Shown piece after piece: positions 1-64,000 of a stretch of 64,000 nucleotides of DNA. Within the stretch, counting starts at the first letter, position 1. Each line of letters starts with the position of its first letter. The stretch spans positions 1,066,659-1,130,658 of the forward strand of contig NZ_GL872283.1 in assembly GCF_000191065.1 (NCBI RefSeq), given 5' to 3'. Position numbers and translations under genes: made by a program. Source of the stretch: Prevotella multiformis DSM 16608 (GTDB lineage: Bacteria > Bacteroidota > Bacteroidia > Bacteroidales > Bacteroidaceae). The notes below the pieces were generated by a model. The model saw nothing but the letters and a program-made list of their open reading frames with translations, did no database searches and was not told the origin of the DNA.

Positions 1-35
1 AAATACAGGGACGGTCCGGGAAATCATCCTGATAC

Positions 36-65
36 AAAAAAGAGATTCCTTGAATAAGGAATCTC
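36..65 (-). terminator. Intrinsic terminator of tRNA-Cys
   Basis: Read on the minus strand, a 10-bp perfect stem (GAGATTCCTT / AAGGAATCTC) with a short loop is followed directly by a run of six T. It lies 7 nt past the tRNA 3' end, so it most likely ends the tRNA-Cys transcript. Confidence 0.85.
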
Positions 66-71
66 CTCGTG

Positions 72-142
72 AGGTGCCTAGCGGAATCGAACCGCTCTAC
101 ATGGTTTTGCAGACCATTGCCTAACCTCCCGGCCCAAGCACC
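72..142 (-). tRNA. tRNA-Cys (GCA)
   Basis: The reverse strand folds as a 71-nt tRNA. The acceptor arms GGTGCTT and AGGCACC pair with one G-T wobble, the T arm contains GGTTCGATTCC, and the anticodon loop is CTGCAAA with anticodon GCA. The 71-nt length is typical of tRNA-Cys. The CCA end is not encoded: the discriminator base is followed by C and then unrelated sequence. A promoter lies upstream and a terminator downstream, so it is a single-gene transcription unit. Confidence 0.95.
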
Positions 143-166
143 ATTGCAGTTTTGATTTTGCGAGTG

Positions 167-198
167 CAAAGATAAGCACTTTATTCGGTCCTGCCAAA
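167..198 (-). promoter_or_regulatory. Bacteroidota promoter of tRNA-Cys
   Basis: On the minus strand TTTG (195-198) is followed after exactly 20 nt by TATCTTTG (167-174). This matches the -33/-7 consensus of the Bacteroidota primary sigma factor. It lies 25 nt upstream of the mature tRNA. Confidence 0.85.
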
Positions 199-396
199 TA
201 TTTCAACGACTTTTTTCAAGAAAGACAACACAAACCCCTTCCGGGCAAATCTCCCGGCAGTTTCCCCTGTAAGAAAGGACAGACCGGTCCATTGGGGACC
301 GCCCTACCCGAGGTGTCTCTGCCGTCCAGCTGAAGGCCTGTTCCATGAAACTGGTGCCATGCAGGTGTTGTGGAAGGGAGTCCGACGCCAGATTCT

Positions 397-603
397 TCAA
401 AGGTGTTTTCCGGAATCCGTCTTGAAGCAGACCGGCTTCTTCCGCCCTTTCAGTTTCTGCTGCGCCTTCAACCGGTCGTGCAGGGCACAGCCTGCACAGC
501 CATGACACGGATCATTCGCCGTCTGAAAAGTCTCCCACACCCGGCAGGCTACGTACCCCAGGGCGCAGAGAAGCACGATGGCCAAGACAATATACTGCCA
601 CAT
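397..603 (-). CDS. FeoB-associated Cys-rich membrane protein
   Basis: This 68-residue protein has one N-terminal membrane helix (about residues 3-22) and then a cysteine cluster, C-x2-C-x2-C, followed by a basic tail. The pattern matches the small Cys-rich proteins usually found next to FeoB in Bacteroidota, which are thought to assist ferrous iron uptake. No feoB is visible in the window; it could lie elsewhere. The ATG at 603 begins directly at the membrane helix. The next genes on this strand (DUF1232 and a two-helix protein) also look membrane-associated. The family call rests on the helix plus Cys spacing, and the function is inferred. Confidence 0.75.
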   Translation of the reverse strand: MWQYIVLAIVLLCALGYVACRVWETFQTANDPCHGCAGCALHDRLKAQQKLKGRKKPVCFKTDSGKHL

Positions 604-621
604 ACCAGCCTCCTTTCTGCA

Positions 622-1029
622 TCAGACGGGCGTGTCGGTCGGATCCTCGGAGAAAAGGTCCTCGGTGAAATGAAGCTCGTCTTCATCGAACCATTTCGAG
701 AGTTTCTCACGTGCCTTCGCCTTCATGTCTTCATCTACCGACGTCCACACCTTGCCCAGCGCATAGAGCAGTACCGTAAGGTCATCGCCCAGTCCGGCAA
801 TGGGAATCGCGTCCGGCACGACATCCAGCGGTGAGATGAGATAGCCCAGTGCGCCGATGATGATTGCCTTGTCCTTCAGCGACACCTTGTCGCTCTGTAT
901 CAGGTAATACAGGATAAAGGCCACATAGACCAGCTTGGCGCCGGCGCGCTTCGCAATGCGCTGTATCTTTTCGACAAACCCCTGCTGGGAAAACTTGTCT
1001 TTGTATTTCTGCAAATCGGGTAATTCCAT
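622..1029 (-). CDS. YkvA/DUF1232 family membrane protein
   Basis: A protein of about 135 residues with the DUF1232 core: a hydrophobic helix near Val-Ala-Phe-Ile-Leu-Tyr-Tyr-Leu, then the characteristic LGYLISPLDVVPDAIP segment and a GLGDD motif. The family is widespread and its biochemical role is unknown. I prefer the ATG at 1029 (MELPDLQ); a GTG at 1053 would add eight residues. The C-terminus is acidic. It ends 18 bp before the Cys-rich membrane protein, suggesting one transcript. Confidence 0.85.
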   Translation of the reverse strand: MELPDLQKYKDKFSQQGFVEKIQRIAKRAGAKLVYVAFILYYLIQSDKVSLKDKAIIIGALGYLISPLDVVPDAIPIAGLGDDLTVLLYALGKVWTSVDEDMKAKAREKLSKWFDEDELHFTEDLFSEDPTDTPV

Positions 1030-1134
1030 ATCGTTGTCAATATTTGGTTGCACTTACAGCGTATCTACGGACCCATACGCCCCCGGACAGAAGGCCGTGG
1101 ATGCAGGTACGCCGCATCTTCTCCTGACGTAGCC

Positions 1135-1563
1135 TCACTTGAAGGCCAGCACCCGGTCGACGTAGGCCTTTTCCTCCGGATAATCACGGCCGGCACGTCG
1201 GATCCGCCGCCGCACCAGTGCTTTCATCAGGATCCTGTAGACCAGGAAGAGAACCAGCCCCACCGCTATGGCAGCCAGTACATTCCATACCCCTTTGAAC
1301 GGCAGCGATGAGTCGGGGAAAGCCGACATCACCAGAATCGGGAGACAGAGCAGGATGCCCGCCACCGTGTAGCGCGACCGTTCCGTCCCCTCGCTGTCCA
1401 AGGCCGCCTGATAGTCGAACAGGTAATCGGAGAGGCTCTCCGCATCCACACCTGCCGGCATCTGCGGAAATCCCGCCTCGTCCATGTGGTTTCTGATTTT
1501 ATTCTCCACCGTGTGCTGGAAATCGTCCAGTACCGTCACGTATTGCTCTTCTAAATCTTTCAT
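1135..1563 (-). CDS. Hypothetical two-helix membrane protein
   Basis: About 142 residues. The N-terminal half is soluble and acidic. Two membrane helices follow in the second half (around Val-Ala-Gly-Ile-Leu-Leu-Cys-Leu and Val-Leu-Ala-Ala-Ile-Ala-Val-Gly), then a basic Arg-rich segment (LVRRRIRRAGRDYPEE) expected to face the cytoplasm. I do not recognise a family. The ATG at 1563 is chosen over an upstream GTG at 1587. It is codirectional with the DUF1232 gene, about 105 bp upstream of it. Confidence 0.65.
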   Translation of the reverse strand: MKDLEEQYVTVLDDFQHTVENKIRNHMDEAGFPQMPAGVDAESLSDYLFDYQAALDSEGTERSRYTVAGILLCLPILVMSAFPDSSLPFKGVWNVLAAIAVGLVLFLVYRILMKALVRRRIRRAGRDYPEEKAYVDRVLAFK

Positions 1564-1846
1564 GTACGTAAAAATCTTATTGCCCACAACAACCGTCCCC
1601 TGACTTTCCTGCCGGACTGCACGGAACCGGGGACACAGGGAGGCACGCCCAGAAAAAACCGCCGGTCTTCCGCCGGTACGGATCCTGCCGGCGTTTCATG
1701 GCTTCTTTGTCTTTATGCGGCATCTCCAGCATTCCCCCTTCGGCTGCATGGTCCGCCATGCTCCTTGCAAGAAAAGGCCGCATCTGCCCGTCTGACAGAC
1801 AGGAAACCGCCAGAGGTGGATTCCAGATCCTGCCATGAAAGAAAAA

Positions 1847-2240
1847 ATAAAGCAGTGCCCCTGTAAGCCGGGTTCCGTCTCTTCCTCATCTTTCGATAAT
1901 AGGAAGATGCCTGTCATTTATCTACTTTGCAAGTCGCCCTGCAACTCAAGCATTCTACCCTCCGTTGTGCTTGCGCTCGGGCGGGCAGCCCTCAGACAAC
2001 GGTTTACATGAACTTGCAGCTCCTGAACGGCACAGCCAGACGATCACCCGCCTGCCGGTGGTCTCTTACACCGCCTTCTCACCCTTACCATCCGCTGCCG
2101 GATGGCGGTTGTTTTCTTCTGCCTACATCTACTGTCACCAATAGCTTCTGTTTTCGGAAGCAGGATGCCCTATGCTGCCCGGACTTTCCTCTCGCATCCG
2201 TTACAGATGCCAGCGACAGAGCCGGGGCACTGCCTTATCA
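1847..2240 (-). ncRNA. rnpB: RNase P RNA (bacterial type A)
   Basis: On the minus strand the universally conserved GAGGAAAGTCCGGGC (complement of 2177-2191) starts the catalytic core. Downstream lie AGGGTAGAATGCTTGAG (complement of 1947-1963) and the 3' P4 strand GGAACCCGGCTTAC (about 1863-1876). The ends pair as helix P1: ATAAGGCAGTGCCCC at 2224-2238 with GGGGCACTGCTTTAT at 1847-1861. An A-rich stretch just outside (T-run on the transcript) acts as terminator. The RNA is about 392 nt, a normal size, and is the catalytic subunit that trims tRNA 5' ends. Open reading frames drawn across it are spurious. Confidence 0.95.
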
Positions 2241-2246
2241 TGCGTG

Positions 2247-2277
2247 CAAAGATAGTGGAAAACATGGAAAAGGCAAA
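2247..2277 (-). promoter_or_regulatory. rnpB promoter
   Basis: On the minus strand TTTG (2274-2277), 19 nt, then TATCTTTG (2247-2254). The -7 box ends 7-9 nt before the predicted RNase P RNA 5' end, the spacing expected for a direct start. Confidence 0.85.
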
Positions 2278-2363
2278 ATTTTTTGCCGGTTAAGTACATC
2301 CTCAAGATGAATTGCCGGTGAAATCATCTCCGCTTCCTGCACGACGGGAGGATTCTCAACGGT

Positions 2364-2447
2364 CGGGAACCGGATTCCCGGACGTTGGGAATGCTGTTCC
2401 CAAGCCTTGGGAATGCTGTTCCCGACCGGTTGGGAACAGCATTCCCG
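2364..2447. repeat. Array R1: four 22-bp-spaced palindromes
   Basis: Four units of the form GGGAA-N5-TTCCC begin at 2365, 2387, 2409 and 2432, a 22/22/23-bp period. Outer bases often extend the palindrome (TTGGGAA...TTCCCAA). The inner five bases are CCGGA, TGCTG, TGCTG and CAGCA, so the last unit is the inverted form of the middle ones. The same architecture recurs at 16532, 26441 and, in diverged form, 48950. Function unknown. Confidence 0.9.
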
Positions 2448-2641
2448 TGCGGTTTACTTTTTTCCGGGTTGTCCGGAGACGGAGCGCCCCCGGATCCGAA
2501 GAGGGGGGGCGGAGGAAAGGGTAAGCTGAATGAATGTAAATTTAACCACACTTCTAATTAAGAGCCGTTAAGGGGCGATTTTGAAGTGTTAAAATCGGAT
2601 AAAGATAGCTGACAGAATGGCGGATTTACGTTTTTTGCCTC

Positions 2642-2649
2642 TATATTTG
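2642..2649 (+). promoter_or_regulatory. Putative htrA -7 box
   Basis: TATATTTG matches TAnnTTTG and lies 80 bp before the htrA start codon. No clear TTTG stands at the usual -33 distance, so the promoter may need an activator or use a different upstream element. Confidence 0.55.
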
Positions 2650-2729
2650 CACCCACCGAAATCATCGGGAGGCGTTTTGTAAAGATTCCCGTTGGAACAT
2701 TCAATAGAAATTAACGAACAGAAAAGAAT

Positions 2730-4199
2730 ATGAAGAATTTATCAAAGTATCTGGCAGGTGCAGCCTGTGTGACCGCCCTCGCCTTTTCCACAGGTGCTTT
2801 CATCAAAGTCTATGCGGCTGAAGCACCCGTTACAGCTCCCGGACAGCCTGTCGACCTGACTTATGCGGCTGAGAAGGCACTCCCGGCTGTAGTTCACATC
2901 AAGTATGTCCAGAACTCGAAGACACAGACCGTCGATGTCCAGGACGACCCGTTCGGCGGCTTCTTCGACCCGTTCGGCTTCTTCGGCAATCCGGGGCAGG
3001 GCAACGGCGGATCCCGCCGCCAGAAGGTGCAGACTCCGAAGAAAGAAGCTACCGGAAGCGGTGTCATCATCTCACCGGACGGTTATATCGTGACGAACAA
3101 CCACGTGGTGGAGGGGGCCGACGAGCTGACGGTCACACTGAATGACAACCGGGAGTTCTCCGCCCGCATCGTCGGGACGGACAAGCAGACCGATCTCGCC
3201 CTGCTGAAAGTAAACGCCAAGAACCTTCCCACACTGCCCATCGGCGACTCTGACAAGCTGAAAGTGGGCGAATGGGTCATTGCTGTCGGCAATCCTTACA
3301 ACCTCAGCTCTACCGTCACCGCAGGTATCGTGAGCGCCAAGTCGCGTGGACTGGGTGCCACCCAGAACGGCATTGAGAGTTTCATCCAGACGGATGCTGC
3401 CATCAACCCCGGCAACTCGGGCGGCGCACTGGTCAACACACAGGGCGAACTTGTCGGCATCAACGCCATGCTCTACTCACAGACAGGCGCATACAGCGGC
3501 TATGGGTTCGCCATCCCGACGACGATCATGAACAAGGTCGTCGACGACATCAAGAAGTATGGCAGCGTACAGCGTGTCATGCTCGGCATTCAGGGCGGCG
3601 ACGTGCTGAATTACATCAACGCGCAGAAGGAAGACGGCAAGAACGTCGACCTCGGCACGAACGAGGGAGTCTATGTCAACGAGGTGTCCGAGGACGGCAA
3701 CGGTTCTTCCCTGGGCCTGATGAAAGGCGATGTCATCACCAGGTTTGACGGTCAGAAGATAACACGCATGTCCGAGCTCCAGCAGGCGCTTAACAGCAAG
3801 CGTCCGGGCGACAAGGCCTCTGTGACCTACCTCCGTCACAAGAAAGAGATCACCCGGACTATCACCCTGAAGAATGCACAGGGGACAACGAAGTTCATAG
3901 AGCAGGCGGACATCGACGTGCTTGGCGGACAGTTCCGTCCTGTCCCCGAGACCTTGAAGAAGCAGCTGGACATCAACTACGGACTTGAAGTGCTGAAGGT
4001 CAGCAACGGTGCGCTGAAAACCGCCGGCATCAACCGCGGCTTCATCATCCAGAACGTGAACGACACGATGGTAAAGAGCATCGACGACCTGCAGAACCTC
4101 GTCAAAAAGGCTTCCACCAGCAAGGATCCGGTACTCTATATCCAGGGAATCTATCCGACTGGAAAGAAGGCCTACTTCGCCGTTCCGCTGTCCGATTGA
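2730..4199 (+). CDS. htrA: Do/HtrA-family periplasmic serine protease
   Basis: A 489-residue envelope quality-control protease. It has an N-terminal signal sequence (about residues 1-30, ending near Val-Tyr-Ala-Ala), a trypsin-like domain and two PDZ domains. The catalytic triad is visible as His125 (TNNHVVEG), Asp155 (DLALLKV) and Ser230 (NPGNSGGAL). A Gly/Phe-rich stretch with two DPFG motifs at about 73-95 is the flexible loop typical of DegP/DegQ relatives. PDZ1 covers about residues 280-390 and PDZ2 the C-terminus. It degrades or chaperones misfolded periplasmic proteins. It has its own promoter and a strong terminator before rpoD, so it is transcribed separately. Confidence 0.95.
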   Translation: MKNLSKYLAGAACVTALAFSTGAFIKVYAAEAPVTAPGQPVDLTYAAEKALPAVVHIKYVQNSKTQTVDVQDDPFGGFFDPFGFFGNPGQGNGGSRRQKVQTPKKEATGSGVIISPDGYIVTNNHVVEGADELTVTLNDNREFSARIVGTDKQTDLALLKVNAKNLPTLPIGDSDKLKVGEWVIAVGNPYNLSSTVTAGIVSAKSRGLGATQNGIESFIQTDAAINPGNSGGALVNTQGELVGINAMLYSQTGAYSGYGFAIPTTIMNKVVDDIKKYGSVQRVMLGIQGGDVLNYINAQKEDGKNVDLGTNEGVYVNEVSEDGNGSSLGLMKGDVITRFDGQKITRMSELQQALNSKRPGDKASVTYLRHKKEITRTITLKNAQGTTKFIEQADIDVLGGQFRPVPETLKKQLDINYGLEVLKVSNGALKTAGINRGFIIQNVNDTMVKSIDDLQNLVKKASTSKDPVLYIQGIYPTGKKAYFAVPLSD

Positions 4200-4244
4200 A
4201 CACGGATTCCGGTGTCCTGAAAGAGACGGAATCAGCCATGCGGG

Positions 4245-4290
4245 AAACCTCCATCCTCATGTTCACGACATGAAGATGGAGGTTTTCCAT
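4245..4290 (+). terminator. htrA terminator
   Basis: The stem CCTCCATC(C/T)TCATG pairs around a 7-nt TTCACGA loop and is followed by TTTT. It lies 45 bp past the htrA stop and upstream of the rpoD promoter. Confidence 0.85.
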
Positions 4291-4321
4291 ATTATAATAA
4301 GGTAACATTTTCTCCGTTTTA

Positions 4322-4353
4322 TTTGTTCAACTCGTTGAATTTGTGTAAATTTG
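4322..4353 (+). promoter_or_regulatory. rpoD promoter
   Basis: TTTG (4322-4325), 20 nt, TAAATTTG (4346-4353): a consensus Bacteroidota promoter. Transcription should start near 4360. This excludes the upstream TTG codon at 4323 as a translation start and supports the ATG at 4380. Confidence 0.85.
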
Positions 4354-4379
4354 CCGTCACTTTACATAATGCCACGCAC

Positions 4380-5243
4380 ATGAGACAATTGAAAATCACG
4401 AAATCGATTACGAATCGGGAGAGCGCCTCTCTCGACAAGTATCTACAGGAAATCGGTCACGAGGAAATGATCAGTATCGAAGAGGAAGTCGAACTTGCCC
4501 AGCGCATACGGAAAGGTGACCGGAAGGCTTTGGAACGTCTGACGAAAGCCAACCTGCGATTCGTTGTCTCTGTCGCCAAGCAGTATCAGAACCAGGGGCT
4601 TTCCCTGCCCGACCTGATCAACGAGGGGAATCTCGGCCTGATCAAGGCTGCGGAGAAGTTCGACGAGACGCGTGGCTTCAAGTTCATTTCCTATGCCGTG
4701 TGGTGGATCCGGCAGAGCATCCTGCAGGCCATCGCCGAGCAGAGCCGTATCATCAGACTGCCTTTGAATCAGGTCAGTTCGGTCAATAAGATCAACAAAA
4801 TTCTGAACCGTTTTGAACAGGAGAACGAACGCCGGCCCAGCATCGATGAGATCGCCCAGAGCACCGACCTACCTGAAGACAAGATCGCCGACGCGATGAA
4901 GGCCAACTCGCGGCACGTATCGGTGGATGCGCCGTTCTACGACGACGAGCAGAGCAGCCTGCTCGATGTCATTCCCAACGACAATGCGCCGTCTACCGAC
5001 AGAGGGCTGGTGGAAGAGAGCCTGCGGGAGGAGATCGGCAGAGTCCTGCAGATCCTTGAAGACCGGGAGAAGATGGTGGTAGAGGCCTACTTCGGCATCA
5101 ACCAGCGTGAAATGACCCTGGAAGAGATCGGCAGCAAATACAACCTCACACGTGAAAGGGTGAGACAGATAAAGGAGAAAGCCATCCGGCGCCTGCGGCA
5201 GCAGACCAACAGCAAGGTTCTGAAGGCTTATTTAGGACAATAA
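4380..5243 (+). CDS. rpoD: Primary RNA polymerase sigma factor (sigma-70/RpoD)
   Basis: A 287-residue primary sigma factor in the short Bacteroidota form, lacking region 1.1. It begins [14 protein letters not shown]. Region 1.2 is followed by region 2 ([15 protein letters not shown], then [13 protein letters not shown] for -7 recognition), region 3, and region 4.2 with the helix-turn-helix [19 protein letters not shown]. The open frame runs 19 codons further upstream, but the promoter sits inside that extension, so the ATG at 4380 is the start. It directs core polymerase to the TTTG/TAnnTTTG promoters seen across the window. A secreted protein begins 24 bp downstream and no terminator intervenes, so rpoD probably shares a transcript with the cluster to 7.6 kb. 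Confidence 0.97.
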
Positions 5244-5267
5244 ATCAACACAGAAAGATAGATTATA

Positions 5268-5774
5268 ATGAAGATGAGACTCCGTCAGATGTTCGTCATT
5301 GCAGCACTGCTGCTGGGATGGGTGAACAGCAGTTACGCCAAAGGATACAAACCCGCCAAAGTCTATGTGTTCGGCTTTGCAGCCTCTTTCAACGACTCGA
5401 CCGTCTATATGACTGACATCCAGCAGGTCGACGCCTATCTCGTCAATGACCGCACGCATTTCCTTGCCAACCGCGAGGATTACTCTTACCAGCTGCGTTC
5501 CTATCTGCAGGACAACGGCCTGGAACACTACCCTACCTGTGTGACGATGTTCGCAGAGAACGAGAAACAGGCCATGAAGAAATACGTGAAGTTGAGAAAC
5601 AGATACGAGAAGTCCAAAAAGAAATACGTCATCAAGGGAATTGCGGAAAGCCAGTTCGGCTATAAGACCGTTGAACCCGACGAACTCGCCGTCTACAACA
5701 GTTCACAGAATCCGGGGAAGAAGACCAGGAAATCGAAAAAGAAGATACGGCCGGAAGAAGATGGAGACAAATAA
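5268..5774 (+). CDS. Secreted hypothetical protein downstream of rpoD
   Basis: 168 residues with a clear signal peptide (MKMRLRQMFVIAALLLGWVNSSYA, cleavage after Ala24). The mature domain is about 110 residues and rich in Tyr/Asp, followed by a highly basic tail (KKTRKSKKKIRPEED). I do not recognise a domain; it looks like a conserved Bacteroidales envelope protein. It starts 24 bp after rpoD, and its last 14 bp overlap the start of the HprK-like gene, so the two are translationally coupled. Its link to the kinase/PqqD genes is inferred from this overlap. Confidence 0.75.
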   Translation: MKMRLRQMFVIAALLLGWVNSSYAKGYKPAKVYVFGFAASFNDSTVYMTDIQQVDAYLVNDRTHFLANREDYSYQLRSYLQDNGLEHYPTCVTMFAENEKQAMKKYVKLRNRYEKSKKKYVIKGIAESQFGYKTVEPDELAVYNSSQNPGKKTRKSKKKIRPEEDGDK

Positions 5775-6657
5775 CTTCAACATAGCCGACCTCGACGTGC
5801 AGATTGCTTTCCGTGACACGGCTGTCAACGGAAAGCAGCTGCTGCATTCTCTTGAACCCTTCAGGACCGGCAGGCCTTCCGAGGAACTGTTCTTCCGGCT
5901 GACGGTCGACGACACGCTCCGACCTATCCCGAAAGAACGGCGAAAGCGCATCCGCACCTTTGACACGGGCAACGGTGACACGATCGTCGACCGTGTGGAT
6001 GACGGCGGCTATCAGTATATCATCAAGGACATCAACGGTGCAGGCTGCTGCCTGCTGCAGTGCAACAAGGACTTCACCGACTGCCGCTGTGCGCTCAACG
6101 GCAGTACGAATATGCGTATATTCGGACTGAACAATGCGCTGATGCTCATCTTCGCCTTTGCCGGAGCACACCGGAATGTCCTGCTGATCCATGCCTCCCT
6201 TGTCCGCCACAACGGCTACGGCTATGCCTTCATTGCCAAGAGCGGGACGGGAAAGTCCACACAGGTCAGCATGTGGCTGCGCTATGTCCCGGGGTGCGAC
6301 CTGATGAACGATGACAATCCCATCGTGAGAATCATAGAAGGTAAAGCGTGGATATACGGCAGCCCATGGAGCGGGAAGACCCCCTGCTACCGCAATGTAA
6401 AGGCCCGTTTAGGTGCGCTCACACGCATTGACAGAGCAGCAGCCAATTCGGTGGAAAAGCCCGACCCTATTTCGGCTTTCGCCTCTCTCCTGCCCTCCTG
6501 CTCCAGCATGAAATGGGATCCGGCAATCTACAACGCCATCTGTGACACCATTACGAAGGTGGTAGAGACCGGGAGAATATTCACGCTGCACTGTCTGCCC
6601 GACCGGGAAGCGGCCGAAGTGTGCTGCAAGGCCGTGACAGAAGGAGAAAACTCATAA
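5761..6657 (+). CDS. HprK/SerK-related P-loop kinase
   Basis: 298 residues. A P-loop, AKSGTGKSTQ, has its Lys at residue 165; then come NDDNPIV (acidic, metal-binding) and YGSPWSGKTPCYRNV. Together these match HPr kinase-related proteins found with PqqD-like proteins, some of which phosphorylate peptides or Ser rather than HPr. The N-terminal half (1-130) is family-specific. The start METNNFN at 5761 is preferred over an upstream in-frame codon, because that extension overlaps the preceding gene entirely. Its neighbours are an S26-type peptidase and a PqqD-like protein. The substrate is not known from sequence. Confidence 0.8.
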   Translation: METNNFNIADLDVQIAFRDTAVNGKQLLHSLEPFRTGRPSEELFFRLTVDDTLRPIPKERRKRIRTFDTGNGDTIVDRVDDGGYQYIIKDINGAGCCLLQCNKDFTDCRCALNGSTNMRIFGLNNALMLIFAFAGAHRNVLLIHASLVRHNGYGYAFIAKSGTGKSTQVSMWLRYVPGCDLMNDDNPIVRIIEGKAWIYGSPWSGKTPCYRNVKARLGALTRIDRAAANSVEKPDPISAFASLLPSCSSMKWDPAIYNAICDTITKVVETGRIFTLHCLPDREAAEVCCKAVTEGENS

Positions 6658-6669
6658 AGACCCGGCTAT

Positions 6670-7155
6670 ATGCCCAAGATACCTCTTACAGCCTCTGAGA
6701 TTCAGTTCGCCAATGCCGACTTCCTCCCCGAGGTGGTCAAAATGCTGAACGAAGGCCATACGGTCACACTGCGACTGCGTGGCTTTTCCATGCGTCCTTT
6801 CCTTGAGAACGACCGTGACAAGGCTCTTCTGGTGAAGCCTTCTGCCGTAAAAGTGGGCGATCCTGTCCTGGCAGAAGATTCTCCCGGACACTATGTCCTG
6901 CACCGGATTGACAGGATAGAGGGAAATCATGTCACCTTGCGCGGTGACGGAAATCTCGGTGTCGAGCATTGCAGGATGGAGAACATCGTCGGCAGCATCA
7001 TCGGTTTTTATCGGAAAGGGCGGTCGCACATGGACCGCACAGACGGGTGGAAATGGAGGCTGTACAGCTTTTTCTGGATACGGCTTCTCCCCCTGCGGCG
7101 ATACCTCCTTGGGATTTACCGCCGCCTGTGGATTCCGTACTTCGGGCCGGTTTAA
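6670..7155 (+). CDS. S24/S26-family peptidase (signal peptidase-like)
   Basis: 161 residues. The nucleophile motif GFSMRPFL places Ser40 in the usual G-x-S-M-x-P context. A YVLHRIDRI segment with His78 resembles the Ser/His form of S26B (ER/archaeal type) signal peptidases, and LRGDGN follows. There is no N-terminal membrane anchor, but the C-terminal 35 residues are aromatic and basic (WRLYSFFWIRLLPLRRYLL), suggesting peripheral membrane attachment. It lies 12 bp after the kinase and 33 bp before the PqqD-like gene. The sequence supports proteolytic maturation of a small substrate; what is cleaved is unknown. Confidence 0.8.
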   Translation: MPKIPLTASEIQFANADFLPEVVKMLNEGHTVTLRLRGFSMRPFLENDRDKALLVKPSAVKVGDPVLAEDSPGHYVLHRIDRIEGNHVTLRGDGNLGVEHCRMENIVGSIIGFYRKGRSHMDRTDGWKWRLYSFFWIRLLPLRRYLLGIYRRLWIPYFGPV

Positions 7156-7188
7156 TGTCAGTAAGAACAAGAAAATCACCAGTTAAGT

Positions 7189-7605
7189 ATGAAAGTAAAA
7201 AACGGTTTTAAACTCCGTGAAGTATGCGGGGAGCATATCATTGTTGCTGAAGGGGATGAAAACATTGATTTCAGCAACATCATCTCTATGAACGAAAGTT
7301 CCGCTTTTCTGTGGGAAGAAGTGCAGAAACGGAGTTCCTTCACAGTAGAGGATCTTGTGGAACTGCTCTGCGGTGAATATGAAATCGACAAACTTACTGC
7401 CCGGAAAGATGCCACCGCGCTTGCTTCCCAATGGGGCGTTGCAGGAATCATCGAAGGGGAGGACATTCCGGAGATGATTGCTGAGAAAGTCGGAGAAGAA
7501 GTCGGTGAGGAAGTCCAGCCTTCAGCAGAAGGCCTTTCTCAAGAGCAGCGGAAAGAATGTGGACAGACTCCGAAAAAAGGTCTCTTCAAACGGATCTTCG
7601 GATAG
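7189..7605 (+). CDS. PqqD-like peptide-binding (RRE) protein
   Basis: 138 residues. Residues 1-90 have the PqqD/RRE pattern: a start like GFKLREVCGEHIIV, then IISMNESSAFLWEEV and a helical FTVEDLVELLCGEYEID segment. RRE domains bind leader peptides of ribosomally made, modified peptides. A C-terminal extension is first strongly acidic (EKVGEEVGEEV) and then basic (KKGLFKRIFG), which is unusual for a minimal PqqD. It lies in a tight plus-strand run with the peptidase and HprK-like kinase. The gene ends TAG one base before an ATG that opens a 30-codon frame. Confidence 0.82.
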   Translation: MKVKNGFKLREVCGEHIIVAEGDENIDFSNIISMNESSAFLWEEVQKRSSFTVEDLVELLCGEYEIDKLTARKDATALASQWGVAGIIEGEDIPEMIAEKVGEEVGEEVQPSAEGLSQEQRKECGQTPKKGLFKRIFG

Positions 7606-7606
7606 G

Positions 7607-7699
7607 ATGAGCTTGGCGAAAGAGCCAGGAGGCTATAACTCGGATGCCCCGGATGGAATAGCTCTGCCTGACTCCATCCGTACAGAAAAGCGTTATTGA
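7607..7699 (+). CDS. Candidate 30-residue peptide after pqqD-like gene
   Basis: The ATG lies one base after the PqqD-like stop codon (TAGGATG), and the frame runs 30 codons to TGA. The peptide is polar and contains GGYNSDAP and DGIALPDSI. It could be a substrate of the upstream RRE/kinase/peptidase set, or simply a chance frame: there is no hydrophobic core, no Cys, and no clear leader/core boundary. The position is suggestive and the sequence is not. Treat as a hypothesis. Confidence 0.25.
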   Translation: MSLAKEPGGYNSDAPDGIALPDSIRTEKRY

Positions 7700-7830
7700 C
7701 AATCCATACGTCGCATATCTTATAGTCTCTTCACAGAACTGTCTTGCAGAGGCCTCGGATTCCCTTTGATTGATCCGGAGAGGGACAGACTATCTTCCGG
7801 AGACGCTTGAAGAGACGGCAGAAAACAAAA

Positions 7831-7876
7831 AAGACCATTTCCTTACTCGAAAAACGAAACAGGAAATGGTCTTTTC
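7831..7876. terminator. Bidirectional terminator between pqqD-like cluster and rny
   Basis: AAGACCATTTCC and GGAAATGGTCTT form a 12-bp perfect stem with A-run and T-run on both sides. It serves the rpoD-to-pqqD transcript on plus and the zapA-rny transcript on minus. Confidence 0.9.
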
Positions 7877-7955
7877 TATTGGATTGTTTCAAACTGTAAG
7901 AGGCACGGGAAAGCGTTTGCATTCTTCATGCATCTTACGGTAAGCAAGTCGTCGC

Positions 7956-9497
7956 TTATTTGGCATAGGCCACAGAACGGGTTTCACGGATGACCGTGAT
8001 CTTCACCTGTCCAGGGTAGGTCATCTCGTTCTGGATCTTCTCTGCAATCTCAGAACTGAGCTTCTCACTCTCCGCATCGTCCATCTTGTCAGCACCTACG
8101 ATGACGCGAAGCTCACGACCGGCCTGGATGGCATAGGTCTTCGTCACGCCCGGATAACTCATCGCAATGGCCTCGAGGTCGTTCAGACGCTTGATATAAG
8201 CCTCGACGATCTCACGGCGGGCACCAGGACGGGCACCGGAAATCGCATCACAGACCTGCACGATCGGTGCAAGGAGCGTTGTCATTTCCACTTCATCATG
8301 GTGGGCTGCGATGGCATTGCAGATATCCGGTTTCTCCTTATACTTCTCGGCGATCTTGCCACCATAGAGGGCGTGCGGGAGATCGGTCTCTTCATCAGGG
8401 ACTTTGCCGATATCGTGCAGCAGTCCCGCGCGTTTGGCCTTCTTCGGGTTCAGTCCCAGTTCGCTTGCCATGACAGCACAGAGGTTGGCGGTCTCACGTG
8501 CGTGCTGCAAGAGGTTCTGGCCGTATGAAGACCGGTACTTCATCTTGCCGACAATACGGATCAGCTCCGGGTGCAACCCATGGATGCCGAGGTCGATGGC
8601 TGTCCGCTTTCCGGTCTCGATGATCTCGTTGTCGAGTTGCTTCTTGACCTTGGCGACAACCTCCTCAATGCGTGCAGGATGAATACGGCCGTCTGCTACC
8701 AGCTGATGAAGAGCCAGACGGCAGACCTCACGGCGGACAGGGTCGAAAGCGGAGATGACAATCGCTTCCGGCGTATCGTCAACGACAATCTCGACCCCGG
8801 TCGCAGCTTCAAGGGCACGTATGTTCCGCCCTTCACGGCCGATGATACGGCCTTTCACCTCGTCACTGTCAATGTGGAATACGCTTACGGAGTTTTCGAT
8901 CGCCGTTTCTGTGGCAACCCGCTGGATCGTCTGGATGACGATTTTCTTCGCCTGCTGGTTGGCATTGAGCTTTGCCTCGTCTACGATCTCATTGACATAA
9001 GATGCAGCATCAAGCCTCGCCTGGTCTTTCAGACTTTCCACCAGGCGCTTCTTGGCCTCTTCCGAACTGAGACCGGAGAGTTCCTCGAGCTTCGTACGCT
9101 CCTGCTCCTGCATCTTCTCGAGATCCTGTTGCTTCACCTGCAACAGTTTCTTTTCATTGTCGACACGCTGCTGCTGCTGGTCGACATCCTGCCTGCGACG
9201 GTTGATTTCCTCCTGACGCTGGTTCAGTGCGACTTCACGCTGCTTCAGCCGGTTCTCACCCTGCTGTATCTTCAGCGTACGCTGCTGCACTTCTTTTTCC
9301 AGTTCACTCTTCTTGTTGAGGAATTTCTCTTTCACCTCCAAGAGCTTCTTCTCTTTGATTACCTCTGCAGCTTTCTCTGCTTTCTCCATGGTGTCTCTGT
9401 ACTTCCCCGTCAGGATATAACGGAAGACCGCAAATCCACCGGCACACCCTGCTGCGAGGCAAATCACAGCTATGATGACTGTTACTATTGGACTCAT
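7956..9497 (-). CDS. rny: Ribonuclease Y
   Basis: 513 residues: an N-terminal membrane anchor ([21 protein letters not shown]), a long charged coiled coil to about residue 190, a KH domain with [15 protein letters not shown], and an HD phosphohydrolase domain with HDIGK. It is the membrane-tethered endoribonuclease that initiates mRNA decay in many bacteria lacking RNase E. It begins 35 bp after zapA on the same strand and is probably cotranscribed with it. Confidence 0.97.
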
Positions 9498-9532
9498 TGA
9501 TTCTTAATTATGATTTAAATTAAATATTCCCG

Positions 9533-9826
9533 TTACTTCTTCAGTGCATCTTCAATTTCAGAAGTGAGTTTTCCGAGAATATCATTGAATGGAGCCGTAT
9601 CATTACGTGCACGTTCTTTCTTATACCGCAATGCGATATCCAACATCGCCATGTACAAGATGTCCCGATTCTCCTTCTTGCCTTTGAAGAGCGTGGAATA
9701 AGTATTGATGGTGTCCGTAATGAGCTTGGCTGCCGAACGATAATACTCCTCGTCTTCCCGTGGAACATTCACGGAGAGTTCTGCATTGTAAACGTGCAAT
9801 CGTATGTGTAGCTTATCGTCTGCCAT
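9533..9826 (-). CDS. zapA: Cell division protein ZapA
   Basis: 97 residues, the usual ZapA length. The N-terminal strand (LHIRLHVYNAELSVNV), the YYRSAAKLI helix and the long C-terminal helix with ILYMAMLDIALRYKKE match the family. ZapA bundles FtsZ filaments at the division ring in the cytoplasm. It lies 11 bp after a small coiled-coil gene and 35 bp before rny, all on minus. Confidence 0.92.
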   Translation of the reverse strand: MADDKLHIRLHVYNAELSVNVPREDEEYYRSAAKLITDTINTYSTLFKGKKENRDILYMAMLDIALRYKKERARNDTAPFNDILGKLTSEIEDALKK

Positions 9827-9837
9827 TACATTCTATT

Positions 9838-10131
9838 TTATTTCTCACTTAGAAGCGTGATACACTTGTTCACGTCACGGATCAGCTTGGCGACGCGCTT
9901 CTGTGCCGTTTCCATGTCCCCATCCGTGATCTCGAGCATCTTAGCCATCTTCAACGTATTGTAGTCGGCATGCGCCTGAGCCAGCTCCTGCTGCAGCTGC
10001 GTTATCTCCCGGTCACGCTGGTCGACAAGCGTATACAGTTCGTCATTCTCCTTTCTCTGCGCTTCGTACTGAAGGATCATCTGACGTACACGCGTCGCAA
10101 ACGTATTCAGAGATTTCTCATTCGCATTCAT
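9838..10131 (-). CDS. Small coiled-coil protein upstream of zapA
   Basis: 97 residues, nearly all helical. The middle (ENDELYTLVDQRDREITQLQ) has heptad spacing typical of a coiled coil. It resembles ZapB-like partners in size and position but I cannot assign it to that family. The order coiled-coil gene, zapA, rny and the 11-bp spacing suggest a role around the Z-ring. Confidence 0.75.
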   Translation of the reverse strand: MNANEKSLNTFATRVRQMILQYEAQRKENDELYTLVDQRDREITQLQQELAQAHADYNTLKMAKMLEITDGDMETAQKRVAKLIRDVNKCITLLSEK

Positions 10132-10154
10132 AGCTAATCTGTTCGTTTTGGCTA

Positions 10155-10186
10155 CAAAATTACATTAAAGTTTTTATTTAAGCAAA
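10155..10186 (-). promoter_or_regulatory. Promoter of coiled-coil/zapA/rny operon
   Basis: On the minus strand TTTG (10183-10186), exactly 20 nt, then TAATTTTG (10155-10162). It is 24 nt upstream of the coiled-coil gene start. Confidence 0.8.
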
Positions 10187-10197
10187 CATCTTTCTGA

Positions 10198-10830
10198 TTA
10201 TTTTGCCGGTGTCTCCTCGGCCGGTTTGGGCTCTTTCTTTGCCAGGATCACCATCTGGTAGACAAAATCCGTTGTCCATTTCCGGCTGAATCCCAGACGA
10301 TGGTCGTACTGGCGAATGGACATGACAGCCTTGATGATGCCGGGGTCGGAGAAACTGTTCTTCTCATAAATGTCATTCACGGTCTTCTCGGTCATGGTGT
10401 AAATGGCCTTCTTGAAGAATCCCGGGACACGCAGCTTGAACTTCATCAGATTTCCTACCAGCATCATCAGGTCCTGGGTGAAGCCCTGGAACATGTACAG
10501 GTAGGGCTGTACATCCTGCATCTTCTTGCAATTCTTTTTGATGCTCGCATCTATCTCATCGAAGAAATCGTCGTCAACTTTATAAATGTTTTTCATCGTC
10601 TTGCGCACGCTTGCCTTCTCTCCTGGACCGAGTTTGTTGTTCAATGTCGGAACACGGAAGGTCTGCTTATAAGTACGAAGGTCGGGGAGTGTCGCCAAGT
10701 TGTTGATGCCCAACCGTCCTGCAAGTGCTGCCTGGAAGTACACCCGTACAAGTGTCATATAGTCTTCCATGCCGCCGGTCTTGCCCTGTGCATTTTCTTT
10801 CTTTCCTAAGATCTTTGATAGAAATCCCAT
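10198..10830 (-). CDS. Conserved hypothetical cytoplasmic protein
   Basis: 210 residues, soluble, basic in the middle, no signal peptide or membrane helix. The opening MGFLSKILGKKE and the closing Pro/Glu-rich tail look flexible. The body is mostly helical, with several FxxxxY patterns. I do not recognise a domain. It is transcribed from promoter element A (10886-10970), which is shared with two other genes in the window, so its expression may be co-regulated with miaA and the small membrane protein at 33 kb. Confidence 0.7.
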   Translation of the reverse strand: MGFLSKILGKKENAQGKTGGMEDYMTLVRVYFQAALAGRLGINNLATLPDLRTYKQTFRVPTLNNKLGPGEKASVRKTMKNIYKVDDDFFDEIDASIKKNCKKMQDVQPYLYMFQGFTQDLMMLVGNLMKFKLRVPGFFKKAIYTMTEKTVNDIYEKNSFSDPGIIKAVMSIRQYDHRLGFSRKWTTDFVYQMVILAKKEPKPAEETPAK

Positions 10831-10885
10831 ATTCTTTTTGAAGTTTTAAAAGTAATTGAGGAGTACCCTTTTCGTTTACCGATTG

Positions 10886-10970
10886 CAAATTTACACAAAA
10901 ACTGTGATTTATAAGCCAGTGAGGTGAAGAAAATGTTTATTTCCTTAATAGGAAAGTTAATAAGAAACAC
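10886..10970 (-). promoter_or_regulatory. Shared promoter element A
   Basis: On the minus strand the -7 box TAAATTTG (10886-10893) is preceded at exactly 20 nt by ACTGGCT instead of TTTG, and further up by a short GGAA...TTCC inverted pair. About 80 bp align with elements at 33307 and 40692. It drives the conserved hypothetical gene at 10198-10830. Confidence 0.65.
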
Positions 10971-11033
10971 GAAAAGTACCCGACAAGCAAATGTTTTCTC
11001 TTTTTAAAGACTCTTTAATTCGATTTTAATTAT

Positions 11034-11041
11034 TACCTTTG
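11034..11041 (+). promoter_or_regulatory. -7 box of polysaccharide operon
   Basis: TACCTTTG matches TAnnTTTG, 25 nt upstream of the sugar transferase start codon. The -33 region shows no clear TTTG. Confidence 0.6.
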
Positions 11042-11066
11042 CACGCAGAGATATCCGATTTTCCAA

Positions 11067-12479
11067 ATGAGAGAGTATAACGGCAACGATTTTATCAAAT
11101 GGTTAGTTATCTTCAATGATTTCATCATCTTGAACATAACTATGATGGCGTTTCTGCTTCTCCCCCCAGAACACGCTCCGGAATTTATCTACACGGAACC
11201 CAGGATTTTCTTCTTTGTCGGAAACGCTACCATGATTCTCGCCCAGCTTGCTTTCTCGACAATCATCAATCTCCGGCACCTTACCTTCCAGGACATTCTG
11301 ACACGTGCCTGCAAACTCGTCATCACGCAAGTTGCAGTCGCTGCGGTCTTCCTCCATTTCATGAAAGACGCACAGAACCTTTTCACGTTCTCGGCCGAAT
11401 TCGCACTTAGCCTCTACACGCTGATCATACTTGCAAGAATCATCGAGCGCTGGCTCTTAAGGCGTTACCGGCAGAGAGGAGGAAACAGCCGTTCTGTCCT
11501 GCTCGTCGGAAACGACCCGGCGCTCATCAGCGTTTACAGGGAACTGACGAACGACCCTTCTACGGGATACATCATCAAAGGCTATTATGCAGATGCCCCC
11601 ATCCGCAACCTTCCGGACGGGGTGGCTCTGACGTATATGGGTACCATTGCCGCCCTCAACAGGGACATGGTCCCTTCTGTCAACGTCAGACCTTACGACG
11701 AGATCTTCTGCAGCATGTCGCACAACGATGCTGAAGAGATTGTGAAACTGATGCGGTTCTGCGACGACCATGTCATCCACTTTCACTATGTTCCCCGTAT
11801 GTTTGCCAATTACCAGCTCAAGCTGACGGCAGAACGTGTAGGCAGTCTGGATCTCTTCACCAATCATATCGAACCTTTGTCTGACATGGGAAACAAGTTC
11901 ATCAAGAGATCCTTCGACATCATCGTCAGTCTGCTTGTATGCCTCCTCCTCCTTCCACTCATCCCATTCATAGCCCTCTGCATAAAGCTGCAGAGTCCCG
12001 GTCCCGTGTTTTTCAGACAGGAGCGGACGGGGCTGAACGGGGTGACCTTCCTGTGTTACAAGTTCCGCAGCATGCACGTCAACAGGCAGGCGGACACGGC
12101 ACAGGCAACGAAGGACGACCCGCGCAAATTCCCCTTCGGCAATTTCATGCGCAAGACAAATCTCGACGAGTTCCCGCAGTTCTTCAACGTCCTGCAGGGG
12201 GACATGAGCATCGTAGGACCGCGTCCTCACATGCTCTACCATACGGAACTCTATTCTGAGATAATAGACAAGTACATGGTAAGGCATTTCTCAAAGCCCG
12301 GCATTACCGGCTGGGCGCAGGTCACGGGATACCGGGGCGAGACCAAGGATCCGCGGCTCATGGAGGAAAGGATAAAGCATGATATCTGGTACATAGAGAA
12401 CTGGACCTTCTGGCTCGACATGAAAATCATCCTCATGACAGCATGGAGCATCGCCCATCCGGACAAGCATGCGTATTGA
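11067..12479 (+). CDS. Undecaprenyl-phosphate sugar phosphotransferase (WcaJ-like)
   Basis: 470 residues. Four N-terminal membrane helices (about 1-130) lead to a NAD-binding-like middle domain (LLVGNDPALISVY) and a further helix at about 290. The catalytic bacterial sugar transferase domain follows, with FFRQERTGLNG, YKFRSMH and DMSIVGPRPH. It transfers a sugar-1-phosphate, usually glucose or galactose, to undecaprenyl phosphate at the inner membrane and so starts repeat-unit synthesis for exopolysaccharide or capsule. It is the first gene of a run with rmlA, a Wzc-like kinase and a HAD protein. Confidence 0.93.
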   Translation: MREYNGNDFIKWLVIFNDFIILNITMMAFLLLPPEHAPEFIYTEPRIFFFVGNATMILAQLAFSTIINLRHLTFQDILTRACKLVITQVAVAAVFLHFMKDAQNLFTFSAEFALSLYTLIILARIIERWLLRRYRQRGGNSRSVLLVGNDPALISVYRELTNDPSTGYIIKGYYADAPIRNLPDGVALTYMGTIAALNRDMVPSVNVRPYDEIFCSMSHNDAEEIVKLMRFCDDHVIHFHYVPRMFANYQLKLTAERVGSLDLFTNHIEPLSDMGNKFIKRSFDIIVSLLVCLLLLPLIPFIALCIKLQSPGPVFFRQERTGLNGVTFLCYKFRSMHVNRQADTAQATKDDPRKFPFGNFMRKTNLDEFPQFFNVLQGDMSIVGPRPHMLYHTELYSEIIDKYMVRHFSKPGITGWAQVTGYRGETKDPRLMEERIKHDIWYIENWTFWLDMKIILMTAWSIAHPDKHAY

Positions 12480-12566
12480 CTTCGTTTCATGCCGCCCCAT
12501 ACAGGAAGATGCCGTACAGGAAAAGAAACAACTACTAAATAAAAACAGATTTCAAACAACACCATT

Positions 12567-13448
12567 ATGAAAGGTATAGTTCTTGCAGGAGGATCGGGAA
12601 CCCGCCTCTACCCTATCACCAAAGGCATAAGCAAGCAGCTTATCCCCATCTACGACAAGCCGATGATCTATTACCCCATTTCCGTGCTGATGCTGGCAGG
12701 AATCAAAGAAATACTGATCATCTCCACCCCTTTCGACCTGCCGGGTTTCAAGCGGCTGTTAGGTGACGGAAGCAGCTTTGGTGTACACTTCGAGTATGCA
12801 GAACAACCTTCACCCGACGGACTGGCACAGGCCTTCATCATCGGCGAGAAGTTTATCGGAAACGATGCCGTCTGTCTGGTCTTAGGCGACAACATCTTTT
12901 ACGGAGCAGGACTCAGCAGCCTGCTGTACAGCAGCGTGCAACGTGCAGAGAAGGAAAACAGGGCAACCGTCTTCGGTTACTATGTCAACGACCCCGAACG
13001 GTACGGTGTGGCGGAGTTTGATGAGAACGGAAGATGCCTCAGCATAGAAGAAAAGCCGGAACACCCCAGGAGCAACTATGCCGTCGTAGGGCTTTACTTC
13101 TATCCCAACAGTGTCGTCGGAATCGCCAGCCGCATCGAGCCTTCCGCAAGAGGCGAACTGGAGATAACGACCGTCAACCAGCGCTATCTGAATCAGGACG
13201 CGCTGATGGTACAGACACTCCAGCGCGGTTTTGCATGGCTCGATACAGGCACCCACGACAGCCTGTCGGAGGCAAGTACATTCATTGAATGTATAGAGAA
13301 ACGGCAGGGACTTAAGGTGGCCTGTCTGGAAGAAATCGCCTACAAGAAAGGGTGGATCACAAAAGAAAGACTGAGAGAAGAAGCCCGGCCCATGGCAAAG
13401 AACAACTACGGGAAGTATCTTCTCCGGCTTGCAGAAGAAGACGTATAA
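12567..13448 (+). CDS. rfbA: Glucose-1-phosphate thymidylyltransferase
   Basis: 293 residues, the standard RmlA length. The nucleotide-binding signature [11 protein letters not shown] is at the N-terminus and LGDNIFYG appears near residue 110. It makes dTDP-glucose from dTTP and glucose-1-phosphate, the entry to dTDP-rhamnose. The other rml genes (rmlB, C, D) are not in the window, so the pathway must be completed elsewhere. It lies 87 bp after the sugar transferase and 43 bp before the chain-length kinase. Confidence 0.95.
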
Positions 13449-13491
13449 CCCCTTACGGATCGACATCAGGAAATAAAGAACGAAAAGAAAT

Positions 13492-16014
13492 ATGGAAGAG
13501 AAAACAAAATTAGAACAAGGACAGGAGCAGGAGGCACAAGAGACCAAATCCTCCATTGACTTCGCAGTCCTCTACCGAACCATCATACTCAACTGGTACT
13601 GGTTCATCCTGTCACTGATCATCTGCGGTGGCTTAGGCGCGATTTACCTCAGATACGCCACTCCGAAATACCAGTCCTCTGCCAAGCTGCTGATCAAGGA
13701 TGATGACAGCGGAAGCAAGCGCGGGCAGTCTTTACAGAACATGACGAACCTCGGCATCATCTCCAATTCCGCCGGAATCGACAACGAGATGGAAATCCTC
13801 AGCTCGCACTCTATCGCCGAAGATGCCATCAGAGACCTGAAACTCTACGCAGACTATTCGACGAAGGGCAGAATCAAGAATATCATACTCTATCGCGACC
13901 AGCCGCTCAACGTGGATGTGGACAGAGCACATCTGGAAAAGCTGAACATGCCAATCGACCTGGCCATTACGAGGAACGGCACAACATACAGTGTCAGCGG
14001 GACCTATTCTGTCCCGACGGACGAAAACGAGAGTGAAGGCCCCTTCTCCCTCAACAGGAAGTTCACTTCGCTTCCCGCAACCATCGCCACCCGCGCCGGC
14101 ATCATCACCATCAGCTCCAACAACGGACACAGCCTGCATGACGGACAGACCCTGAAGGTCGAAATCCTCTCGCCGAAGATGGCATCAGACAAGTACGTCA
14201 GCGAGCTACAGGTCGCACAGACTTCAAAGACCACCTCTATCGCACAGCTTCAGTTGACGGACGAGGTGCCGCAGCGTTCGCTGGACTACCTCAGGCAGCT
14301 TGCCATCGTCTACAACCGGCAGGCCAATGAGGACAAGAACATCGTCGCCCTGCGTACCGAGAAGTTCATCAACGGCCGTCTGCAGAAAATCAACGCCGAA
14401 CTCGGCAAGACGGAAGGACAGCTGCAGAACTACAAGCAGCAGAACGGCATGGTGGAACTGAAGCTGAACGCCGGCAATGCCGTCACCAACCAGAACGAGT
14501 CCGAACTGAAACTGGCGGACATGCAGACACAGATCGAGCTCTTCGGAACCATCGCACAGGAGGTCGAAAGTTCGTCGAGAAACCTCTCACAGGTAATCCC
14601 TTCTAATGTGGGTCTGGACGACCAGAGCTCCACCTCCCTGATCAACAAGTACAACGAGCTGGTGCTCGAACGCAACCGTCTGCTCCGCAGTGCTTCCGAG
14701 AACTCGCCGGTCGTAGAGCCGCTCACGGTCCAGATCCGCGAACTGAACGGGAACATTCGACGCGCCATTGCGGCGGCCCGGCAGAATCTGCAGATCCAGC
14801 GGGATGCCCTGGCGGCACAGGTCAGCAAGTTCAACGAACAGGTCGCCGAGACTCCTCAGCAGGAACGTATGCTGACACAGATCGGCCGCCAGCAGGAAGT
14901 CAAGTCGGGACTGTACCTCATGCTGCTCCAGAAACGTGAGGAGAACAGCATCTCCCTGGCCGCTACAGCCGACAAGGGAAAGCTGATCGACGACCCGCAG
15001 CTCGACGGGAAGATCAGTCCGAGGTCTTCCATCATCCTGCTGATCGCCCTGCTGATCGGACTGGCTATTCCGGCCTTGATCATCTTCCTGCAGCAGTTGT
15101 TCCGCTACAAGATCGAAGGACACGAGGATGTGGTACGGCTTACGAAACTCCCGATCATCGCCGATGTGGCCATCGCAAGCAATACCGCAAAGGGAAAGGC
15201 CGACATTGTCGTGCACGAGAATCAGAACAACCAGATGGAAGAGATCTTCCGCTCCATGCGCACCAACCTGCAGTTCATGCTGCATGAAGGACAGAAAGTG
15301 GTGCTCTTCACCTCCTCTACCTCCGGCGAGGGCAAGACCTTCACGGCTGCCAACCTCTCCGTCAGCTTCGGTCTCCTGGGCAAGAAGGTCATCCTGGTAG
15401 GTCTTGACATCCGCCGTCCCCGTCTGGCCGAGCTCTTCGGCATCCAGGACCACAGGCATGGAATCACCAATCTCCTTGTCAAGGAGTCTCCGACAGCCGC
15501 AGAAGTACGGGAACAGATCCTGCCCTCCGGTGTCAACAAGAATCTGGATCTCCTTATGGCAGGCCCCGTTCCCCCTAACCCTGCCGAGCTTATCGCCCGC
15601 AAATCATTGGAGGATATTATCGGAATATTGAAAGACGAGTACGACTACATCATGATTGACACGGCACCTGTCGGTCTGGTAACCGACACGCTGCAGATTT
15701 CCCGCGTGGCCGACGCTTCCATCTATATGTGCCGTGCAGACTACACGCCGAAGGCGAACTTCGAGATGATCAACGCACTGGCCAACGAGAAGAAGCTGCC
15801 TAATATGGCGGTTGTGCTGAACGGTATCGACATGTCCAAGAAGAAGTACGGCTACTACTACGGCTATGGCCGATACGGTAAGTACGGACGTTACGGACGT
15901 GGACTCAGCAGCTATGGATACGGACAGTACGGACATTATGGCAACTACGGCAACTACGGCAACTATAGCAGCAGCCATTATGGCAATAAGGATGATCACT
16001 CTATAAAGAGATAA
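13492..16014 (+). CDS. wzc: Wzc-like polysaccharide co-polymerase / tyrosine autokinase
   Basis: 840 residues. An N-terminal Wzz domain has a first membrane helix near residues 32-52 (WYWFILSLIICGGLGAIYL). A long periplasmic coiled-coil domain follows, then a second helix near 505-525 and a cytoplasmic BY-kinase with Walker A SSTSGEGKTFTAANL and Walker A' LVGLDIRRPRL. The C-terminal 58 residues carry 16 tyrosines in GY repeats, an extreme form of the tyrosine cluster that is autophosphorylated to control polymer length. It fits the operon as the chain-length regulator; no outer-membrane Wza partner is visible. Confidence 0.95.
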   Translation: MEEKTKLEQGQEQEAQETKSSIDFAVLYRTIILNWYWFILSLIICGGLGAIYLRYATPKYQSSAKLLIKDDDSGSKRGQSLQNMTNLGIISNSAGIDNEMEILSSHSIAEDAIRDLKLYADYSTKGRIKNIILYRDQPLNVDVDRAHLEKLNMPIDLAITRNGTTYSVSGTYSVPTDENESEGPFSLNRKFTSLPATIATRAGIITISSNNGHSLHDGQTLKVEILSPKMASDKYVSELQVAQTSKTTSIAQLQLTDEVPQRSLDYLRQLAIVYNRQANEDKNIVALRTEKFINGRLQKINAELGKTEGQLQNYKQQNGMVELKLNAGNAVTNQNESELKLADMQTQIELFGTIAQEVESSSRNLSQVIPSNVGLDDQSSTSLINKYNELVLERNRLLRSASENSPVVEPLTVQIRELNGNIRRAIAAARQNLQIQRDALAAQVSKFNEQVAETPQQERMLTQIGRQQEVKSGLYLMLLQKREENSISLAATADKGKLIDDPQLDGKISPRSSIILLIALLIGLAIPALIIFLQQLFRYKIEGHEDVVRLTKLPIIADVAIASNTAKGKADIVVHENQNNQMEEIFRSMRTNLQFMLHEGQKVVLFTSSTSGEGKTFTAANLSVSFGLLGKKVILVGLDIRRPRLAELFGIQDHRHGITNLLVKESPTAAEVREQILPSGVNKNLDLLMAGPVPPNPAELIARKSLEDIIGILKDEYDYIMIDTAPVGLVTDTLQISRVADASIYMCRADYTPKANFEMINALANEKKLPNMAVVLNGIDMSKKKYGYYYGYGRYGKYGRYGRGLSSYGYGQYGHYGNYGNYGNYSSSHYGNKDDHSIKR

Positions 16015-16026
16015 ACATAGAAGAAG

Positions 16027-16452
16027 ATGACAATTGCAGTTGATTTCGATGGAACCATCGTAGAACATAAATACCCGAAAATCGGTGACGAAGTACCCTT
16101 CGCCACCGATACACTGAAGATGCTGATCAAGGACGGACACCGGCTGATCATGTGGAGCGTAAGGGAGGGCGACCTGCTTCAGGAAGCGGTCGACTGGTGT
16201 CATGCACGCGGTGTAGACTTCTGGGCCGTCAACAAAGACTACCCGGAGGAAGAGAAAGACAAGAACAACCACTTCTCAAGGAAACTCAAGGCGGATATGT
16301 TCATCGACGACCGCAACTTCGGCGGGCTGCCCGACTGGGGGACCATCTATCAGATGATTACGCACCATGAGACCTGGGAGAGCCGTGGATTCGGACATCA
16401 TTCATTCGAGGAGCATAAACCGCCGAAAAAAAAGCATTGGTGGAGTCTCTGA
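16027..16452 (+). CDS. Small HAD-superfamily hydrolase-like protein
   Basis: 141 residues. The HAD motif I is VDFDGTIVE (two aspartates at residues 6 and 8), motif II is LIMWSVREG, and motif IV is the DD in ADMFIDDRN. It lacks a large cap domain. Members of this small group occur near polysaccharide genes, but their substrate is not established. It begins 12 bp after the Wzc-like gene, so it is likely the last gene of the operon. The tail is basic and His-rich. Confidence 0.8.
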   Translation: MTIAVDFDGTIVEHKYPKIGDEVPFATDTLKMLIKDGHRLIMWSVREGDLLQEAVDWCHARGVDFWAVNKDYPEEEKDKNNHFSRKLKADMFIDDRNFGGLPDWGTIYQMITHHETWESRGFGHHSFEEHKPPKKKHWWSL

Positions 16453-16530
16453 GCAAGCTGCACATGTCAGGCCTGCCGATCAGGTCTGGAAGCGAGCCGG
16501 AAAGCGGTCAGCCCAAAACACCAGACCAAA

Positions 16531-16613
16531 CGGGAACTGTATTCCCAAGGCTTGGGAACAGCATTCCCAAGGCTTGGGAACGACATTCCCAGCCGCTGGG
16601 AACAGCCGTCCCG
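16531..16613. repeat. Array R2: four 22-bp-spaced palindromes
   Basis: GGGAA-N5-TTCCC units start at 16532, 16554, 16576 and 16598, exactly 22 bp apart; the last right half is GTCCC. Linkers are AAGGCTT between the first three. Same design as R1, R3 and R4. Confidence 0.9.
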
Positions 16614-16730
16614 ACCGGTCGGACACAACTCTTCCCGGCAATCAGGGAAATACCGGCGACTGACCGGCCGGCTACTTACTGACGGACGAAAGTATCCCGG
16701 AGGATGGAACCTACTCTCTGGACAAGACAG

Positions 16731-16781
16731 AAAAAAGCAAGGAGGAGAATGTAAAGATGGCATTCTCCTCCTTGCTTTTTC
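16731..16781. terminator. Terminator after polysaccharide operon
   Basis: AAAAAGCAAGGAGGAGAATG pairs perfectly with CATTCTCCTCCTTGCTTTTT around a 9-nt loop. A and T runs on both sides make it functional on either strand; it probably ends the 11-16.5 kb plus transcript. Confidence 0.9.
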
Positions 16782-17067
16782 CATATCAAGAGGTCAGGAT
16801 TTCTTCGCAAATCATGTCACTCGTCCCTGTCCCCACTGACTGTACAGAAAACGTCACCCGGCCAAAAAGACCGAAAGAGCGTCGCATACCCTACCGTAGG
16901 GAACGATGCCCCCGTCTGTCCGCAAGACAGACTGTTCGTCGAACAGACGAGGGGTGCCCGTCCCTGCTTGTGCTGCCACATGCACTCTTGACCCAGCCCT
17001 ATTGGTCCTGTGTGAATGTACGTGTCAACACCGGCGGAAGAAAAGAGCGGAAGCAGACAATACCGTC

Positions 17068-18195
17068 TTACTTCTGCAGCTGACGCAGGCGGCGCCGCAG
17101 ATAAGCCTTGTAAATCATGTGCCACCAGCGCGAAACAGGACGGCCCCATATCGTCTCGGAGGGGAAGTCCATGGCAAAATGCAGGTTCCTGTATATCTCG
17201 ACGAAATACTGCGAATAGACTGACTTCCCCGCAAAAGAATAGCGTCTGTCATGAAAGCCGAAATTCCCTGCCTGCAGCATTTCGGATACCAGCATCCTGC
17301 CGATCCTCTCGTCTGGTTCCAGCAGCAGATACTGATCGGGAAGCCCCAGCGTCTCCTTCATCACATACATCACGGCCGCTGCGAACTTGTACATTCCTGT
17401 CTGCCGGAAGATGCGCAGCGTTCTCCGGCGTTCTTCCTCGCTGAAGCCGTGGAGAAGCAGATAGTAATAATCTATCATCTGACGAAGGCCGATGCCCTCA
17501 AAGAAGAAATGGTGCATGAGGTGTGACATCTGGAAAACCCGGTTGAACTCGTCGGTCAGGGTGTACATATACCCTGATCCGTCAGGCAGCTCCGTCAGCT
17601 TTTCAAACTGTGAAGCCTTACATTGGTTGAAAAAACGCCGCAACCTGTATTCATGCCATAGATTGCCCATGAAGGATGGGAAGAAATGTACTTCGACAGG
17701 GGTCTTGAAACACCCGACCTCAATATGATGATAGCCGATTTCCCCGTGTTTGTCCAGCTGTCTGGAAATGCGGATGACATCCAATGTCTCCGCATCTGTC
17801 CAAAGGTCAATGTCGCCCGATGTCCGCATATACGGATCGGGATACATCAGCGCATTTGTCTGTCCTTTCAGCACACAGCTATGCACACCATATTCCTTCA
17901 GCATCAAGGCCGTGAGCATAGAGGCATCCTTGTAGGCCTGCCGGTTAGCCCGTTCGATAAACGAACAGCTGCCATACCATTTTAGGATCTGCTGTCTGCC
18001 GGGACGGTGTTCGGACTTGGAAAGGCGCTTGATTCCATGGAAAAAGACACCCAGAATGGCTTGCTTGTAACCGAAGTCATAGAGGGCGTCCCAATCCATC
18101 TCGGCCAGCCCGGCCGGTTCCTGCGCTTCTTCCCGCAGACAGAAACGCAGGAAGTCGGCAAAAAGGGCGGACAATTTCATTTCTTTCTCATTCAT
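17068..18195 (-). CDS. Nucleotidyltransferase family protein (NTP_transf_5-like)
   Basis: 375 residues. The central motif LKGQTNALMYPDPYMR-TSGDIDLW contains the G-x-D-x-D signature (GDIDLW) of DNA polymerase beta-type nucleotidyltransferases. The C-terminus is basic and aromatic (WWHMIYKAYLRRRLRQLQK). Proteins of this type occur with PqqD-like and HprK-like proteins in HPr-rel-A-type and lasso-like clusters and near polysaccharide genes. Here it follows the CapD-like gene by 32 bp, suggesting one operon. The related kinase/PqqD genes are 10 kb away. The substrate is unknown. Confidence 0.82.
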   Translation of the reverse strand: MNEKEMKLSALFADFLRFCLREEAQEPAGLAEMDWDALYDFGYKQAILGVFFHGIKRLSKSEHRPGRQQILKWYGSCSFIERANRQAYKDASMLTALMLKEYGVHSCVLKGQTNALMYPDPYMRTSGDIDLWTDAETLDVIRISRQLDKHGEIGYHHIEVGCFKTPVEVHFFPSFMGNLWHEYRLRRFFNQCKASQFEKLTELPDGSGYMYTLTDEFNRVFQMSHLMHHFFFEGIGLRQMIDYYYLLLHGFSEEERRRTLRIFRQTGMYKFAAAVMYVMKETLGLPDQYLLLEPDERIGRMLVSEMLQAGNFGFHDRRYSFAGKSVYSQYFVEIYRNLHFAMDFPSETIWGRPVSRWWHMIYKAYLRRRLRQLQK

Positions 18196-18227
18196 TTGCG
18201 ACGATTCGTTTGCACCGCCTTCTCCCG

Positions 18228-20156
18228 TCAGGATACATCTTTCCTGTCAAGAACGGAGTACTTGCTGTTGTTGCTTACATATTCCGGCACGATTTCCTTC
18301 ATCTTGCCGACGATGGCCATGTCATTGTATGTATGGCTCAACGAGACAAGAGAGACGATCTGACTGTTTACCGCCTCGTAGTCATACTCGCATACCTTGG
18401 CGATACGGATTTTCTCATGGAAACTCGGAAGGGTGTCCTCCTTCGTGCTCAATACCTCTTCGTAGAGCTTCTCGCCAGGGCGCAGCCCGGTGTATTCCAC
18501 TTTGACGTCCTTGGCCCCGGAGAGCCTGATCATCCGTCGGGCAAGGTCGGCTATCCTGACCGGCTGGCCCATATCGAAAACGAATATCTCCCCGCCGATG
18601 CCATGAGTGCCCGCTTCAAGCACCAGCTTGCAGGCCTCCGGGATGAGCATGAAGAAACGGATAATATCGGGATCGGTGACCGTGACCGGCCCGCCGGCCT
18701 TAATCTGCTTTTCAAAAAGCGGTATCACGGATCCGTTGGAGCCCAGCACGTTTCCGAAGCGGGTCGTTACGAATTGTGTCACCGGCCTGCTGCCGGCCTG
18801 CCCGTTGATTTTCCTGTTCAGACTCTGGCAGTAGATCTCGCAGATGCGTTTGGAACAACCCATCACGTTGGTCGGGTTCACGGCCTTGTCGGTGGAAATC
18901 ATCACAAACTTCCTGACACCATACTTCACGCTGAGATCGGCGATGACTTTCGTTCCCCAGACATTGTTCTGTATGCTCTCCGAAGGATTGTCCTCCATCA
19001 TCGGGACGTGCTTGTAAGCGGCGGCATGGAATACATAGTCGGGGCGGTAGGTCTGGAAAATCTTTTCCATGCGCTCCTCGTTGGCGATGCTGGCAACGAT
19101 GGTGTGCGCCTTTATCTCCGGCCAGTCAAAGTGCATCATCAGCCGGATGTCATGCTGGGGGGTCTCCGCCTGGTCTATCAGGATCAGTTCGGAAGGTTCA
19201 TAGACAGCTATCTGGCGCACCATTTCGGAGCCGATGCTGCCGGCAGACCCCGTTATCATGATTTTCTTCCCACGCAGAAGACGGCCGATGGCGTCCATGT
19301 CCACATGGATCTGTTCACGGGGCAGAAGATCCTCTATGCTGATTTCCTTAAGCTGCACCTGGGAATAGTCGTCATCCTGCTTCCATTCCTTCTCTCCCGA
19401 ACTCATGAAAATCTGGATGCCAAGGCCGAGGAGCGTGTCCTGCAGCTTCTGGTCATTACGGAAGTACTCATTCTGCAAGGGCGAGACAAGGACTGCCTGG
19501 ATGTTCATATCCTTGATGTGTTCTGCAAGTTTGTCATCCGCTACATACACCTTCGTGCCCATGAGGATACGTCCCTTGATGGACGGATCATGAGAGATAA
19601 AACCTTTCAGCAGAAAACGGCAAGGCCGTTCGCTGCGGATGATTTTCGCCAGTCCTACACCGCCGTCCCTCACACCATAGATGAGTGTACGCATCCCCTT
19701 GTCCGTATTGAACAGGACATCGTAGAGCGACTTCGTCAGGATACGGAACGCCATCATGCCGATGGTCGCGACAAGATACATGGCGGCAATCTGCCGTCCT
19801 TCGAGCCGTACAAACTCCAGATTCCAATGATAGACCACGTAGTGCATGGCCTCTGCAATGCCCAGCGAGAGCAGCATTGCCAGTCCCACACGCTGCAGAT
19901 CGACGAAGGAAGAATAGCGGATGATGCCCGAATAGGTACGGAAAAGCTTGAATCCTATCAGGTTGAAGACCATATACATGAAGATGGTCTTGGTCAGCAG
20001 GGCGATGTTTCCCAAGGCTACCGCCCCGTGATAATACAGCCAGAAGACGAAGATGCCGGAAAGGTAACAGATAAGAATGTCCATGCCGAGCACCACCCAG
20101 TAAGGAAGGGCATTAACAGAAAGATACCAGTTGAAAAGCTTGTCGACTACCTTCAT
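18228..20156 (-). CDS. CapD/FlaA1-family membrane sugar 4,6-dehydratase
   Basis: 642 residues. Four N-terminal membrane helices (about 15-130) precede a cytoplasmic SDR domain with the NAD-binding motif TGSAGSIGSEM and the active-site block STDKAVNPTNVMGCSKR, the Met/Lys form used by WbpM/PglF/CapD enzymes. These convert UDP-GlcNAc to a 4-keto-6-deoxy sugar for capsule, O-antigen or glycan synthesis. It faces the polysaccharide operon convergently and precedes the nucleotidyltransferase. A TAAATTTG box lies upstream. Confidence 0.93.
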   Translation of the reverse strand: MKVVDKLFNWYLSVNALPYWVVLGMDILICYLSGIFVFWLYYHGAVALGNIALLTKTIFMYMVFNLIGFKLFRTYSGIIRYSSFVDLQRVGLAMLLSLGIAEAMHYVVYHWNLEFVRLEGRQIAAMYLVATIGMMAFRILTKSLYDVLFNTDKGMRTLIYGVRDGGVGLAKIIRSERPCRFLLKGFISHDPSIKGRILMGTKVYVADDKLAEHIKDMNIQAVLVSPLQNEYFRNDQKLQDTLLGLGIQIFMSSGEKEWKQDDDYSQVQLKEISIEDLLPREQIHVDMDAIGRLLRGKKIMITGSAGSIGSEMVRQIAVYEPSELILIDQAETPQHDIRLMMHFDWPEIKAHTIVASIANEERMEKIFQTYRPDYVFHAAAYKHVPMMEDNPSESIQNNVWGTKVIADLSVKYGVRKFVMISTDKAVNPTNVMGCSKRICEIYCQSLNRKINGQAGSRPVTQFVTTRFGNVLGSNGSVIPLFEKQIKAGGPVTVTDPDIIRFFMLIPEACKLVLEAGTHGIGGEIFVFDMGQPVRIADLARRMIRLSGAKDVKVEYTGLRPGEKLYEEVLSTKEDTLPSFHEKIRIAKVCEYDYEAVNSQIVSLVSLSHTYNDMAIVGKMKEIVPEYVSNNSKYSVLDRKDVS

Positions 20157-20241
20157 ATCCCATTCATAAATTAAGCCATAACCCTCTCTGAATGCAGAAA
20201 GAAGGCCTGCAAATCCATTTTATTAGTTTTAATTTAGGCTG

Positions 20242-20249
20242 CAAATTTA
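20242..20249 (-). promoter_or_regulatory. -7 box of capD-like operon
   Basis: TAAATTTG on minus, 86 nt upstream of the dehydratase start; the surrounding 60 bp is very AT-rich. No clean -33 TTTG. Confidence 0.55.
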
Positions 20250-20322
20250 AGCAAAAAAACTTAAACGTCCTAATTTAAGTCGCAGAGAATTGACCCCTCT
20301 GCAACGGATTCGCGCTTTTCCA

Positions 20323-21711
20323 TCACCGCACATCCATCTGGATATGATAAAGTCCTGCGTAGAGACCGGACTGATGGGTGAAGGTGAGGATGACCTCACG
20401 TTCGCCGTATGCAGTCGGGCTGCCTTTCCGTTCAAGGATGAAATTCCCGTCCAAGGTACGATAGTCTCCTCCACCGAGCACAGCATAACCGCACTCTACA
20501 GCCTGCCGGGCAAAGGAACCCATCTCGGCTTCCGACCATGTAAAGAGGTTAATGCGGTTAATGGAAAGGCTGTCTCCCATGGAGGAACCGAAAAAGCCCG
20601 CCTGCCGCGGTCTGTCACCCGTCACCCTGTCTTTTCCTGTCTGTGCATCATAAGGCAGATGGTGATGGAGGATTATTTCCTTCTGTGCGCCGTAGCCGTT
20701 GACGGTCTGGGTGTCCTCCAACCGGAGGCGTCTGCCTAAACCTGTCAATTCGTCTATCCGTTTCAAGCTTTCTTCTTCCCGGCTCAAAAGGCCATATAGA
20801 TAGGAGAAAGGGAAAAAGGACTGGCCGTCTTCTGATGCGATGACCGTCTTTTCGTCTCTCGCAGAGGCAGAGTCGGCCGGCAGACGGTCTGGATACTTCA
20901 CGTCCGCCACAAGCTCTTGCTCTTTTGTCATGTCCTTTGAGGGTCTTCCATCACGGGCTTTCGAAGGAGTCTTGCCGGCGGTATGGGATCCTTGGAAATC
21001 CGCATCTCTACGCACATCTTCCTGTCTTACATCTGAAGTCACGTGCTTCTCCGGACGGTCTTCGCTTTCTCCGGACTCCGGTATGCCGGATTCCCGGGTC
21101 CTGGAGATGGTCTTCGACTGTGCCATGATCAGCGCCTCATCGTGCCGGAAACGCTCACAGAAAGCATCCTCGTTGGTCTGTCGGTCTATGTAGTGGTCTT
21201 TTCCGCCCTGTATCTCTCTGACCTTAGCCCCGTTCCGCCAGACGGTTGTATATTCCAGATGTCCGTTTTCATCATAAGTATAGCATGGGCCGTCGAGGAC
21301 ACCGTTCCGGTAACTCAACTTCATTCCAATATTTCCACTTGGGAAAAAAGACAGCGCTCTGCCGTCCGCCTTGCCATTTCTGTACTGCATGACGGACTCT
21401 ACCCTGCCTGACTTGTGGAATGTCCGGCATACCCCGGTCAGTACGGTCCTGCGGTCATTCTGTCTGTCAAGACTTGTATAATGCTTCTCGGCCTGCAGCT
21501 GTCCGGTGATGAAATAGTCGTAAAACATCTTCTGCCCCTTTTCATCCACAGCAAGAACACGATAATAGGAGGCCTTGTCAGCACTGGGAACAGGCTGCCA
21601 CCGGCTGTTATAGAACAAAGCTCCATGAGGAATGTAGCTGCGTGAAACCTTCTGGGCTGAGGCCAGTTGGAACACGGCGCATACCCACATAACAATGTGC
21701 AAACGTCTCAT
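20323..21711 (-). CDS. Secreted MORN/YwqK-repeat protein
   Basis: 462 residues with a signal peptide (VMWVCAVFQLASA). Residues about 85-165 contain degenerate repeats of about 23 residues of the form ...SGxxxxxxxYRNGKxDG..., as in YwqK/MORN-type proteins. The middle (about 190-290) is polar and low in hydrophobics, with many Asp, Arg and Ser, and is probably disordered. The C-terminal 170 residues look folded. MORN-like secreted proteins are common in Bacteroidota, but their ligand is unknown. It is a stand-alone gene, divergent from ptb. Confidence 0.7.
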   Translation of the reverse strand: MRRLHIVMWVCAVFQLASAQKVSRSYIPHGALFYNSRWQPVPSADKASYYRVLAVDEKGQKMFYDYFITGQLQAEKHYTSLDRQNDRRTVLTGVCRTFHKSGRVESVMQYRNGKADGRALSFFPSGNIGMKLSYRNGVLDGPCYTYDENGHLEYTTVWRNGAKVREIQGGKDHYIDRQTNEDAFCERFRHDEALIMAQSKTISRTRESGIPESGESEDRPEKHVTSDVRQEDVRRDADFQGSHTAGKTPSKARDGRPSKDMTKEQELVADVKYPDRLPADSASARDEKTVIASEDGQSFFPFSYLYGLLSREEESLKRIDELTGLGRRLRLEDTQTVNGYGAQKEIILHHHLPYDAQTGKDRVTGDRPRQAGFFGSSMGDSLSINRINLFTWSEAEMGSFARQAVECGYAVLGGGDYRTLDGNFILERKGSPTAYGEREVILTFTHQSGLYAGLYHIQMDVR

Positions 21712-21732
21712 ATAAAATCTTTAATACGACCG

Positions 21733-21740
21733 CAAATATA
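21733..21740 (-). promoter_or_regulatory. -7 box of MORN-repeat gene
   Basis: TATATTTG on minus, 22 nt before the start codon at 21711. Confidence 0.55.
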
Positions 21741-21793
21741 CATCAATGAAGCTGAAAAAAAGAATTTTCCTGTGTTTTTTCACCAGAGAACGA

Positions 21794-21822
21794 TTGTATT
21801 TCAAAACAAAGTAGTATCTTTG
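21794..21822 (+). promoter_or_regulatory. ptb promoter
   Basis: TTG (21794-21796), 18 nt, TATCTTTG (21815-21822). It lies 36 nt before the ptb start codon and rules out in-frame codons further upstream. Confidence 0.7.
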
Positions 21823-21858
21823 TCACGTCATCAGACTATAACTGAAAATCGATTAACT

Positions 21859-22770
21859 ATGCCAGAACAAAAAAAGACGATCAAAGACTTTAGCCAGCTC
21901 ATCGCTCTTCTCAAGGAGAAGAACGTCTGCAAGCGCACCGCCGTGGCGTGGCCGGAGGATGCTCATACGCAGGAAGCTGTCACCAGGGCAGCGCAGGAAG
22001 GGTTTATAAGCCCTATACTGGTCTGTTCCGAAGAAACCGCAGAAGGCTATGCCGGCAGGCATGGCTTTCAGTCGGTCATCGCCCGGACACCTGAAGAGGC
22101 GGCACAGAAAGCAGTCGGACTGGTAAGGGAGAAACAGGCAGATGTCCTCATGAAAGGGTTCTTGAACACGGATGTGCTGTTGCGTGCCATTCTTGACAAG
22201 GAGGTCGGAATCCTGCCGAAAGACACGGTGTTGACCCATATCACCGTCGCCAAACTGCCCGAATACCACAAGCTGCTGTTCTTTACCGATGCGGCGGTCA
22301 TCCCCGCCCCGACGGACAAACAGCGACGGGAACAGGTCAGATACGTTGTCGATTTCTGCCATGCCTTCCAGATTGATTGCCCGAGAGTCTCCCTTATCCA
22401 CTGTTCTGAAAAGGTAGACGAACGCCATTTTCCTTATACCGCATCCTATGCGACACTCCGAGAGGAAGGGGAGAACGGAGCTTTCGGTTCCTGCCTGATA
22501 GACGGTCCTTTGGACCTGAAGACCTCCTGTTCGCCTGAGGCCATGAGCGTCAAACGGATCGATTCCCCCATAGGAGGCGATGCTGATGCCTTGATTTTCC
22601 CCGATATTGAAGCCGGAAATCTGTTCTACAAGGCCGTCACTCTCTTCTGCCGTGCAGAGACAGCTGCCGTCCTTCAGGGTACAATGGCGCCCGTTGTACT
22701 TCCCAGCCGAGGCGACACTGTCGAATCCAAATTATACAGCCTCGCGCTGGCAAGCCTGATTTCCAGGTAG
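21859..22770 (+). CDS. ptb: Phosphate butyryl/acyltransferase
   Basis: 303 residues, the usual Ptb length. It belongs to the phosphate acyltransferase fold: DVLMKGFLNTDVLLRAILDKE, LTHITV and the C-terminal GGDADALIFPDIEAGN motif. It exchanges CoA for phosphate on butyryl-CoA or branched acyl-CoA, giving the acyl phosphate used by the next gene, buk. The open frame continues 64 codons upstream, but the promoter at 21815 and the ATG MPEQKKT give the start. Butyrate versus isobutyrate/isovalerate cannot be told from sequence. Confidence 0.93.
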   Translation: MPEQKKTIKDFSQLIALLKEKNVCKRTAVAWPEDAHTQEAVTRAAQEGFISPILVCSEETAEGYAGRHGFQSVIARTPEEAAQKAVGLVREKQADVLMKGFLNTDVLLRAILDKEVGILPKDTVLTHITVAKLPEYHKLLFFTDAAVIPAPTDKQRREQVRYVVDFCHAFQIDCPRVSLIHCSEKVDERHFPYTASYATLREEGENGAFGSCLIDGPLDLKTSCSPEAMSVKRIDSPIGGDADALIFPDIEAGNLFYKAVTLFCRAETAAVLQGTMAPVVLPSRGDTVESKLYSLALASLISR

Positions 22771-22805
22771 CATATCCCCTCTACATTAAGGTGCAACAAG
22801 ACATT

Positions 22806-23870
22806 ATGCCATACAAGATATTAGCAATCAACCCCGGCTCGACTTCCACAAAGATTTCCCTTGCTGACGACGACCAGCCGGTGTTCGTGGCGGACATCAC
22901 CCACTCCCAGGAAGAGCTGAGCAAATTCAAACGCATCTCCGACCAGTTCCACTTCCGCAAGCAGGTTGTCATAGAGGAGCTGAAGAAACGCAATATTCCC
23001 CTTGACTTCGATGCCGTCATCGGTCGAGGCGGACTTGCCAAACCCGTTCCCAGCGGTGTCTTCTCCATTACTGAAAAGATGATCCTCGACCAGCAGCAGG
23101 CTATCCACCAGCACGTATGCGACCTCGGCTGCATGATTGCCGACGAGATAGCCCGTGAGATTCCGGGGTGCAGGAGCTTCGTAGCCGACCCCGGTGTCGT
23201 AGACGAGATGGAGCCCGAGGCACGTATCTCAGGCTCTCCGCTGATGCCCCGTATGTGTATCTGGCACGCTCTGAACCAGAAAGCGATAGGCAGACGATTT
23301 GCCAAAGACATGGGGACAACCTATGAGAAGCTAAACCTCATTATATGCCATCTGGGCGGAGGAATCTCCATTGCGGCCCATGACCACGGCAGGGCCGTCG
23401 ATGCCAACAACGCCCTGGATGGAGAAGGACCGTTCTCTCCCGAACGGGCCGGGTCGTTACCCGCAGCCGACCTGATCCGTCTCTGTTTCAGCGGGAAATA
23501 CACCGAAGACCAGCTGCTGAAGAAAGTAAGCGGACAGGCTGGACTCATCGCACACCTCGGAACCAACGACCTCAAGGAGATAATGAACTGGATAAAAGCA
23601 GGTGACAAGCATGCCGAACTCATTGTTTCAGCCATGATATGGCACATCGCAAAGAATATTGCAGCAGAAGGTGCCGTACTGTACGGGAAAATCGATGCCA
23701 TTCTTCTGACAGGCGGCATGGCGAAATGTGACTATATCATCGAAAGGCTCAGGCGGCGGCTCAGCTATCTTGCCCCGATCCACGTCTATCCCGGGCAGGA
23801 CGAGATGCTGGCACTGACCGAGAATGCACTGGCTGTCCTGTGCGGAGAGAGAACGGCACGGGAATATTGA
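22806..23870 (+). CDS. buk: Butyrate kinase
   Basis: 354 residues, the usual Buk length. ASKHA motifs: INPGSTSTKIS at the N-terminus (phosphate 1), LIICHLGGGISIAAH in the centre (phosphate 2), and LLTGGMAK (adenosine). It transfers acyl-phosphate phosphate to ADP, making ATP and butyrate or a related acid. I prefer the ATG at 22806 (MPYKILAI) over the GTG at 22791. It lies 35 bp after ptb. Confidence 0.95.
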   Translation: MPYKILAINPGSTSTKISLADDDQPVFVADITHSQEELSKFKRISDQFHFRKQVVIEELKKRNIPLDFDAVIGRGGLAKPVPSGVFSITEKMILDQQQAIHQHVCDLGCMIADEIAREIPGCRSFVADPGVVDEMEPEARISGSPLMPRMCIWHALNQKAIGRRFAKDMGTTYEKLNLIICHLGGGISIAAHDHGRAVDANNALDGEGPFSPERAGSLPAADLIRLCFSGKYTEDQLLKKVSGQAGLIAHLGTNDLKEIMNWIKAGDKHAELIVSAMIWHIAKNIAAEGAVLYGKIDAILLTGGMAKCDYIIERLRRRLSYLAPIHVYPGQDEMLALTENALAVLCGERTAREY

Positions 23871-23954
23871 CGAAAGTCACCGTCACGATCAGGAATCCTA
23901 AACAATTCAACTATCATTTTATAATTTAAAACTTATAATTTAAAACCAAATCTT

Positions 23955-25094
23955 ATGAAGGTACATGAATACCAGGCAAAGAAATTCTTTGCAAGTTATG
24001 GACTTCCGGTGGACCGCAACATCATCTGTCGCACCCCCGATGAAGCTGTAGCTGCCTACAAGCAGTTAGGTGTTGAGAAAGCCGTGGTCAAGGCACAGGT
24101 TCACACGGGCGGACGAGGCAAGGCCGGTGGTGTGAAACTTGGCAGCAGCGAAGCCGAGATCCGCCAGCATGCTGAGGCGATTCTGGGCATGAACATCAAG
24201 GGGTTTATCGTCGACAGGGTGCTCGTGAGCGAGGCCGTCGACATCGCATCAGAGTACTACATGAGTATCCTTGTAGACCGTAAATCGAAGTGTCCGATGT
24301 TGATGCTGAGCCGTGCCGGCGGTATGGACATCGAGCAGGTTGCCAAGGAGACACCGGAAAAGATCGAGAAGATCGTCATCGATCCCGTTGTCGGCATGAA
24401 CGACTACCTCGCCAGAGAGGCTGCCTTCAAGCTCTTCGACAACATGGCGCAGGTGAAGCAGGCTGTTCCCGTCTTTAAGAACATCTATAAGCTGTTCACA
24501 GAGAAAGACGCCTCGCTGGCAGAAATCAATCCTCTGGTCCTGCTGAAGGATGGGACACTGAAAGCAATCGATGCCAAGATGACCTTCGACGACAATGCCC
24601 TCTTCCGCCACCCGGATGTGGCCGAACTCTTCGAGCCGACCGAAGAAGAACGCAAGGAGCGTGAAGCCAAGGACAAAGGGTTCAGCTATGTGAACCTCGG
24701 AGGAAGCATCGGCTGCATGGTAAACGGTGCCGGTCTTGCCATGGCTACCATGGACATGATCAAACTGTATGGCGGCGAACCTGCCAACTTCCTCGACATC
24801 GGCGGCAGTTCCAATCCCGAGAAGATCGTCGAGGCGATGAAGCTTCTCTTGAGCGACAAACATGTAAAGGTCGTATTGATCAATATCTTCGGTGGCATCA
24901 CACGATGTGATGATGTGGCCAACGGACTTCTGGAGGCTTTCAAGGTAATCGAGACCGACATACCTATCGTCATCCGTCTGACAGGAACCAATGAAGCCGA
25001 AGGAAGAGCCATCCTCGAAGGCACTCATTTTACCGTCGGCACAAGCATGGCCGACGCAGGACACAAGGCTGTAGAACTGAGCAAAAAACTTTAA
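23955..25094 (+). CDS. sucC: Succinyl-CoA ligase, beta subunit
   Basis: 379 residues. An ATP-grasp domain opens MKVHEYQAKKFFASYGLPV, with VKAQVHTGGRGKAGGVK for nucleotide binding and NIFGGITRCDDVANG in the C-terminal CoA-ligase domain. It forms the catalytic dimer with SucD, linking succinyl-CoA and succinate to ADP phosphorylation. In a fumarate-reducing anaerobe this feeds succinate/propionate metabolism. It follows buk by 84 bp of AT-rich sequence and precedes sucD by 12 bp. Confidence 0.97.
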   Translation: MKVHEYQAKKFFASYGLPVDRNIICRTPDEAVAAYKQLGVEKAVVKAQVHTGGRGKAGGVKLGSSEAEIRQHAEAILGMNIKGFIVDRVLVSEAVDIASEYYMSILVDRKSKCPMLMLSRAGGMDIEQVAKETPEKIEKIVIDPVVGMNDYLAREAAFKLFDNMAQVKQAVPVFKNIYKLFTEKDASLAEINPLVLLKDGTLKAIDAKMTFDDNALFRHPDVAELFEPTEEERKEREAKDKGFSYVNLGGSIGCMVNGAGLAMATMDMIKLYGGEPANFLDIGGSSNPEKIVEAMKLLLSDKHVKVVLINIFGGITRCDDVANGLLEAFKVIETDIPIVIRLTGTNEAEGRAILEGTHFTVGTSMADAGHKAVELSKKL

Positions 25095-25106
25095 AACACA
25101 AGAACT

Positions 25107-25979
25107 ATGAGTATTCTGATCAACAAAAATACAAAACTAATCGTACAGGGTATTACAGGACGTGACGGCAGTTTCCACGCTTCCAAGATGAAAGAGTATG
25201 GCACCAACGTGGTGGGCGGCACTTCGCCGGGCAAGGCCGGACAGGAAGTGAGCGGCATTCCGGTGTTCAATACCGTCAAGGATGCGGTTGCGGCAACCGG
25301 TGCCAACACCTCCATCATCTTCGTTCCAGCCCCCTTTGCAAAGGATGCCATGCTCGAAGCGATTGACGGCGGCATCAAGCTCGTCATCTGCATTACCGAG
25401 GGTGTGCCGACCCTCGATGCCGTCGCCGCACAGCGTTATGCACGCATCAAGGGCGTAAGCGTCATCGGCCCGAACTGTCCGGGACTGATTTCTCCGGACG
25501 AGAGCATGGCCGGCATCATGCCGACCAACATCTTCAAGAAAGGCCATACAGGTGTCATCAGCCGCAGTGGTACGCTTACCTACGAAGTGGTCTACAACCT
25601 TACTCAGGCCGGCCTGGGACAGTCAACGGCCGTAGGCGTAGGAGGCGACCCCGTAGTGGGTCTCTACTTTGAGGAGCTGCTCCGTATGTTCCAGGATGAT
25701 CCGGAGACCGACAGCATCGCACTCATCGGTGAAATCGGCGGCGATGCCGAAGAGCGTGCAGCTAAATTCATCAAGGAGCACGTGACGAAGCCGGTGGCCG
25801 TGTTCATCTCCGGGCAGCAGGCACCTCCAGGAAAGCAGATGGGACACGCCGGTGCCATCATCTCAAGCGGATCAGGCTCTGCAAGCGAGAAGATTGCCGC
25901 CTTCGAGGCCGTCGGTGTACCTGTGGCACGTGAGACAAGAGAAATCCCGGAGCTGTTGAAAAAGCAGCTGAACAGATGA
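25107..25979 (+). CDS. sucD: Succinyl-CoA ligase, alpha subunit
   Basis: 290 residues. The N-terminal CoA-binding Rossmann domain (KLIVQGITGRDGSFHA) is followed by the ligase domain, whose phosphohistidine is His247 in GKQMGHAGAI. It pairs with SucC immediately upstream. A strong terminator follows 60 bp later, ending the ptb-buk-sucCD run. Confidence 0.97.
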   Translation: MSILINKNTKLIVQGITGRDGSFHASKMKEYGTNVVGGTSPGKAGQEVSGIPVFNTVKDAVAATGANTSIIFVPAPFAKDAMLEAIDGGIKLVICITEGVPTLDAVAAQRYARIKGVSVIGPNCPGLISPDESMAGIMPTNIFKKGHTGVISRSGTLTYEVVYNLTQAGLGQSTAVGVGGDPVVGLYFEELLRMFQDDPETDSIALIGEIGGDAEERAAKFIKEHVTKPVAVFISGQQAPPGKQMGHAGAIISSGSGSASEKIAAFEAVGVPVARETREIPELLKKQLNR

Positions 25980-26037
25980 CCGTACCGTGTCTCGCCGTCT
26001 CTGACAGGACGGCGGGATGCGAATATGCCCATAGCTG

Positions 26038-26085
26038 AATCCCACCGCAGCAGCATAACAGGCTGGCCGCGGTGGGATTTTTTTT
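26038..26085 (+). terminator. Terminator after sucD
   Basis: AATCCCACCGC pairs with GCGGTGGGATT around a 20-nt loop and is followed by eight T. Confidence 0.9.
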
Positions 26086-26696
26086 GTGGATTTTCCGCTA
26101 TCCACAGTCATGTTCCGTCACGTCAGCTTGTCAGCCGACAGGTAGGGACTTTTTCACAGGCTTTCAATCAGGGAAACCGGCAGAGGCAGAAAACTGCCAG
26201 ACGAAAACATTAAACAACATACCGAGGCCGCAGAAAAGCTCTCTTACACGAGGCTTCCGGAAAGTGTAACCTGTTGATAATCGAATATGCAGTGTTGTGA
26301 TAAACAGGGCTTTACAGCGGTCTCATACAGACGATAATCATTTAAAAAAGTTCTTTCACCCGTCAACCGAGTTTAAAAACAAGACGAGAACCCATCAGCC
26401 CAGAACAGGAAGATACAGGGTATACAACACGCATCTGCATGGGAACAGGATTCCCAACCGATTGGGAACATCATTCCCAAATACCGGGAACAGGATTCCC
26501 AGCCGTCGGGAACAGGACTCCCGGCAGCCCCATCCCGACAGTTTTCAAAACGGAATCCGCAAAGCGTTGACGGATTCCATCGCACCGGTATGTCCGTGGC
26601 TTTTTCAGCACATCCCGGCAGCCTGTATTCTACAACGCCGGAGTCCTGCGGAAAGCTTCTTGTCCATGGAAGGCCGCAGGCATCACAAACCGGTAT
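26086..26696. other. Convergent intergenic region with array R3
   Basis: Between sucD (+) and the acetyltransferase (-). It holds palindrome array R3 (26440-26523) but no credible gene; short frames on both strands are broken by the repeats and lack family features. Confidence 0.7.
26440..26523. repeat. Array R3: four 22-bp-spaced palindromes
   Basis: GGGAA-N5-TTCCC units start at 26441, 26464, 26486 and 26508, spaced 23/22/22 bp; the last right half is CTCCC. Inner bases CAGGA, CATCA, CAGGA and CAGGA. Same design as R1 and R2. Confidence 0.9.
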
Positions 26697-27257
26697 TTAC
26701 TCCTCGCCTATTTTCCTGATGACCTTGCAGGGATTGCCTGCCGCCACCACACCGGCGGGGATGTCATGGGTTACGACAGAACCTGCACCGATCGTGGTCC
26801 CGTCGCCAATGGTCACACCGGGCAGGACAACGACATTACCGCCTATCCACACATCATTGCCGATGCGGATGGGCAGGGCATATTCTATTTTCCTGTTGCG
26901 CTGAGCGACATCGAGCGGATGCCCCGCAGTATAGAACGAACAGTTGGGTGCGACGAAGACATTGTCGCCGAACGTCACCTTGGCTTCATCAAGTATCACG
27001 CAGTTGGTATTGGCGAAAAAGTTCTTCCCCACCTCTATGTTATAACCATAATCGCAGAAGAACGGAGCGACGATGAACAGTCCGTCACCAGCCCTGCCGA
27101 ACAGGTTCCGCAGCCGCTCCATGCGTTCCTCCCTGTGTGAAGGAGGAATCCGGTTGATTTCGTAACACTCATTCTCACAGTAATAAAGGTCCTTCAAGAC
27201 CTCCGGATCATTTGCCTGGTAAAGCATTCCTCGCTGCTGTTTCTCTTTCTCTGTCAT
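26697..27257 (-). CDS. maa: Sugar O-acetyltransferase (maltose acetyltransferase family)
   Basis: About 186 residues. The N-terminal Maa segment (MTEKEKQQRGMLYQA, CENECYEIN) is followed by a left-handed beta helix of hexapeptide repeats (IRIGNDVWIGGNVVVLPGVTIGDGTTIGAGSVV). It transfers acetyl from acetyl-CoA to sugar hydroxyls in the cytoplasm. The ATG at 27257 matches family N-termini; an in-frame ATG ten codons upstream (27287) is less likely. Stand-alone gene. Confidence 0.9.
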   Translation of the reverse strand: MTEKEKQQRGMLYQANDPEVLKDLYYCENECYEINRIPPSHREERMERLRNLFGRAGDGLFIVAPFFCDYGYNIEVGKNFFANTNCVILDEAKVTFGDNVFVAPNCSFYTAGHPLDVAQRNRKIEYALPIRIGNDVWIGGNVVVLPGVTIGDGTTIGAGSVVTHDIPAGVVAAGNPCKVIRKIGEE

Positions 27258-27405
27258 TGTCTTCTGATTTATTTTAAAGATGTCCATTCAGGCAGATTCT
27301 GAAAGAACACAGGTCTGTCGGTACAAAAGAACCGGTCGGTCCCCTGTGCCTGTCCTGCCCGACACATACGTGCGCCGATCTGTAAACCTGTGGTAGTCTT
27401 TCCTG

Positions 27406-27413
27406 CAAATATA
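27406..27413 (-). promoter_or_regulatory. -7 box of maa
   Basis: TATATTTG on minus, with CTTG 20 nt upstream approximating the -33 TTTG. It implies a leader of about 140 nt before the ATG at 27257. Confidence 0.5.
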
Positions 27414-27743
27414 GTCCTTTGCACCGGATTCCGCAAGCAATCTCATGAGAAATCACTTCCGCCATTTCCCAAAAGCTGTATTGACATACAGGCACTCCGT
27501 ACATCTGTTCCCTGCTGCTTCCTCTGTCTCCATGCACCGTCTTCCGCTTTCAGCAGCATGGCCCGACACCATATCCGTCCAGGAAGGAAGCAGGAACAGT
27601 CCGTCTGAAAGACAGACCCCTTCAAAGGTGACGCATAGGATCAGTCCCGTACCGGCATCCATTCCGAATCACGGAACGAGACGATCTGCTTGTCCATCCC
27701 TTCATTTTAAACCGGGAAACAAGGAAAATACAAAGTATTTTTG

Positions 27744-27751
27744 TAAATTTG
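27744..27751 (+). promoter_or_regulatory. -7 box of mgtC
   Basis: TAAATTTG, 41 nt upstream of the mgtC start. A long regulatory leader, as known for Salmonella mgtC, is therefore not expected here. Confidence 0.55.
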
Positions 27752-27792
27752 CAGCACTAAGCTACATCTTGACAAAGAAAGGAGTAAACATC

Positions 27793-28467
27793 ATGGATAC
27801 GATAACCTACGAGTTTGTACTGAGGCTTTTCATTGCAGCCATGCTGGGCGGAGCCATCGGTCTGGAGCGGGAATACCGTGCCAAGGAGGCGGGTTTCCGG
27901 ACACATTTCCTCGTGGCACTGGGCAGCGGACTGTTCATGATCCTGTCTCAGTTCGGTTTCGACGGCGTGCTGGGACATTACGGACAGGTGTCGCTCGATC
28001 CGAGCCGTATCGCCTCACAGGTGGTGACAGGCATCGGATTCATCGGTGCCGGAACGATCATCTTCCAGAAGCACGTGGTACGCGGCCTCACGACGGCGGC
28101 AGGCCTCTGGGTGACCTCGGCCATCGGCATGACGGCCGGTGCGGGCATGTACGTACTGTCCATCGCCACGACCGTGCTTGTCCTGCTCTGCCTGGAAGCC
28201 CTTTACTTCATCCTGCAGCACTTCGGCACACGCAACATCAACGTGTCTTTCAGTGCTCCCGAAGAGACCGACATCCAGCGTGTCCTCCAGCGGCTGCGTG
28301 AGAAGGAAGTCATCATCGACTCCTATGAGATGCAGCGCAAGGACACCTCCTCCGGACACTACTACGTCGTGACGATGGAAATGAAGCTGAAACGCAACCG
28401 GTACCAAAGCCATCTGCTTAACTTCATGATGGAGTTCAAGGATGTCACGGTGGAGTCGATAGAATAG
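27793..28467 (+). CDS. mgtC: MgtC/SapB family membrane protein
   Basis: 224 residues. Membrane helices fill the N-terminal 130 residues with the family motifs GGAIGLEREYRAK, FRTHFLVALGSGLFM and GIGFIGAGTII, followed by a soluble ACT-like domain (about 145-224). MgtC proteins influence F-ATPase activity and survival at low Mg2+. The start ATG at 27793 has GGAG nine bases before it; a longer frame upstream is not supported because the promoter lies within it. Confidence 0.92.
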   Translation: MDTITYEFVLRLFIAAMLGGAIGLEREYRAKEAGFRTHFLVALGSGLFMILSQFGFDGVLGHYGQVSLDPSRIASQVVTGIGFIGAGTIIFQKHVVRGLTTAAGLWVTSAIGMTAGAGMYVLSIATTVLVLLCLEALYFILQHFGTRNINVSFSAPEETDIQRVLQRLREKEVIIDSYEMQRKDTSSGHYYVVTMEMKLKRNRYQSHLLNFMMEFKDVTVESIE

Positions 28468-28494
28468 GTCCTCGGATGCGTAAAAACGAAAGTC

Positions 28495-28635
28495 ATGGAT
28501 TTTGAGAAGAGAGAGGAAGACACCCGCCGGGCGGAACTTGTCCGTATATTGGAGCATTCGATAGAACGGCTGTCGCTGGCAGAACTCGAGGCCTTGTACT
28601 ATGACCTCATAGCCAAGGATTATATAAGGGAGTAA
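28495..28635 (+). CDS. 46-residue acidic helical peptide
   Basis: ATG at 28495 to TAA at 28635, between mgtC (27-bp gap) and the MATE gene (4-bp gap). The sequence MDFEKREEDTRRAELV continues as an amphipathic helix with an ALYYDLIAKDY end. Codon use and spacing look like a real small gene. I do not recognise it. Its stop region GGAGTAAGAGG doubles as the ribosome-binding site of the MATE gene, suggesting coupling. Confidence 0.55.
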   Translation: MDFEKREEDTRRAELVRILEHSIERLSLAELEALYYDLIAKDYIRE

Positions 28636-28639
28636 GAGG

Positions 28640-29995
28640 ATGCCGCTGATGGACAAATGGAACAGGGAAATCCTCCGCCTTGCGGTTCCCTCCGTCATAA
28701 GTAATGTGACCGTCCCCTTGCTGGGACTTGTCGACCTGGCGGTCGTCGGTCATATCGGCAATGAGACTTACATCAGTGCCATTGCCGTCGGATCGATGAT
28801 CTTCAACGTCATGTACTGGCTGTTAGGGTTCCTGCGAATGGGGACAAGCGGCATGACCTCACAGGCTTTCGGACGGCATGACCGTAAAGAATGTCTGGAC
28901 ATCCTTGCACGCACGCTGCTGATAGGCATTGGAACTGGACTGTTCTTTGTCACCATACAGCGGGGTCTGGAATGGGGTATGCTCCGGCTGATGAACACGC
29001 CGGAGACCTCATGGGGGCTTGTCGGAACCTATTTCCGGATTGTCATCTGGGGCGCACCCGCCATGTTGGGGCTATACGGACTGACAGGCTGGTTCATCGG
29101 CATGCAGGATACCCGTATGCCCATGATGGTCGCCATACTGCAGAATGTGGTCAACATCCTTGCCTCCCTGTTCTTCGTATTCGTCCTGGACTGGAAGATA
29201 AGCGGTGTCGCTGCCGGCACCGTCCTGGCACAGTGGGCGGGCTTCATCGTGTCCCTGTCTGCCGCTTGCCGGCGGATCAGACGCCCCGTGAGGGGGTTCG
29301 ACCTGCTGGCAGGCAGGCTTTTCAGAGCCCAATTGCACGCCACGTGGAGACACGTGCAGAAGAGGAAAGACGCATGGGGCGAGTTCTTCCGTGTAAACAA
29401 GGACATCTTCCTGCGGACGGTCTGTCTGGTAGCCGTCAACTTCTTCTTCACCTCGGCCGGAGGGAAGCAGGGGGCAATGCTGCTGGCCGTCAACACACTG
29501 CTGATGACGCTCTTCACGCTTTTCTCTTATCTGATGGATGGCTTTGCGTATGCCGGAGAGGCTTTGAGCGGAAAATACTATGGTGCAGCCGACGGGGAGG
29601 GACTGCGTATCATCGTCCGCCGGCTGTTCGCCTTCGGCGGACTCATGGCAGTGCTCTTTACCGCCGTGTATGCCGTCGGCGGAGAAGGATTCCTGCGTCT
29701 GCTCACAGATGACACGGCTGTCATCGCATCCGCCCGCCCCTACCTGTTCTGGGCTTATCTGATACCGGCGGCCGGAATGTCGGCCTTCGTATTGGACGGT
29801 GTCTTTATCGGACTGACCGCCACCAAAGGCATGCTGTTTTCAACGGCGGTGGCCATGGCAACATTCTTCACCGTGTATTTTCTGTTCTGGAGGCAGCTGG
29901 GCAATGATGCCTTATGGATAGCTTTCCTCCTGTTCCTTGCAGCGAGAGGAGCCGCGTCTTTTTTATGGATGCACCGGTATTCTATCATCACCTGA
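28640..29995 (+). CDS. MATE-family efflux transporter
   Basis: 451 residues with about 12 membrane helices in two repeats. The opening ILRLAVPSVISNVTVPLLGLVDLAVVG is the typical MATE/DinF N-terminus, with RMGTSGMTSQAFG after helix 3. It exports drugs or metabolites using an Na+ or H+ gradient at the inner membrane. An internal ATG at codon 4 is also possible. It lies in a plus run with mgtC, the small peptide and a metallophosphatase. Confidence 0.93.
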   Translation: MPLMDKWNREILRLAVPSVISNVTVPLLGLVDLAVVGHIGNETYISAIAVGSMIFNVMYWLLGFLRMGTSGMTSQAFGRHDRKECLDILARTLLIGIGTGLFFVTIQRGLEWGMLRLMNTPETSWGLVGTYFRIVIWGAPAMLGLYGLTGWFIGMQDTRMPMMVAILQNVVNILASLFFVFVLDWKISGVAAGTVLAQWAGFIVSLSAACRRIRRPVRGFDLLAGRLFRAQLHATWRHVQKRKDAWGEFFRVNKDIFLRTVCLVAVNFFFTSAGGKQGAMLLAVNTLLMTLFTLFSYLMDGFAYAGEALSGKYYGAADGEGLRIIVRRLFAFGGLMAVLFTAVYAVGGEGFLRLLTDDTAVIASARPYLFWAYLIPAAGMSAFVLDGVFIGLTATKGMLFSTAVAMATFFTVYFLFWRQLGNDALWIAFLLFLAARGAASFLWMHRYSIIT

Positions 29996-30012
29996 TCTAA
30001 TTTTTCCGAAAG

Positions 30013-31116
30013 ATGAAATACACCGCAATCATCGTCTTTTTACTTTTCTTCCTGTCAGTCTGCGGATATGTCGGCTGGCGTATCTGGCATATCCTCCCTT
30101 TCTTTTCCCCTGTCAGATGGATTGTCGTAGGGGTTCTGCTGCTGTTCATCGTCTGTTTCTTCACCAACTTCATCTTCGGACTTGACAGCAGGCCCATGCC
30201 CATCGCCATAACGCTGTATGAGCTGGGCAACTCGTCTGTTTTCATCGGTCTGTATCTTGCGATGCTCTTCCTTGTGCTCGACATGGGGAGGCTGCTCCGT
30301 CTTGTCCCCCGTTCATTGCTCTACGACAGCCGGACCGGAACGGCTTCAGTCGCAATCGTCATGACCGGACTGTTTGTCTATGGCTATCTGCATTACCTGC
30401 ATAAAGAACGTGTGCCTTTGACTTTGAAGGCTACAAAGACCATGCGCCAGCGGCACCGTATGGTCATGATGACCGACCTGCATCTGGGTTACCACAACCG
30501 TGCAGACGAGTTCAGGAAATGGGTGGACAGCGTGAACAGGGAGCAGCCCGAACTTGTTCTCATTGCAGGTGACATTGTCGACGGGAGCATCCGGGCATTG
30601 GCTGCACAGGGCATGGCGGCAGAGTTCAGGCGACTGAAAGCCCCGGTCTACGCCTGTCTGGGCAACCATGAGTATCTCGGAGGCGCATCACAGGCAAAGA
30701 AATTCTATCAGGATGCAGGCATCCACCTGCTGGTCGACAGTCATGCCCTGGTGCATCTGCCGGGCGGAGACAGTCTGCTTGTCGTGGGGCGCGACGACCG
30801 GACGAACAAGAGGCGGGCCGGCCTGCAGGAGCTGATGAGGTACTCTCCGAAGGGCTATTACACGATTCTCATGGACCATCAGCCCTACCATCTGGAAGAA
30901 GCACAGCAATGCGGCATAGACTTCCAGCTGTCAGGGCACACACATTATGGACAGGTCTGGCCTGTCAGCTGGATCGAAGACCTGATCTACGAAGATGCCT
31001 TCGGGCCATTGCGAAAAGGAGACACGCAATACTACGTATCTTCCGGAATCGGAATCTGGGGCGGGAAATTCCGTATCGGAACAAGGTCTGAATACATTGT
31101 GGCGGAACTCCAATAA
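30013..31116 (+). CDS. Membrane-anchored metallophosphoesterase
   Basis: 367 residues. Three or four N-terminal helices (about 1-130) lead to a calcineurin-like phosphoesterase with MTDLHLGYH, GDIVDG, GNHEY and SGHTHYGQ, the full two-metal motif set. It resembles YkuE/YaeI enzymes acting at the membrane, possibly on lipid substrates. It starts 17 bp after the MATE gene, and a bidirectional terminator follows. Confidence 0.92.
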   Translation: MKYTAIIVFLLFFLSVCGYVGWRIWHILPFFSPVRWIVVGVLLLFIVCFFTNFIFGLDSRPMPIAITLYELGNSSVFIGLYLAMLFLVLDMGRLLRLVPRSLLYDSRTGTASVAIVMTGLFVYGYLHYLHKERVPLTLKATKTMRQRHRMVMMTDLHLGYHNRADEFRKWVDSVNREQPELVLIAGDIVDGSIRALAAQGMAAEFRRLKAPVYACLGNHEYLGGASQAKKFYQDAGIHLLVDSHALVHLPGGDSLLVVGRDDRTNKRRAGLQELMRYSPKGYYTILMDHQPYHLEEAQQCGIDFQLSGHTHYGQVWPVSWIEDLIYEDAFGPLRKGDTQYYVSSGIGIWGGKFRIGTRSEYIVAELQ

Positions 31117-31434
31117 ACAGAAGTCTACGGAAAAAGCGTATCGGACTATGCCTTCCAGCTTAGCCTGATACGCTTTTTCTCATTCATTTCCTCCCCGACC
31201 AGCCGGTCCGGTCGGGACATCTTCCCCAATACCCTCATTGTCATGGCGATGTTAAGAGGGGGCTGCCGCCCCTTCGCAGCTTTCCGCCCCTATTCAGCAT
31301 GTTCCTTCTTCCCAGCATCCGAACGAGTCCGTTATGTTATTTTAGGATCCGTTCGTCTAAAAGAAGAGAAGACATCAAAAGGTCATTCCGGGTATCCGCA
31401 TGAATCCGTCTCCCCCGGCAACAGCCGGAATCTC
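31117..31434. other. Convergent intergenic region
   Basis: Between the phosphoesterase (+) and the kinase-RapZ gene (-). The terminator at 31130-31180 is the only supported feature. Confidence 0.7.
31130..31180. terminator. Bidirectional terminator
   Basis: AAAAAGCGTATC and GATACGCTTTTT flank a loop of about 25 nt, giving T-runs on both strands for the convergent genes. Confidence 0.85.
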
Positions 31435-32976
31435 TCACCGGGCATTCAGGGTCTGTCTGATTCCCTGCTCCCGATGCGTTATGTGTACTTCAATTCCATA
31501 CTTCTCATTGAGATGCTCCGCCAGATGCTGTGCGCAGTAGACCGAACGGTGCTGTCCTCCCGTACAGCCGAAGCAGAACATCAGGTCGGTAAAACCGCGC
31601 TGCATATAACGTTCCACATGATGGTCAGCCAGTCTGTAGACGGGCTTGAGGAAATCGAGTATTTCGCCGTCATCCTCCAGAAAGCGAATGACGGGTTCAT
31701 CCAGTCCCGTAATCTTTTTGTAAGGCTCGTACCGTCCGGGGTTGTGCGTACTCCGGCAGTCAAACACATAGCCTCCCCCGTTGCCGGAGGTATCTTCGGG
31801 AATTCCTTTCCTATAGGAGAAGCTGAACACACGGACTACCAGCGGCCCTTTCCCGTCGTACTTGGAGAATGTCGCAGGGCCGTCCATCGGATTGGCCTTG
31901 TAAATGTCCTTCTCTGCTGTCCTGAAACCGTCCGACCTGTTTGCCGCCGGTCTCTCGATATGTGCAAACTGCGGCAGCCGGGTAAGCCGTTCCAGCATGG
32001 ACATCATATAAGGATAGGGAAATACATCCTCTCCCAATGCCAGAAGATCGCGCAGATTCTGTATGGCAGGAGGGATGGAGTCGACAAAGTGCTTCTTCCG
32101 TTCAAAGTAACCGCGGAAGCCGTATGCACCCAGCACCTGCAGCGTACGGAACAGGACGAAGAGGGACAGGCGGTTGACGAAATGCCGCTTCGACGGCACT
32201 TCTGTGTAATTCTTCAGACTCTGGTAGTACTCAAACACCAGTTCCCTGCGCAGCTTGAAAGAATACTTTGCACTTGCCTGCCACAGGAAGGATGCAAGGT
32301 CGTAATAGAACGGTCCTTTCCTGCCACCTTGGAAATCGATGAAATAAGGTTTCCCCTCCTTGTCCAGCATGACGTTGCGAGCCTGGAAGTCACGATAAAG
32401 AAAGGCATCCATCTTCTCCGAGGTCAGGTCTTTGGCAAACATACGGAAATTCGCTTCGAGCTTCAGCTCGTGGAAATCCAGCTCTGTCGCTTTCAGAAAG
32501 CAGTACTTAAAGTAGTTCAAATCGAAGAGCACCCCTCTCTGGTCGAACTCCGGCTGTGGATAACAGTTGGAGAAATCAAGCCCCCGAGCCCCACGCAGCT
32601 GTATGTTCGGCAGCTCACGGATCGTCCTGCGAAGCAGTTCCTGCTCCGCAAGATTATATCTTCCGCCGGCTTCTCGTCCGCCACGGACGGCCTCAAAGAG
32701 CGAACGTTCCCCAAGATCGGTCTGCAGATAGCGGGTCTCATCTTCCGAGACGGCCAGCACGTGTGGAACCGGAAGCCGGCGTTTCTCAAAGTGTCTGGCA
32801 AGATAGACAAAAGCATGGTTCTCGTCGCGGCTTGTACCGATGACGCCAATGACCGGCTCACCGTCTTCGTCCGTCAGCCGATAATATGCGCGATTGCTCC
32901 CCGCCCCTTCCAGCTTTTCGACACCGGCAGGCTCGCTGCCTCTCCATCGTTTATACAGTGCTAATAGTTTCTCCAT
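31435..32976 (-). CDS. AmgK-like sugar kinase fused to RapZ C-terminal domain
   Basis: 513 residues. Residues 1-330 are an APH-fold kinase with LYRDFQARNVML (catalytic Asp) and FIDFQGGRKGPFYYDLASFLW (metal-binding Asp), very like the N-acetylmuramate/N-acetylglucosamine kinase AmgK. Residues from about 373 form a RapZ C-terminal domain with FDCRSTHNPGR and FGCTGGQHRSVY. In Escherichia coli RapZ senses amino sugars and guides decay of GlmZ RNA. Fusion to a cell-wall sugar kinase suggests coupling of muramate/glucosamine salvage to sensing. The ATG at 32976 with an upstream AAGG is preferred over 33027. No murU-like partner is nearby. Confidence 0.88.
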   Translation of the reverse strand: MEKLLALYKRWRGSEPAGVEKLEGAGSNRAYYRLTDEDGEPVIGVIGTSRDENHAFVYLARHFEKRRLPVPHVLAVSEDETRYLQTDLGERSLFEAVRGGREAGGRYNLAEQELLRRTIRELPNIQLRGARGLDFSNCYPQPEFDQRGVLFDLNYFKYCFLKATELDFHELKLEANFRMFAKDLTSEKMDAFLYRDFQARNVMLDKEGKPYFIDFQGGRKGPFYYDLASFLWQASAKYSFKLRRELVFEYYQSLKNYTEVPSKRHFVNRLSLFVLFRTLQVLGAYGFRGYFERKKHFVDSIPPAIQNLRDLLALGEDVFPYPYMMSMLERLTRLPQFAHIERPAANRSDGFRTAEKDIYKANPMDGPATFSKYDGKGPLVVRVFSFSYRKGIPEDTSGNGGGYVFDCRSTHNPGRYEPYKKITGLDEPVIRFLEDDGEILDFLKPVYRLADHHVERYMQRGFTDLMFCFGCTGGQHRSVYCAQHLAEHLNEKYGIEVHITHREQGIRQTLNAR

Positions 32977-33101
32977 TCCCTTATTCCTTATGCTGTCTCC
33001 GAAGATAGGCGACGGTACAGCCTGCATACATTAAAGTCCGCTCAGTGTCTTTCCTCCAGCCTCTTATAGAAGGCAGAACCGGGGAAGAGCGAGACGGTTT
33101 C

Positions 33102-33302
33102 CTATTCTTCCAGCTTTCTTTTTATCTCGTCGGCCTGCTTCTCTCCCCGTTTCTTGTTGTCATATTGACGGAGCAGACCGTCTATCAGCAACAGGATGGC
33201 AAGAATACCGCCCGTGACAAGCAATGACTTCGTGAGATAGTAGATGCCTCCGATGACTACGAAGAGCACGATAAATTCTTTCCAGTTGATCAATCGTTTC
33301 AT
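33102..33302 (-). CDS. Small two-helix membrane protein
   Basis: 66 residues: two membrane helices (EFIVLFVVIGGIYYLTKSLL and VTGGILAILLLIDGLL) then a charged tail (KKRGEKQADEIKRKLEE). No family recognised. The -7 box of promoter element B lies only 5 nt upstream of the ATG, so the transcript may be leaderless. It is the same promoter type as that before miaA and the 10.2-kb gene. Confidence 0.6.
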   Translation of the reverse strand: MKRLINWKEFIVLFVVIGGIYYLTKSLLVTGGILAILLLIDGLLRQYDNKKRGEKQADEIKRKLEE

Positions 33303-33306
33303 GCTA

Positions 33307-33390
33307 CAAATTTACATAAAAACGGTGATTTACGAGCCTGTTGGATAAAGAAAGTGGTTTTCCTTCGGAGGAAAGTCAACGAAAAGACTA
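33307..33390 (-). promoter_or_regulatory. Shared promoter element B
   Basis: On minus TAAATTTG (33307-33314), 20 nt, then ACAGGCT, an upstream TTTCTTTATCC and a TCCTTCGGAGGA inverted pair. It aligns over about 80 bp with elements A (10886) and C (40692). Confidence 0.65.
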
Positions 33391-33539
33391 CGGATGATTG
33401 CCGTCCGGTAAACATTTTCCATACATGCAGGGTATCATCCACTTTACTGACACCGACTGGAACGGATCGGGTCTCCTGCCGATGTTCTGACGGCCGGCAC
33501 CGGTAGTGCCTTGGGCAACCGTCATGAAGAAAGGACACG

Positions 33540-33590
33540 AAAAAACGCCCATACCGCACCTGCTGACTTCCATCAGGTGCCGTATGAGCG
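33540..33590 (-). terminator. Terminator of glycogen operon
   Basis: On minus CGCTCATACGGCACCTG pairs with CAGGTGCGGTATGGGCG (one mismatch, G-T pairs) around an 11-nt loop, then TTTTTT. It lies 28 bp after the GH57 stop. Confidence 0.85.
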
Positions 33591-33617
33591 TTATGGATCG
33601 GATTTCAGAAAGCGGTT

Positions 33618-35051
33618 TTATCCTGCTTTTTCATCGGCAGGGACGGCCTTCTCCGTTTTCTTTCTTGATACGGACTTCTTTGCAGCCCTGCCCGCAGCGG
33701 GCTTTCTGCCCGAGGCTTTCTTCTCTTTTTCGTCACGCAGCCGGAGCTCTTCCTTTTCCAGCGTATCGACCTTTGCCTGCAAATGGGATATTTCCTTCGA
33801 CTTCATTTCAAGCTCCTCTCCCTGATTACGGATAGTTGTAAGCAGGCTGTTCAGCTCCTCATTGTCGATTTCAGCAGGATAAAGACTGTTGACACGGTTC
33901 AGGAAGTCGCCCAGAACATTCATGTAATTGGTAAAGGCATCGAACGGACTGGAATAGATGCCCCTGTCCATTCCCACCCGCGAGGGCTTGGTAGACATGA
34001 ACCGGAAGTTGTCGCTCGCCTGCAGATAGTCCCAGTCCTGGTTGATGCGCGGGTCGTCGGCAATACGCACACGGTCGGCAATGCTGTAAAGCTTGTTGAA
34101 TGCTTCACGCTGCATCGGATTCCCCAGCCATGTACTGACATCACGCTCCTCATCCATCCAGCTCAACGTGTCAGGCACGTCAAGCCGGTCGACACTCTTC
34201 AGCTTCATACATAGCTCTGTCGGAGTAGAGAAAGTGATACCCCGCTGCTTTGCACAGGCCGGCCACGCTTTGAAGAACTCGAGGATATTGCTCGAAAGCG
34301 GCTGCTCAATGCCGAGAGCGGACAGATTCATGAAAACGCCGATGACCTGTTCTTCCTCGGGAAGTGCCGCGATCTCGTCCATATAGGTATCGGCGAACAG
34401 CGGATACCCTTCCCAGTCTGAATTGTTGAAACGGAGCGAGATGTCATCACTCAGCTTCACGTCACGCAACAGCAGCTTGAGTTTCGGATCGAGCGCACAG
34501 TTGTACACGTAATGCGGACTCTTCCAGCCCAGTACATGTTTCGCCCCTTCTGTCAACATCCCCTTGAAGCCCATCCGGGAAGCCAGCAGACCGATTTCAT
34601 CACTGTAGATCAGCGAGGAGTTGCGCAGTACCTTAGGAGTCTGGCCGAAGTATTCCTTGATTTTCTGTGCCTGACGTTTTACTTCCGACTTGAAACTTTC
34701 CTCATTGGCAAGCGAAGCAAGACCGTGGGAATAGGGTTCGGCAAGGAACTCCACACAGCCGGTACTGTTCAGTTCCTGCAGTTTCTCCAGCACCTGGGGA
34801 GCGTGTATCTCCAGCTGCTCGATGCCCACGCCCGAGAGCGAGAACGTCACTTTGAAAGCCTTTCCGCTCTCATGGATCATCTGCTGCAAGGCCTCCAGAG
34901 CCGGCATATAGCTCTTGTCGGCAATCTCTGATATGGTGCGTTCGTTCTCGAAGCTGTCATAATAATAATGGTCGGTACCGATGTCAAAGAAACGGTAACG
35001 TTTCAGGTGAATTACCTGGTGTATCTCGAAATATAAACAAATTGTCTTCAT
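33618..35051 (-). CDS. GH57-family glycoside hydrolase (alpha-amylase type)
   Basis: 477 residues. The N-terminus MKTICLYFEIHQVIHL carries the GH57 His motif, and the catalytic (beta/alpha)7-like domain runs to about residue 400 with EFLAEPYSHGL (nucleophile region). The C-terminal 80 residues are a coiled coil ending in a basic Ala/Lys-rich tail (AAGRAAKKSVSRKKTEK). It likely acts on alpha-glucans in the cytoplasm. It forms a block with a glycosyltransferase and a debranching enzyme, the usual Bacteroidales glycogen trio. Confidence 0.9.
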   Translation of the reverse strand: MKTICLYFEIHQVIHLKRYRFFDIGTDHYYYDSFENERTISEIADKSYMPALEALQQMIHESGKAFKVTFSLSGVGIEQLEIHAPQVLEKLQELNSTGCVEFLAEPYSHGLASLANEESFKSEVKRQAQKIKEYFGQTPKVLRNSSLIYSDEIGLLASRMGFKGMLTEGAKHVLGWKSPHYVYNCALDPKLKLLLRDVKLSDDISLRFNNSDWEGYPLFADTYMDEIAALPEEEQVIGVFMNLSALGIEQPLSSNILEFFKAWPACAKQRGITFSTPTELCMKLKSVDRLDVPDTLSWMDEERDVSTWLGNPMQREAFNKLYSIADRVRIADDPRINQDWDYLQASDNFRFMSTKPSRVGMDRGIYSSPFDAFTNYMNVLGDFLNRVNSLYPAEIDNEELNSLLTTIRNQGEELEMKSKEISHLQAKVDTLEKEELRLRDEKEKKASGRKPAAGRAAKKSVSRKKTEKAVPADEKAG

Positions 35052-35102
35052 TGTCTTGTTGTTTTGGTTTTATTTAGGTCATTCGTTTTCCATCATCCGG
35101 AC

Positions 35103-36371
35103 TTATTGCCAGCCCAATGTACGGAGGTAAAGCTCGCGGATCCATGCGCCGACCTTCTCCCATGTTATCTGGTCGACCTCACGTTTTCCTTCAGCGGCGA
35201 GGTAGTCGAAGAGGCTTTCGTTGTGACAGATGGAGTACATCGCATCTGCCAGCGCATGAATATCCCAGTAGTCTACCTTGATGCAGTTGTCCAGAATCTC
35301 TGCGCAACCGCTCTGCTTGGAGATGATGGACGGTGTCCCGCACTGCATCGCCTCCAAGGGAGAGATACCGAACGGCTCGCTTACGGACGGCATCACATAG
35401 ACATCGGAAGCCTTCAGGCATTCATACACCTGGTTGCCGCGCATAAAGCCGGGGAAATGGAAACGGTCGGCAATGCCCCGTTCGGCCGCCAGGTAAATCA
35501 TCTGATCCATCATATCGCCCGATCCTGCCATACAGAAACGGACATTACGTGTACGGTGCAGCACCATGTTGGCGGCTTCGACGAAGTATTCAGGCCCTTT
35601 CTGCATTGTCAGCCGGCCGAGGAAAGTGACGACTTTCTCCTTCCCCTTATGGTCGGGACGCGGGATTTCGGCAATCTCCTGCTTCAGCGGGTAGACGGCA
35701 TTGTGTACCGTGAAGACCTTCCGTGGATCCTGATGATACTGATTGATGACCGTCTGGCGGGTCAGTTCTGACACGCACATGATGCAGTCGGCATTGTCCA
35801 TACCGTCCTTCTCGATGCCATAGACTGTCGGATTGACCTTACCGCGCGAACGGTCGAAATCGGTGGCATGGACATGGATGCACAGCGGCTTGCCCGATAC
35901 CCGCTTGGCATGAATGCCGGCAGGATAGGTCAGCCAGTCGTGTGCATGGATGATATCGAAGTCGAATGTACGTGCCACGACACCGGCGATGATCGAATAA
36001 TTATTGATTTCCTCATGCAGATTATCCGGATAGCCGCCGGCGAAATCCATCGCACCAAGGTCGTTGACGTGCATATAATTGAAGTCGGCATAGATGTGCT
36101 CACGCAGTTTGAAGTACTGTTCCGGTGTCATCAGATTGCCGAGACGGTTCTTCACATAGTCGTAGCCAAGCTCCCGATAGGCAATAGGCACATGGTCCAT
36201 TGCCACAATATCCGCAAAAGTGTGGTCCTCGTCACCAAAAGGATGAGGCAGACAGAGGATTGTCTCGACATCTCCCTGCGCATGAAGCCCCTCCGAGATA
36301 CCGAAGTTGGCAGTAGCCAGACCGCCATATACATGAGGAGGATACTCCCATCCAAACATTAAAACTTTCAT
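35103..36371 (-). CDS. Glycogen synthase-like glycosyltransferase (GT-B)
   Basis: 422 residues with two Rossmann domains. It opens MKVLMFGWEYPPHVYGGLA (nucleotide-sugar binding loop), has HAHDWLTYPAG for the N-domain and VMPSVSEPFGISPLEAMQCG for the C-terminal E-x7-E motif. It fits a GT4/GT5-type enzyme adding glucose to glycogen. It sits 15 bp after the debranching enzyme and 51 bp before the GH57 gene. Confidence 0.93.
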   Translation of the reverse strand: MKVLMFGWEYPPHVYGGLATANFGISEGLHAQGDVETILCLPHPFGDEDHTFADIVAMDHVPIAYRELGYDYVKNRLGNLMTPEQYFKLREHIYADFNYMHVNDLGAMDFAGGYPDNLHEEINNYSIIAGVVARTFDFDIIHAHDWLTYPAGIHAKRVSGKPLCIHVHATDFDRSRGKVNPTVYGIEKDGMDNADCIMCVSELTRQTVINQYHQDPRKVFTVHNAVYPLKQEIAEIPRPDHKGKEKVVTFLGRLTMQKGPEYFVEAANMVLHRTRNVRFCMAGSGDMMDQMIYLAAERGIADRFHFPGFMRGNQVYECLKASDVYVMPSVSEPFGISPLEAMQCGTPSIISKQSGCAEILDNCIKVDYWDIHALADAMYSICHNESLFDYLAAEGKREVDQITWEKVGAWIRELYLRTLGWQ

Positions 36372-36386
36372 ACAGGTTCCTCCATT

Positions 36387-38330
36387 TTAATATTTATACT
36401 TCTCAAGCAACTCTAATGTACGGAGCACTTCAGCAACATTCATCGCAAAAGAGATGGCTCCGCGCCCACAGAACGGCGGATTACCGTCGAACAGTTCGGG
36501 CAGCGTGCTGAGACAGTGGTTGAACATCTCATCCTCATACCCTACCAGCTGGCGTTCGACAAAGCTCAGACGCGTCTGCTTATAGAGTTTCAGACAGGCT
36601 TCGAGATAGAAGCCTCCCAGCCATGGCCAGGCCGTTCCCTGATGGTAGGCCAGGTCGCGCTGTGTCTGCGGCCCGACGTACATCGGATTGTAACCGCCGC
36701 TCTTAGGAGAGAGAGAACGAAGCCCCTTCGGCGTAAGCAGTTCACGCGTACAGACATCCAGCACGCCTCTTTTCTGTTTCTGGTCGAGCGGTGAATAGTC
36801 AAGCGCTACGGCAAAGATCATGTTAGGACGTACACTCCAGTCGATCATCCTGCCGTCTACGTAATCATAGAGATAACCATACTCGTTCAGGAAAGTGGCG
36901 ACAAACGCCTCCTTGCACTTGGAAGCGGTCTTCTCGAGTTCCGCTGCACGTGCCTCATGGCCGCTCTCCTGTTCCATGGAAGCGACAAAGCGCAGGGCGT
37001 TGTACCAAAGCGCATTGAACTCTACGATATATCCCGTCCGGGGAACAACAGGTTTACCGTTGTTTGTGGAGTTCATCCACGTTATGGCTCTCCCCTTCGC
37101 ACTGGCATAAAGCAGACCGTTGGCATCCAGCCTGAGGTCGGGATGTCCGCCGGAAGAGAGGTAATCAATAATATCACGCAGCAGACTGCCATAACGTTCC
37201 TGGCAGCGTGCCTTGCCAGCCTCCTTGGCGTATTGCTGTATAGCCCATATACACCACAGGGGAACGTCGGGCTTCTCCATCTCGTAGATGTTGACGCTGA
37301 CCGGTTTCCCCTCCATGAACTCACGCAGCCCTTTCTCCGCCGTCTGCATTACCAGTTCAAAGTATTCCTGCTCTTCGATGCTTAGCGTCAACCCCGGGAG
37401 AGCGATGAACTGGTCACGGGCACGACATTTGAACCACGGATAGCCGGCAAGGATATAACGCTCATCGTTCTTCGAACGGTTATGGAACTGATGGGCAGCA
37501 TTGACAAGACAGTGGAAGAAATTGTCACGAGGACTGCGTGACGCCACCTCTTTTTCAAACAGGGATTTCAATGAGGATGTATGGCATTCCGCCGTAGAAG
37601 CGGCAAAGATTATACTCTCTCCCTTTCGGATATTCATTTCAAAGTAACCCGGCACATAGAGATCTTCATTGGACGCATAACCACGTTCCTGCTCTTTCGG
37701 ATATTCCAGTCCACGGTACCAATAAGGCTCGAAGTGGAATACATTGCTCTTCGAGAACTGCATGAAGAGCGACGGATAGCCGGCATACATGCGGGTGCTG
37801 ATGCCGTTGTCCACCTCCTGGTACGACCTGTCCGCAACGGAGTTCTCGTGTGTGAACTGCCGTACGCTGCGGAAAGCAAGGAAAGGACGGAACTGAAGGG
37901 TAGTCTGTGAGTGGGCATCCAGCAATGTGTAACGAATCAGAATACGGTCTTCATAGTGTTGGAACACAACCTCCTTTTTCAGCAGTACACCTCCTACCCG
38001 ATACACGGTAGTAGGCACGGTGTCACAGTCGAACTCACGGATATACTTATGTCCCTGCGGGCTGAAATTGCCGCTCTGATACTTGTGTAACCCAAGGTTG
38101 AAGGCAGCACCATGCTGGATGACGGTGGGGTCAAGCGAGCTAAGCAGTACATGGTTGTCGTCATCCAGTCCCGGAACCGGCACAACAAGCAGTCCATGAT
38201 ACTTGCGCGTATTGCAGTCAACGATTGTAGAACAGGAATATGCCCCCGAGCGGTTGGTCCGCAACAACTCTCGTGGCAGCGAGTCCTGAAGATTGGTCAT
38301 CAGAGCCTTTTCAAATTTTAAGTAGCTCAT
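36387..38330 (-). CDS. Glycogen debranching enzyme (amylo-alpha-1,6-glucosidase)
   Basis: 647 residues. The N-terminal domain opens with LLRTNRSGAYSCSTI and has NTRKYHGLLV; the C-terminal GH133-type (alpha/alpha)6 barrel has DQFIALPGLTLS and YHQGTAWPWLGGFYLEA. It removes alpha-1,6 branches left during glycogen turnover. It is the first gene of the operon, transcribed from the promoter at 38409-38442. Confidence 0.94.
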   Translation of the reverse strand: MSYLKFEKALMTNLQDSLPRELLRTNRSGAYSCSTIVDCNTRKYHGLLVVPVPGLDDDNHVLLSSLDPTVIQHGAAFNLGLHKYQSGNFSPQGHKYIREFDCDTVPTTVYRVGGVLLKKEVVFQHYEDRILIRYTLLDAHSQTTLQFRPFLAFRSVRQFTHENSVADRSYQEVDNGISTRMYAGYPSLFMQFSKSNVFHFEPYWYRGLEYPKEQERGYASNEDLYVPGYFEMNIRKGESIIFAASTAECHTSSLKSLFEKEVASRSPRDNFFHCLVNAAHQFHNRSKNDERYILAGYPWFKCRARDQFIALPGLTLSIEEQEYFELVMQTAEKGLREFMEGKPVSVNIYEMEKPDVPLWCIWAIQQYAKEAGKARCQERYGSLLRDIIDYLSSGGHPDLRLDANGLLYASAKGRAITWMNSTNNGKPVVPRTGYIVEFNALWYNALRFVASMEQESGHEARAAELEKTASKCKEAFVATFLNEYGYLYDYVDGRMIDWSVRPNMIFAVALDYSPLDQKQKRGVLDVCTRELLTPKGLRSLSPKSGGYNPMYVGPQTQRDLAYHQGTAWPWLGGFYLEACLKLYKQTRLSFVERQLVGYEDEMFNHCLSTLPELFDGNPPFCGRGAISFAMNVAEVLRTLELLEKYKY

Positions 38331-38786
38331 GTCTATAAAGGTTTTATGTTCTGTTGTTTGGTCTCAAGTCAAAAGGAAGTCACGGTACGACTACACTGTT
38401 TGGCACTTCAAAGATACGAAGAAAAATCAGGATAATGTCAAAATCTTACTTATATTTTTCAGTTCTTCCGTTAAATACATGGACAGGAGACAAAACAGAG
38501 GCTCATAATCTCCGGCTAATGCCGTCATTATACATCTGAAGCGTCTGTCTGCCCATTCGATCCGTGTGCCCGGCAGACCGCTCCCGCACAATCCGGCCAT
38601 CAGCACCTTACTATATAGGACCATGGCAGGAGCGAACCGCTCTTCCCTTTTCCTGCCGATGTGTTTAAAGGAAATTCGCCATGAGGAAAGTTTCCTGTCT
38701 TACAAGGTAAAAGGTCACCTTCACCGCTGCGGGCAAGATAATATCCTGACAAGGATTCAGGACTGCCAGCATCAGAAAGCCGTCTG
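38331..38786. other. Intergenic region upstream of glycogen operon
   Basis: Contains the glycogen promoter (38409-38442) and a copy of the GTTCTTCCGTTAAAT sequence (38462-38476) that recurs at 56.3 kb. No credible gene. Confidence 0.65.
38409..38442 (-). promoter_or_regulatory. Promoter of glycogen operon
   Basis: On minus TTTG (38439-38442), 22 nt, TATCTTTG (38409-38416), giving a leader of about 70 nt before the debranching gene. Confidence 0.7.
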
Positions 38787-39725
38787 TCAGTCGGGTATCA
38801 GGAAGTTGATCACCTCCTTCTCCACGCTGACCTTGCATGTTCCGACAGGCGTCCCGTTCAACAGGCGTCCATCCACACTGACAGGGGTATGGCTCTCTGC
38901 CTGCAATGTCAGTTCGGCCGTCCGATAAGGATGCACACTCCTATGATTCAGAATTTTCCCACGCAGGAGGAGATAAAGCCCCTCGATAATCTGCACGGTC
39001 TTGGGCTGGGAGACGACCGAGACATCCAGCAGACCGTTGTACGGTACGGCGTTGGGGGTCTGTCCGTAGCCCGAGGCATTGCCTATGCAGACCGTCATAA
39101 GGCGTTTGTTTACCGTCTCCGTATTGACATGGAGGTGCATGAGGAAGTCGGTACGCTGGAAGAGAAGCAGGAAAGTCGAAAGGATGAAGGACAGTCTTCT
39201 GGAGACAAACAGATGACGGGTACGGCGGCGAAGGCTCATAATGGTGGCAACAAAGCCAAAGTTCACACAGTTGAGGAAATAACGCCGGCAGTGCTCGTTC
39301 TTTCTGTTCTGATAACGGATACATCCGACATCTATCTTTCTCACCCTTTTCTGCATCAGCCATCGGATGGTCCGGTCCAGACAGGATTCATCAAAACCCC
39401 AGAAATGAGCAAAGTCGTTCAGCACCCCGTTCGGAATCACCCCCAGCGTGATCTGTCCCCGCTCTTCCGGTTCCATGCGCATCAGGTAGTTGACCGCATC
39501 ATTCAGGGCAGAGTCCCCGCCGAAGATGACAAGGGTCCTGTAACCGTTGTTGATCATCATACGAACCAGCCTTTCCACACTGCGCGGGTTCTCACTCTGT
39601 ACCATGTCATACAATATATGATGCGATTGCAGACAATGTTCTGCCTGTTCCCAGCGTTTCACAGGATTACTCAGCAATCCGCCTTTGGGACAATAGATGA
39701 TGCCCCACCTCTCTTCTTCTACCAT
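38787..39725 (-). CDS. Diacylglycerol/lipid kinase family protein
   Basis: 312 residues. The N-terminal nucleotide-binding domain has LVIFGGDSALNDAVNYL in place of the usual GGDGT; VIPNGVLNDFAHFWG follows and resembles the family GT-x-NDFA motif. The C-terminal beta domain ends with VSVDGRLLNGTPV. It likely phosphorylates a lipid such as diacylglycerol at the membrane. The start ATG (39725) overlaps the 3' end of miaA by 7 bp, so translation is coupled. A longer frame to 39818 lies wholly inside miaA and is rejected. Confidence 0.85.
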   Translation of the reverse strand: MVEEERWGIIYCPKGGLLSNPVKRWEQAEHCLQSHHILYDMVQSENPRSVERLVRMMINNGYRTLVIFGGDSALNDAVNYLMRMEPEERGQITLGVIPNGVLNDFAHFWGFDESCLDRTIRWLMQKRVRKIDVGCIRYQNRKNEHCRRYFLNCVNFGFVATIMSLRRRTRHLFVSRRLSFILSTFLLLFQRTDFLMHLHVNTETVNKRLMTVCIGNASGYGQTPNAVPYNGLLDVSVVSQPKTVQIIEGLYLLLRGKILNHRSVHPYRTAELTLQAESHTPVSVDGRLLNGTPVGTCKVSVEKEVINFLIPD

Positions 39726-40630
39726 AGACTTAATATTTCTTCTATCTTTGCATTCATCGGCTGCCGGGCATTGACCCAGTGTATTGTGAAGCCTCGCCGT
39801 TCCATGCCCCGGAACCATGTCATCTGCCGTTTCGCAAACTGGTGGATGGCCGTTTCCAGCTGTCCGAACATTTCCTCATAAGACAGCCGTCCGACGAGAT
39901 ATTCCGTGACAAACCTGTATTCCAGCCCATAATAAATAAGATCTTCGGCAGGAATACCACGTTTCAGGAGGCGGTCTATCTCCTCCACCATCCCCGCTTC
40001 AAGCCGGGCTTTCAGACGCTCTGTTATTTTCTGCCTGCGCTCGTCACGATCAATGTCCACACCTATTATGAACGAGTCTATCGGCGGGCAGTGCCGGTCT
40101 TCTGTCGGAGCCGACAGGTTGTGCGTTTCAATCTCTATGGCGCGGATGGCCCGCTGACAGGAGTCTACATCCGTCCTGTTGTGCATGACGGAGTGGTTCC
40201 TCTCTTTCAATCCGGTCAGAATCTGTGTCAGCTCCCCAAGCGATCTGTTCTCCAGTGACCGGCGCAGCTCCGGATTCTGGGGCACCGGAGACAGGCTGTA
40301 ACCTTTCAGCACCGCTTCTATGTAGAGGCCTGTCCCGCCACAGAGAATGGGCGGTACCCCCCTGCTCCGTATGTCTTCATAACAGTTGAGGAAGTCCTGC
40401 TGATAGCGGAAGAGATTGTACTTCGTCCCGGGCTCACATATATCTATCAGGTGGTAGGGAACGGATCGTCCGTCCACCGTATAATCTCCCAGATCCTTCC
40501 CCGTGCCGATGTCCATGTCCCGGTACACCTGCCGGCTGTCGGCACTGATGATTTCAGCACCAATGCGCACCGCCAGATGTGCGGCGAGGTCTGTCTTGCC
40601 CGATGCCGTAGGCCCGAGAATGGTTATCAT
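39719..40630 (-). CDS. miaA: tRNA dimethylallyltransferase
   Basis: About 303 residues, the usual MiaA length. The P-loop LGPTASGKT is at the N-terminus, followed by the SADSRQVYRDMDIGTGK motif and a C-terminal tRNA-binding part. It adds an isopentenyl group to A37 of UNN-reading tRNAs. I prefer the ATG at 40630 (MITILGPT), which matches family N-termini; the ATG at 40687 would add 19 non-conserved residues and falls at the predicted transcription start. Confidence 0.93.
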   Translation of the reverse strand: MITILGPTASGKTDLAAHLAVRIGAEIISADSRQVYRDMDIGTGKDLGDYTVDGRSVPYHLIDICEPGTKYNLFRYQQDFLNCYEDIRSRGVPPILCGGTGLYIEAVLKGYSLSPVPQNPELRRSLENRSLGELTQILTGLKERNHSVMHNRTDVDSCQRAIRAIEIETHNLSAPTEDRHCPPIDSFIIGVDIDRDERRQKITERLKARLEAGMVEEIDRLLKRGIPAEDLIYYGLEYRFVTEYLVGRLSYEEMFGQLETAIHQFAKRQMTWFRGMERRGFTIHWVNARQPMNAKIEEILSLW

Positions 40631-40691
40631 ACGTTTTCCCGAAGCCGTCCCATAATCCGCACCGCTCTCCGTATGTTCATGCTTCATGTCG

Positions 40692-40775
40692 CAAATTTAG
40701 ATAAAATTCCCGAACTATAAGCCAGTCGGATAAAGAAAATATTTTTTCTTTAGAAGGAAGATAACAGAAAAATCC
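40692..40775 (-). promoter_or_regulatory. Shared promoter element C (miaA)
   Basis: On minus TAAATTTG (40692-40699), 20 nt, ACTGGCT, then TTTCTTTATCC and a TTCTTTAGAAGGAA inverted pair. It aligns with elements A and B. Transcription should start near 40685. Confidence 0.65.
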
Positions 40776-40799
40776 CTGCCGGAGAACCGGCAGGGATTA
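40770..40799 (-). terminator. gap terminator
   Basis: On minus ATCCCTGCCGG pairs with CCGGCAGGGAT around a TTCT loop and is followed by TTTTT; 63 bp past the gap stop codon. Confidence 0.9.
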
Positions 40800-40861
40800 A
40801 TATTTCATCCGTCAATGTCTCTCTGCGCAAGAGAGAATTGCAGATTCACTTTCCAGCAATA

Positions 40862-41890
40862 TTACTTCAGCTCTGCGAAGTACTTGATTGTGCGTACCAT
40901 CTGAGAAGTGTAAGAGTTCTCATTGTCATACCAGGAAACAACCTGTACCTGATATGTGTCGTCGCTGATCTTGCTTACCATTGTCTGAGTCGCATCGAAC
41001 AGTGAGCCGTAGCGCATACCGATGATGTCAGAAGAAACTATCAGGTCCTCGTTGTAACCGAAGCTCTCCGTTGCAGCAGCCTTCATGGCAGCGTTGATGC
41101 CCTCAACGGTAATGTCCTTGCCCTTGACAACAGCAACGAGGATGGTGGTAGAACCTGTCGGAGTCGGAACACGCTGTGCAGAACCGATCAGCTTGCCGTT
41201 CAGCTCAGGGATGACGAGACCGATGGCCTTTGCAGCACCTGTTGAGTTAGGAACGATGTTGCAGGCACCTGCACGTGAACGACGGAGGTCGCCCTTGCGC
41301 TGCGGACCGTCGAGAATCATCTGGTCGCCCGTGTAAGCGTGGATGGTTGACATGATACCTGACTGGATAGGAGCGTATGCGTTCAGTGCAGCTGCCATAG
41401 GAGCCAGACAGTTGGTTGTACAAGAAGCGGCAGAGATGACCTTGTCGTCAGCTGTCAGGGTTTTGTGGTTTGTATTGAATACGATAGTAGGAAGGTCGTT
41501 GCCTGCCGGAGCAGAGATAACCACTTTCTTGGCACCTGCCTTGAGGTGGGCAGAAGCCTTCTCCTTTGATGTGTAGAAACCAGTGCACTCGAGAACAACG
41601 TCTACCTTGTTAGCAGCCCATGGGCAGTTTGTAGCGTCCTTCTCAGCAGAGATCTTGATTTCCTTGCCATCAACGATGATAGAATCCTCTGTTGCCTCTA
41701 CAGTGTGCTTGCCCTCACCGTACTTGCCGGCGAAACCACCCTGAGCGGTATCGTATTTCAGAAGATGAGCAAGCATCTTAGGACTTGTCAAGTCGTTGAT
41801 TGCAACAACCTCATAACCTTCAGCCTCAAACATCTGACGGAATGCGAGACGACCGATACGGCCAAAGCCGTTAATAGCTACATTTACCAT
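40862..41890 (-). CDS. gap: Glyceraldehyde-3-phosphate dehydrogenase
   Basis: 342 residues. The NAD-binding start [17 protein letters not shown] and the catalytic [12 protein letters not shown] are intact, as is the C-terminal [12 protein letters not shown]. It is the glycolytic and gluconeogenic enzyme in the cytoplasm. Stand-alone transcription unit with a TATCTTTG box upstream and a terminator downstream. Confidence 0.98.
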
Positions 41891-41974
41891 TTTTTACCTT
41901 AATTAATTTATGAAAGTTTATAAAACTATTTTCTTTTTACCTCCCCAGTAGAAATATTTTCCTTGTTACGATTG

Positions 41975-41982
41975 CAAAGATA
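41975..41982 (-). promoter_or_regulatory. -7 box of gap
   Basis: TATCTTTG on minus, with TCTG 20 nt upstream near the -33 position; the leader is about 80 nt and AT-rich. Confidence 0.65.
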
Positions 41983-42164
41983 CAATTATTTTTTTATTTT
42001 TGCAGACGCTTTGCGTATTAAATATTATAAAAAATAACGTGCGACACGCATACAGATGGATGGATGCAATCCTACAGACCGAGATTGTAACGTCCGTATG
42101 CCAAAAGCGGGATGTTTAGGATAAAGAAGTACAGGACAACAACAATTTAACAACAGATAAAATT

Positions 42165-42587
42165 ATGAGCAGACTCATTCAAGAATTCAAAGACTTTGCA
42201 GTAAAAGGGAATGCCGTCGACATGGCGGTCGGTGTAATCATCGGCGGTGCTTTCGGAAAGATCGTCTCATCTATCGTCGACGACATCCTCATGCCTCCTA
42301 TCGGATGGCTCATCGGCGGCGTCAAGTTCACCGACCTGAAGATCACGCTCCCCACCGTCGACATTCCGGGAGTGGAGAAGATGGAGGCCGCCACCATCAA
42401 CTACGGCAATTTCCTCCAGACGACATTCGATTTCCTGATCATCGCTTTCTGTGTATTCCTCCTCGTAAAGGGTATCAACAGACTGTCTAAGAAAAAGGAG
42501 GAGACAGCTGCGCCGGCACCTGCTCCAGAGCCGACGAACGAAGAGAAGATCCTCATGGAGATACGCGACCTGCTGAAGAAACAATAA
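42165..42587 (+). CDS. mscL: Large-conductance mechanosensitive channel
   Basis: 140 residues. The N-terminal helix [30 protein letters not shown] is the MscL hallmark, the second membrane helix is at about 85-105, and a C-terminal helix follows ([15 protein letters not shown]) after an Ala/Pro linker. It opens under membrane tension to release solutes. Stand-alone, with its own terminator. Confidence 0.97.
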
Positions 42588-42624
42588 ATACAGGCATCCT
42601 GTAACAACAGGGGAACGAAGTCCG

Positions 42625-42655
42625 AAGTCCGGCAACGGAACTCCGGACTTTTTCG
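42625..42655 (+). terminator. mscL terminator
   Basis: AAGTCCGG pairs with CCGGACTT around a 10-nt loop and is followed by TTT; 38 bp past the stop. Confidence 0.85.
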
Positions 42656-42797
42656 TTAATGCCACTTACAGGCGGGAAGACCATGTATCAGGCAGATACA
42701 CAGCACAAGAGGCGGGTAGAAGTCCTCCCTCATCAGAAAAAGGATGTCAGCCTCCGGCTTTTGCGACAGGCTGATTCCGCCAAGCTCCAGCGTCCCC

Positions 42798-43778
42798 TCA
42801 TTTCAGTTCTAAGTGCAGGACCAATGGCAGATGATCGCTGAATCCATTGTTATAACGCATACCATTATAATTACGGCGTGGCTTCACTCCACCGTATTTC
42901 TCATCCGGCTCCAGCAGGAACACGGCATCATGGACATGACAGCCTGACACACGCTCACGCAGGTTCTCGCTCACCAGAATCTGATCCAGACTCCCCCAGG
43001 CACCATGGTAACGATAGGTTCCTTTGGCTCCGTTGCTTCCCCGCGCTTCTGCCGACACATTGACCAGTCCGTGCGTATATGCGGTCTGCAGGGAGGGACT
43101 GTCAGGATAATCATTGAAATCGCCCATCACCAGTACTTTGGGATCCGAGTGGCACAGCCGGAGAGAATCTACCGCATCGCACAGCCGGTTTACCACGTGT
43201 TTCCTGAAAGGTCTGGAATACAGTTCACCTCCCATTCGGCTCGGCGCATGAACCAGGAAGACGTGCAGCGTGTCGCCGTTTTCCACTTCACCTTCCACAT
43301 GAAGAATGTCCCTTGTAGGACGCATGTCCAGAATCGGTGCGACACGTATCGTATCCGCTCTGATCAGCCTGAAGGAAAAAGGAGAATACAGCAATGCCAC
43401 ATCAATGCCGCGCACATCACCGGAGGCGGTCATTACGTATTCATAACGTGCCTTGCGGAGCAATGAACGGCGGGTAAGGTCGAACAGGACGGAGTCGTTC
43501 TCCACCTCGCACAGTCCTACGATGTCGGGCAGATGCCAGCCGCTGCCGTCTTCGCCGCAGGCTATGAGGGTCTGTCCTGTCCTGTTCAGTTTCTCCCAGT
43601 ACTTGGTCCGGGTCCAATGCCGGGGAGAATCCGGCAGAAATTCACGATCTTCCTTCAGCGTGTCATGCCGTGTGTCAAACAGGTTCTCCGCATTGAGTTC
43701 GACGACGGTCAGGCGACTTTGTGCAAAGGTCTGCAAGGTGGTCAGTACTGTAAAGATAAAGATTAATGCTAAACGCAT
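42798..43778 (-). CDS. Secreted endonuclease/exonuclease/phosphatase-family protein
   Basis: About 326 residues with a signal peptide (MRLALIFIFTVLTTLQTFAQ). The EEP fold shows ELNAENLFD at the start, GLCEVEN (metal-binding Glu), GDFNDYPDSP (Asp/Asn) and a C-terminal GFSDHLPLVLHL (catalytic Asp-His). It may act on periplasmic nucleic acid or phosphoesters. I use the ATG at 43778, where the signal peptide starts, not a TTG at 43802. Confidence 0.88.
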   Translation of the reverse strand: MRLALIFIFTVLTTLQTFAQSRLTVVELNAENLFDTRHDTLKEDREFLPDSPRHWTRTKYWEKLNRTGQTLIACGEDGSGWHLPDIVGLCEVENDSVLFDLTRRSLLRKARYEYVMTASGDVRGIDVALLYSPFSFRLIRADTIRVAPILDMRPTRDILHVEGEVENGDTLHVFLVHAPSRMGGELYSRPFRKHVVNRLCDAVDSLRLCHSDPKVLVMGDFNDYPDSPSLQTAYTHGLVNVSAEARGSNGAKGTYRYHGAWGSLDQILVSENLRERVSGCHVHDAVFLLEPDEKYGGVKPRRNYNGMRYNNGFSDHLPLVLHLELK

Positions 43779-44052
43779 AAGCCGTTGGGAATTAAATATC
43801 AAGAGTTAAAAGTATTGCGGGGACAGACGGGGTAGTTGAAGGAAGGATGAGAAGCCAGAGGGGAAAGTGAGTAAAGGTATCAGGCCTTTACCGCATTCCA
43901 TCCATAAAGGGGAATCGGCCGCAGGGGTGTTGTCTGAAGACAAGAGGACTTCCTCTCCGGCAAGAAGACCACGATGAAGACATAAGGCCGTTCATTCCCT
44001 ACGACGGTGACGACTTATCCTCCTCTGAATCATCCACCTCCCGACGGATCCC

Positions 44053-44829
44053 CTACCCCTTCACATGCTTGCGGATCTTCGCCAGATAAGCTTTCATGCC
44101 ATCGGCATCCTTGTCGTCGATGATCTGCAGCAGCTCTTTCAGTTCCGTACGGATCTGCGCCACCTGGTCGTGCGTGCAGGGATTGAAAAGAATCTCCTGG
44201 AGCAGGTAGTCATCCTCATTCAATACGCCCTTCGCTATCTGCATGTGCCGTTTGAAAGTGGTGCCCGGTGCATCCTGGTGCTTCATCACGGCCGCAAAGA
44301 CGAAGGTCGAGACAAACGGAATGCTCAGCGAATAGGCTACCGTCTTGTCATGTTCCTCAAAACTATACTCGTAGATGTTCAATCCCAACCGCTGGTAGAG
44401 ATCCTTGAAGAAGATTCTCCCCATATAGTCTCCCTCGCTGATGAGGATGGCGTTTTCTTCGCTCAGCTGGTTGAGATTGGCAAAGGTCGGCCCGAACATC
44501 GGATGCGTAGACACGTAGGGATGCCCGCAGCGGCCATACCATTCCTTCAGCCCCGTTTTCACCGAACTGATGTCTGACAGGATGCTGCCGGACGGCAGCA
44601 CCGGCAGTACTTCCTCAAAGGCCGGAACCGTATATTTCACCGTCACGGCATTGATGACCAGCTCCGGCCGGAAGGCTTCCACCTCGTCCAAGGTGGTAAA
44701 CCGGCGGCAGTTGTATGTAAAGCGGAGACGGCGGGCATCCTTTTCGTAGGCCGCCACTTCGTGGTCGAAACTGAGCAGGTCGATGAAGAAACTTCCCATC
44801 TTTCCCGCACCCATAATCAGTATTTTCAT
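44053..44829 (-). CDS. tyrA: Prephenate dehydrogenase
   Basis: 258 residues, somewhat short for the family. The NAD(P)-binding motif GAGKMGSFFIDLL opens the protein; STHPMFGPTFANL is the conserved active-site His block. It converts prephenate to 4-hydroxyphenylpyruvate for tyrosine. It is the last gene of the aromatic operon, about 180 bp after the DAHP synthase gene. Confidence 0.9.
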   Translation of the reverse strand: MKILIMGAGKMGSFFIDLLSFDHEVAAYEKDARRLRFTYNCRRFTTLDEVEAFRPELVINAVTVKYTVPAFEEVLPVLPSGSILSDISSVKTGLKEWYGRCGHPYVSTHPMFGPTFANLNQLSEENAILISEGDYMGRIFFKDLYQRLGLNIYEYSFEEHDKTVAYSLSIPFVSTFVFAAVMKHQDAPGTTFKRHMQIAKGVLNEDDYLLQEILFNPCTHDQVAQIRTELKELLQIIDDKDADGMKAYLAKIRKHVKG

Positions 44830-45007
44830 ATTCTTCCTTTTTCAAGAGGGGGATTCGGTGACGGACATTACTCGTTACCAGCCGATTGTCATGATGAAGA
44901 AAAGCAGCAGCCAATAACAGCCAAGAGGCTGATCGACAACAGACAATCACCGCTTATCCCCCCGATACCCGTCGGCCGGCAATGCGAACCATCGACACCC
45001 GATGCTC

Positions 45008-46072
45008 CTACCTGTTCACTATCTCCAGCTGCTGGCGCACGCTCTCTTCATGGATCAGCTCGAAGACCTGTGCGGCAAAGTTGGGATCCATGCCGCAAAG
45101 ACTTGCCTGTGCACCGCGCTTCTCAAGTATCTCATTGTACCTGCCGGTCTGCAGGACCGTCATGTTATGCTCTTTCTTGAAAGTGCCGATTTCACGGCAG
45201 ATACGGAAACGCTTGGAAAGAAGTCCCATCAGCGAGTTGTCCACCTCGTCGATCTGCGCACGGAGAAGGCGGAGTCCTTCAGTCGTTGAGGTATGGTCAC
45301 GCACGACCAGAAGCGACAGGATATAATCGAGAATATCGGGCGTGACCTGCTGCTTCGCATCACTCCAGGCTTTCTCCGGATTACAGTGGCTCTCGACGAT
45401 CAGTCCGTCGAATCCCAGGTCCATCGCCTGCTGGCAGAGCGGCGCTATCAGGTCACGGCGGCCCCCGATGTGGCTCGGGTCACAGATGATGGGAAGCCCC
45501 GGGATACGCCGGCGCAGCTCGATGGGAATCTGCCACATCGGCACGTTGCGGTAGATCTTCTTTTCGTAGCTTGAGAAGCCACGGTGTATCACGCCCAGCC
45601 GCTTCAGCCCGGCCTGGTTCAGCCGCTGCAGCGCTCCTATCCATAGCTCAAGGTCGGGATTGACAGGATTCTTCACCAGCACGGGAATGTCCATCCCCTG
45701 CAGGGTGTCTGCCAGTGCCTGCATGGCAAAGGGATTGGCAGAGGTACGCGCCCCTATCCAGAGTATGTCCATGCCGTACTTCAAGGCCAGTTCGACGTGT
45801 TCGGGCGTTGCCACTTCGGTAGAGATCAGCATGCCTGTCTCTTCCTTCACCTCCTTCATCCAGGGCAAGGCCGTTTCGCCATTGCCCTCAAATCCACCGG
45901 GCTTCGTACGCGGCTTCCATATCCCGGCACGGAAGATATGGCAGCCTTTGTCTGCCAGGCTGCGTGCCGTGGACATTACCTGTTCTTCCGTCTCTGCCGA
46001 GCAGGGACCAGCGATGACAACAGGGCGAACATTGTCGCTCGGGAGTCTTAAAGGTTCTAAGTCTAATTCCAT
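45008..46072 (-). CDS. Bifunctional DAHP synthase / chorismate mutase
   Basis: 354 residues. Residues 1-250 are a DAHP synthase (VVIAGPCSAETEEQV, TKPGGFEG, LPIICDPSHIGGRRD). From about 265 an AroQ-type chorismate mutase helix bundle follows (LLRAQIDEVDNSLMGLLSKRFRICREIG). It both feeds and branches the shikimate pathway toward prephenate. The frame extends upstream to 46366 but only MELDLEPL (46072, or MIM at 46078) matches the family start; the rest overlaps the preceding gene out of frame. Confidence 0.93.
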   Translation of the reverse strand: MELDLEPLRLPSDNVRPVVIAGPCSAETEEQVMSTARSLADKGCHIFRAGIWKPRTKPGGFEGNGETALPWMKEVKEETGMLISTEVATPEHVELALKYGMDILWIGARTSANPFAMQALADTLQGMDIPVLVKNPVNPDLELWIGALQRLNQAGLKRLGVIHRGFSSYEKKIYRNVPMWQIPIELRRRIPGLPIICDPSHIGGRRDLIAPLCQQAMDLGFDGLIVESHCNPEKAWSDAKQQVTPDILDYILSLLVVRDHTSTTEGLRLLRAQIDEVDNSLMGLLSKRFRICREIGTFKKEHNMTVLQTGRYNEILEKRGAQASLCGMDPNFAAQVFELIHEESVRQQLEIVNR

Positions 46073-46173
46073 AATCATCTGTTCTTTAGTTTCACTTGAT
46101 GGGATGAGCGCATCGTCCCGTTCCTCCTCAAAAGCCGCACCGGCGGCAACGGCACGGCATCCGGCATACCGCC

Positions 46174-47343
46174 TTACCACTCCAGGGCGGCAATACGGTC
46201 GCATGCCTCCGCCATCCTCTCGTCTTTTGCACACAAGGAAATGCGGACATAACGCCTGCCGTTGCTGCCGAAGATGAATCCCGGGGTAAGGAACACACGT
46301 GCCCCGTGCAGCACCCGTTCGGTCAGTTCCTCCGCATCGGCGTACTTCTCCGGTATCTTTCCCCACAGGAACATCCCCACCTGTGCCCTGTCGAAACGGC
46401 AGCCCAGCAGTGTCAACATCTCTTCGGCCAGGACACGCCGCCGGCGATAGACCTCTATGTTATACCGCCGATGCCATTCATCCGTATTCGTCCTCATGGC
46501 CTCCGCCGCAGCCAGCTGTATGCCCCGGAAAGTTCCCGAATCGATGTTGCTCTTCACTTTCAGTATCCACGAGATGAAAGTAGGATTGCTGATGCACATC
46601 CCCACACGCCATCCCGGCATATTGTAAGCCTTCGACATGGAATTGAGCTCTATGCAGCAGTCTTTGGCACCGGGCACCTGCAGCAGGCTCAGCTTCTCTC
46701 CCTCGTTGAGGATAAACGAGTAAGGATTGTCGTTGACAACCACGATTCCATGCCGGCGGGCAAAGTCGACCAGCCTGACATAGGTCTCCCGGCGGGCGTT
46801 ACCGCCGGTCGGCATGTTCGGATAATTCGTCCACATCAGGCGGACACGGCCCAGATCCATCCGCTCCAATGCGTCGAAATCGGGCTGCCATCCCCTTTCC
46901 TCCCGCAGGTCGTAGGTCACGACCTCTGCTCCGAGCAGCCGTGAGAGGGATGTGTAGGTGGGATAACCGGGATCCGGGACAAGCACCTGTTCGCCGGGAT
47001 TGACAAAGGCCAGGGTGACGTGCAGGATACCTTCCTTCGATCCGATAAGCGGCTGTACCTCGGTCAGCGCATCCACCTCCACGCCATACCAGCGTTTATA
47101 GAAGTCGGCCATCGCCCCGCGCAGTTCGGCTGTGCCCATGGTGGGCTGATAGCCATGCCCTGCCGCCTCCCGGGCGACCTCGCAGAGCTTGTCAATGGTC
47201 TGCTTCGAGGGAGGCTGGTCGGGACTGCCGACAGCCAGGGAGATGATGTCCTGTCCTTCCGCATTCAGTTCTGCCACTTCTTTCAGTTTGCGCGAGAAGT
47301 AGTACTCCTGCACCTCCCGTACACGGCTTGCCGGCTGTATCAT
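46174..47343 (-). CDS. PLP-dependent class I/II aminotransferase (aromatic)
   Basis: 389 residues. Fold-type I aminotransferase with SLAVGSPDQPPS near the start, the substrate loop TNYPNMPTGG and the PLP-lysine block ELNSMSKAYNMPGWRVG. In this operon it most likely transaminates phenylpyruvate and 4-hydroxyphenylpyruvate. Start chosen at 47343 (MIQPASR) because AAGGA lies eight bases before it; 47361 and a GTG at 47391 are alternatives. Confidence 0.88.
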   Translation of the reverse strand: MIQPASRVREVQEYYFSRKLKEVAELNAEGQDIISLAVGSPDQPPSKQTIDKLCEVAREAAGHGYQPTMGTAELRGAMADFYKRWYGVEVDALTEVQPLIGSKEGILHVTLAFVNPGEQVLVPDPGYPTYTSLSRLLGAEVVTYDLREERGWQPDFDALERMDLGRVRLMWTNYPNMPTGGNARRETYVRLVDFARRHGIVVVNDNPYSFILNEGEKLSLLQVPGAKDCCIELNSMSKAYNMPGWRVGMCISNPTFISWILKVKSNIDSGTFRGIQLAAAEAMRTNTDEWHRRYNIEVYRRRRVLAEEMLTLLGCRFDRAQVGMFLWGKIPEKYADAEELTERVLHGARVFLTPGFIFGSNGRRYVRISLCAKDERMAEACDRIAALEW

Positions 47344-47411
47344 AGGCTGTTTCCTTTTCATCTGCTGTTCATGTTCTGTCTGCCGGGGCACTTTCCCCGC
47401 GCCGACGGCTG

Positions 47412-48242
47412 CTAATGTTCTCTGTACTCTCCCAGAATCCTGATGCTTTTCACCAGCGGAGTGATGGCGTCTATCGACTGCCGGTAGCGGGTGAGGCTGT
47501 CAAAAGTCAGGTCTACATAGAAGAGGTATTCCCACTCGTGCCCGATGACGGGCAGAGACTGTATCTTCGTGAGATTGATGCCATAGAAAGAGAGGATGGT
47601 CAGCACCTTGCTCAGAGACCCCTCTTCATGCGGCAGCGAGAATACGATGCTCGCCTTGTCCACATCCGTCAGCGGACGGAGGAAGTCGGCCTTCTGCGGC
47701 TGGCAGGCAATGAGGAAACGTGTGAAGTTGTGCTTGTTGTCCTCTATCGAATCCTCGAGAATCTTCAGTCCGTAGATCCGTGCGGCATCCGCGGCGCAGA
47801 TAGCCGCCCGGCCGCGGCAACGTTTCCGTGCGATACAGGCAGCCGCCCCGGCCGTATCATCAGCCTCCACGGCCTTGAGAGCAGGATGACCGGCAAGGAA
47901 CGAACGGCACTGCATGAATGCCACAGGGTGGGAATGAACCTCGGTGACCGTTGTCCAGTCGTCGTCAGGCAGGCAGCAGATGCAGTGCTGGATATGGAGC
48001 CGCTGCTCGCCTACGACCATTGTCCCCGACTTGCGCAGGAGATCGTAATTGTGCAGCAGGCTGCCGGCTATCGTGTTCTCGATGGCGAGCAGCGCGATGA
48101 CCGTCGGGTCTTTTTCCACCTCCTCGAACACCTTCTCAAAAGTGGTGCAGCATATAAGCTGTACCTGTTCATCGGGAAAGTAAGCATGGGCGGCAATGTC
48201 GTGGAAACATCCCCGTTCTCCCTGTATGGCTATTCGTTTCAT
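47412..48242 (-). CDS. pheA: Prephenate dehydratase
   Basis: 276 residues. The PDT domain (IAIQGERGCFHDIAA, IENTIAGSL, KHNFTRFLI with the catalytic Thr) is followed by a C-terminal ACT domain (KASIVFSLPHEEGSLSKVL) that binds Phe for feedback inhibition. It makes phenylpyruvate. It is the first structural gene of the operon, directly downstream of a Phe/Tyr-rich leader peptide and terminator. Confidence 0.95.
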   Translation of the reverse strand: MKRIAIQGERGCFHDIAAHAYFPDEQVQLICCTTFEKVFEEVEKDPTVIALLAIENTIAGSLLHNYDLLRKSGTMVVGEQRLHIQHCICCLPDDDWTTVTEVHSHPVAFMQCRSFLAGHPALKAVEADDTAGAAACIARKRCRGRAAICAADAARIYGLKILEDSIEDNKHNFTRFLIACQPQKADFLRPLTDVDKASIVFSLPHEEGSLSKVLTILSFYGINLTKIQSLPVIGHEWEYLFYVDLTFDSLTRYRQSIDAITPLVKSIRILGEYREH

Positions 48243-48290
48243 CTGCTTCGTCTGTTTTGTGGAGAACCGGCCCGTCAGAAGGCCGGTCTA

Positions 48291-48325
48291 CGAAAAACGG
48301 CCCTGCCCAGGAATGGGCGGGACCG
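48291..48325 (-). terminator. Attenuator terminator upstream of pheA
   Basis: On minus CGGTCCCGCCCA pairs with TGGGCAGGGCCG (two mismatches) around TTCC and is followed by TTTTT. It sits between the leader peptide and pheA, 49 bp before the pheA start, so it can stop transcription before the operon. Its 5' arm contains TCCCGCC (48316-48322), the exact complement of GGCGGGA inside the leader peptide. Confidence 0.85.
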
Positions 48326-48371
48326 CTTCGTCGTCTGTTTCTTGCTTTATGTGATGGTCATAAGTTGAAAT

Positions 48372-48458
48372 CTACACGCAACCTCCCGCCTTGCAACTTT
48401 CTGCAAAGAAAAAATAAAAGTAACGGAAAGATACATAAGACGTGCTCATAATCTTCAT
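48372..48458 (-). CDS. Phe/Tyr-rich attenuator leader peptide (pheL-like)
   Basis: 28 codons from ATG at 48458 to TAG at 48372. Residues 8-18 read YVSFRYFYFFF: five Phe and three Tyr codons in eleven. This is the hallmark of a control peptide whose ribosome stalls when charged tRNA-Phe/Tyr runs low. Downstream codons AAG-GCG-GGA contain GGCGGGA (48384-48390), complementary to the terminator 5' arm. A consensus promoter lies 20 nt upstream. The peptide itself probably has no other role. Confidence 0.85.
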   Translation of the reverse strand: MKIMSTSYVSFRYFYFFFAESCKAGGCV

Positions 48459-48477
48459 TTTCGTTTGTATTCGACTG

Positions 48478-48509
48478 CAAATTTATTACTTTTATTTCTT
48501 ATCACCAAA
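48478..48509 (-). promoter_or_regulatory. Promoter of phenylalanine/tyrosine operon
   Basis: On minus TTTG (48506-48509), exactly 20 nt, TAAATTTG (48478-48485). It drives the leader peptide and, past the attenuator, pheA to tyrA. Confidence 0.85.
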
Positions 48510-48698
48510 CTTTTCGTGGAGAAATATGCATCTTCAGGAATTTGGAGTGATGAGGCTTTTCCTGTGAATTGACGACCTTGATGAAATATCACACAGAAAC
48601 AGTGAGCTGTTGGAAACAGTAAAAAGGTAAAAGAGTAAAAAGGTAAACATTATTCTCTCATTCCGCCGTCCTGCCCCCGCTTTCCCAGCTTCTCCGTG

Positions 48699-48746
48699 CT
48701 CATTATGTAGCAGACTTACTTTATCACTCCATATTTCGGGAGAACC
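48699..48746. repeat. 48-bp direct repeat, copy 1
   Basis: Begins CTCATTATGTAGCAGACTTA and ends CGGGAGAACC. Copy 2 at 48848-48895 differs at one base (G to A). The copies are 149 bp apart. Confidence 0.9.
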
Positions 48747-48772
48747 CTTTTTGATGGATGCAATATAGTGGA

Positions 48773-48850
48773 CAAACCTCAAATCTCAAACCTCAAATCT
48801 CAAACCTCAAATCTCAAACCTCAAATCTCAAACCTCAAATCTCAAACCTC
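48773..48850. repeat. 14-bp minisatellite (about 5.5 copies)
   Basis: Unit CAAACCTCAAATCT, perfect copies starting at 48773, 48787, 48801, 48815 and 48829, then a partial. It fills the space before copy 2 of the 48-bp repeat. There are no spacers, so it is not a CRISPR. Confidence 0.95.
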
Positions 48851-48895
48851 ATTATGTAGCAGACTTACTTTATCACTCCATATTTCGGAAGAACC
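48848..48895. repeat. 48-bp direct repeat, copy 2
   Basis: Second copy of 48699-48746, one mismatch; it runs straight out of the minisatellite. Confidence 0.9.
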
Positions 48896-48949
48896 AGAAA
48901 GATTCCTCCTGCGGAAAATACTCTGTGCGATACCGGCTGCTGCCGGTGG

Positions 48950-49034
48950 CTGGTACTGCTGTTCCCAAGGGGCGGTACCGCTGTTCCCAAGGGCTGGTAC
49001 CGCTGTTCCCACACGGTTGGGAATCCGGCTCCCA
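48950..49034. repeat. Array R4: diverged 22-bp-spaced units
   Basis: GTTCCC recurs at 48961, 48983 and 49005 (22 bp apart), each preceded by GGTAC-TGC/CGC instead of GGGAA, then a final GGGAA-N5-CTCCC at 49019-49033. Period and unit number match R1-R3, but the left half-site is changed in three units. Confidence 0.8.
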
Positions 49035-49069
49035 TACAATCAGAGGAGGGACGTTTGTCCCTCTCCGGA

Positions 49070-49936
49070 TCATCCGCATTCCTCCCGGTACTTCCGAGGG
49101 GTCGTGCCCACCTCTCTCCGGAAGAACTTGGAGAAGGCGGATGCACTGGGGAAGTGCAGCCGGTAGGCAATCTCGCAGCCGGTCAGGCCGCCGGTCTCCA
49201 GGAGGATTTTCGCCTCCTGTACCGTCGCACGGTTAACCCAGTACATGACGCTCCGACCGCTCGCCTTCTTGATGACGGAAGACAGGTAGTGAGGGGTCAT
49301 GTTCAGTTCTCCGGCATAGAAAGGAATGGAACGCTCCCTGACACAGTGGCGATGTACCAGCCGCCGGAACTTCCTGAAGGTTTCCTGCATGCGCATGGGA
49401 ATACTGTCTGCCGCAGCCTTCTCGGCAGTGTCCCTGATGTACTGGACGTTGTCCACGAGTGCCTGCAGGAGATGCCGCAGCACCGTGCGGCGGACAGGGG
49501 GGACCTGCATGAAGTCCCAGACGAGGTAAATCATGCGCAGCAGCCGGTCGGCCTCTGTGGGCGAAACGGTGAGTACGCTCTCCTCCGGCAGCTCCACCCC
49601 CTTGCGGAAGATGATGGCAACGACGCGCGTTTCCTCCGATATTTTCTTTATGTCGACAATGGTATCGGCAGGCAGCACCATCAGCATCCCCTTCTCGAGA
49701 TGCCAGTCCTGGAGGTTGATGCAGAGGTCGGCATGTCCTTCCATGACAAATACCAGCCTCGGCTCTACTATCTGGTAGATCTTCCCTTCCTCGAGGAAAC
49801 GGCTGTGCTGTATGTGACCGTCGATGACGAGGACGGCCTCGTCATTTGCCGTGACACGTCCCTGCTGCGGCAGCAGTTCTTCGGGATTGATGCTGTCCAT
49901 TGAGAACGGGTTGATGGTTCTGGACTTCTCTTTCAT
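49070..49936 (-). CDS. AraC-family transcriptional regulator
   Basis: 288 residues. An N-terminal cupin-like sensor domain (about 1-170) precedes the two-helix-turn-helix AraC DNA-binding domain, with ELNMTPHYLSSVIKKASGRS and IAYRLHFPSASAFSKFFRREVGTTPRKYRE. It is transcribed divergently from the export operon beginning at 50120, 183 bp away, and is the likely regulator of that operon. The ligand is unknown. Confidence 0.92.
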   Translation of the reverse strand: MKEKSRTINPFSMDSINPEELLPQQGRVTANDEAVLVIDGHIQHSRFLEEGKIYQIVEPRLVFVMEGHADLCINLQDWHLEKGMLMVLPADTIVDIKKISEETRVVAIIFRKGVELPEESVLTVSPTEADRLLRMIYLVWDFMQVPPVRRTVLRHLLQALVDNVQYIRDTAEKAAADSIPMRMQETFRKFRRLVHRHCVRERSIPFYAGELNMTPHYLSSVIKKASGRSVMYWVNRATVQEAKILLETGGLTGCEIAYRLHFPSASAFSKFFRREVGTTPRKYREECG

Positions 49937-50067
49937 CTTTCCTTATTGTATGATTATATTGCAAATCTAACATTATTCTCCGTAATAATACGTGCGAGAC
50001 ACAGGAAATCATACAATCGGGAAAGTTTTTGTTCGTATTTCATCATCTTCCTATGGCATAATAGTCC

Positions 50068-50075
50068 TATCTTTG
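50068..50075 (+). promoter_or_regulatory. -7 box of export operon
   Basis: TATCTTTG, 44 nt before the tolC-like start codon. No -33 TTTG, consistent with control by the divergent AraC protein. Confidence 0.6.
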
Positions 50076-50119
50076 CACGACAGGAAGAAGAAAACAGCCG
50101 ATTAGACAAGAAAGAAGAG

Positions 50120-51406
50120 ATGAAGAAACAGCACATGAAGAAGAAATTAGGACTTCTCGCACTGGCGGTCTTTCCCATTGCCGTTCCGGCACAGACGCTG
50201 GACGAATGTCAGCAGGCGGCCGGACGGAACTATCCGCTTATCAAGCGGTACGGACTCCTTGCACGGACAACGGAACTGACGGTCAGCAACATCAGAAAGG
50301 AATGGCTGCCCCAGATCAGCGTCTCCGCCCAGGCGACCTGCCAGAGCGGCGTCGCCTCGTGGCCGGACGGCATACGGACGGCGTACCGGCGGATGGGACT
50401 GGATATGAAAGGACTGTCCAAAGACCAGTACAGGGCGGGCATAGAAGTCACCCAGCCGCTCTACGACGGCGGGGCGGTCAGCAGCCAGGCGGGAATAGCA
50501 CGGAGACAAGGAGAGGTGCAGAAGGCCGAAAACAAGGTAAACCTCTATCAGGTACGCAGACGTGTCAACGAGATGTACTTCTCACTCCTGCTTCTCGACG
50601 AACAGATCAGGCTCAACGAAGATGCGGCGGCACTGCTGCTGTCCAGCGAGAAGACGCTTTCGGCAATGGTCAGGGCCGGTACGGCCGCCGCAAGCGACCT
50701 TGAGAATGTAAAGGCGGGACGGCTGGACAAGGAGCAGCAGAACACCGGGCTCAGGGCACAGCGGCAGATGCTGCGGCGGATGCTGGGTGTCTTCTGTGGC
50801 AGAGAGATCTACAACCTGCAGAAACCGGACGCTGTCAGGATTTCCGGGCAGACCGGCAACCGGCCGGAACTCGGGCTCTTCGACCGTCAGCTGATGCTTG
50901 TCGACGCACAGGAGAAAGCACTGGGGGCAAGGCTGCGGCCGAAGGTCGGGCTCTTCGCACAGGGCTTTTACGGTTATCCGGGACTTAACATGTTCGACGA
51001 CATGATGAACCGGAAGTGGAGCCTCAACGGCATCATCGGCGTGAAGCTGTCGTGGGATGTCGGCGCACTCTATACACGGAAGAACGACAGGGAGAAGCTG
51101 GAAGTGCAACGTGAACAGATCGGGAATATGCGGGAGGTGTTCCTCCTCAACAACCGTCTGGAACAGATACAGGCGGAGGAGAACGCCGCCCGGTACCGAA
51201 GCATGATGCTTGCCGACGACGAAATCATCAGTCTCCGCACGCACGTCCGCAAGGCCGCCGAATCGAAGCTGGCCCACGGCATCATCGACGCCCACGGACT
51301 GATGCAGGAAATCAACAACGAGAATGCGGCCAGAATACGGCAGGCAATACACGAGATGGATATGCTACGGGAAATGTACAACCTGAAATATACCAACAAC
51401 GAATGA
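50120..51406 (+). CDS. TolC-family outer-membrane efflux protein
   Basis: 428 residues with a signal peptide (LGLLALAVFPIAVPAQ). The mature protein has the duplicated helical outer-membrane factor pattern (TLDECQQAAGRNYPLI, repeated long helices, LVDAQEKALGARLRPKVGLF). It forms the outer-membrane duct of a tripartite pump. The start is the ATG at 50120; the frame upstream carries the promoter. Its stop overlaps the next gene start by ATGA. Confidence 0.9.
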   Translation: MKKQHMKKKLGLLALAVFPIAVPAQTLDECQQAAGRNYPLIKRYGLLARTTELTVSNIRKEWLPQISVSAQATCQSGVASWPDGIRTAYRRMGLDMKGLSKDQYRAGIEVTQPLYDGGAVSSQAGIARRQGEVQKAENKVNLYQVRRRVNEMYFSLLLLDEQIRLNEDAAALLLSSEKTLSAMVRAGTAAASDLENVKAGRLDKEQQNTGLRAQRQMLRRMLGVFCGREIYNLQKPDAVRISGQTGNRPELGLFDRQLMLVDAQEKALGARLRPKVGLFAQGFYGYPGLNMFDDMMNRKWSLNGIIGVKLSWDVGALYTRKNDREKLEVQREQIGNMREVFLLNNRLEQIQAEENAARYRSMMLADDEIISLRTHVRKAAESKLAHGIIDAHGLMQEINNENAARIRQAIHEMDMLREMYNLKYTNNE

Positions 51407-52437
51407 AACGACTGACGGAAATGAGAAAGATATTTTTATTCGCCGCACTTGCCCTTGGGGCGGTATCCTGCAAAGACAGCGGGAAAGAGTATGATGCCAC
51501 GGGAACGTTCGAGGCTACGGAGGTGACCGTATCGGCCGAGTCCTCGGGACAGCTGGTAAGTTTTGACGTTACAGAAGGACAACTGCTCAATGGCGGGCTG
51601 ACGGTAGGCCAGATCGATGCCCGTCAGCTGGCGCTGAAACGAGACCAGCTGGCTACGGACAATGACCAGCTCCGGGCGACCCATGGACAGTTCGAAGCCA
51701 ACAGACGGCAGCTCGCAGCCAGCAGGCAGGCAACGGTCAGCCGGCAGCTGGACCTTGAAAAGCAGGTGGCGGCCATACGGCAGCAGATTGCCGACCAGCA
51801 AAGGGAACGGAAGCGTTTTGACGAACTGTTCCGGGACGGGGCGGCACCGCGCAGGCAGGTTGACGAGATCGATTACCAGATCCAGGTGCTGAAGAAACAG
51901 CTCGCCGCAGCCGAAGAGCAGATTGCCAGCCAGAACGCTGCATTGGCCGAACAGGACAAGGGTATCGCCGCACAGATGGAGGGCATCGCCGCCCAACAGG
52001 CCGGCGTGGATGCCCAGCAGGCCGGCGTACGTACCCAGCAGGCACAGATTGACGACCAGATAGCCCATACTTTCGTGAAGAGTCCCATCACAGGGACGGT
52101 CCTGGAGAAGTATGCCGAACGGGGAGAGTTCGTACAGGCCGGCAGGCCACTCTTCAAGCTGGCAGACACAGTCAGGATGTTCATCCGTGCCTACATCACC
52201 TCCGCACAGCTCCGGAATGTCAGGATCGGGCAGCGGGTGAAGGTCATGGCTGACTACGGAAAAGGGCAGAAGAAGTCCTATAACGGAATCGTCACGTGGA
52301 TTTCCAGCCGTTCGGAGTTCACGCCCAAGACCATCCTTACCGACGACGAGCGTGCCGACCTCGTCTATGCCGTCAAGATACGGTTCCGCAACGACGGCTA
52401 TGTGAAGATCGGCATGTACGGTGAGGTGAAGTTTTAG
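51403..52437 (+). CDS. HlyD-type membrane fusion lipoprotein
   Basis: 344 residues. A lipoprotein signal (LFAALALGAVSC) anchors it. A biotinyl-lipoyl-like domain is split by a long coiled-coil hairpin (about 75-205) rich in Gln/Ala repeats (GIAAQQAGVDAQQAGV), then TFVKSPITGTVLEKYAERGEFV. It bridges the inner-membrane ABC permeases and the TolC-like duct. ATG 51403 overlaps the upstream stop; 51421 is an alternative start. Confidence 0.92.
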   Translation: MKRLTEMRKIFLFAALALGAVSCKDSGKEYDATGTFEATEVTVSAESSGQLVSFDVTEGQLLNGGLTVGQIDARQLALKRDQLATDNDQLRATHGQFEANRRQLAASRQATVSRQLDLEKQVAAIRQQIADQQRERKRFDELFRDGAAPRRQVDEIDYQIQVLKKQLAAAEEQIASQNAALAEQDKGIAAQMEGIAAQQAGVDAQQAGVRTQQAQIDDQIAHTFVKSPITGTVLEKYAERGEFVQAGRPLFKLADTVRMFIRAYITSAQLRNVRIGQRVKVMADYGKGQKKSYNGIVTWISSRSEFTPKTILTDDERADLVYAVKIRFRNDGYVKIGMYGEVKF

Positions 52438-52446
52438 TCAGTACCG

Positions 52447-53907
52447 ATGAATGCAATCGAAGTAAACAATCTGTCCCGCCGTTACGGCAAGGTGCAGGCG
52501 CTGAAAGCGGTCAGCTTCTCCGTGGAAAGAGGCGAACTGTTCGGCATCATCGGCCCTGACGGAGCCGGAAAGACGACGCTGTACCGCATTCTCTGCTCGC
52601 TGCTGCTCCCCGACGAGGGCACGGCTTCGGTGAACGGATACGATGTCGTCAGCGGCATGAAAGAGATACGCCGGCGGGTAGGTTACATGCCGGGCAGGTT
52701 CTCACTCTATCAGGATCTGACGGTAGAAGAAAACCTGAGGTTCTTCGCCACGCTCTTCGGAACGACGATAGAAGAAAACTACGACTCCATCAAGGCCATC
52801 TATACACAGATTGAACCGTTCAGAAAACGCAGGACGGGAGCACTCTCGGGCGGCATGAAACAGAAGCTGGCACTCTGCTGCGCACTGGTCCACCAGCCGA
52901 GTGTCCTGTTCCTTGACGAACCGACAACAGGTGTCGACCCTGTCAGCCGCAAAGAGTTCTGGGAGATGCTGTCCCAGTTGAAGGAGCGTGAGATGACCAT
53001 TGTCGCCTCAACGCCTTATCTGGACGAGGTGAGGATGTGCGAGCGTGTCGCTTTCCTTTCGGAAGGTCGTATCAGGGGTATCGGTACTCCAGACGACATC
53101 CTCACCACCTTCAGGGACACCTTCAATCCTCCTGCCATCGAGAATCCGGAAGCCGGAACGAAGAGCAACGAGAATGCCATCGAAGTAAAACACCTCGTCA
53201 AGGCCTTTGGCAGCTTCCATGCGGTAGACGACATTTCCTTCACGGTCAGGAAAGGAGAAATCTTCGGCTTCCTCGGCGCCAATGGAGCCGGCAAGACCAC
53301 AGCCATGCGTATGCTCACCGGACTCAGCCAGCCGACGGATGGAAACGGAAAAGTAGCAGGCTTTGACATCCGTACCGAGTACGAGCAGATAAAGAAGCAT
53401 ATCGGCTACATGAGCCAGAAGTTCTCGCTCTACGAGGACCTTACCGTTGCCGAGAACATCAGTCTCTTCGCCGGCATCTACGGCATGGACGACGGAGAGA
53501 TACGCCGCAAGACCAGCGACCTGCTCGATCGGCTGGACTTCTCGGCACACCGAAACACGCTTGTATCCAGTCTGCCTTTGGGATGGAAGCAGAAGCTCGC
53601 CTTCTCGGTCAGCATCTTCCACGACCCTCATGTCGTATTCCTCGATGAACCTACGGGGGGTGTAGACCCCGCCACACGCCGCCAGTTCTGGAAACTGATC
53701 TATGACGCTGCGAAGCAGGGGATAACGGTCTTCGTGACCACTCACTACATGGACGAGGCGGAATACTGCGACCGGATTTCCATCATGGTAGACGGCAAGA
53801 TCAAAGCCCTGGGCACACCTGAAGAACTGAAACAGAAACTGGGGCAGCCGGACATGGACCATGTCTTTACATTCCTGGCACGGCAGGCCACAAGATGTGC
53901 AGATTAA
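52447..53907 (+). CDS. Tandem ABC transporter ATPase (YbhF-like)
   Basis: 486 residues, two ATPase domains in one chain. Domain 1 has GPDGAGKTT and GALSGGMKQKLALCCAL; domain 2 has GANGAGKTT and the H-motif TTHYMDEAEYCDR. Domain 2's signature region (VSSLPLGWKQKLAFSVSIF) departs from LSGGQ. This tandem form pairs with two ABC-2 permeases, as in YbhFSR drug exporters. It starts 9 bp after the HlyD gene. Confidence 0.93.
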   Translation: MNAIEVNNLSRRYGKVQALKAVSFSVERGELFGIIGPDGAGKTTLYRILCSLLLPDEGTASVNGYDVVSGMKEIRRRVGYMPGRFSLYQDLTVEENLRFFATLFGTTIEENYDSIKAIYTQIEPFRKRRTGALSGGMKQKLALCCALVHQPSVLFLDEPTTGVDPVSRKEFWEMLSQLKEREMTIVASTPYLDEVRMCERVAFLSEGRIRGIGTPDDILTTFRDTFNPPAIENPEAGTKSNENAIEVKHLVKAFGSFHAVDDISFTVRKGEIFGFLGANGAGKTTAMRMLTGLSQPTDGNGKVAGFDIRTEYEQIKKHIGYMSQKFSLYEDLTVAENISLFAGIYGMDDGEIRRKTSDLLDRLDFSAHRNTLVSSLPLGWKQKLAFSVSIFHDPHVVFLDEPTGGVDPATRRQFWKLIYDAAKQGITVFVTTHYMDEAEYCDRISIMVDGKIKALGTPEELKQKLGQPDMDHVFTFLARQATRCAD

Positions 53908-53929
53908 GAATGAAACCAATCCATAACGT

Positions 53930-54988
53930 ATGAGGCAGTTCATAGCTTTTGTCACCAAGGAGGCAAAACATATCATCCGTGACAAGCGTACCATGCTGAT
54001 GCTTTTCGGCATGCCTGTCGTCATGATGCTGATCTTCGGATTCGCCATCACCAACGACGTGCGGAACGTGCGGACAGTCATCGTCATGAGCAATGCCAGC
54101 TATGCGACGCGGCAGGCGGCTGACCGTCTGGCGGCATCGGAGTATTTCACGATCGTGAAGACCGTCGCCACACCTGCCGAAGCCGAGCAGACGATCCGCA
54201 ACCAGCAGGCGGACATTGCGGTTGTCTTCGCACAGGACTTTACAGAACCGGGACATGGAGTCCAGTTCATCGTGGACGGGGCGGATCCCAACATGGCGCA
54301 GCTGTGGTCTAACTATGCCCGTGCCGTGCTCATGAATGCGGAGGGGACCGCCGTCAATTCACAGATGCTTTACAATCCGCAGATGAAATCCGCCTATAAC
54401 TTCGTGCCTGCCATCATGGGGATGCTGCTCATGCTGGTCTGTGCCATGATGACCTCCATTTCCATTGTCCGGGAAAAAGAGAGAGGCACGATGGAGGTGC
54501 TGCTCGTATCGCCCACACGTCCGCTGCTGATCATTGTCGCCAAAGTCGTTCCCTACCTGGTACTCGCCTTCCTGATTCTGACGGCAATCCTCCTCATGTC
54601 CACTTACGTCCTGGACGTACCGCTGCATGGTTCCCTGTTCTGGATATTCGCCATCTCCACCGTCTACATTCTGCTGGCACTCTCATTGGGACTGCTGGTC
54701 TCCAACGTCGCAAAAACACAGCTTGCCGCCCTGCTGCTGTCGGCCATGGTGCTGCTGATGCCCATCATCATGCTTTCGGGAATGGTATTCCCCATCGAGT
54801 CGATGCCCCGGATACTGCAATATGTGTCGGCCATCATCCCCACACGTTACTATATCAGCGCCATGCGAAAGCTGATGATCATGGACACCGGCATCGGACA
54901 GGTGTTCCGTGAGCTGATGATTCTCGTCGGCATGCTCGTCATATTGCTGGCTCTCTCGCTTACGAAGTTCAACAAACGACTGGAATAG
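53930..54988 (+). CDS. ABC-2 type permease 1 (YbhS-like)
   Basis: 352 residues. One N-terminal helix (MLMLFGMPVVMMLIFGFAIT), a large extracytoplasmic domain, then five helices with SIVREKERGTMEVLLVSPTRP before helix 3, the ABC-2 hallmark. It pairs with the next gene to form the exporter pore. Confidence 0.92.
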   Translation: MRQFIAFVTKEAKHIIRDKRTMLMLFGMPVVMMLIFGFAITNDVRNVRTVIVMSNASYATRQAADRLAASEYFTIVKTVATPAEAEQTIRNQQADIAVVFAQDFTEPGHGVQFIVDGADPNMAQLWSNYARAVLMNAEGTAVNSQMLYNPQMKSAYNFVPAIMGMLLMLVCAMMTSISIVREKERGTMEVLLVSPTRPLLIIVAKVVPYLVLAFLILTAILLMSTYVLDVPLHGSLFWIFAISTVYILLALSLGLLVSNVAKTQLAALLLSAMVLLMPIIMLSGMVFPIESMPRILQYVSAIIPTRYYISAMRKLMIMDTGIGQVFRELMILVGMLVILLALSLTKFNKRLE

Positions 54989-54995
54989 AAACTAT

Positions 54996-56081
54996 ATGGT
55001 ACTGAAATATCTTTTACGCAAGGAGTTCACCCAGATACGCCGCAACTCGTTTCTGCCACGGCTCATCATCGTCTTCCCCATCATGGTCATGTGTGTCATG
55101 CCGTGGGTAATGAACATGGAAGTGAAGAATATCGTGGTAGATGTCGTCGACAACGACCGCTCCACACAGTCGCAGCGGCTGGTGCATGAGATTGAAGCAA
55201 ACAACTACTTTGTCTTTCATGGACAGCAGCCTACGTATGCGGCAGCACTCAGCAACATAGAGCATTCCACGTCAGATGCCATAGTGGTCATTCCACAGCA
55301 CTACAGCAGGGATCTTGTCCTGGGACGTACGCCGCAGGTGCTGGTGGCTGCCAACGCCGTCAACGGGACAAAAGGCTCGATAGGGTCTGCCTATCTCTCA
55401 CAGGTTGTCATCGCCCGCGCATCTCCTTCCGCAGCTTCTGTCCAGTCGCAGGTGTCTACCTTATATCTCTACAACAAGCAGCTGGACTTCAAACGCTTCA
55501 TGATTCCCGCACTCTTCGCCATCGTGATGATGCTGATGACAGGATACCTGCCGACGCTCAACATCGTAGGTGAGAAGGAGGCAGGGACTATCGAACAGAT
55601 CAACGTGACACCCGTAAGCAAATGGACATTCATCCTTGCCAAGCTGATTCCCTACTGGATCATCGCCTTCTTCGTCGTCACCGTCTGCCTGCTTCTTTCA
55701 TGGGGGATATACGGCATTGTTCCCGCGGGAAGCATTGCCCTTGTCTATCTGCTGGCGATGCTGCTGGCACTGTTCTTCTCGTCCTTCGGGCTGATTGTCT
55801 CCAATTATTCGGACACCATGCAGCAGGCCATCTTCGTCATGTGGTTCTTCGTCGTGATGCTCCTGCTGCTCTCCGGCCTGTTCACACCGACACGTTCCAT
55901 GCCTTACGCAGTTTATCTGACAACCTATGTCAATCCGGTAAGCTATTTCATCGAGGCCATGCGGACGGTCTGCATCCGCGGAGGCGACATGGGAAGCATC
56001 TACCATCAGGTACTCGCCCTGCTCGGAATCGGACTTCTCATGAGCATGTGGGCCGTGCAGAGCTATAAGAAGAACTGCTAA
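54996..56081 (+). CDS. ABC-2 type permease 2 (YbhR-like)
   Basis: 361 residues with the same layout: an N-terminal helix near residues 22-40, an extracytoplasmic domain, five C-terminal helices and the motif NIVGEKEAGTIEQINVTPVSKW. It starts 7 bp after permease 1 and closes the operon. Its last 30 bp are repeated with one change at 56099-56130. Confidence 0.92.
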   Translation: MVLKYLLRKEFTQIRRNSFLPRLIIVFPIMVMCVMPWVMNMEVKNIVVDVVDNDRSTQSQRLVHEIEANNYFVFHGQQPTYAAALSNIEHSTSDAIVVIPQHYSRDLVLGRTPQVLVAANAVNGTKGSIGSAYLSQVVIARASPSAASVQSQVSTLYLYNKQLDFKRFMIPALFAIVMMLMTGYLPTLNIVGEKEAGTIEQINVTPVSKWTFILAKLIPYWIIAFFVVTVCLLLSWGIYGIVPAGSIALVYLLAMLLALFFSSFGLIVSNYSDTMQQAIFVMWFFVVMLLLLSGLFTPTRSMPYAVYLTTYVNPVSYFIEAMRTVCIRGGDMGSIYHQVLALLGIGLLMSMWAVQSYKKNC

Positions 56082-56098
56082 GCTGTGCATAAGCGTGT

Positions 56099-56130
56099 GG
56101 CCGTGCAGAGCTGTAAGAAGAACTGCTAAG
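56099..56130 (+). repeat. Duplicated 3' end of permease gene
   Basis: 32 bp repeating 56051-56082 with one mismatch, 48 bp downstream. It includes the stop codon and so is non-coding here. Confidence 0.9.
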
Positions 56131-56332
56131 AGAAACCGTTGCCGGGGTAAAGTTCATCGTATACAGAGGTGCATCAATTCTCCGACCGAGGCAGTACAAC
56201 GCTTCTTCCACCGTAAGTTACTATTTTCCAGGCAATAGAATATAAGGGTGCGAAGATCCGACACGGGTGGTGTAAACCAACAGAACGAACGCAACACACC
56301 GGCGAAGTCGGTTTCCGATGTGTGTTATATAT

Positions 56333-56385
56333 GGTTCTTCCGTTAAATGCGTGGATGCTTTTCGCATAGTTTTAACGGAAGAACC
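56333..56385. repeat. 15-bp perfect inverted repeat (hairpin)
   Basis: GGTTCTTCCGTTAAA (56333-56347) and its complement TTTAACGGAAGAACC (56371-56385), with an inner ATGCG/CGCAT pair. Part of the arm recurs at 38462 and, inverted, at 56916. Confidence 0.9.
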
Positions 56386-56604
56386 GAAGTGATTCATTCA
56401 ACAAAAACATAGCCAAGACCGTCAACTGGCTATTCCATCATCATCCTCCGAAACAAAGCCCTTCTCAATTTAATAGGTTGAAAATACAGGCACCGTTTTG
56501 AAAAACTATTACATAATATCGAATGAATCAGCTGTAAATATAAAAGACACAAACAAAAAAGCAAGTTTGTAACCAGTAGTAAATCAACAGGTTGTCAAGT
56601 CGTT

Positions 56605-56715
56605 TTTAAAAGGTGCTTGATTGGACTTCAAAAGGGCGTTGGCAACACGCTAAAAGGGCACCTGTTGCAAGCCAATCAGGCATCTTTTAGAAGCCAGAAG
56701 GGCATGTGTTGCTTT
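56605..56715. repeat. Structured repeat-like element
   Basis: GGTGCTTGATTGG (56612-56624) pairs with CCAATCAGGCATC (56672-56684), 11 of 13 positions. Inside, GCGTTGGCAACACGC forms a small stem. AAAAGGGC occurs twice, and GGGCACCTGTTGC/GGGCATGTGTTGC repeat. It could be a folded RNA or a mobile-repeat remnant. Confidence 0.6.
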
Positions 56716-56960
56716 GCATTACATGAAAACATTTTACAAATACTGATGATAGGGTAATAAGTTGTTTGTAGAAGACGGAAAGACAGGCTGATGGACAGGC
56801 TTCATATCAATTCGCCTTTTCTGCATCTTATATTGCAGTGTAGCCCCCTTTTGTAAGCCCCTCTGCTTTTGGACAGCCATACCATGCAAGTGCATAAGCC
56901 ACTATTCCCAATCTGCGCATTTAACGGAAGGCCCGATACCGTTCCTATAAAACGTCAAAG

Positions 56961-57020
56961 CCCTCATCTTATAGGCGTTCCAGACTGAGAGACAATCTGG
57001 CAGTACCTATAAAATGAGGG
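56961..57020. other. Hairpin near nifJ 3' end
   Basis: CCCTCATCTTATAGG and CCTATAAAATGAGGG pair around an inner CCAGA/TCTGG stem. It lies 57 bp past the nifJ stop on minus but lacks a T-run, so a terminator role is uncertain. Confidence 0.55.
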
Positions 57021-57076
57021 TTGGAATATGAGTCATATAGTCCTTCGACTATAAGGTGTTCCGTTCAGAAAATCCG

Positions 57077-60652
<3,576 letters not shown>

Positions 60653-60698
60653 TTTGAAATTTATTAAATGAATATTGTTATAATGTTTTTGGTCTTGC

Positions 60699-61883
60699 CT
60701 AATAAAGGAAACCCATCAGCCAGAGCGGTACTTGTCTTCCTTTCCCTACTTCGGCGTTGTATATCGCATAGGTCGTATCGCTGTTGAACCTCATCTTGGG
60801 CTTTGCAGCGTCATACACCTTGAATTTTTCCTTCTCGTTGATGATGTAAGTCCCCTGCTTGCCGCCGTCGTTCACGGAACACTCCTCCTGCAGGGCGTTG
60901 ACGAAGAAAGTCTCCATGAGCTGCTGCTGGTCCAGCTGAATGGGATAGATGGCATAAATCAGGTTGGAGTTCTGCAGCATCACCTTCGCCGGCTTCTTGG
61001 GGAATTCCTGCCCGGCAGGGTAGACAATGTTGATGAGGCGTGCGTCAGCAAGGTTCTTGATATAGTTCATCACCGTCGCCCGGCTCGTATTGATATCCTT
61101 GGCGAGGTTGCTGATGTTGGGAGCTTTCGGTCCTTCCAGGGCAAGGAGGTAGAACAGTTTTTTTATCTTGGTAAGATACTTCAGGTCTATCTGCTTGATG
61201 AGGAGGATATCCACTTCCGTCATCATGTTCATCGTCTTCAACAGGTTCTCGGAATAGTTCCGGTGTTCCAGAAAGAACGGATAGAAGCCGTGGTGGATGT
61301 ATTCCTGAAAATGTTTCATCGGGCTCACCTTCGCCAGGATGCCGCGGGTGATTTCCTCATGACCGCCCAGTATCTCATCCAGCGTATAAGGCTCGAAATG
61401 CTGCCCGGCCTGCAGGTTCAGATACTCACGGAACGAGAATCCCCGGAGGTTGTAGCTCCTGACAATGCCGTTGAGTTCCGGGTTCTCTTCCTTCAGCCTC
61501 ATGACACTCGAGCCGGTGAAAACAATCTGGAGCTGCGGATAACAGTCGTAGCACCGGCGAAGCTCCCTGCTCCAGTCCGGCTGCTTGAACACCTGGTCAA
61601 TCAGCAGAACCTTTCCTCCCTTGCGGCAGAACTCGCCTGCGAAATCCGCAATTCCTCTGCCCTGGAAGTAAAAGTTGTTCATGTTCACATAAAGACACTG
61701 CCGGTCTGCAGAGCCGTAACGCTCCTTGGCATATTGCAGCAGAAAGGTGGTCTTCCCCACGCCTCTCGTACCTTTAATGCCGATGAGCCTGTCGTTCCAG
61801 TTTATCTCATCCATAAGACGACGGCGGACAGGGGCATTGACATGCTCCACCAGATTTGTATGAGTGTGAAAGAATGCGTCCAT
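60699..61883 (-). CDS. AAA ATPase with DUF4143-type C-terminus
   Basis: About 394 residues. Walker A GTRGVGKTTFLLQ near residue 37 and Walker B KVLLIDQV; a winged-helix-like part with INTSRATVMNYIKNLADARLI and a C-terminal nuclease-like domain follow. Proteins of this type are common and of unclear role. Start taken at 61883 (MDAFFHTH) because the promoter -7 box covers the upstream ATG at 61919. Confidence 0.88.
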   Translation of the reverse strand: MDAFFHTHTNLVEHVNAPVRRRLMDEINWNDRLIGIKGTRGVGKTTFLLQYAKERYGSADRQCLYVNMNNFYFQGRGIADFAGEFCRKGGKVLLIDQVFKQPDWSRELRRCYDCYPQLQIVFTGSSVMRLKEENPELNGIVRSYNLRGFSFREYLNLQAGQHFEPYTLDEILGGHEEITRGILAKVSPMKHFQEYIHHGFYPFFLEHRNYSENLLKTMNMMTEVDILLIKQIDLKYLTKIKKLFYLLALEGPKAPNISNLAKDINTSRATVMNYIKNLADARLINIVYPAGQEFPKKPAKVMLQNSNLIYAIYPIQLDQQQLMETFFVNALQEECSVNDGGKQGTYIINEKEKFKVYDAAKPKMRFNSDTTYAIYNAEVGKGRQVPLWLMGFLY

Positions 61884-61916
61884 CTTGTTCGCGTTGCTGT
61901 CTACTTTATGCAAATG

Positions 61917-61948
61917 CAAAGTTACTACTTATTTCTCTTATTTGCAAA
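61917..61948 (-). promoter_or_regulatory. Promoter of AAA ATPase gene
   Basis: On minus TTTG (61945-61948), exactly 20 nt, TAACTTTG (61917-61924). It decides the ATG at 61883. Confidence 0.8.
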
Positions 61949-61985
61949 CTATGGATGGCAAAAAAATGTTTTTCAGCTTTTATTT

Positions 61986-62017
61986 TTTGCATGTACATTT
62001 GCTTTCCCGTACCTTTG
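61986..62017 (+). promoter_or_regulatory. Promoter of ATP-grasp-like gene
   Basis: TTTG (61986-61989), exactly 20 nt, TACCTTTG (62010-62017); 23 nt before the start codon. Confidence 0.8.
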
Positions 62018-62040
62018 CAGGAAACAAACGAACATTCTCT

Positions 62041-63126
62041 ATGACACTTCATGTATTCAACCCCGAGCATGACATTGCATTGGCTTATAACAACAAGTAC
62101 TTTACAGCCCCGCACGCCGGCAGGCAGCTTCGTCACGACTTAGACTATCTTCCTGCACTCTGGGCAGCGGAAGGCGACCTCGTATGGGTGGAGAATGTGG
62201 CTTCCGCCAAGGCGCATGCCCACCGCTTCATGCGTGACGGCAGGAAGGTCCGCTTCGTCGACAGGAACGAGGTGAGCCGTCTGGCGGACAGAATCAGCCG
62301 GGTATCCCCCTGGGGATGGGATGCCGCCGTGAAATTCCAGCTGGAACAGCTGGGAATCCGCAGGACGCTCTTGCCGGCCGACGGTCTGCTGGACAGGATA
62401 CGCAATGACAGCAACCGGCGTTTTGCCTCGATGGTGCTGACAGAACTCCGCAGCAGCATGCACGACCCCATACTGACCGGAGCAGCATGCTATGCCCGGG
62501 GGATAGAGGAACTGGAGCAAAGGGTCCGGGAGACCGGAAAGGCCGTCATCAAAGCTCCATGGAGCAGCAGCGGACGGGGCATACGCTATGTCGACACCCT
62601 TCTGCAACCGGCCGTGGCAGCCTGGAGCAGAAAGACGATCGAGCGGCAAGGGGGCATGATGGTAGAGCCCTATTACAATAAGGTAAAAGATTTCGGGATG
62701 GAGTTCGTCTCCGATGCGCGAGGGGTTCATTATGCCGGCCTGTCGGTCTTCCATACGGTCAACGGAGCGTATGCAGGAAACAGCCTTGCAGACGAGGCCG
62801 GAAAACGGGCAATGCTCTCGGCCTATCTCCCCGGCAGCGTGCTGGACAAAGTGGCGGAGACGCTGGAGCACCTTCTCGCCGGCCGGCTGCAAGGCATCTA
62901 TCAGGGTGTCTTGGGCGTGGACATGATGGTCGTTGCGAAAGACGGCGTCCCGGACGGGCGGGAGACGGGGTTCGGCCTCCATCCGGTCGTGGAAATCAAC
63001 CTGCGCCGCACGATGGGTCATGTGGCGCTGGCACTGTCGGCCCGGCAGGAATTACAGGACCGGGTGATGCGGATAGACTATGACGGCTCGCATTATCATC
63101 TGCACACGGTGCATAAAGACAGATGA
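62041..63126 (+). CDS. Conserved ATP-grasp-like hypothetical protein
   Basis: 361 residues. It opens MTLHVFNPEHDIALAYN. A central AVIKAPWSSSGRGIRYVD resembles an ATP-grasp nucleotide loop and HPVVEINLRRTMGHVAL the metal-binding end. Such proteins occur widely in Bacteroidales, but I know no assigned substrate; the fold suggests an ATP-dependent ligase. The longer frame upstream (to 61885) is excluded by the promoter. Confidence 0.7.
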   Translation: MTLHVFNPEHDIALAYNNKYFTAPHAGRQLRHDLDYLPALWAAEGDLVWVENVASAKAHAHRFMRDGRKVRFVDRNEVSRLADRISRVSPWGWDAAVKFQLEQLGIRRTLLPADGLLDRIRNDSNRRFASMVLTELRSSMHDPILTGAACYARGIEELEQRVRETGKAVIKAPWSSSGRGIRYVDTLLQPAVAAWSRKTIERQGGMMVEPYYNKVKDFGMEFVSDARGVHYAGLSVFHTVNGAYAGNSLADEAGKRAMLSAYLPGSVLDKVAETLEHLLAGRLQGIYQGVLGVDMMVVAKDGVPDGRETGFGLHPVVEINLRRTMGHVALALSARQELQDRVMRIDYDGSHYHLHTVHKDR

Positions 63127-63164
63127 CGGCTCCGGAAGCCGGCAGGCGGGGACCGACTGCCCGG

Positions 63165-63338
63165 TCAGTTGCTGTACAGCCAGCAGACGAAGGCCACGAT
63201 GGCCAGTGCAAAGCCCGTCATGACGATTTTCATCAGCTTGTTCAGCTTCTGTCTGCGCCGTGCATTCTGCGATGCAGCGTTGTCGTGAAATCCCGTCCTG
63301 TGATGCGAATGGTGATGATGATGGTGTGTCGTTGTCAT
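63165..63338 (-). CDS. His-rich single-helix membrane peptide
   Basis: 57 residues: MTTT, six His in a row, SHH, a basic linker (ARRQKLNKLMK) and one C-terminal membrane helix (IVMTGFALAIVAFVCWLYSN). Reading frame and A-rich upstream region look genuine. The His tract suggests metal binding on the cytoplasmic side. I do not recognise a family. Confidence 0.6.
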   Translation of the reverse strand: MTTTHHHHHHSHHRTGFHDNAASQNARRRQKLNKLMKIVMTGFALAIVAFVCWLYSN

Positions 63339-63425
63339 TTTTTTAGTGTTTGATAATCAGTCCGCAGAGACCTTTGCCAGAATCTCCTTTCTGTATACAT
63401 CTCTACCTGACAGGGTGCAAAATTA

Positions 63426-63468
63426 TAAAAAAACACGGATATACGCTGCATATATCCGTGTTTTTTGC
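63426..63468. terminator. Bidirectional terminator
   Basis: AAAAAACACGGATATA pairs with TATATCCGTGTTTTTT around CGCTGCA. It ends the porin-like transcript on minus. Confidence 0.9.
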
Positions 63469-63470
63469 TG

Positions 63471-64000
63471 TCAGAAGCGGAAACTCAACTCCAGATCAAA
63501 CATCGAATAGTTGGGATGCCCCGCAGGAGTGTTCTGCGAACGGTCGTGGACATAGGAGTAAATCCCGCTCAGTTCAAGGTTCTTGTTGAACTCATAGTCG
63601 AGCCCCAGGTCGTATTGCGTGCGCTGCTTCTGTGCGCCGTCCGACGGCCGGTACATATCATAACGGGCCTTCGCATGGAATTTCTTAGGAATGATCGGGG
63701 CGATGACGAGGGCGTAGACACCCTGTGCCTTGCTGCCGTCGGCACTGATATTACAGTCATGAGCCGCTTCATCATTCGTATTGGCAATGGGCTTTGCGAA
63801 GGCATAGCCGGTGGAATGGACATACTCTGAGCGGACTGTCCAGTCGTCTGCCTTATACTCTGCCGAGAAGGCATACCGACGCTGCTGCAGGCTGCGTATG
63901 CCGCTCTGTGGCAGGCCGGCCGCATCCGTCCACGTTCCTTTCCGGGCATACGACCCCGTCCAGCCGAACCAGCCCAGACGCAGACCATCCATGGGCATTA
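63471..64000 (-). CDS. Porin-like outer-membrane beta-barrel (3' part)
   Basis: The last 176 or so codons of a gene continuing past the window edge. Alternating strands (RYAFSAEYKADDWTVRSEYVHS, AKARYDMYRP, YDLGLDYEFNKNLELSGIY) end in LELSFRF, a terminal Phe typical of outer-membrane barrels recognised by BamA. It resembles phosphate-selective porins (OprO/OprP type), but the N-terminus is missing. Confidence 0.75.
   Translation of the reverse strand, partial: MPMDGLRLGWFGWTGSYARKGTWTDAAGLPQSGIRSLQQRRYAFSAEYKADDWTVRSEYVHSTGYAFAKPIANTNDEAAHDCNISADGSKAQGVYALVIAPIIPKKFHAKARYDMYRPSDGAQKQRTQYDLGLDYEFNKNLELSGIYSYVHDRSQNTPAGHPNYSMFDLELSFRF

Follow-up and report, generated by a model that had tools for sequence, protein, structure and literature searches.

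The DNA upstream of pheA in the window, that is, in the whole 64-kb stretch that was analyzed, very probably encodes a transcription attenuator that works through a translating ribosome and responds to the levels of charged tRNA-Phe and tRNA-Tyr. The codon run, the RNA pairings, their covariation and spacing, and a codon content that matches the operon content support this reading at the level of sequence; stalling, kinetics, and read-through are the inferred parts of the model. When Phe and Tyr are ample, the ribosome would pass the Phe/Tyr (F/Y) codons of a short leader peptide, reach the stop codon, and cover an RNA segment (region 2), and with region 2 covered a terminator would form before pheA. 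When either amino acid is short, the ribosome would stall in the run with region 2 just clear; the free region 2 would pair with region 3 ahead of the synthesis of region 4, and transcription would then continue into pheA-aminotransferase-DAHPS/CM-tyrA.

All parts of the feature lie on the minus strand of the window, from the promoter to tyrA (48509 to 44053). The putative promoter consists of a –33 element, TTTG (48506 to 48509), and, after a 20-nt spacer, a –7 element, TAAATTTG (TAnnTTTG; 48478 to 48485). This arrangement fits the Bacteroidota type, in keeping with the promoter proposed in an earlier sequence-only reading of this DNA; it is missing from the output of the sigma-70 scan. The leader open reading frame (ORF; 48372 to 48458) comprises 28 codons and reads MKIMSTSYVSFRYFYFFFAESCKAGGCV up to its stop codon, with the control codons Y V S F R Y F Y F F F at residues 8 to 18 (48405 to 48437). 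The ORF and its run had thus been described correctly, but the conserved start is, judging from the alignment, probably the inner ATG at 48449, giving 25 codons; the leaders of relatives align with this ATG, which lies 28 nt past TAnnTTTG, and the commonest distance in relatives is 26 to 29 nt. Eight of the 11 residues in the run are F or Y, and at least seven F/Y within 11 codons are found in the six frames of the 64-kb window only in this run and its overlapping shifts.

Region 2, the predicted 5′ arm of the antiterminator, is GGCGGGA (48384 to 48390), and region 3, TCCCGCC (48316 to 48322), serves twice, as the 3′ arm of the antiterminator and within the 5′ arm of the terminator. The two are exact reverse complements (48390-48384 and 48322-48316), as the sequence-only reading had it, although GGCGGGA follows the last Phe codon (48407-48405) after 14 nt and not after the roughly 20 nt given there. 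The hairpin of the intrinsic terminator (48293 to 48328, with a U-run at 48297-48293) has a predicted fold of –22.9 kcal/mol (z of –4.5) and is absent from the output of a simple terminator scan; the terminator placement 49 bp before pheA was also borne out, position 48291 lying 49 nt before the first letter of the pheA start codon ATG (48242). Between terminator and pheA there is a second GC-rich hairpin, ACCGGCC...GGCCGGT (48266-48287), without a U-run. The whole window leader folds better than 200 of 200 shuffles (z of –3.3). A 7-nt GGCGGGA/TCCCGCC complement arises by chance in about 2% of shuffles and is weak alone, so that conservation in relatives decides the case.

Downstream of the leader lie four minus-strand genes that we infer to form one operon: pheA, encoding prephenate dehydratase (47412 to 48242; PF00800, E value of 1.6e-53); a class I/II aminotransferase gene whose start codon is uncertain (46174 to 47391; PF00155, 2.7e-56); a gene for DAHP synthase fused to chorismate mutase (DAHPS/CM), with a 5′ boundary of our choice (45008 to 46084; PF00793 and PF01817); and tyrA, encoding prephenate dehydrogenase (44053 to 44829; PF02153, 6.4e-08).

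PheA matches were found in 79 of 100 genomes of the genus, 128 of 151 of the family, 80 of 198 of the order, and 216 of 247 of the phylum, with a few genomes recurring. The first loci comprised 119 of approximately 205 genus- and family-level matches and 67 of approximately 77 order-level matches, mostly the better ones. A leader was scored when a short ATG-initiated ORF with at least six F/Y in 10 codons lay no more than 450 nt upstream of pheA. By this criterion, leaders precede pheA at 113 of 119 genus- and family-level loci and in 173 of 186 upstream regions at order level and closer, compared with 9/186 antisense strands, 19/1860 Markov sequences, and 9/1244 other windows of the same loci. 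F or Y accounts for 552 of the 565 residues at the last five run positions of the 113 leaders (the last position by construction), and TAnnTTTG occurs no more than 70 nt ahead of the leader ATG in 108 of these leaders, versus 6 on the antisense strand. The misses among the first 119 loci are L037, L053, L079, L094, L097, and L118; L053 has, by eye, a shorter F/Y run, and the L037 genome carries a leader on separate aminotransferase genes. Of the misses at order level, L187 and L210 have GTG-start candidates, L217 has a candidate further upstream, and L178 lies at a contig end; the counts are kept as first made. A further F/Y leader, MNLFSTTYYFFFFYFYFFSK (L129, 38-137, minus strand), also sits at a contig end and may belong together with the pheA of L178, which is from the same genome.

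Among further ordinary family-level loci, 18 of 19 carry the leader (L424, L425, L427-L430, and L439-L450; the miss is L431). Divergent order-level PheA genes have it in two of seven cases (within L431-L438, only L434 and L435), and the low-identity PheA genes found in the family, which share about 30% identity with the PheA of the window and have longer frames, in 0 of 13. In most of the low-identity loci L411-L422 an AroA-like C terminus is seen by eye just upstream, marking a different, leaderless operon. The 46 phylum matches examined consisted of the 27 best (24 from the same class, 3 from the same phylum only), of which 26 have a leader, together with 19 weaker matches that lie outside the class, a single one with a leader. 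Named loci, mostly from Prevotella and its relatives and with some genomes overlapping the other sets, have it in 79 of 80 cases; the leader of Phocaeicola vulgatus ATCC 8482 (locus L352) is MKALYNTYFFFFYYFYFSNKVKREFVCVR. Since the counts differ in this way between pheA homologues, the leader belongs to one pheA type and the operon of that type and is not a property of PheA homologues in general.

The RNA pairings are retained along with the codons. The sequence that follows the last F/Y codon was searched for its best helix with the terminator 5′ side; this region 2/3 helix exceeded the 95th percentile of mononucleotide shuffles in 107 of 113 leaders. Counted from the first nucleotide of that codon, region 2 starts at 11 to 18 nt in 110, and the terminator position is uncorrelated with that of the stop codon (r of –0.04). 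The sequence-only reading had named relatives with the same operon but without peptide or pairing as evidence against it; with 113/119 loci bearing the peptide and 107/113 the helix, such relatives exist, but few operon-bearing ones lack these elements. Outside the family the letters of the helix vary greatly; even so, the helix is above the 95th percentile of shuffles in 74 of 87 leaders and starts at +11 to +20 in 68 of the 87. The alignment that had been suggested as a check (A1, 113 sequences; the shuffles ignore relatedness) retains the F/Y codons and indicates covariation of the antiterminator. In 89.2% of cells the antiterminator positions are paired, against 42.7 to 49.2% when slid by –1, –2, or +1 to +3 and 31.2% at –3, and two-sided changes occur in 6 of 10 pairs (38 cells; shuffle mean of 14.3, slid 6 to 18). 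Further pair types are within the shuffle range for this helix (73 of 500 shuffles reach the number), and its covariation score of 0.113 is nearly equaled by slides –1 and –2 (0.098 and 0.096). For the terminator, 89.9% of cells are paired, with two-sided changes in 6 of 9 pairs (62 cells; shuffle mean of 21.9, slid 5 to 18).

These data bear on the idea that the RNA switch controls translation of pheA or the stability of its mRNA rather than transcription termination. Bacteroidetes generally lack Shine-Dalgarno sites (PMC3155529), so other forms of initiation control are conceivable; however, a hairpin with U-rich sequence is found in 113 of 113 leaders under a relaxed rule and in 104 under a stricter one (three have poor hairpins), the terminator helix covaries, and the distance from terminator to pheA varies widely among leaders. 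We therefore regard control at the level of translation or stability as very unlikely, and transcription attenuation is retained.

A third stem, hairpin B, consists of AAGUUG/CAACUU, replaced by UCGUUG/CAACGA or GAGUUG/CAACUC. It is strong in 33 of 51 leaders with a stop codon at +33 versus 3 of 62 others, and the number of its pairs with two-sided changes is within the shuffle range (297 of 500 reach it); it is a clade-specific accessory stem. In the window, which is outside the strong cases, the corresponding position (48362 to 48383, spanning the stop codon) pairs GGUUG with CAACUU, including one G-U, more weakly than in relatives. Apart from this clade-specific hairpin and the region 2/3/4 helices, the alignment contains no broadly conserved block. 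This speaks against a ligand-binding riboswitch, a T-box, or a protein-binding attenuator with an incidental ORF, an explanation to which a structured leader with a terminator and an alternative pairing would otherwise be congenial; that explanation would also leave the fixed spacing to the F/Y codons unexplained, and at the gathering thresholds Rfam yields only RNase P RNA and tRNA in the window. We give this explanation almost no credence. The two Rfam hits are an RNase P RNA at 1848-2233 and a tRNA gene at 72-142, both on the minus strand.

The ORF is short, conserved, and rich in aromatic residues, as might be expected if it encoded a small hydrophobic protein with a function of its own and the hairpin were an ordinary terminator. 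Against this, the last five run positions hold F or Y and not L, I, or V, the Phe/Tyr content follows the operon (see below), and the stop codon drifts, from +12 to +54 in the 113 leaders. Moreover, the C terminus of the peptide changes frame between clades (CEAGSCV versus KREVVCV) with the underlying DNA kept, which points to a constraint on the RNA. An independent small protein is thus highly improbable.

The attenuator reading was examined further by modeling, with an assumed ribosome footprint that extends 15 nt beyond the P-site codon in each direction. In a nascent model, in which the RNA was folded only to the end of region 3 and 2:3 pairing was scored at a mean probability above 0.5, a ribosome placed on the last F/Y codon allows the pairing in 111 of 113 leaders and one placed on the stop codon in 25, and with no ribosome it forms in 90; the window values are 0.99, 0, and 0.99, respectively. 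The proposal that a stalled ribosome frees GGCGGGA for the antiterminator is thus supported by the model. When the ribosome stands on the last F/Y codon, its footprint overlaps region 2 in 30 of 113 leaders, by more than 3 nt in 3; when it stands at the stop codon, it covers at least half of region 2 in 86 and leaves it wholly uncovered in 16. The complementary proposal, that a ribosome at the stop codon covers GGCGGGA, holds in the model for the window and for all 86 of 86 leaders with a stop at or before +36 (window included), in which 2:3 pairing is prevented, but not for those with a stop at +39 or later, where 2:3 still forms in 25 of 27 under the masking model. In these late-stop leaders the ribosome would sit inside the 2:3 loop, where hindrance or timing may be at work. 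Equilibrium folding of the full-length leader was considered as proof of switching and rejected, as the terminator wins: 2:3 exceeds 0.5 in 22 of 113 leaders with a stalled ribosome, 0 with one at the stop, and 1 with none (practically none in the window), and 3:4 does so in 90, 113, and 112, respectively. Since equilibrium favors the terminator, kinetic precedence, given by the order of synthesis, would be required.

The sequence-only reading had also matched the mixed control codons to an operon making both Phe and Tyr, and operon content in relatives agrees with this. Where an aminotransferase gene, DAHPS/CM, or tyrA follows pheA (fused operons), at least two Tyr codons occur in the run of 118 of 119 leaders, versus 0 of 5 for stand-alone pheA, whose leaders, from five families, have runs that are Phe-only or nearly so (Fisher P of 2.7e-8, relatedness ignored). 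This comparison left out the leaderless L037, L053, L173, L175, L176, L178, and L248 and the contig-end L012. Of the operon/Tyr predictions written in advance, 18 of 19 held and that for L203 failed. Eight genomes were queried for the DAHPS/CM gene. In six of them the aminotransferase/DAHPS or tyrA/DAHPS genes are separate and carry a leader with Tyr codons, namely G276 (MIKNISVFAYFYYYFYFSKK), G389 (MSTFAYFYYYFYFNIK), G266 (MNNTFGYYAFYYYFFYNN, before tyrA, PF02153), G355 (MATQLFVYSYYFYFSWTS), G244 (MNRWFATYYYYYFYFQNK), and G209 (MQQLNAYVYSYYYFTLTR); G177 has the fused gene order, and in G084 a leader was not found in the DNA stretch examined. The pheA gene itself has no leader by the criterion in G389, G355, and G244. 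Trp codons were considered as a third input but are not put forward as one: Trp makes up 1.4 to 1.6% of leader residues outside the family and 0.2% inside it, as raw shares without a background rate.

Taken by the features by which attenuation is recognized, the locus has a short leader ORF rich in codons for the products of the operon, an intrinsic terminator (by sequence and fold) between the leader and the first gene, an antiterminator that shares the terminator 5′ arm and covaries, and a modeled stalled ribosome that leaves region 2 free. What was looked for in the leaders and not found is a conserved 1:2 pause/protector hairpin, which is usual in enteric attenuators and which we treat as usual, not defining. 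The mean best 1:2 helix is 12.4 in real leaders, 12.2 in synonymous-permuted ones, and 12.7 in shuffled ones; an individual 9-bp 1:2 match is present in the window.

We tentatively put forward, as a possibility that we rate below even chances, a joint default-on reading, i.e., a protector-less, dual-input attenuator with a drifting stop that belongs to a codon-exchangeable suite. Only a ribosome past the Phe/Tyr run would turn the operon off: with no conserved partner upstream of region 2, read-through would be the outcome whenever the leader is not translated, and drift of the stop codon would be tolerated, since a ribosome could act either on region 2 or from within the 2:3 loop. Across the order, leuA and trpE, and possibly his operons as well, would be served by this scaffold fitted with different codons, and the codons of such exchangeable attenuators would track operon splits.

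Leaders for other amino acids were seen in several places. A Leu-codon leader, MKAYFYTLLLHGELSELIF (L155, 1501-1609, minus strand), lies before a LeuA-type gene (PF00682 and PF08502), as does an Ile/Leu-rich one, MFNISLNINLIIILLSGDE (L359, match at 253-353 of the reversed locus; PF00682 and PF08502). A WWW leader, MNQIINIHAWWWYCGIYAQRAKPFTWM (L371, 251-349), precedes a gene for anthranilate synthase component I (PF00425 and PF04715), and a leader with four His codons, MNFYQLHHHHMLTFPQVK (L151, 17-105, minus strand), sits at a contig end with a terminator-like hairpin after it. The covariance model R1 is unspecific, matching many ordinary terminators, often on both strands, and its tallies are therefore unused; a plausible leader was found in 3 of the 18 non-pheA matches examined (L359, L363, and L371), and its other matches in G000, the genome of the window, are weak (L121 and L122 were inspected). 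L121 (G000:C2 near 229,700), outside the window, contains repeated GTTGTTGTTGCTACCACAAAGGTAGGAATTTTCAAGCAAATCACAAC units resembling a CRISPR array. In G000, rated 98% complete, there is no HisG or IlvD family match, and auxotrophy for His and branched-chain amino acids is possible; no clear Thr leader precedes its homoserine dehydrogenase gene.

The kind of attenuation is known and its principle is textbook. In enteric bacteria the pheL leader peptide contains Phe codons, and the E. coli pheL-pheA leader (Rfam RF01859, Phe_leader) shares with the present element a Phe-codon leader peptide and a terminator switch upstream of pheA; the latter differs in its mixed, often alternating Phe and Tyr codons, its Bacteroidota promoter, and its lack of conserved 1:2 pairing. 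In the window RF01859 scores 16.4 bits (E value of 5.5), below the gathering threshold of 55, and the best of 19 relatives reaches 32.4; subthreshold Rfam matches in these relatives are spread over several different amino-acid leaders. The multi-amino-acid attenuators of ilvGMEDA and thrABC likewise use one leader for more than one amino acid, with different amino acids and in a different phylum. Bacteroid-trp RNA (RF01692) is located before trp genes; it has no match in the window at gathering (49 bits) and none in G000 at an E value of 0.001. PMC2864571 lists it as a cis-regulatory candidate of Bacteroidetes, and the pheA motif reported there is from Actinobacteria. Already in print is, for Flavobacteriaceae, a structured 5′ element ahead of pheA, described in a section of PMC9723704 that also gives clues for leader-peptide attenuation at amino-acid operons. 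It is probably the Flavobacteriaceae form of the present element, which has thus been partly glimpsed before; the Phe/Tyr codons, the antiterminator, the wider range, and the operon test do not appear in that section. Leader-like small ORFs in long 5′ untranslated regions of B. thetaiotaomicron are mentioned in PMC7366714, nothing on pheA was found in the passages of PMC8040213 consulted, and in 2010 the authors of PMC2965389 knew, ermC aside, of no leader-peptide system outside Proteobacteria and Actinobacteria and added one in bacilli. Among the papers that the searches listed, mostly outside the subscription literature, no description of a Phe/Tyr switch with its codons, range, and operon link was found. 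Work by Lopatovskaya from 2010, cited in PMC4833913, may contain related predictions.

What appears to be new here is a predicted Phe/Tyr switch in many relatives, with codons that follow the products of the operon and without an Rfam match at gathering. It would provide an amino-acid control point shared widely within a large group of gut and environmental bacteria, among whose regulatory RNAs few are understood. The Phe-only or nearly Phe-only leaders of stand-alone pheA and the Tyr-containing leaders on separate genes offer a natural test of specificity, and, if the default-on reading is true, the coordination of ribosome and polymerase would become testable in bacteria largely without Shine-Dalgarno sites.
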